Source: a virus. Taken from it: DNA of 21,517 nucleotides. Below, piece after piece: positions 1-21,517 of the stretch (its first letter is position 1; each line of letters begins with the position of its first letter). The position numbers and the translations under genes were made by a program. The stretch covers positions 1 to 21,517 of IMG/VR virus record IMGVR_UViG_3300034108_000501; one strand, given 5' to 3'. The notes beneath the pieces are model-generated. The model did not search any database, was not told the DNA's origin, and saw only the letters and a list, made by a program, of their open reading frames with translations.

Positions 1-1659
1 AGAGGTATACAAGAAACTGTTTTACAATATGCTCAACAGAGTTCATCAATATATAACATTGCGAGAACATATGGACTTAAAATACCTGGACAAAGACCGT
101 CAGTTGCTTTAGTTGATTTTTCAATTGTAGTTCCTGTTGAGGGAGATAAAGAAAATATTAAATATTGTGGAATATTAAGAAGAGGTTCACAAGTATACGG
201 AGCTGGACAAGTGTTTGAAACTGCAAATGATATAGATTTCTCAAAGGAAACAAATAGTGAAGGTTTTAGAAATAGAACTAAAACACCAATTCAAAACGCA
301 AATGGTACAACAATAAATTATAGAATTACTAAAAGAGAACCCGTAGTTAATGGTATTACTAAAGTATTTAGAAAAACAATTACTACCTCTGAGTCAAGAC
401 CATTTTTAGAATTATTTTTAACTGAAAAAAATGTTTTAGGTGTTACAAGTGTTTTATTAAAAGATGGACTAAACTATAATAATGTTCCGTCTGTTGAAGA
501 ATTTTTAGGATTAAATAATAGGTGGTATGAGGTTGACGCTTTAGCACAAGATAGGATATTTGTAGAAGACCCGACAGGTTCACAAAGTGCGGCTGGAAAA
601 AAAGTTGGCAGATATCTTCAAACAAGTGATAAATTTATAACTGAATACACACCTCAAGGATTTTTAAAAATGACATTTGGTGGGGGAAGTCAGTCAACAG
701 ATGAACTATTAAGAGAATTTGCTAGAAATGGTACACCTTTAGATTTATCCAAATACTCGAACAATTTATCTTTAGGTTCAACAATCACACCAAATACAAC
801 ATTATTTGTTCAATATAGAATTGGTGGTGGATTGGGGACTAATTTAGGTACAGGGGTTATCAACCAAATTGGTACGATAAATTTTGCGGTTAATGGGCCA
901 AATCAATCAATTAATAGTTCGGTTATTAATAGTATGTCTTGTACCAATGTTACCGCAGCTGTTGGAGGTGCTAATGTACCAACAATTGAAGAGGTTAGAA
1001 ATTTAATTGGATTTAATTTCTCTTCTCAAAATAGAGCGGTAACAATTAATGATTATAACTCAATTTTGAGAAAAATGCCGTCTCAGTTTGGAGCACCGGC
1101 TAAAGTTGCAATAACTGAAGAGGATAATAAAATTAAAGTTAAAATGTTAACGTTTGATGACGAAGGTAAATTAGATTCAAATTTAACAAGTAGTTTAAAA
1201 ACAAATGTGTCAAATTATCTCTCAAATTATCGAATGATTAATGATTATATTTCAGTTGAAAGTGCTGAGGTTATTGATTTAAAAATTGATATTAGTGTAG
1301 TATTAGACTCAACACAAAATCAAGGAGCTGTTGTTACAAATATAATTAACACTGTGGATACTTTTTTTAGTCCTTTAAACAGGAACATGGGTGAAAATGT
1401 TTATATGTCAGAATTAAAAAGATTAATACAATCATTAAATGGTGTTTTATCTATTAGTGAGCTAAATGTATTTAATTTAGTTGGAGGTTTATATTCCTCA
1501 AATCAAACATCTCAACCGTATAGTGATAGTGCTACAAAACAAATTGGATTGATTAATGAAACATTATTTGCAACACCATCACAAATTTATCAAATTAGAT
1601 TCCCAAATAAGGACATTACTGTGAGTACTTTAAATTTAGGTACTGTTAATTTCTCTTAA
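1..1659 (+). CDS. T4 gp6-like baseplate wedge protein (5'-truncated by window edge)
   Basis: The reading frame is open from base 1 to the TAA at 1657-1659 (552 residues visible). The GTG at 211 is therefore internal, not the start; residues before it (for example RTYGLKIPGQRPSVALVDF) read as ordinary protein and match the N-terminal part of gp6-type wedges. Near visible residues 330-365 is the block SSQNRAVTINDYNSILRKMP, characteristic of T4 gp6 and related baseplate-J-like proteins. It is followed by the alternating beta/helix C-terminal fold (about 365-500) with a helix ending in YLSNYRMINDY and a GVLSISELNVF strand. In T4, gp6 dimers form the inner iris of the contractile baseplate and join neighbouring wedges. 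The position at the head of a run of large structural genes fits T4, where gp6 is followed by gp7, gp8 and gp10. The family call is fairly secure; the missing N-terminus cannot be judged. Confidence 0.82.
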   Translation, partial: RGIQETVLQYAQQSSSIYNIARTYGLKIPGQRPSVALVDFSIVVPVEGDKENIKYCGILRRGSQVYGAGQVFETANDIDFSKETNSEGFRNRTKTPIQNANGTTINYRITKREPVVNGITKVFRKTITTSESRPFLELFLTEKNVLGVTSVLLKDGLNYNNVPSVEEFLGLNNRWYEVDALAQDRIFVEDPTGSQSAAGKKVGRYLQTSDKFITEYTPQGFLKMTFGGGSQSTDELLREFARNGTPLDLSKYSNNLSLGSTITPNTTLFVQYRIGGGLGTNLGTGVINQIGTINFAVNGPNQSINSSVINSMSCTNVTAAVGGANVPTIEEVRNLIGFNFSSQNRAVTINDYNSILRKMPSQFGAPAKVAITEEDNKIKVKMLTFDDEGKLDSNLTSSLKTNVSNYLSNYRMINDYISVESAEVIDLKIDISVVLDSTQNQGAVVTNIINTVDTFFSPLNRNMGENVYMSELKRLIQSLNGVLSISELNVFNLVGGLYSSNQTSQPYSDSATKQIGLINETLFATPSQIYQIRFPNKDITVSTLNLGTVNFS

Positions 1660-1674
1660 CTTTCGAACATAATT

Positions 1675-1693
1675 TACTATTTTGAAAATAGTA
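1675..1693. repeat. AT-rich inverted repeat in the gp6/1891-aa spacer
   Basis: A perfect inverted repeat with 9-nt arms (TACTATTTT and AAAATAGTA) around a single central G (1684). It lies 15 nt after the gp6 stop. It is too AT-rich and lacks a following T-run, so it is not a convincing intrinsic terminator on the + strand. It could be a protein-binding dyad, an RNA processing site or a weak hairpin. Confidence 0.4.
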
Positions 1694-1698
1694 GCTAA

Positions 1699-1713
1699 AC
1701 TATTTATTAAAAA
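1699..1713 (+). promoter_or_regulatory. candidate promoter/leader motif ACTATTTAT before the 1891-aa gene
   Basis: The 9-mer ACTATTTAT (1699-1707), followed by an A-rich run, starts 21 nt before the ATG at 1720. The identical 9-mer recurs at 11453-11461 in the next sizeable spacer, and AGTATTTAT at 17508-17516 in the third. Its reverse complement contains ATAAATA, the core of T4-type late promoters, but on the strand opposite to the genes. The role is unknown; the recurrence in all three larger spacers is the evidence. In DNA this AT-rich, chance matches are not rare (TATTTATT also occurs inside genes). Confidence 0.25.
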
Positions 1714-1719
1714 AGTAAA

Positions 1720-4700
1720 ATGCCGAAGTCATATAGAATACGTACCCAATTAGGTATTAATCAAAATATCCCTGTTAAGATACCTATAGTTTTAGAACAA
1801 AATTTTGATACTTTAGAAATTTTGTCTTTGGCTATTCGTCCTGATGACATCTACATTAGAAGTTGTTCGGATTATGGTGTTGTTTGTGGTAGAATATTCT
1901 GTAATAATGGTTTTGGTATTCCTAATGCGAGAGTTTCAGTATTTGTTCCAATCGAGGACATAGATACACAAAATGACTATATTGCATCATTATATCCTTA
2001 CACAAGTTTTACAGATATTAATGAGGATGGATATAGATATAATCTTTTACCTTACACTCAGTCGCACTCAGGTCACGTACCTGTAGGAACTTTTCCTGAA
2101 CGTTTAGATGTTTTAACAGATAAACCACTTATTCAGGTTTATGAAAAATATTACAAGTTTACAGTTAAAACAAATGAGTCGGGTGACTACATGATTTTTG
2201 GAGTTCCAGTGGGTCAACAAACTTTATTTATGCAAGTTGACCTTTCAGATATTGGTGAGTTTTCATTAACTCCTCAGGATTTGATAAGAATGGGATTGGC
2301 AACTGAAGATACTGTTAATGGTTCAAAATTTAAAACATCAACAAATTATGCTGAGTTACCACAAATTATAACAAGTCAAAAGACTGTTCAGATTGAACCA
2401 TTCTTTGGTGAATTTGAGATTTGTAATTATAACATTGCAAGAGTTGATTTTGATTTAACTTCTGAAGCTAATGTTAAACTTGAACCTACTGCGGTTTTTA
2501 TGGGTTCAATAATATCTACTGACGACACACAAAAAGTTGGTAAAAACTTTAAATTTTTAAATCAAACACAATCGGCATGTAAAGTTAAAAGGACTGCTGG
2601 TGAATTATGTACCATGACCACAGGTCCGGGTCAGATAGTGGCTTTGAGACAAACAATCTTCAATGATAAGGATGGTAGACCAATTTTAGAACAAGCTCAA
2701 TTAGATAATGATGGTAAAGTTATTGACGAAAATGGTGTATGGGTATTAGAAGTACCTATGAACTTAGATTATGTATATACCGATGAGAATGGGGTTAAAA
2801 AAATAAGTAATGACCCTAAATTGGGAGTACCTACAAGAGGTAAATATAGATTTAAAGTTAAGTGGTCTCAATCACCTGCTTTAAGTGACCCAACTAAAAG
2901 AGCGTATTTTTTAATACCAAACATTAAAGAAAGAGGATGGGAAGACCCATTTACTGACCCAATATTAACCCCATTTGGTACATTTGAAGCTACTGACCCT
3001 AGTACTACATTACCTGATGGTGATTTAGTTACTTTAAATCTCCCCGTGACCCAAGGACAAATTATTAGAATTAAAACAGTTCAGAATGTTAAAGATTTGA
3101 CAATTACTGACCCTAATGGTAATCCTTATCTTAGTCAAGTATTTAGAGAACCTGGAACATATATTTTGCAATTTTATAGAGAAGACCCTGCGGCTCAATA
3201 TCTCTTCACATTTTATAATATTCCTTTTGATAGGTTTATGTTGGAAGGTTCTTATGCTTTCAGTTTAGATTGGAATGATTATGCGGTACCTGATGAGGCA
3301 ATTAATTGTAGAGATACATTTTATGATATGTCGTATAATAAAGTTTATACAACAACTCAGTTTATTGATAGGTATCAGGGTAGTCGATTTGCTTGGAATA
3401 CTGTTGGTGTTAAAAAAATTACTGATACAAGTTGTCAGGGGGATTATAACACATTTCCAACTAATGACGCTTTCTATAGGTTTGATTTTATTTATTTAGT
3501 AATATCATTTTTCTTAAATGTATTTAAGTTTCTATCTCTACCGATTTTATTTATTATACATGTTCTTGCGTGGTTAATGACAACTGGTTTACCATTGTTA
3601 TTTCTTTTCTTAATTGCGTACTTGACTGTTCAAGCTGCTCAAGACGCTAGTGCGGCGATTTCTTTTTACTCTAATGTTGTAACTGTGGGAGTTGGTCTTG
3701 GTGCGGTTACAGTATTTAACTGGGGAATTCTTGCTCTTGCGATTTTGTACACCATATACGTAGCAATATATATAGGTTTAGCGGTTTTATTGACGACCCA
3801 ATTAGATAAAATTAAAGAGATTGGAAATAAATTGAAAAATTTTACTCTACCATTAGTTTTATATACCGATGATGGATGTGAACGATGTAAGTGTAATTCA
3901 TCAACATCTATTGACACTGAAATGGATGGTTCATTAGGTTCGTTCCCACAACCACCTGGTGACCCTCAAACATCTTTTTTAATTAATTCAACAGCGACTG
4001 TGACATATAATGGAATAGCTGCAAATCAAATAAATAATTACGCTCAAGTATTCGGAGGTTCTTTAGATGTTAATATAAAAAGATTCCCAATCCAAGAAAC
4101 GTATTATAATAGTGATGAAGGAGAATTAACTCTTACGGGTGAATTTTATACAACAACTGTATTACCGACTTCTGAGTTATATAACTTATTTAATACTAAA
4201 TCAAAATATTTTAATAACGTTCCTGGTTTTGGTGATGGTTTCGAACTCGGTTGGAACCAAATAAAAGTTAAATGGTTTCCCACTGAAAATCCGGCACCTA
4301 CTGCTCACCACTTAGATAATATTATGGTTTTAGTCTTAGATAAATCAGCGCCTGATTATACATTAGGTCAATTATTATCATTTCAAGACGATGAGTTAAG
4401 TGGAGATGCAAATAAAAATGTAACAACTGGTACAACTATTTTTCCGGCATCAATAAATGTAAATTATGCTAACCCTGATTTTCTGTCAAATAACGGGTCT
4501 AATTTAAACACAACATATATTGTACCTGTTTTATCTTCAACAACATCTGTTTCTGGAACAAGTTCTTTTGCTTCGGATGTTGAATACTTCCAAGTTATCA
4601 CAGGAATGACTATTGGACAATACGAATCATTAGCAAATCCAAATCCTGACGTATTAAGTTTTGGTGTTAGATATCTCCAAAGAATTACTCCGTCAATCGG

Positions 4701-7395
4701 TCAAAGTGTACTTAAAATTCCAATGATTAGGACATTAGGTGGAAATAACGCTAGTAACGTAGTTTATGGTAATGATTCAACAGACATTTATTTAACTAAT
4801 TATATTACTGATTATGATGAATATAAAATAGTTTTATTACAACGTGGTATAGATGCTCATTCACCTAGAATCCCTCAACAGATTGATTTATCTCGAATAT
4901 TTGGATTTCCTACATATAATAGTGGTTTAGTTATTAGTGGAGAATTTAAAATGAATTATCCTATTACAGGAACAATTTATTCAGAAAGACATGATAACAC
5001 ATTAAATAATACTTCAAACTTATTTAAACCAAGTTATGCTTTTACCTATACTCAGAATGACTATATTACTACTGGAAATACTACATTACCATCATATTAT
5101 TCATCGGTAGACTCTAATTTGTTTAATACGTTAAATGGCGGATTAACTTATAATGGTAATAATATAAATAATCCTTGGGATTTTATTAACCCCACCGACA
5201 CTACAATTAATTATGTTGGCACAAATATTTTAAATGATATTACTGTTCCTAACGGAGAGGTTTTGACAGTTAATTCTTCAAATGTATGTAACGAACCTTC
5301 AGTAACCACATCATCACCAAATTCATTTAATCCCCCATCTTATCATGTAAATTCACTTACAAAAATATTCACAAATCCTCAAACTATATATACCCTATAT
5401 TTAAATGCTCTTGGGTCGTTTTCATTTTACACTAAACAAGTTGATAATCGATGTACATCTAACCGTAATGTTTTAGGGTACCAAGGTAATGAAGTTGTTG
5501 ATGGAGCGTCGTTCATGAGAAGTAATTTTTCATTTAATGGGGAAACAGGAATTTTTTGGGATGTGCCTGTTTTTAATACTATGCCAAAATTTACTGATGG
5601 TTCAGGCGCTTTAGGTTCTGCCATTCAAGACTCAAATTATCAGGCCCCATATAATGGTAACCCAAAATTTTTCTCAACACAATATTCGACAGGAATGACT
5701 ACTTCTTTAAGTAATGATTCAAATATTGTATTTAGGTCTGATAGGTTACCTACCTCAACAACTATACAAACTGCTAGAATTAATAGTTTCCTATTACATC
5801 AAAATAGTCAATTTGCTATTTTTAAAGTTAGTGATGAAGGAGCGTCGGAACAAGTTATTACTATTGATACTACACCTCAAACAAATAACGAAAATTCACA
5901 AATTTTTACACCACCAAGTTACGCTGCGGTACTTGAAAGTTTAAGTAATTGTAGTGAAGCCGTTCCGTTACCTTGTTATGGTCTTAATTCTCAAAATCAA
6001 CCAATTATATTACCTAATTGTGTTGAGGATTATATTGACCCATCTGATTCTAAAAAATACTTTTTAAAGGGTTATGGATGTTATAATTTTGTGTCAAAAC
6101 CAATAACTACTTTAGGTAAAGATATTAAAAATATTGTTGAGTTATTCACAAGAATTAATTTGAATTTAGCATTATGTTTTGACATTACGTCACATAACTT
6201 TACTAATCAATATGTTAATGGTACACTATACGCTTACCCATTCCAAAACCAAAGAATATTTGATTTAAATAATAACCCATCAAGTTTATATTGTACGGAT
6301 TTAATTTATTTACATGACCAAACAAGTAATTTTTACTACAGAAGTAGTCCATTCCAAACACCTGACCAAACTAATCCTGAGACAGGAAGTTTTATTGGTA
6401 AGAAGAATAATAGAGGAAATGCTACTGGTACAGGTAATGATAAATTTTTAGGTTCACCGACAACATTATTGGATTTAGGACCAAAATCGGATTTTATACA
6501 AGAGTTAGTGTATAATGATGATTATGATGGGTATATTGTTGATAAAGTTAAATCAACATCATTCCAAGCAATTAGTGATATATTAAATTTATTTATATTA
6601 AGTAGATTAATTAACACTTCATTTAATGAACAAATTACACCTAATACTGAAAGTGGGGATGAAGGTAGTAATGACCCATCGGTTAAGGCATTATTTTCAA
6701 ACTCAAGATGGAATAATAACGGAGCGACTTTCGTACCTGGATATGTTGATGGTGATTACTCACAAATGATTGCTATAAATTCACAATTTGGTATAACTGA
6801 ATTTTCACCTGAATCGTATAGTTCTGATTCGGTATACATTGGTCAAAATACTGTATCTCTTGGTGGTGGTGCATCAATTGGTTTTCCTCTATTTGGTTTG
6901 TTACTTACAGGTAATACCCAAGATAGAGATTATATCTCACCAAGAAGAACTATATGGAATAGCGGAGGAACATTAACAAATAATCAACAATTAATTGATT
7001 GTTGGTTTACTAATATTACAACTAATTCTCAGGAAGTTCCATTTTATCAATGGTCATTGGATTATCTTAGTCAGACACCTCAAAATATATTTGGTAGTCA
7101 GTCAAACAATTATTACACAAATGACAATTCGTTTTTCTCTTACAAATACCAAAGTTTAGATAGATTAAATCCGGCGTCACAATATTTCCAAAATGACCAA
7201 GCTGATGGTTATTACATCAGAGGTACTCAAATTAATTTTGATAACAACGGAGTACCAACCGAGTCAATACCACAAAACTTTGAACAAACGTTTTTGGTTG
7301 GAGCACCATTCTATTTCTATTTTGGGTTGAAAAAAGGTGCAAGTGCAATGGATGTGTTCATAACAAAATATATTAATACTGAAGTAAATGTCTGA
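1720..7395 (+). CDS. giant baseplate-region virion protein with central membrane-like segment
   Basis: 1891 residues; the largest gene, directly after the gp6-like gene, where T4 carries gp7, but I see no gp7 signature. Residues about 40-170 (GVVCGRIFCNNGFGIPNARV, then TNESGDYMIFGVPVG) look like a carboxypeptidase-regulatory/Cna-B type beta sandwich. A second such segment is around 310-395 (GVWVLEVPMN ... RGKYRFKVKW). Residues about 588-692 form an almost uninterrupted hydrophobic block that could hold three or four transmembrane helices. It is followed by DDGCERCKC near 714-723, a possible metal or disulphide site. From about 760 the protein is Asn/Ser/Thr/Tyr-rich and beta-like. A segment near 1485-1550 (VNGTLYAYPF, FYYRSSPFQ) looks like a conserved core. 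The final 8 nt overlap the next gene (ATGTCTGA). No signal peptide is seen. A structural role is inferred from size, context and composition; membrane insertion is a hypothesis. The stop is the only TGA among the ten genes' visible stops, all others being TAA. Confidence 0.6.
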   Translation: MPKSYRIRTQLGINQNIPVKIPIVLEQNFDTLEILSLAIRPDDIYIRSCSDYGVVCGRIFCNNGFGIPNARVSVFVPIEDIDTQNDYIASLYPYTSFTDINEDGYRYNLLPYTQSHSGHVPVGTFPERLDVLTDKPLIQVYEKYYKFTVKTNESGDYMIFGVPVGQQTLFMQVDLSDIGEFSLTPQDLIRMGLATEDTVNGSKFKTSTNYAELPQIITSQKTVQIEPFFGEFEICNYNIARVDFDLTSEANVKLEPTAVFMGSIISTDDTQKVGKNFKFLNQTQSACKVKRTAGELCTMTTGPGQIVALRQTIFNDKDGRPILEQAQLDNDGKVIDENGVWVLEVPMNLDYVYTDENGVKKISNDPKLGVPTRGKYRFKVKWSQSPALSDPTKRAYFLIPNIKERGWEDPFTDPILTPFGTFEATDPSTTLPDGDLVTLNLPVTQGQIIRIKTVQNVKDLTITDPNGNPYLSQVFREPGTYILQFYREDPAAQYLFTFYNIPFDRFMLEGSYAFSLDWNDYAVPDEAINCRDTFYDMSYNKVYTTTQFIDRYQGSRFAWNTVGVKKITDTSCQGDYNTFPTNDAFYRFDFIYLVISFFLNVFKFLSLPILFIIHVLAWLMTTGLPLLFLFLIAYLTVQAAQDASAAISFYSNVVTVGVGLGAVTVFNWGILALAILYTIYVAIYIGLAVLLTTQLDKIKEIGNKLKNFTLPLVLYTDDGCERCKCNSSTSIDTEMDGSLGSFPQPPGDPQTSFLINSTATVTYNGIAANQINNYAQVFGGSLDVNIKRFPIQETYYNSDEGELTLTGEFYTTTVLPTSELYNLFNTKSKYFNNVPGFGDGFELGWNQIKVKWFPTENPAPTAHHLDNIMVLVLDKSAPDYTLGQLLSFQDDELSGDANKNVTTGTTIFPASINVNYANPDFLSNNGSNLNTTYIVPVLSSTTSVSGTSSFASDVEYFQVITGMTIGQYESLANPNPDVLSFGVRYLQRITPSIGQSVLKIPMIRTLGGNNASNVVYGNDSTDIYLTNYITDYDEYKIVLLQRGIDAHSPRIPQQIDLSRIFGFPTYNSGLVISGEFKMNYPITGTIYSERHDNTLNNTSNLFKPSYAFTYTQNDYITTGNTTLPSYYSSVDSNLFNTLNGGLTYNGNNINNPWDFINPTDTTINYVGTNILNDITVPNGEVLTVNSSNVCNEPSVTTSSPNSFNPPSYHVNSLTKIFTNPQTIYTLYLNALGSFSFYTKQVDNRCTSNRNVLGYQGNEVVDGASFMRSNFSFNGETGIFWDVPVFNTMPKFTDGSGALGSAIQDSNYQAPYNGNPKFFSTQYSTGMTTSLSNDSNIVFRSDRLPTSTTIQTARINSFLLHQNSQFAIFKVSDEGASEQVITIDTTPQTNNENSQIFTPPSYAAVLESLSNCSEAVPLPCYGLNSQNQPIILPNCVEDYIDPSDSKKYFLKGYGCYNFVSKPITTLGKDIKNIVELFTRINLNLALCFDITSHNFTNQYVNGTLYAYPFQNQRIFDLNNNPSSLYCTDLIYLHDQTSNFYYRSSPFQTPDQTNPETGSFIGKKNNRGNATGTGNDKFLGSPTTLLDLGPKSDFIQELVYNDDYDGYIVDKVKSTSFQAISDILNLFILSRLINTSFNEQITPNTESGDEGSNDPSVKALFSNSRWNNNGATFVPGYVDGDYSQMIAINSQFGITEFSPESYSSDSVYIGQNTVSLGGGASIGFPLFGLLLTGNTQDRDYISPRRTIWNSGGTLTNNQQLIDCWFTNITTNSQEVPFYQWSLDYLSQTPQNIFGSQSNNYYTNDNSFFSYKYQSLDRLNPASQYFQNDQADGYYIRGTQINFDNNGVPTESIPQNFEQTFLVGAPFYFYFGLKKGASAMDVFITKYINTEVNV
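3481..3795 (+). other. coding segment for the hydrophobic, probably membrane-spanning, block
   Basis: Encodes residues 588-692 of the 1891-aa protein. Hydrophobic stretches lie near 590-617 (with FLNVFKFLSLPILFIIHVLA), 620-637 (LPLLFLFLIAYLTV), 648-666 and 668-692 (WGILALAILYTIYVAIYIGL). They are separated by a short polar turn (QAAQDAS), and the block ends in a charged helix (DKIKEIGNKLK). The flanking protein is soluble and beta-rich, so the block stands out sharply. Helix number and topology cannot be fixed by eye. Confidence 0.7.
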
Positions 7396-9235
7396 TTTAG
7401 GTAATACTCGATATATTAAAGGTTCTTTAAGATTTAAAGGAGCAACTGATGAAGATATCAGTTTACAAATCCCTATTGAAAATACTATTAAAGAACTTGA
7501 AGAATATTCAAGAAATACAAATTTAAATTTAGCTCAATTATTTGACACTGAAAGACAAGCTTCAACAATTTTTGTTCCTACTTGTAAATTTAATATGGTT
7601 TTTGAAAATGCCTATGAAGGTGTTGCTGGTAAGTTGGTTAACAACCAAAATTATCCATATCCACCATTTAATAATAATTTGTATTATTCTAAGGCTTTAG
7701 AAGATAAACAAAGTCAGATTGGATATGACTGTACCGAACCAATTGCTTGGAGAGGATATCCTCAGTACGATGAATTTAAATTTATTAGAACTGATTACGG
7801 AATACCGGGTTGGACAATCGGAGCAAACAAACATATTAAATTTCAGGCAAGTGAAACTACATTTTATAATTGGTATTTTCATTTAACGTACGCTTTTAGT
7901 TCTACAACGGCAACAACGATGCAGTACCAAACAGGTACAACAACAACAAATAGTTGGACTGCTGGTGATGGTATACCATTTATAATGAATAAAACAAATG
8001 ATGGTGATGGGAAACCTATGTTGAGATTTGTATGTCCATGTCCACACGGATTAACCCCGGGTGAATATGTTTCGTTAAGTTTCCAAACAGGAGGTAATTG
8101 TAATAACATACAAGCGTTTGAAGTTTATAATTTAGGTAATGGTTTTGTCGACTCTGAACTTACAATTTTTGATGTATATGATGTTGGGTATTTGTGTAGT
8201 GTTTTTACAAATGATGTACAAGGTACATTTAAAAGAGTGTTAGATATTAACAATATTGAGGAAACAACCTCAAAGTATTATGTAAGATTACACAAGATAT
8301 TAACACCATATCGACAAGCGATAATTAATAACTCAGGGTTTGAAAATAACGCTTTAAGAACCAATAAAAAGTTTGAATCCAAATCATTACAACCACCATA
8401 TTTAAATAATCAAGGTAGAGTTTCGGTTAAAGAAGATAGTTTATCTTATAATGTTTCTTTCCAAGAATACCTTGATATAAAAGGAATGATTGATAATCAG
8501 AGAAGACCTATTTCAGAAATATTTGTTACAGTTATTAACAGAGGTTTTTTTGGTTGGTTTAACAAACCTAACGATTCAAGTAATGTTTCTTTAAGACAAG
8601 GTTGGGATTTTAATTTAGGTCCACAATTAAATAACTGGTGGTCAAGTCAATTTTCATTAACAAATGTTACAACTAACTTTTGGAATAATACTGGAACATT
8701 TGATAACTACGCACAAAACGCAACACCATTAGTTTCACAAAGAAACTTTTATTATAATGGAAATTTAAATACAGGTGATACAATTTACGGTGACTATTGT
8801 GAATGGAATGATTTTGACCAAAGAGAGAGGGTAATATCTGATTATTATCATAAGTTTACTTTTAATCCTGATAATTTTTCTATTGGCCCTGATATTCAAA
8901 ACCCACTCGGATATTATTATAAGCCTCATCATAGTTTAACTATTAAAGAATATTCACCATATGTTGAACAGAGTGATGAAGATAATCCACAAAATTATAG
9001 AATTGAAAATTTCCCAAATTACGCATATTACTCAGTATATAATAATGATTTTAGGTGGAGAGATTTATACCCGTATGGTTTTATTGATGAAACTGATATT
9101 GGTGTTGATTATCCATTTATGAATGGTAGACATTATTTATATGATAATTTCTTTTTTAAAATAATACCTGAAGGTACTAATGTGTTTAACACTAGTAGTT
9201 CAGTTAACGACCCAATAATTGACGGATGTGAATAA
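7388..9235 (+). CDS. phage structural protein, function unassigned (615 aa)
   Basis: Starts at ATG 7388, overlapping the previous stop by 8 nt (ATGTCTGA), which suggests coupled translation. No family is recognised with confidence. The N-terminus has a polar helix (IPIENTIKELEEYSRNTNLN). The rest is aromatic, Asn-rich and probably mainly beta. Features include a CPCPHGLTPGEYVSLSF segment near residues 216-232, a Trp/Phe-rich stretch (RGFFGWFNKPN) near 390, and a C-terminal FRWRDLYPYGFIDETDIG block near 555-575. There is no signal peptide or membrane helix. Its place between the giant baseplate-region protein and further tail genes suggests a baseplate or tail-fibre-connector component. It is longer than T4 gp8 (334 aa) and I see no gp8 motif, so I do not equate them. 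Confidence 0.55.
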   Translation: MSDLGNTRYIKGSLRFKGATDEDISLQIPIENTIKELEEYSRNTNLNLAQLFDTERQASTIFVPTCKFNMVFENAYEGVAGKLVNNQNYPYPPFNNNLYYSKALEDKQSQIGYDCTEPIAWRGYPQYDEFKFIRTDYGIPGWTIGANKHIKFQASETTFYNWYFHLTYAFSSTTATTMQYQTGTTTTNSWTAGDGIPFIMNKTNDGDGKPMLRFVCPCPHGLTPGEYVSLSFQTGGNCNNIQAFEVYNLGNGFVDSELTIFDVYDVGYLCSVFTNDVQGTFKRVLDINNIEETTSKYYVRLHKILTPYRQAIINNSGFENNALRTNKKFESKSLQPPYLNNQGRVSVKEDSLSYNVSFQEYLDIKGMIDNQRRPISEIFVTVINRGFFGWFNKPNDSSNVSLRQGWDFNLGPQLNNWWSSQFSLTNVTTNFWNNTGTFDNYAQNATPLVSQRNFYYNGNLNTGDTIYGDYCEWNDFDQRERVISDYYHKFTFNPDNFSIGPDIQNPLGYYYKPHHSLTIKEYSPYVEQSDEDNPQNYRIENFPNYAYYSVYNNDFRWRDLYPYGFIDETDIGVDYPFMNGRHYLYDNFFFKIIPEGTNVFNTSSSVNDPIIDGCE

Positions 9236-10343
9236 GTATAAAATTTTAAATACAAATAAAAATTTTCAGTTGCAGGTTAACATCCCGACTACTTGGGACT
9301 ATGCTAATCGTGGTGATTTGATTGATGACTACGAAACTATTGTTGCTAAAGAAATGGTTGGGGTTCCACAAAACTTTGAGATGGCGAGGTTCTCAAGAAA
9401 ACCTACCTTAGATAGTAATAATGAGCTTAATACTTCAGTAACTTATAAATTTTATTTTGCTGATTATACGCAAAATACATTAACACCAAATGTATTAACA
9501 CCGACTTGGTATAATAGTTATGAGTTAGCAAATACATTTACACCTGACGAACTTAAAAATAATACAAAATCAGTTCAAAAGTCTTTTTTCAAGGTTGACC
9601 TATATGACAGTAAAGATGCTAGAACACAAAAAAATTATCTTACTTTAATATTGAACGGTTCATTAAGTTTACCGACTGAAGTTGTTACCTCGTCAACAAC
9701 TACAACTTATAATTGTAGTACATTACTAATACAAGTATCATCAAAAGTTAATAGTATTAGGTATACAGATTGTTGTAATAAAGAGACAAATATAAATGGC
9801 GGGGGTAATTTTTTTACTGGTCAATTGTGTGTTCTAAATAATTCAAATATTGTTTTTAATACAAGTTCAGGTACATTTACAATTCCTTCAGTTGCTGGTA
9901 CATATTCTTCGTTTAATGGAGTTATTACATTTATAAGTGGGTGTACATGTATTGACAGTTCAGGAAATGAAACAAATATTACAACTACAACAACTATTAG
10001 TGATGTTGTACAATCTTTAGCACCAACTTTTGAATTAGACCATATTGGATTAAAAGAGTCATATTTTATTTATTGGTTTAAAGATTTTGATATTTTAAAA
10101 CTTAATAAACTTTATATGAGAGTTAAGTTCTTTAATGGAAAAACTGGTGAATACACAACTTTTACAACCCGAAGACAAACTAGTATTAATCCAAATAATC
10201 CATTTAGAATTAATAACGATTATTTTTATCGTGAAGTCACTTTTGATTTTGTTAATTACTTATATGATGTAATTGGTTCAGGTAAAAGTTTACTGACATT
10301 AGATTGGTATGAATATATAAACCCACCAAAGAATAATGGTTAA
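9228..10343 (+). CDS. phage structural protein with Cys-rich inserted module (371 aa)
   Basis: Two start choices exist: TTG at 9219 and GTG at 9228. I prefer GTG 9228 because GTG is the more usual start and it gives an 8-nt overlap with the preceding stop (GTGAATAA), the same geometry as the upstream junction at 7388. The N-terminal ~150 residues and the C-terminal ~110 (SYFIYWFKDFDILKLNKLYM ... FVNYLYDVIG) look like one beta-rich domain. Between them, at about residues 152-258, is a segment bounded by Thr-rich runs (TSSTTTT and NITTTTTI). It holds six cysteines, including a CC pair and a CTC triplet, so it looks like a domain inserted in a loop. The stop shares TAATG with the next gene. Function unknown; a baseplate or fibre-attachment role is inferred from location only. 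Confidence 0.55.
   Translation: MNKYKILNTNKNFQLQVNIPTTWDYANRGDLIDDYETIVAKEMVGVPQNFEMARFSRKPTLDSNNELNTSVTYKFYFADYTQNTLTPNVLTPTWYNSYELANTFTPDELKNNTKSVQKSFFKVDLYDSKDARTQKNYLTLILNGSLSLPTEVVTSSTTTTYNCSTLLIQVSSKVNSIRYTDCCNKETNINGGGNFFTGQLCVLNNSNIVFNTSSGTFTIPSVAGTYSSFNGVITFISGCTCIDSSGNETNITTTTTISDVVQSLAPTFELDHIGLKESYFIYWFKDFDILKLNKLYMRVKFFNGKTGEYTTFTTRRQTSINPNNPFRINNDYFYREVTFDFVNYLYDVIGSGKSLLTLDWYEYINPPKNNG
9682..10003 (+). other. Thr-flanked, Cys-rich inserted module within the 371-aa protein
   Basis: This stretch encodes the segment between the two poly-Thr linkers. It contains six Cys, a NGGGNFF turn and Ser/Thr-rich strands such as SSGTFTIPSVAGTYSSF. Its composition differs from the Asp/Phe/Tyr/Lys-rich flanks. 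It resembles a surface-exposed decoration domain, probably stabilised by disulphides or metal; that reading is inference. Confidence 0.45.
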
Positions 10344-11437
10344 TGGATACTATTAGAATAAAAATATCACCTGAGTTTTTAAAGACTGACATTATTAGCG
10401 AAACTTATGATGGTAATACTTTTGGTGTATACTCAGGTCTTAGTCAAATGTTAAGTGGTGGAACAAATGGTTCTTCATTATTTACAGGATTAACAATACC
10501 GATTGTATTAAATCAAGATTATCATGATATAGGTTACTACTCAGTATTTGATGGTGATATTAGTCAACAAAATGTTAATGTTAATTTTCTTTTTAGTGCA
10601 ACAACAGGGTCACCATGCACATATTATGTTTATAATACTACAGAAAGTACAATTAATTATTTACAAGACTCAACATATCAGGTTGATTGGGGTGATGGAA
10701 CACCTGTTCAATCTATAACTAATTTTTCACCTGATTACATTAGTCATGTCTATTCACAGTGTGATTCAAATAACCCTCAAAACTTTGTTATTACTTTAAC
10801 TCAATTTAATAGTTTTGGTGTACTAACAGTTCAAAAAACAGTGGAGGTACCATTTACAAATGTTGACATTTTAAACCCCTTAGGCACAGTTACTTTTGTT
10901 TCACAAGGAGGTAGTTGGAGTACCGCTCCGTCATCATATAATTTTACATGGACTGGTGACTCTAATCTCAACCTATACGAACAATCAACACCAGCTTATG
11001 TCTCAGTACCTTATGTTATTTCAGGGTCAACTCAGTCAAGAATAAGAGAATTGGCGTTATATGGTTCAAATCCATATCAGATTGGTGTTGAGATATCTAT
11101 TCCAAACTGCTCAGGTTGTACAGGAACTGTTACAAACATACAAAATGGATATACGGCGTATACAATTAATAATATAGATTATTTAGATTTTTCAGGTGGT
11201 ACTTCAGTATTTGTTGCATATTCTTCAGGATTAACTGAATCAATGTTACATTATAGTGCAATAACTAAAAATGAAGTTTTAATGAATGTTATTGATGATT
11301 TCCAAATTGAAACGACTGTTTTGATTGAGAGAGGGGTTAATAGTGGATTAGAGAATTTTAGAAGAATAGGTGAAGTAGGTACTGCACCAGGGTTAGTAAA
11401 ATACGGATATGGTTTTTTCAACGTTGTTAAGAGTTAA
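10343..11437 (+). CDS. phage structural protein with PKD-like domain (364 aa)
   Basis: Starts within a TAATG junction (10341-10345), so translation is probably coupled to the previous gene. Residues about 105-170 have the PKD-type Ig-like signature: YQVDWGDGTPVQ, then a HVYSQC strand, then FVITLTQF. PKD domains are beta sandwiches that act as spacers or binding modules on surface proteins, so this protein is likely exposed on the virion tail. Downstream are a Cys pair (CSGC, near 256) and a C-terminal segment RGVNSGLENFRRIGEVGTAP ending GYGFFNVVKS. That segment is more charged and compact than the rest and may be the docking end. No signal peptide is seen. Precise function unknown. Confidence 0.6.
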   Translation: MDTIRIKISPEFLKTDIISETYDGNTFGVYSGLSQMLSGGTNGSSLFTGLTIPIVLNQDYHDIGYYSVFDGDISQQNVNVNFLFSATTGSPCTYYVYNTTESTINYLQDSTYQVDWGDGTPVQSITNFSPDYISHVYSQCDSNNPQNFVITLTQFNSFGVLTVQKTVEVPFTNVDILNPLGTVTFVSQGGSWSTAPSSYNFTWTGDSNLNLYEQSTPAYVSVPYVISGSTQSRIRELALYGSNPYQIGVEISIPNCSGCTGTVTNIQNGYTAYTINNIDYLDFSGGTSVFVAYSSGLTESMLHYSAITKNEVLMNVIDDFQIETTVLIERGVNSGLENFRRIGEVGTAPGLVKYGYGFFNVVKS

Positions 11438-11489
11438 AAAAAAATCATTATTACTATTTATAAAAATAAACATACATAAATAAAAATTT
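11438..11489 (+). promoter_or_regulatory. AT-only spacer with candidate late-promoter-like and TATTTAT motifs
   Basis: This 52-nt spacer is almost entirely A/T. It contains ACTATTTAT (11453-11461), identical to the motif before the 1891-aa gene. It also has a small dyad TATTT-N4-AAATA (11455-11468). CATAAATA (11475-11482), on the coding strand, fits the NATAAATA form of late promoters known from T4-like phages. The start codon follows only 7 nt later, so a transcript from it would be leaderless or nearly so. It marks a break in an otherwise fused gene run and may begin a new transcription unit. No GC-rich terminator is present. Confidence 0.3.
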
Positions 11490-12395
11490 GTGGCAACAGG
11501 TAATTACGGAACAATAAGACTAGCGGATGTAAGTCCCGCAGATGTTGAAATAATAGTTCATTATACGGCATCACGCGACCAGACTGAAAATTTCACTCTT
11601 TTCACGATACCAAATTCAAATCTTACACCATATTTCAATAATACAAATACAGGTGGGGATGCAAACCAAATATTAGGAGGTTTGTATAATTTAAATTTAC
11701 CTGCAAATCAATTTAATAATTTAGGGATTTATACATTGATTTTAAGACCCGCACAAATTAATACAGTAATTACTGATTGTGGTATTTTAAGTTCGTTACC
11801 TAATGTTAAAGGGATAGTTATTGATTTATCAAATGTGCCGTCAAATTTTTTAACAAATTTCGCAAATCAAGGATTGGTTGGATTTAGAGTTGAATATTAC
11901 GACCCGACAGACAACACTAAAATTCCTAACTTTTATAGAATTATTACTTCTAATTTTTATTGTGAACCTGTTACTCAAAACTTAACAAACACACAAGACA
12001 AATCTATTAGATATATTTATTCTCAAGGTTCATCTAATTTAGTATTTTGTACATTGTCACCTTCATCCGCACCAACAAACAGACCAAATGCTATACCTAA
12101 TATTGGACAACCAAATCAAAATATTGTAATTACAAATACATTTTTTAACCCAATATCTTTAGAAGTTGAAATTGTTGAACATGATATATCAACATTAGCA
12201 ATTGCTCTTTATGGTAATCAAACTAAATCTATTGATGATGGAATTTATACTATCTACGATACTTCTAATAACATCTATAAACAATATAACTTATACGAAA
12301 TTAGAGACCAATTAAATCAATTGTTGTATGAGGTTAGACAAGATAGAGGGGATGATATTGATAGAACTAAAAACTTTGAAACTATTATTGTTTAA
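11490..12395 (+). CDS. phage tail/baseplate-region protein, unassigned (301 aa)
   Basis: Begins with GTG at 11490 (MATGNYGTIRLADVSPADVE). The frame has no plausible ATG nearby, and the N-terminus resembles the MAT start of the following gene. The protein appears to be mostly beta: N-terminal half about 15-160 (EIIVHYTASRDQTENFTLF, LGIYTLILRP, VKGIVIDLSNVPSNF) and a second beta segment about 190-245. It ends with a charged helix near 265-295 (NLYEIRDQLNQLLYEVRQDR) that could pack in an oligomer. No catalytic motif, signal peptide or membrane segment is visible. The stop shares TAATG with the 984-aa gene, so the two products probably act together. Function unknown; structural by context. Confidence 0.55.
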   Translation: MATGNYGTIRLADVSPADVEIIVHYTASRDQTENFTLFTIPNSNLTPYFNNTNTGGDANQILGGLYNLNLPANQFNNLGIYTLILRPAQINTVITDCGILSSLPNVKGIVIDLSNVPSNFLTNFANQGLVGFRVEYYDPTDNTKIPNFYRIITSNFYCEPVTQNLTNTQDKSIRYIYSQGSSNLVFCTLSPSSAPTNRPNAIPNIGQPNQNIVITNTFFNPISLEVEIVEHDISTLAIALYGNQTKSIDDGIYTIYDTSNNIYKQYNLYEIRDQLNQLLYEVRQDRGDDIDRTKNFETIIV

Positions 12396-15349
12396 TGGCA
12401 ACATATAAATGTCCACCACAAGGACCTACAGGCGCTAGTACATTTTCCGATAATATTGTCGGACTACAACTTGTGAAAGGTGGTGGATTAACTACTGCAA
12501 CTTTTGACTTTACTATTGCAGTTGTTGAAAAGTCCAATCGAAGCTTTGATATTGGGACATTCTCGACACCTATATCATTAAATGACTTAGGTATTGATAT
12601 AGGAAAATCATTTCAGGTTTTTCAAAACAATTTTAAGGTAATACCAAATTTTGATAGTACAAAAATTACCAATTTTACTGCTTATGGTTCTTTAACAAAA
12701 AGATTTGAATCGTCAATAGTTAATATTATTAATTATTTTCCAGCGGCTTTAGAAATAATTAATTTAAGAGAAGGTTATACAACAGGTAATACTGCTCAAA
12801 ATATAACATTTTATTCAAACGAAAATGTTACAGAATTAGATTTACCAATAAGTGCTATAAGAAATCCTTTTGAAATTAATTTCACAGTAAATGCAACTAG
12901 TGACATTAATAGTTTACCATTTGAAATTTCACGATATAGGAATCTTAAAGAAACATTTCCGGCGTATGTTTTAATAGTAAACGGAAACCAATATCCGTTA
13001 TCTTATTTATTCCCATCACAAAGCTTAACTGCCGGTACGTTAACAATACAGGTTGATGGAAATCCTTTTTCAGGTAACACAACATCAGTTGATACAATAG
13101 TTATTAGACCAAATGATGTTATTGTTAATGAAGTTTTTAATCTTAATTTAGATGAGGTCGATGAATTTCTTTTATATAGGTACGTCACTCCAATCTATAC
13201 TGCTCAATTTCAAATACCAACTGAGGCGGATAATGGTAATATTTTTACAAGATATGAAAATGTTACTTGGACTTTAGATGGTTCATGGAATATAGATATA
13301 AGAACCGAAAACTTTTCGGCGTATATTGAAAAGTTAAATCAGATTGGTAATGAATTTGACAGTCAACAGACAGATTTATTATCAAGGTTTTATGTGACGG
13401 ATGCTTTTCAGGAATTTGATACACCTGATAAAAAAGTTGAAAAAACTTTAAAAATATACGGAAGAAGTTTTGACGAAAGTAAAAAATACATAGACGCTCT
13501 TTCGTTCATGAATTCTGTTAATTACAATGTTGGGAATGATATTCCATCTAAATTATTACCAAATTTAGCGGAAACTATAGGATGGTCAACAAATATATCA
13601 CCAATAACTAATGTTAATTACATTACTTCCGTATATGGAACAACTCAAAATGCTTTTCCAGGATACTCAACAAGTCAAACTATTGATGATTTAAATAGTC
13701 AATTTTACAGAAATTTAATTTTAAATTCTGCGTATTTGTATAAGTCAAAAGGTACAAGAAAGGCTATTGATTTCTTGATGAATTACATTGGTGCTCCTGA
13801 AGCATTAATAGAATTTAATGAGAATGTTTATGTTGCGGATAGTCCGATTAACATAGAAAGATTTAATGAGTTATTCCAACAAATTTCAGGTGGTGTATTT
13901 ATACCTGAAACACCGTCATTTGACCCCTTAAATATATATAGTTTCCAAGGTAACCCATTTACTGCTTATACCTCAACGACAACAATAGAAACTGTGACAA
14001 CTACGATTGATGATTACCCTATTGATAGTCAGGGATACCCAAGTCCAAGGGCAAATACGGAGAACATGTTTTTCCAAAAGGGAGAGGGATGGTTTGAACA
14101 GACTCCGGAACATAGGTCTCCTGAAGAATTAATAATAACTACTGATTCATTTACGGGTCAAAACTTAAATGTTCAAACGCAATTAGAACCATTTACATAT
14201 GGTCAAAAATATTTAGAAACATTTAGAGATTTCCCTTTCTTAAATTACGGATTTTCACTTAAAAAAGTTAATGATAATAAAAAGAGTTGGAGTGACTTAC
14301 AACCACCATTAAGAAAAAATACTGACAATTTATTTGATGCTTATTATACAGTTAGTGATGATAGATTAGTATTGAATGTTAAAAATGTTGATTTGTTTTT
14401 AAATCCTGCTCAAGCTTTAACTTATGATGTTTGGTATCTATCAAACACACAAAACTATCCAATACCATCATCAGGGTTATCTAATCCATATCCACAAGTT
14501 GGAGGGATAGATTGGACATTTATAAATCCTCAACCACAATATGAAACCTTCTTCGAGTTTTATAAAACTTTTTGGAGTAACATGATTAATGTGAGAAATA
14601 GACAATTCTCCTCTGACGGTAAGACGAGTGGATACCCTACATTACAATCTTTATTTTGGAAATATCTTACTATGTACCAAGATGTTGGAATTCAAAACAA
14701 TAATTTTAATTACCAAAACATGATTGAATATATTAATGGTTTGGGTGATTCATGGATAAGATTGGTTGAACAATTTATACCTGCTACGACTATTTGGAAT
14801 ACTGGAACTAAATTTGAAAATTCTATTTTTCATAGACAAAAGTTTGTTTATAGAAGACAAAGAATGTGTCAAATAGGTTCTGAGGATACTGTAGGTCCTA
14901 TTAGTAATGGTACTATTGAGGGTACTGTTGGGGCTCCGTCAATAACATATCCGATTTTATTTGTTGACCAAGGTGCAGTTATTGAGGCTTATAACATGAC
15001 GTTACAAGATTGGATTATTGATAATGAATGTAGTCCTAACCTAAGTACTGTTTCAGTTTATTTTGGTTTTTCATTTACCATAAATGGTGTTAATTTTGTT
15101 TATCCTGGTAATCCTGAAAATTATTTTAATGGTGCTACCTTAACAAATGAACAATGGTATGATATTGTAATTGAAGGATTTACTGATATACAATCTCAAT
15201 TGTTTGATGTTGGAATTGTTGCTACTTATGATTATTCATATCCTAATTTATATTATATTTTAGAATCTAATAATGTAACATTCTTTGAAACCGCACCAGT
15301 GTCTACTGACATAAACATTATAGTTAATTTAACAACAAGCTGTTTATAA
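12395..15349 (+). CDS. large tail protein with tail-protein-I-like core (984 aa)
   Basis: Begins in the TAATG junction at 12393-12397. Residues about 1-300 are a beta-rich N-terminal region. Residues about 328-485 look helical and carry a tail-protein-I-like (P2 gpI/T4 gp7-type wedge) pattern: LSRFYVTDAFQEF, then LLPNLAETIGW, then FYRNLILNSAYLYKSKGT and RKAIDFLMNYIG, i.e. a helix, the KGT turn and a short helix before a beta hairpin. A Thr-rich linker follows (TSTTTIETVTTTIDD, near 525-540). A conserved-looking block TGTKFENSIFHRQKFVYRRQ lies at about 802-821. The last ~100 residues form a separate alpha/beta tail ending SCL. Proteins of the gpI class connect the baseplate wedge to tail fibres, which fits a gene lying just before the adhesins. 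The gpI assignment is by pattern only; the long flanking regions are unassigned. Confidence 0.6.
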   Translation: MATYKCPPQGPTGASTFSDNIVGLQLVKGGGLTTATFDFTIAVVEKSNRSFDIGTFSTPISLNDLGIDIGKSFQVFQNNFKVIPNFDSTKITNFTAYGSLTKRFESSIVNIINYFPAALEIINLREGYTTGNTAQNITFYSNENVTELDLPISAIRNPFEINFTVNATSDINSLPFEISRYRNLKETFPAYVLIVNGNQYPLSYLFPSQSLTAGTLTIQVDGNPFSGNTTSVDTIVIRPNDVIVNEVFNLNLDEVDEFLLYRYVTPIYTAQFQIPTEADNGNIFTRYENVTWTLDGSWNIDIRTENFSAYIEKLNQIGNEFDSQQTDLLSRFYVTDAFQEFDTPDKKVEKTLKIYGRSFDESKKYIDALSFMNSVNYNVGNDIPSKLLPNLAETIGWSTNISPITNVNYITSVYGTTQNAFPGYSTSQTIDDLNSQFYRNLILNSAYLYKSKGTRKAIDFLMNYIGAPEALIEFNENVYVADSPINIERFNELFQQISGGVFIPETPSFDPLNIYSFQGNPFTAYTSTTTIETVTTTIDDYPIDSQGYPSPRANTENMFFQKGEGWFEQTPEHRSPEELIITTDSFTGQNLNVQTQLEPFTYGQKYLETFRDFPFLNYGFSLKKVNDNKKSWSDLQPPLRKNTDNLFDAYYTVSDDRLVLNVKNVDLFLNPAQALTYDVWYLSNTQNYPIPSSGLSNPYPQVGGIDWTFINPQPQYETFFEFYKTFWSNMINVRNRQFSSDGKTSGYPTLQSLFWKYLTMYQDVGIQNNNFNYQNMIEYINGLGDSWIRLVEQFIPATTIWNTGTKFENSIFHRQKFVYRRQRMCQIGSEDTVGPISNGTIEGTVGAPSITYPILFVDQGAVIEAYNMTLQDWIIDNECSPNLSTVSVYFGFSFTINGVNFVYPGNPENYFNGATLTNEQWYDIVIEGFTDIQSQLFDVGIVATYDYSYPNLYYILESNNVTFFETAPVSTDINIIVNLTTSCL

Positions 15350-15350
15350 C

Positions 15351-17495
15351 ATGTCATTTTTTTATAACATATCGGTAACTGGAGATTGTACTAATAGTAA
15401 CTTAGGTAGTTTTAGTATTGATTTTACAAGTGGTAATACACCTTATATTGTTAATTGGTTAACACCATTATACGCATCTGCATCAACAACAGGAAATTAT
15501 TCGATTACAGGATTAAGTGCTGGAACTTACCAATTTTATGTGAACGACTCATCAGTTCCTGTTAATCAATCTTCAGGAGTTATACAAGTTTATATTACAT
15601 CCGCAAGCACCTTATTTATACAAGATGTTCAAAATACTTCGTGTGGATTATCAAATGGGTCATTAAGTGTTAATACATACACCAATTATGGTACTAATGA
15701 AATAACATTATTTAAAGATAATGTACAATATAGTACCGCAACGGTTACAAGTGCTAATCAATATACATTTGTTAATTTACCTGAAGGTGTTTATTATGCG
15801 ACTTGTACTAATTATGGTGGATGTTATGGAGAGTCTGAAAATGTTGTACTTTACAATACAAGTTCTATGGATTTTGGATTTTATGTTGTAAATAATCCAG
15901 CATGTTCACTTACAAATGGTAAAATATTTGTTACAGGTGTTACAGGAATACCACCATATACTTATACATGGTCATCAAATATTAGTGGTTCTCCAACAAC
16001 ATCATCTGTTACAGGTTTAACTAGTGGTAACTATTTTTGTACCGTTACTGACTCACAAGGATGTTCAATAACAAAAACAACTACAGTATTAAATGCCGAC
16101 CCGATAGGTTTAATAACATATACATTAGTTTCACCGACATGTACAGGTAATACAGGTTCAATTACTTATTACATCTCAGGTGGTACAGGACCTTACTTTT
16201 ATTTATTAAGTAATGGTGACTCGTTAGTTAGTTATGACCAATTTTTAACTTTTAGTGGTTTATCGGCTGGTAATTATACGTTAGAAGTTACTGACGTTGC
16301 TTTATGTACTGCAACATTTAATGTTGTATTACAAACACCAAATACTTTCTTTGTTGTTTCGGAATCAATAACTGACTCAAGTTGTAACAATAATTCAGGG
16401 GTTTATAATATTCAATTACAAGGTGGGGCAACACCTTATACTTATAATTTTACAAACAATAGTGGTTATACATTAATTAACACTGTTAATATTCCAAATC
16501 AATCTTTTGGCGATTTATCTTCAGGTAACTATACAGTAACGATAAATGATGCGACATCTGCTTGCACATATACTAAAAACTTTTCAATTAATACAAGTTT
16601 ATCATTTGCAACTTCAATAACTGCAACTACTACAAACTGTAGTTTTAATGGTGGTAGTATCTACTTAGAAGTTACACCTGTTGTAACAGGATTAACTTAT
16701 ACATATAGTTTATCTAATGGTGTTACATCAATTCAAACTATATCAACGGCATATACATTTTCTAATCTAACCGCAGGAGTTTATGACTTAATAGTTACTG
16801 ACTCAAATTATTGTAGTCAAAGTTATTCAGTTAATATTATAGACACAAGCCCTATTAATGTTCTTTTGTATGGTACAAGTTGTGGTAATGGTAGTGGGGG
16901 TACAATAAGCGCAATGATTAATTACACTGATTTTCCTGTTGATTTAACTTGGAGTAGTAATGTAAATGGGCAAACAGGTGTTTATCTAACAGGATTGACT
17001 GCTGGAACATATACATTAACAGTAAGTGCTGCTACAGGATGTGTAACAACTAAAAGTAAAACAATAACTTGTAATCCTTTAATTAGTTATTCTAAAGTAC
17101 AACCTGTTAAAGTATCCACACCAACATATATTCCTACAAAAACATATGATTTTAGAAATATGTTATTTACAGGGTATGCTAATTTAGTTAGTGGACATGA
17201 TGATTGTAAATTAAATTACGCTCAATTTAATTGTGATATTGAAATAACTGGCACTACATATTCATCAGTATTTTATGTATCACCTAATTTAAATTCAGTA
17301 CCATCGACTGATAATTTTATAACGGCAATTGAGTCATTACTATCTTTAATACCTAATTTACAGAGTACTGAAATTAATCCTGACACTAATACTATTGTTA
17401 TTGAGTCTCAAGTTGTTGGTGGGGTTGAAGTATATAAAGATGAATTATTAACAATTAGTGTTAGAGTAGTTTATAATATTTCATGTAGAACTTAA
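15351..17495 (+). CDS. SprB-repeat adhesin-like tail protein (714 aa)
   Basis: Starts one base after the previous stop. Residues 2-576 are seven divergent ~75-85-residue repeats, beginning near residues 2, 88, 175, 253, 331, 414 and 502. Typical landmarks in each are a Cys followed by NG or GS about six residues later, a G-x-PY-x-Y turn, a GLSAGNYT-type strand (GLTSGNY, GLSAGNY, DLSSGNY, NLTAGVY, GLTAGTY) and a closing VTD-x-x-x-C. This is the SprB repeat pattern known from the Flavobacterium gliding adhesin SprB and many Bacteroidota surface proteins. Residues ~577-714 are a distinct tail starting with a Val/Thr/Pro segment and ending NISCRT, probably the attachment or cap domain. There is no signal peptide or T9SS C-terminal signal, consistent with a virion protein rather than a host secreted adhesin. 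The likely role is binding the host surface or forming an extended fibre; this is inferred from repeats and location. Confidence 0.7.
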   Translation: MSFFYNISVTGDCTNSNLGSFSIDFTSGNTPYIVNWLTPLYASASTTGNYSITGLSAGTYQFYVNDSSVPVNQSSGVIQVYITSASTLFIQDVQNTSCGLSNGSLSVNTYTNYGTNEITLFKDNVQYSTATVTSANQYTFVNLPEGVYYATCTNYGGCYGESENVVLYNTSSMDFGFYVVNNPACSLTNGKIFVTGVTGIPPYTYTWSSNISGSPTTSSVTGLTSGNYFCTVTDSQGCSITKTTTVLNADPIGLITYTLVSPTCTGNTGSITYYISGGTGPYFYLLSNGDSLVSYDQFLTFSGLSAGNYTLEVTDVALCTATFNVVLQTPNTFFVVSESITDSSCNNNSGVYNIQLQGGATPYTYNFTNNSGYTLINTVNIPNQSFGDLSSGNYTVTINDATSACTYTKNFSINTSLSFATSITATTTNCSFNGGSIYLEVTPVVTGLTYTYSLSNGVTSIQTISTAYTFSNLTAGVYDLIVTDSNYCSQSYSVNIIDTSPINVLLYGTSCGNGSGGTISAMINYTDFPVDLTWSSNVNGQTGVYLTGLTAGTYTLTVSAATGCVTTKSKTITCNPLISYSKVQPVKVSTPTYIPTKTYDFRNMLFTGYANLVSGHDDCKLNYAQFNCDIEITGTTYSSVFYVSPNLNSVPSTDNFITAIESLLSLIPNLQSTEINPDTNTIVIESQVVGGVEVYKDELLTISVRVVYNISCRT
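15354..17085 (+). repeat. seven tandem SprB-like protein repeats
   Basis: The repeats are visible at protein level only; I find no long identical DNA units, so the array is old or strongly diverged. The first two copies are the most degenerate (copy 1 lacks the closing Cys, copy 2 lacks the PY turn). Copies 3 and 4 match best, for example GVTGIPPYTYTWSSN with GLTSGNYFCTVTDSQGC. Copy 5 has a longer middle loop. Confidence 0.7.
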
Positions 17496-17521
17496 AGTTC
17501 TGTTTGAAGTATTTATTTTAG
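17487..17521 (+). promoter_or_regulatory. inverted repeat over the stop codon plus TATTTAT spacer motif
   Basis: An inverted repeat with 7-nt arms (AGAACTT 17487-17493, AAGTTCT 17495-17501) and one central base spans the TAA stop (17493-17495) of the SprB-repeat gene. It is followed by AGTATTTAT at 17508-17516 and the next ATG at 17522. The arrangement of dyad then TATTTAT motif then start is the same as in the spacer at 1660-1719. It could be a processing site, binding site or promoter element; function is unproven. Confidence 0.28.
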
Positions 17522-18526
17522 ATGAGTTTAATTACTATTGATAGTGTTTCAGGTATTCCACCGTATCAAATATATGTTTGTGATATTTTCCAGTTTAATT
17601 GTCAATTTATAGGAACTTTCACGGATTACATTCCACCATCAGTTAGTTTTCCTGTGCCAAGTGGTTATACAACAGCTCCTCAATTATTAATTAAGATTGT
17701 TGATTCAACGGGATGTGTATTTACACAAAATTACATGTGTTTAACACCAACTCCAACACCAAGTATTACACCGACAAATACTCCCACATTATCTTTAACA
17801 CCATCGAATACTCCAACACTAAGTGTTACTCCATCATTTACTCCAACACCAAGTATTACTCCGTCAATTACACCAACAAATACAGTTACACCAAGTATTA
17901 CTCCGACTAAGACAGTAACTCCTACGGTTACGACAACACCTACACCAACTCAAACACCTGAACCTTTTTTATATGCTTACTTATTCATTGAACCATATTC
18001 AGGGTCATCAAGTATTGGTTCTTATATGAGTTCACTCGGTTCAAGTTTTTATGGTTTTACAAATACTTCTCAACCAAGTACATCAGCATCTACGTTTGAT
18101 TTAGACATGAATAGATATGTTAATTATTCAGGATGGACATCAGGTTCATTCCCGTCAATTATAAAACAGACAGTACCGATTACAACAAGTGGTTTGGATT
18201 CATATGGTAACCCAATAATTGCTTACAACTTTTTAACAACAAAAGTACCTGAAAATACTGTAGGTTCTAAGGCGTGGTACACATGGATAATACCTGTGGT
18301 ATATACTAATTACAAATATCAAATTGAGATTGATTTAGGAATTGTAAATCCAAATGTTTTTACAAGTGTGAAAATGGAACCAACAATATATTCAAACACA
18401 TTTAATTATACTGGTGGAACTATTGTTAAGGCGGAATATAAAGTTTACACAACATACCCATCAAATACATTTGAATTGGATAATACTTACGACCTTTATT
18501 TTAGAGGAAGTAAGGTTGATATATAA
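17522..18526 (+). CDS. stalked tail protein: SprB-like N-terminus, Thr/Pro stalk, globular tip (334 aa)
   Basis: Three parts are clear. Residues 1-74 resemble one shortened SprB-like unit: [13 protein letters not shown] near the start and [15 protein letters not shown] at the end match the PY turn and VTD-x-x-x-C ending of the repeats in the preceding gene. Residues 75-148 are a Thr/Pro/Ser stalk with a loose ten-residue period ([50 protein letters not shown]), likely an extended, rigid, possibly glycosylated spacer. Residues 149-334 are a globular, aromatic-rich domain ([29 protein letters not shown]) ending [12 protein letters not shown], of no family I recognise. No signal peptide is present. 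It is probably a virion appendage with the C-terminal domain at one end and a SprB-like unit at the other. Only 9 nt separate it from the next gene. Confidence 0.6.
17744..17965 (+). repeat. Thr/Pro/Ser stalk repeat, ~30-nt period
   Basis: Encodes about seven imperfect ten-residue units of the form TP(T/S)xTxTxS(I/L/V), with one shortened unit (TPSI). DNA copies such as CCAACACCAAGTATTAC recur within the tract, so length changes by slippage or recombination are plausible. Confidence 0.7.
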
Positions 18527-18535
18527 TTATAGTAA

Positions 18536-20770
18536 ATGAGTTTCCCATATAAAAATCCAATATCGTCTATCCAACTAAATGGAACACAAAGTGTCCCAAG
18601 AAACAATACTTATGGTACTACTTTCAGTGTTAACAATACGGGTGGTTATATGGAGGTTTTCAGTTTATCTGACCTTTATTATACAATACCAACAGGAACA
18701 ACGGGAAGTATTGAATATTCAGGTAATACTATTCCTATTGAGTTTACAAAGGGAACGGGTGCCGCTTGGTCTCCTGATGTAATTACATTAGCTTCAGATA
18801 ATATTTCATCAGGTAGAAGACGACTTGGTATGTTGGCTTATGTTTATGAGGTTGACCAAGTTTATCAATATCATATTAATGATTACGAGACTTTATTTAA
18901 TGCTGCGACTGCTAGTACGGGATGTGCTCAGGTTTCTGATTTTGGAACAACAATAAATAATAAAACTGCTGCGGGTCAGTCGTTTATTAATTCTTGGACT
19001 GCTAACACTATTGAAGATGTTAGTGGTGCAACATATAGTACTGCGGCATGGAGAAAGTTTTCAACGGGAGCTTTAACTTCAGGTGTTAATTTATATGGTT
19101 CGTTCTATGATACATCAGGACAAACGGCGACACTAATCAATACCGCATATCCTATGAGATTGAATAGTACTGCTGAGGCTAGTGGTATTACGATTGTTTC
19201 AGGTTCACAAATCACTTTTGCTAGTGCTGGAACTTATGATATTCAATTCTCGGTTCAATTAAACAATAATAAAGGTGGTGGTGCGGGTGTGGATGTTGAT
19301 ATTTGGTTAAGACAAAATGGTGTTAATGTTCCTAATACCAATACAAAAGTTTCAGTTCCTACAAACAACCCATATTTAGTTGCTGCTTGGGATTTTTTAA
19401 TTACTGTAACTGCCGGAACATATGTTGAATTAATGTGGGCGACTAACAATGTCAATATTTCATTATTGGCAGAGGCATCAACTGCTTTACATCCAGCAAT
19501 TCCTTCTTTGATTGTTACCGTTATGCCTGTTGGTGGTGGAGGTGGTGGTAGTGGTTCTACAGGTGCTTCGGGAAGTGCGGGGTCATCAGGAAGTTCGGGT
19601 TTATCTTTTGGTTCATCAGGAACGTCTGGGTCATCAGGAAGTTCGGGGAGTTCGGGTTCTACAGGTTCGTCAGGAACAAGTGGTAGTAGTGGAACTTCAG
19701 GTAGTTCTGGTACATATGGTTCAAGTGGTAGTAGTGGTTCTTCAGGGTCAAGTGGAAGTACTGGCTCTTCAGGAACTAGCGGAACATCAGGTTCAAGTGG
19801 CTCTTCAGGAACTAGCGGAACATCAGGTTCAAGTGGTTCTTCAGGAACTTCAGGTAGTTCTGGTACATCAGGTTCATCGGGTAGTTCCGGTTCTGCCGGA
19901 ACATCAGGTACAGGATTTACCACAATCACAAGTCCGGGTAGTAATAGAGTATTAACATCTGATGGGACATCTAATGCTGCGGTTGCTCAGGCTAGAATGA
20001 CTTTTGATGGTACTACATTATCAGTTACAGGTAATACAAGTGTTAATGGTAATATAAGTACTACAGGTGTAACATCTTTTGGTAACGGAACATTTACAAA
20101 GGCGGGGTCAGCTACTGGTGATGTTCTTCTTGATAATAATAGTACAGATACTCCGGGTGTTTTGTTTTATTATGCTAATAATTCAAACTTTGGTATTGAT
20201 AGTTTTAATGGGTCATTTGATGTTCTAAGTGGACAGTTAGTTCGTATCACAAATAATTTAAATGAAGCAGGAGGTGCGGTAAAAATGGCTATAGATACCA
20301 CAGGTAATGTGGTATTTACAGGATTTATAAAGGCTAATGCGTGGAGAGCCGGTCAGGTAATTAACGATATTATTTTGAGTAATACTGAGGTAACTGTTAG
20401 TACTACAACTATTGCTACCAGTACTTCGGATACTGATTTTGTTACTTATAGTTATACACCATTAAGTTCTACAAGTTATTTAGTAATACATTATCACTTA
20501 GCATCTTTTGATTTTACTTCTGGTACAGGTAATGATTCATACATATCTAGAATAAAGGTTGATGGTGGTGAAATAACCTATTCAGTACAAAGCACGGTTA
20601 ATGGATTTCGTACAGGTGTTTTATTTCCATTAACGGGTAGATACACTAACTCTAATACAACCGCAAAATCGATAGTAGTTGCATGTCGTAGAAGTTCTGC
20701 GGATGATAGTATCACAATAGTAAATTCATCTACTTCAATGTGGTTGAGAATAACAGAAGTTGCAAGATAA
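18536..20770 (+). CDS. tail fibre: C1q-like domain, collagen-like Gly-Ser/Thr rod, C-terminal knob (744 aa)
   Basis: Residues 1-200 form an N-terminal region without recognised family, probably for attachment. Residues about 205-330 have the C1q/TNF-like jelly-roll pattern seen in many phage tail proteins: FASAGTYDIQFSVQLNN, VDIWLRQNGVNVPNTNTKVS, then AAWDFLITVTAGTYVELMW. A GGGGGG hinge (333-338) leads to about 40 G-x-y triplets (340-459), mainly G-S-S and G-T-S, interrupted once by GLSF. Residues 460-744 start with SPGSNRVLTSDGTSNA, then Gly/Asn/Thr-rich fibre strands (TTLSVTGNTSVNGNISTTG, TGNVVFTGFIKANAW), and end in a compact domain closing with MWLRITEVAR. The whole reads as a trimeric receptor-binding fibre. 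There is no visible C-terminal autoprotease or intramolecular chaperone after the knob. The stop shares TAATG with the next gene. Confidence 0.75.
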   Translation: MSFPYKNPISSIQLNGTQSVPRNNTYGTTFSVNNTGGYMEVFSLSDLYYTIPTGTTGSIEYSGNTIPIEFTKGTGAAWSPDVITLASDNISSGRRRLGMLAYVYEVDQVYQYHINDYETLFNAATASTGCAQVSDFGTTINNKTAAGQSFINSWTANTIEDVSGATYSTAAWRKFSTGALTSGVNLYGSFYDTSGQTATLINTAYPMRLNSTAEASGITIVSGSQITFASAGTYDIQFSVQLNNNKGGGAGVDVDIWLRQNGVNVPNTNTKVSVPTNNPYLVAAWDFLITVTAGTYVELMWATNNVNISLLAEASTALHPAIPSLIVTVMPVGGGGGGSGSTGASGSAGSSGSSGLSFGSSGTSGSSGSSGSSGSTGSSGTSGSSGTSGSSGTYGSSGSSGSSGSSGSTGSSGTSGTSGSSGSSGTSGTSGSSGSSGTSGSSGTSGSSGSSGSAGTSGTGFTTITSPGSNRVLTSDGTSNAAVAQARMTFDGTTLSVTGNTSVNGNISTTGVTSFGNGTFTKAGSATGDVLLDNNSTDTPGVLFYYANNSNFGIDSFNGSFDVLSGQLVRITNNLNEAGGAVKMAIDTTGNVVFTGFIKANAWRAGQVINDIILSNTEVTVSTTTIATSTSDTDFVTYSYTPLSSTSYLVIHYHLASFDFTSGTGNDSYISRIKVDGGEITYSVQSTVNGFRTGVLFPLTGRYTNSNTTAKSIVVACRRSSADDSITIVNSSTSMWLRITEVAR
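19553..19909 (+). repeat. collagen-like Gly-Ser/Thr-Ser triplet tract
   Basis: A low-complexity tract of 9-nt-periodic codons for G-S-S, G-T-S, G-S-T and a few G-S-A triplets with glycine at every third position; almost no proline, unlike animal collagen. One exact 24-nt block recurs at 19691 and 19844. The antisense strand is open as a Pro/Glu/Leu/Val-rich frame, which is a compositional by-product. Confidence 0.85.
19765..19836 (+). repeat. exact 36-nt tandem duplication in the collagen-like tract
   Basis: Two adjacent identical 36-nt units (19765-19800 and 19801-19836), each starting CTCTTCAGGAACTAGCGG. They keep the reading frame and add 12 residues (four triplets) per unit. Perfect identity suggests a recent duplication compared with the diverged rest of the tract. 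Confidence 0.85.
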
Positions 20771-21517
20771 TGCCAATACCACCAAATAAAATAAAATACT
20801 CAACGTCCTTTCATCCTAATACGATTAAAGTTAAGGATTGGGTTTTGGGTATTAATGAAGGTGCGGAATACGGGCCAACAAGTGTTACAGGATTTTGGAA
20901 TTCTATTATACCACCATCAGGTGGTTATACCATGTATGGAAACAAGGCAGTTGCTGGACCATCCATAGTGGTTGCTCAAAACGACTCAGAACTTATTGGT
21001 TTTACACAAGGATTTGCGGGACAAACATTTAGTACGGCTAACGAAGCCTTAGGATGGTACACAGGACAAACAGGACTTATTTGTGTTAACCTTGATTATC
21101 CTGATATTGTTACTGACGGATTAACATTATTGCTTGATGCTGGTTATGTTTCATCATACCCAAGAAGTGGTTCACGATGGGATGATTTAAGTTTTAGTGG
21201 TAACAACGGAACACTAATTAATACTCCAACATTCAATTCAAGTAACAACGGATACCTTACATTTAATGGTAACACTCAATACGTCAACGTTGGAGGAACA
21301 CCTCTTGGACTATCATCGTATACAAAGAATATTTGGTTTTATTTAAATAGTACTTCAGATAATAATTTATTAAGTAGTGATACTGGTGGACACTTTATGT
21401 TCTTTGCTAGCACCAATAAATTATATTGTGGCCACTCAAATTGGGGTGTTTATACAGTTTTCCCATCGGTCACTAACTTTAGTAATGGGGTGTGGTATAA
21501 TGCGTGTGTAACTTTTG
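20770..21517 (+). CDS. LamG/concanavalin-A-like tail protein (3'-truncated by window edge)
   Basis: ATG at 20770-20772 overlaps the previous TAA by one base (TAATG), and the frame stays open to the window end (249 complete codons). Residues 1-115 form an N-terminal region (SVTGFWNSIIPPSGGYTMY, NKAVAGPSIVVAQNDSE) probably used for virion attachment. From about residue 116 the sequence follows the LamG/concanavalin-A-like lectin pattern: DGLTLLLDAGYVSSYPRSGS with WDDLS, SGNNGTLINTPTFN, GYLTFNGNTQYVNVGG, a KNIWFYLNS strand and a GVWYNACVTF strand at the edge. Such domains bind carbohydrates or proteins and are common in phage tail appendages. The remaining strands, including any second domain, lie beyond the window. 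Confidence 0.7.
   Translation, partial: MPIPPNKIKYSTSFHPNTIKVKDWVLGINEGAEYGPTSVTGFWNSIIPPSGGYTMYGNKAVAGPSIVVAQNDSELIGFTQGFAGQTFSTANEALGWYTGQTGLICVNLDYPDIVTDGLTLLLDAGYVSSYPRSGSRWDDLSFSGNNGTLINTPTFNSSNNGYLTFNGNTQYVNVGGTPLGLSSYTKNIWFYLNSTSDNNLLSSDTGGHFMFFASTNKLYCGHSNWGVYTVFPSVTNFSNGVWYNACVTF

Follow-up and report, generated by a model that had tools for sequence, protein, structure and literature searches.

Why does a giant protein encoded in a T4-like baseplate module carry a greasy, conserved stretch of about 105 residues? This question is raised by the 21.5-kb virus record analysed here (the window, meaning the whole stretch of DNA). Membrane-active segments have been described in tape measure proteins, in short tails, and in GTA-type tips, and we found none for a T4-like baseplate module. 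The stretch suggests that the baseplate touches or enters the cell membrane. If this is true, a widespread group of uncultured phages would have a baseplate that binds membranes, beyond its role as a trigger.

Genomic Context of the Giant Protein

The window starts with a gene for a gp6-like baseplate wedge protein (1..1659, plus strand), the 5' end of which is lost at the window edge. The product matched Baseplate_J at E 6.6e-8 and PHROG 219, a family of baseplate wedge subunits, at E 2e-18. Behind it, an open reading frame on the plus strand (1720..7395) encodes the giant protein of 1891 aa, which falls outside known families and had no match in profile searches of Pfam, PHROGs, and PDB. An earlier note, made from the sequence of the window, had described a 1891-residue protein with a hydrophobic block at residues 588-692 behind a gp6-like gene, and this description was confirmed by the reading frame, by hydropathy, and by the Baseplate_J and PHROG matches. 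The next conserved gene of the module (7388..9235, plus strand, 615 aa, function unassigned) was present 3' of the giant gene in most loci that were long enough. In about 120 loci the giant occupied the same position, with gp6 before it and more conserved genes of the tail region behind it. In L010, a longer contig that overlaps the window and encodes a 100% identical protein, the gene order was nrdB, nrdA, gp25-like, gp6-like, giant. The genes for the small and the large subunit of ribonucleotide reductase (L010:2164-5576) are located immediately 5' of the gp25-gp6 pair.

The slot after gp6 would also fit a gp7 or Afp12-type wedge protein, but the match to the wedge region of Flavobacterium phage immuto fell on a different reading frame of the window (12395..15349, plus strand, 984 aa). 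This frame was distantly matched to immuto35A_161 by hhalign with a probability of 94.6 and an E value of 6.6e-8, and both share a KSKGT/KTKGT stretch. The giant itself had no homology to the proteins 3' of gp6 in phage immuto. We consider the 984-aa protein the better candidate for a gp7/gpI-like wedge protein, a reading that relies on a motif which we take to be typical of gp7. Beside this candidate, the giant seems to be an additional component of the module.

The constant gene order also bears on the idea that the giant is a non-structural membrane protein that lies in the tail operon by coincidence. Although it did not match known structural families and we assume it to be part of the particle because of its operon, we regard such a coincidence as highly improbable, given its fixed place between gp6 and conserved tail-region genes in all these loci, its predicted transthyretin-like N-terminal domain, and a length of 1600-2800 aa in most relatives.

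Distribution of the Family

A scan of IMG/VR with the giant protein as query retrieved 40 loci, and with an alignment as query at least 548 relatives were found, so that the family has more than 500 members in viral contigs. Among 50,697 phage records there were 0 relatives, and several family members, used as queries against INPHARED and PLSDB, retrieved nothing. The single clear structural relative in BFVD was A0A8S5LA66 of Myoviridae sp. ctPuP5 (E 5.8e-42, 29% identity), which is like the giant in structure but is uncharacterised and so does not indicate a function. In these searches we encountered no known baseplate protein of such layout, in agreement with the earlier note, whose author was aware of no description of one among T4-type phages. 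Relatives of gp6 are present in Microcystis phage Mel-JY01 as well as in LR756508, a phage of 484 kb, yet the genes behind them missed the family profile and were devoid of a hydrophobic block.

Long and compact family members share a C-terminal signature (FYFYFGLKKG..., 7309..7392, plus strand) in the alignment. Individual loci deviated from the common arrangement. The giant of L007 (L007:1165-6714) is broken into two frames of 807 and 1042 aa, by a sequencing error or in reality, and that of L066 (L066:2236-10773) has a large additional stretch and reaches about 2840 residues. In L071, L104, and L112, gp6 and the giant are separated by an inserted gene whose product has 145-172 aa and is not a membrane protein; it is the same gene in L071 and L104 and another one in L112.

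A Conserved Hydrophobic Block

The hydrophobic block extends from aa 588 to 695 (3481..3804, plus strand). Kyte-Doolittle analysis of the giant gave two segments, aa 588-641 and 653-695, and D589, K603, and D642 were the only charged residues within aa 588-692. The best 19-residue window of the protein (2.41) was inside the range of shuffled sequences, most of which exceeded 1.6, and this peak by itself is insufficient to set the block apart. The best 50-residue mean (1.98) was higher than in all 2000 shuffles of the same protein (maximum 1.73). Stronger proof than the shuffles comes from conservation, which rules out chance composition: of 177 distinct homologues that were long enough to judge, 173 had the block in the corresponding position, as scored with fixed residue ranges in a set from which identical sequences were removed and near-identical ones kept, so that the sequences are not independent. 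In 121 of the 177, a CxxCxC motif was present behind the block as well. His614 inside the block (3559..3561, plus strand) was 94% conserved in the clade alignment.

The best 21-residue Eisenberg mean reached at least 0.68, a membrane-level value, in 167 of the 173 blocks (119/121 with CxxCxC and 48/52 without). The hydrophobic moment was low, with a median of 0.20 for blocks with CxxCxC and 0.34 for those without. This Eisenberg value was reached by none of 375 neighbouring tail proteins (relatives of gp6 and of the proteins encoded at 7388, 9219, 10343, 11490, and 12395) and by none of 144 sequences that make up the C-terminal remainder of the giant. The comparison with the neighbouring tail proteins supports a membrane-type character of the block. 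Among the relatives, the hydrophobic length varied from about 40 to 110 residues with peaks near 40-50 and 90-105, as if the block consisted of one or two helical units.

Cysteines on Both Sides of the Block

Cys572 (3433..3435, plus strand) precedes the block and was conserved to 100% in the alignment of 72 sequences of the CxxCxC clade. The motif CERCKC with Cys720, Cys723, and Cys725 (3877..3894, plus strand) follows the block and is also invariant in the clade. It had been placed near residues 718-723 in a region ending at 3890; the motif is present, but it is located at 720-725, two residues further on, and an end at 3890 cuts through it. Block and cysteines, the two elements that had been singled out before, were thus both conserved among the homologues. 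C49, C235, C297, and C530 are further invariant cysteines of the clade, and C287 was found in 99%. Since C572 and CxxCxC flank the block on opposite sides, a common metal site would draw the ends of the block together. Judging from their joint conservation, C572, C720, C723, and C725 probably form one such site, binding Zn or an Fe-S cluster.

Predicted Structure

An AlphaFold2 model was calculated for aa 1-1180 from 72 sequences, without membrane or partners (mean pLDDT 74.5, pTM 0.48). The N-terminal half was predicted to be mostly beta, with two long helices in addition. The first spans aa 590-651 (3487..3672, plus strand) with ten-residue pLDDT means mostly of 71-89; the second, aa 668-706 (3721..3837, plus strand), represents a clade-dependent half of the block that is absent from many relatives. 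For L137, a full-length member of the sister clade, one helix was predicted at 448-487 (mean pLDDT of the model 54). Both cysteine stretches of the giant, aa 566-588 and 712-747, had pLDDT values below 50, including the loop with CERCKC. The expectation of three or four membrane helices agreed with about four hydropathy peaks of the block but not with the two long helices of the model.

The region of aa 35-252 (1822..2475, plus strand) has a predicted transthyretin-like or carboxypeptidase-regulatory-like fold. The similarity to carboxypeptidase N in VIA-align was modest, as Z was below 8 (Z 6.7, rmsd 2.0, 81 residues aligned), and PF13620 remained below the Pfam cut-off in 6/6 family members scanned. 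A beta-sandwich was predicted for aa 416-505 (2965..3234, plus strand), a poorly conserved, variable region of the window's clade, with Z of about 6 to sandwiches of the GOLD/C-CPE type. Foldseek of the giant model against PDB gave nothing below E 0.001 and no baseplate match, although one may still exist. A gp27-homologous hub domain as in the RcGTA megatron was not among the structural matches listed for the aa 1-1180 model.

Very long continuous helices, predicted with fair confidence (590-651 and 668-706 in the giant, 448-487 in L137), would suit a bundle of three or six chains that is buried in the baseplate and never meets lipid, and helical core bundles exist in T4 baseplates. The block is, however, hydrophobic on all faces with a low moment, unlike a water-exposed bundle, and a segment whose length ranges from about 40 to 110 residues, and which can even be absent, is a poor fit to a precise core. 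A buried core of this kind seems unlikely to us. Confident burial of all helices in a soluble domain, which the earlier note had named as a refutation, was not seen in the model; for a single chain this result stays compatible with burial in an oligomer. Made without membrane or partners, the prediction does not discriminate a membrane segment from a bundle.

Relatives without the Block

Four divergent sequences of the 177 judged homologues (L119, L123, L135, and L139) were without the block. L135 is encoded directly between gp6 and a 7388-type gene, L119 immediately before a 7388-type gene, and L139 immediately after a gene of gp6 size. Homologues that lack the block at the same locus had been named as a refutation in the earlier note, and such homologues were found in part, with L135 placed on both sides and L139 and L119 on one side. 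L139 has an acidic linker in place of the block, which is present in L130, the sequence closest to L139 in the N-domain tree. Since these four relatives are without the block, at least two of them at the same locus, the compared sequences indicate that the block is an insert that can be excised, and they argue against its being the fold core. Its absence at the locus also means that it is dispensable for the function of the locus in some phages.

A Small Membrane Protein in the Sister Clade

In L147:4604-4975, L157:4556-4987, L131:4709-4975, and about 50 other loci, a gene for a small membrane protein is located between gp6 and the giant. These loci belong to the clade of giants without CxxCxC. 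The small protein starts with MGCxTC or MECKTC, has 69-178 aa, and contains a near-invariant proline within a hydrophobic segment of about 34 residues; a Cys near the N-terminus was present in 52/53. It matched no Pfam or PHROGs family. The profile of the small protein detected it in 5/5 larger records of the sister clade and in 0/15 searched records of the CxxCxC clade, all 15 of which are fragments. The block-less L135 and L139 had no small membrane-protein gene at the locus. We also considered that CxxCxC was repeatedly lost together with a gain of the small gene. In the N-domain tree the small gene marked essentially one clade (53/54, two changes), which means one evolutionary event instead of repeated co-variation.

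A dedicated small membrane protein encoded beside the giant in the sister clade would speak for an assembly anchor: at a late stage of infection the helices would be embedded in the inner membrane of the host, where they would retain the growing baseplate together with the small protein. A precedent is the cyanobacterial thylakoid CIS, which is anchored by Cis13 and an extension of Cis12 (PMC8894136). We nevertheless find such an assembly anchor rather doubtful: helices that belong covalently to a structural protein could quit the membrane only at a high cost when virions are released, and the small protein occurs in one clade only and was not found in the clade of the window, as far as the records reach.

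A Possible Membrane-Active Hairpin

Our preferred explanation, to which we give somewhat less than an even chance, is that the giant is a T4-like baseplate-module protein with a membrane-active hairpin, which is released at host contact to anchor, to seal, or to open a path. We counted in its favor the location in the gp25-gp6 module, the conservation and hydrophobicity of the block, the invariant cysteines, the apparent nature of the block as an insert, the small membrane protein of the sister clade, and the gp23-like capsid protein encoded in three large related records. The helical hairpin would be inserted in a mostly beta, multi-domain baseplate component. It would exit the fold after Cys572 and re-enter it at Cys720/723/725, with the metal site probably pinning both ends. 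In the virion, the hydrophobic helices would probably be tucked into the baseplate, away from water. On host contact they may swing out and insert in the envelope membrane, and the inserted helices could anchor or seal the tail or help to open the path. The order of these steps (tucked, released on a change of the baseplate, inserted) is borrowed by analogy from phi29 gp9 and the megatron.

Several points speak against the hairpin. The place of the giant in the particle is an assumption, and the metal site lies in stretches that were modelled with low confidence. The predicted 62-residue helix of the window protein by far exceeds the thickness of a bilayer. A contractile tube with its spike should breach membranes, and this leaves the need for a baseplate hairpin unclear. 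Also, a few of the relatives encoded at this locus manage without the block.

The hydrophobic, pore-forming L loop of the phi29 tail-knob protein gp9 folds into helices that act on the membrane during infection (PMC6542822). Both gp9 and the giant are tail-module proteins with a hydrophobic insert, the place of the giant in the virion being assumed, and phi29 differs from the phages of the giant by its short, non-contractile tail. The host of phi29 is Gram-positive, and we know of no comparable cysteine bracket in gp9. The megatron of RcGTA and roseophage R4C, a large baseplate protein of several domains, has helices in its iris/penetration domain that are predicted to span the membrane, and the hub protein beside it binds an iron-sulfur cluster through four cysteines (PMC7296036, PMC10276861). 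In the megatron, the penetration domain is N-terminal and short, in a tail of the siphophage type, while the block of the giant is located mid-protein; the cysteines of the megatron system sit in a separate protein, and those of the giant in the same chain as the block. In the cyanobacterial thylakoid CIS, extensions of baseplate and tail fibre tie a contractile tail to the membrane; Cis12 has only a putative amphipathic helix, and it is the fibre-like Cis13 that contains the transmembrane helix (PMC8894136). This is a cellular system, whereas the giant belongs to phage genomes.

More speculatively, and in our view improbable in this full form, the family may represent a new class of contractile-tail baseplate, in which several copies of the giant insert cysteine-pinned hairpins into the envelope membrane of the host as an anchor or gasket round the tube and the sister clade uses a smaller hairpin plus the small membrane protein. 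The 105-residue segment, the set of cysteines, and the natural relatives without the block make these ideas testable.

Phages, Hosts, and Other Genes of the Window

The giants are encoded by hundreds of uncultured T4-like phages whose hosts are probably Bacteroidota; for the window phage itself we infer such a host. Three records among the largest (236-362 kb; L131, L157, and L183), which are relatives of the window phage, contain genes for a gp23-like capsid protein and for bS21. Genes for bS21 are likewise present in freshwater Bacteroidetes bS21 phages (PMC9723584). The relatives of gp6 include Flavobacterium phage immuto. Terminase_6C gave 0 matches in ten records and was uninformative.

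Further genes are located towards the 3' end of the window. The tail-region protein encoded at 15351-17495 has SprB repeats, a repeat of the Bacteroidota surface-adhesin type, and Hoc-like similarity. It is followed by a 334-aa protein (17522-18526) with a low-complexity region rich in TPT/TPS repeats and by a tail-fibre-like protein (18536-20770) with collagen-like GSSGTSG repeats. An antisense reading frame of 224 aa (19255-19929) over the collagen-like repeat is probably a mere shadow of the repeat.
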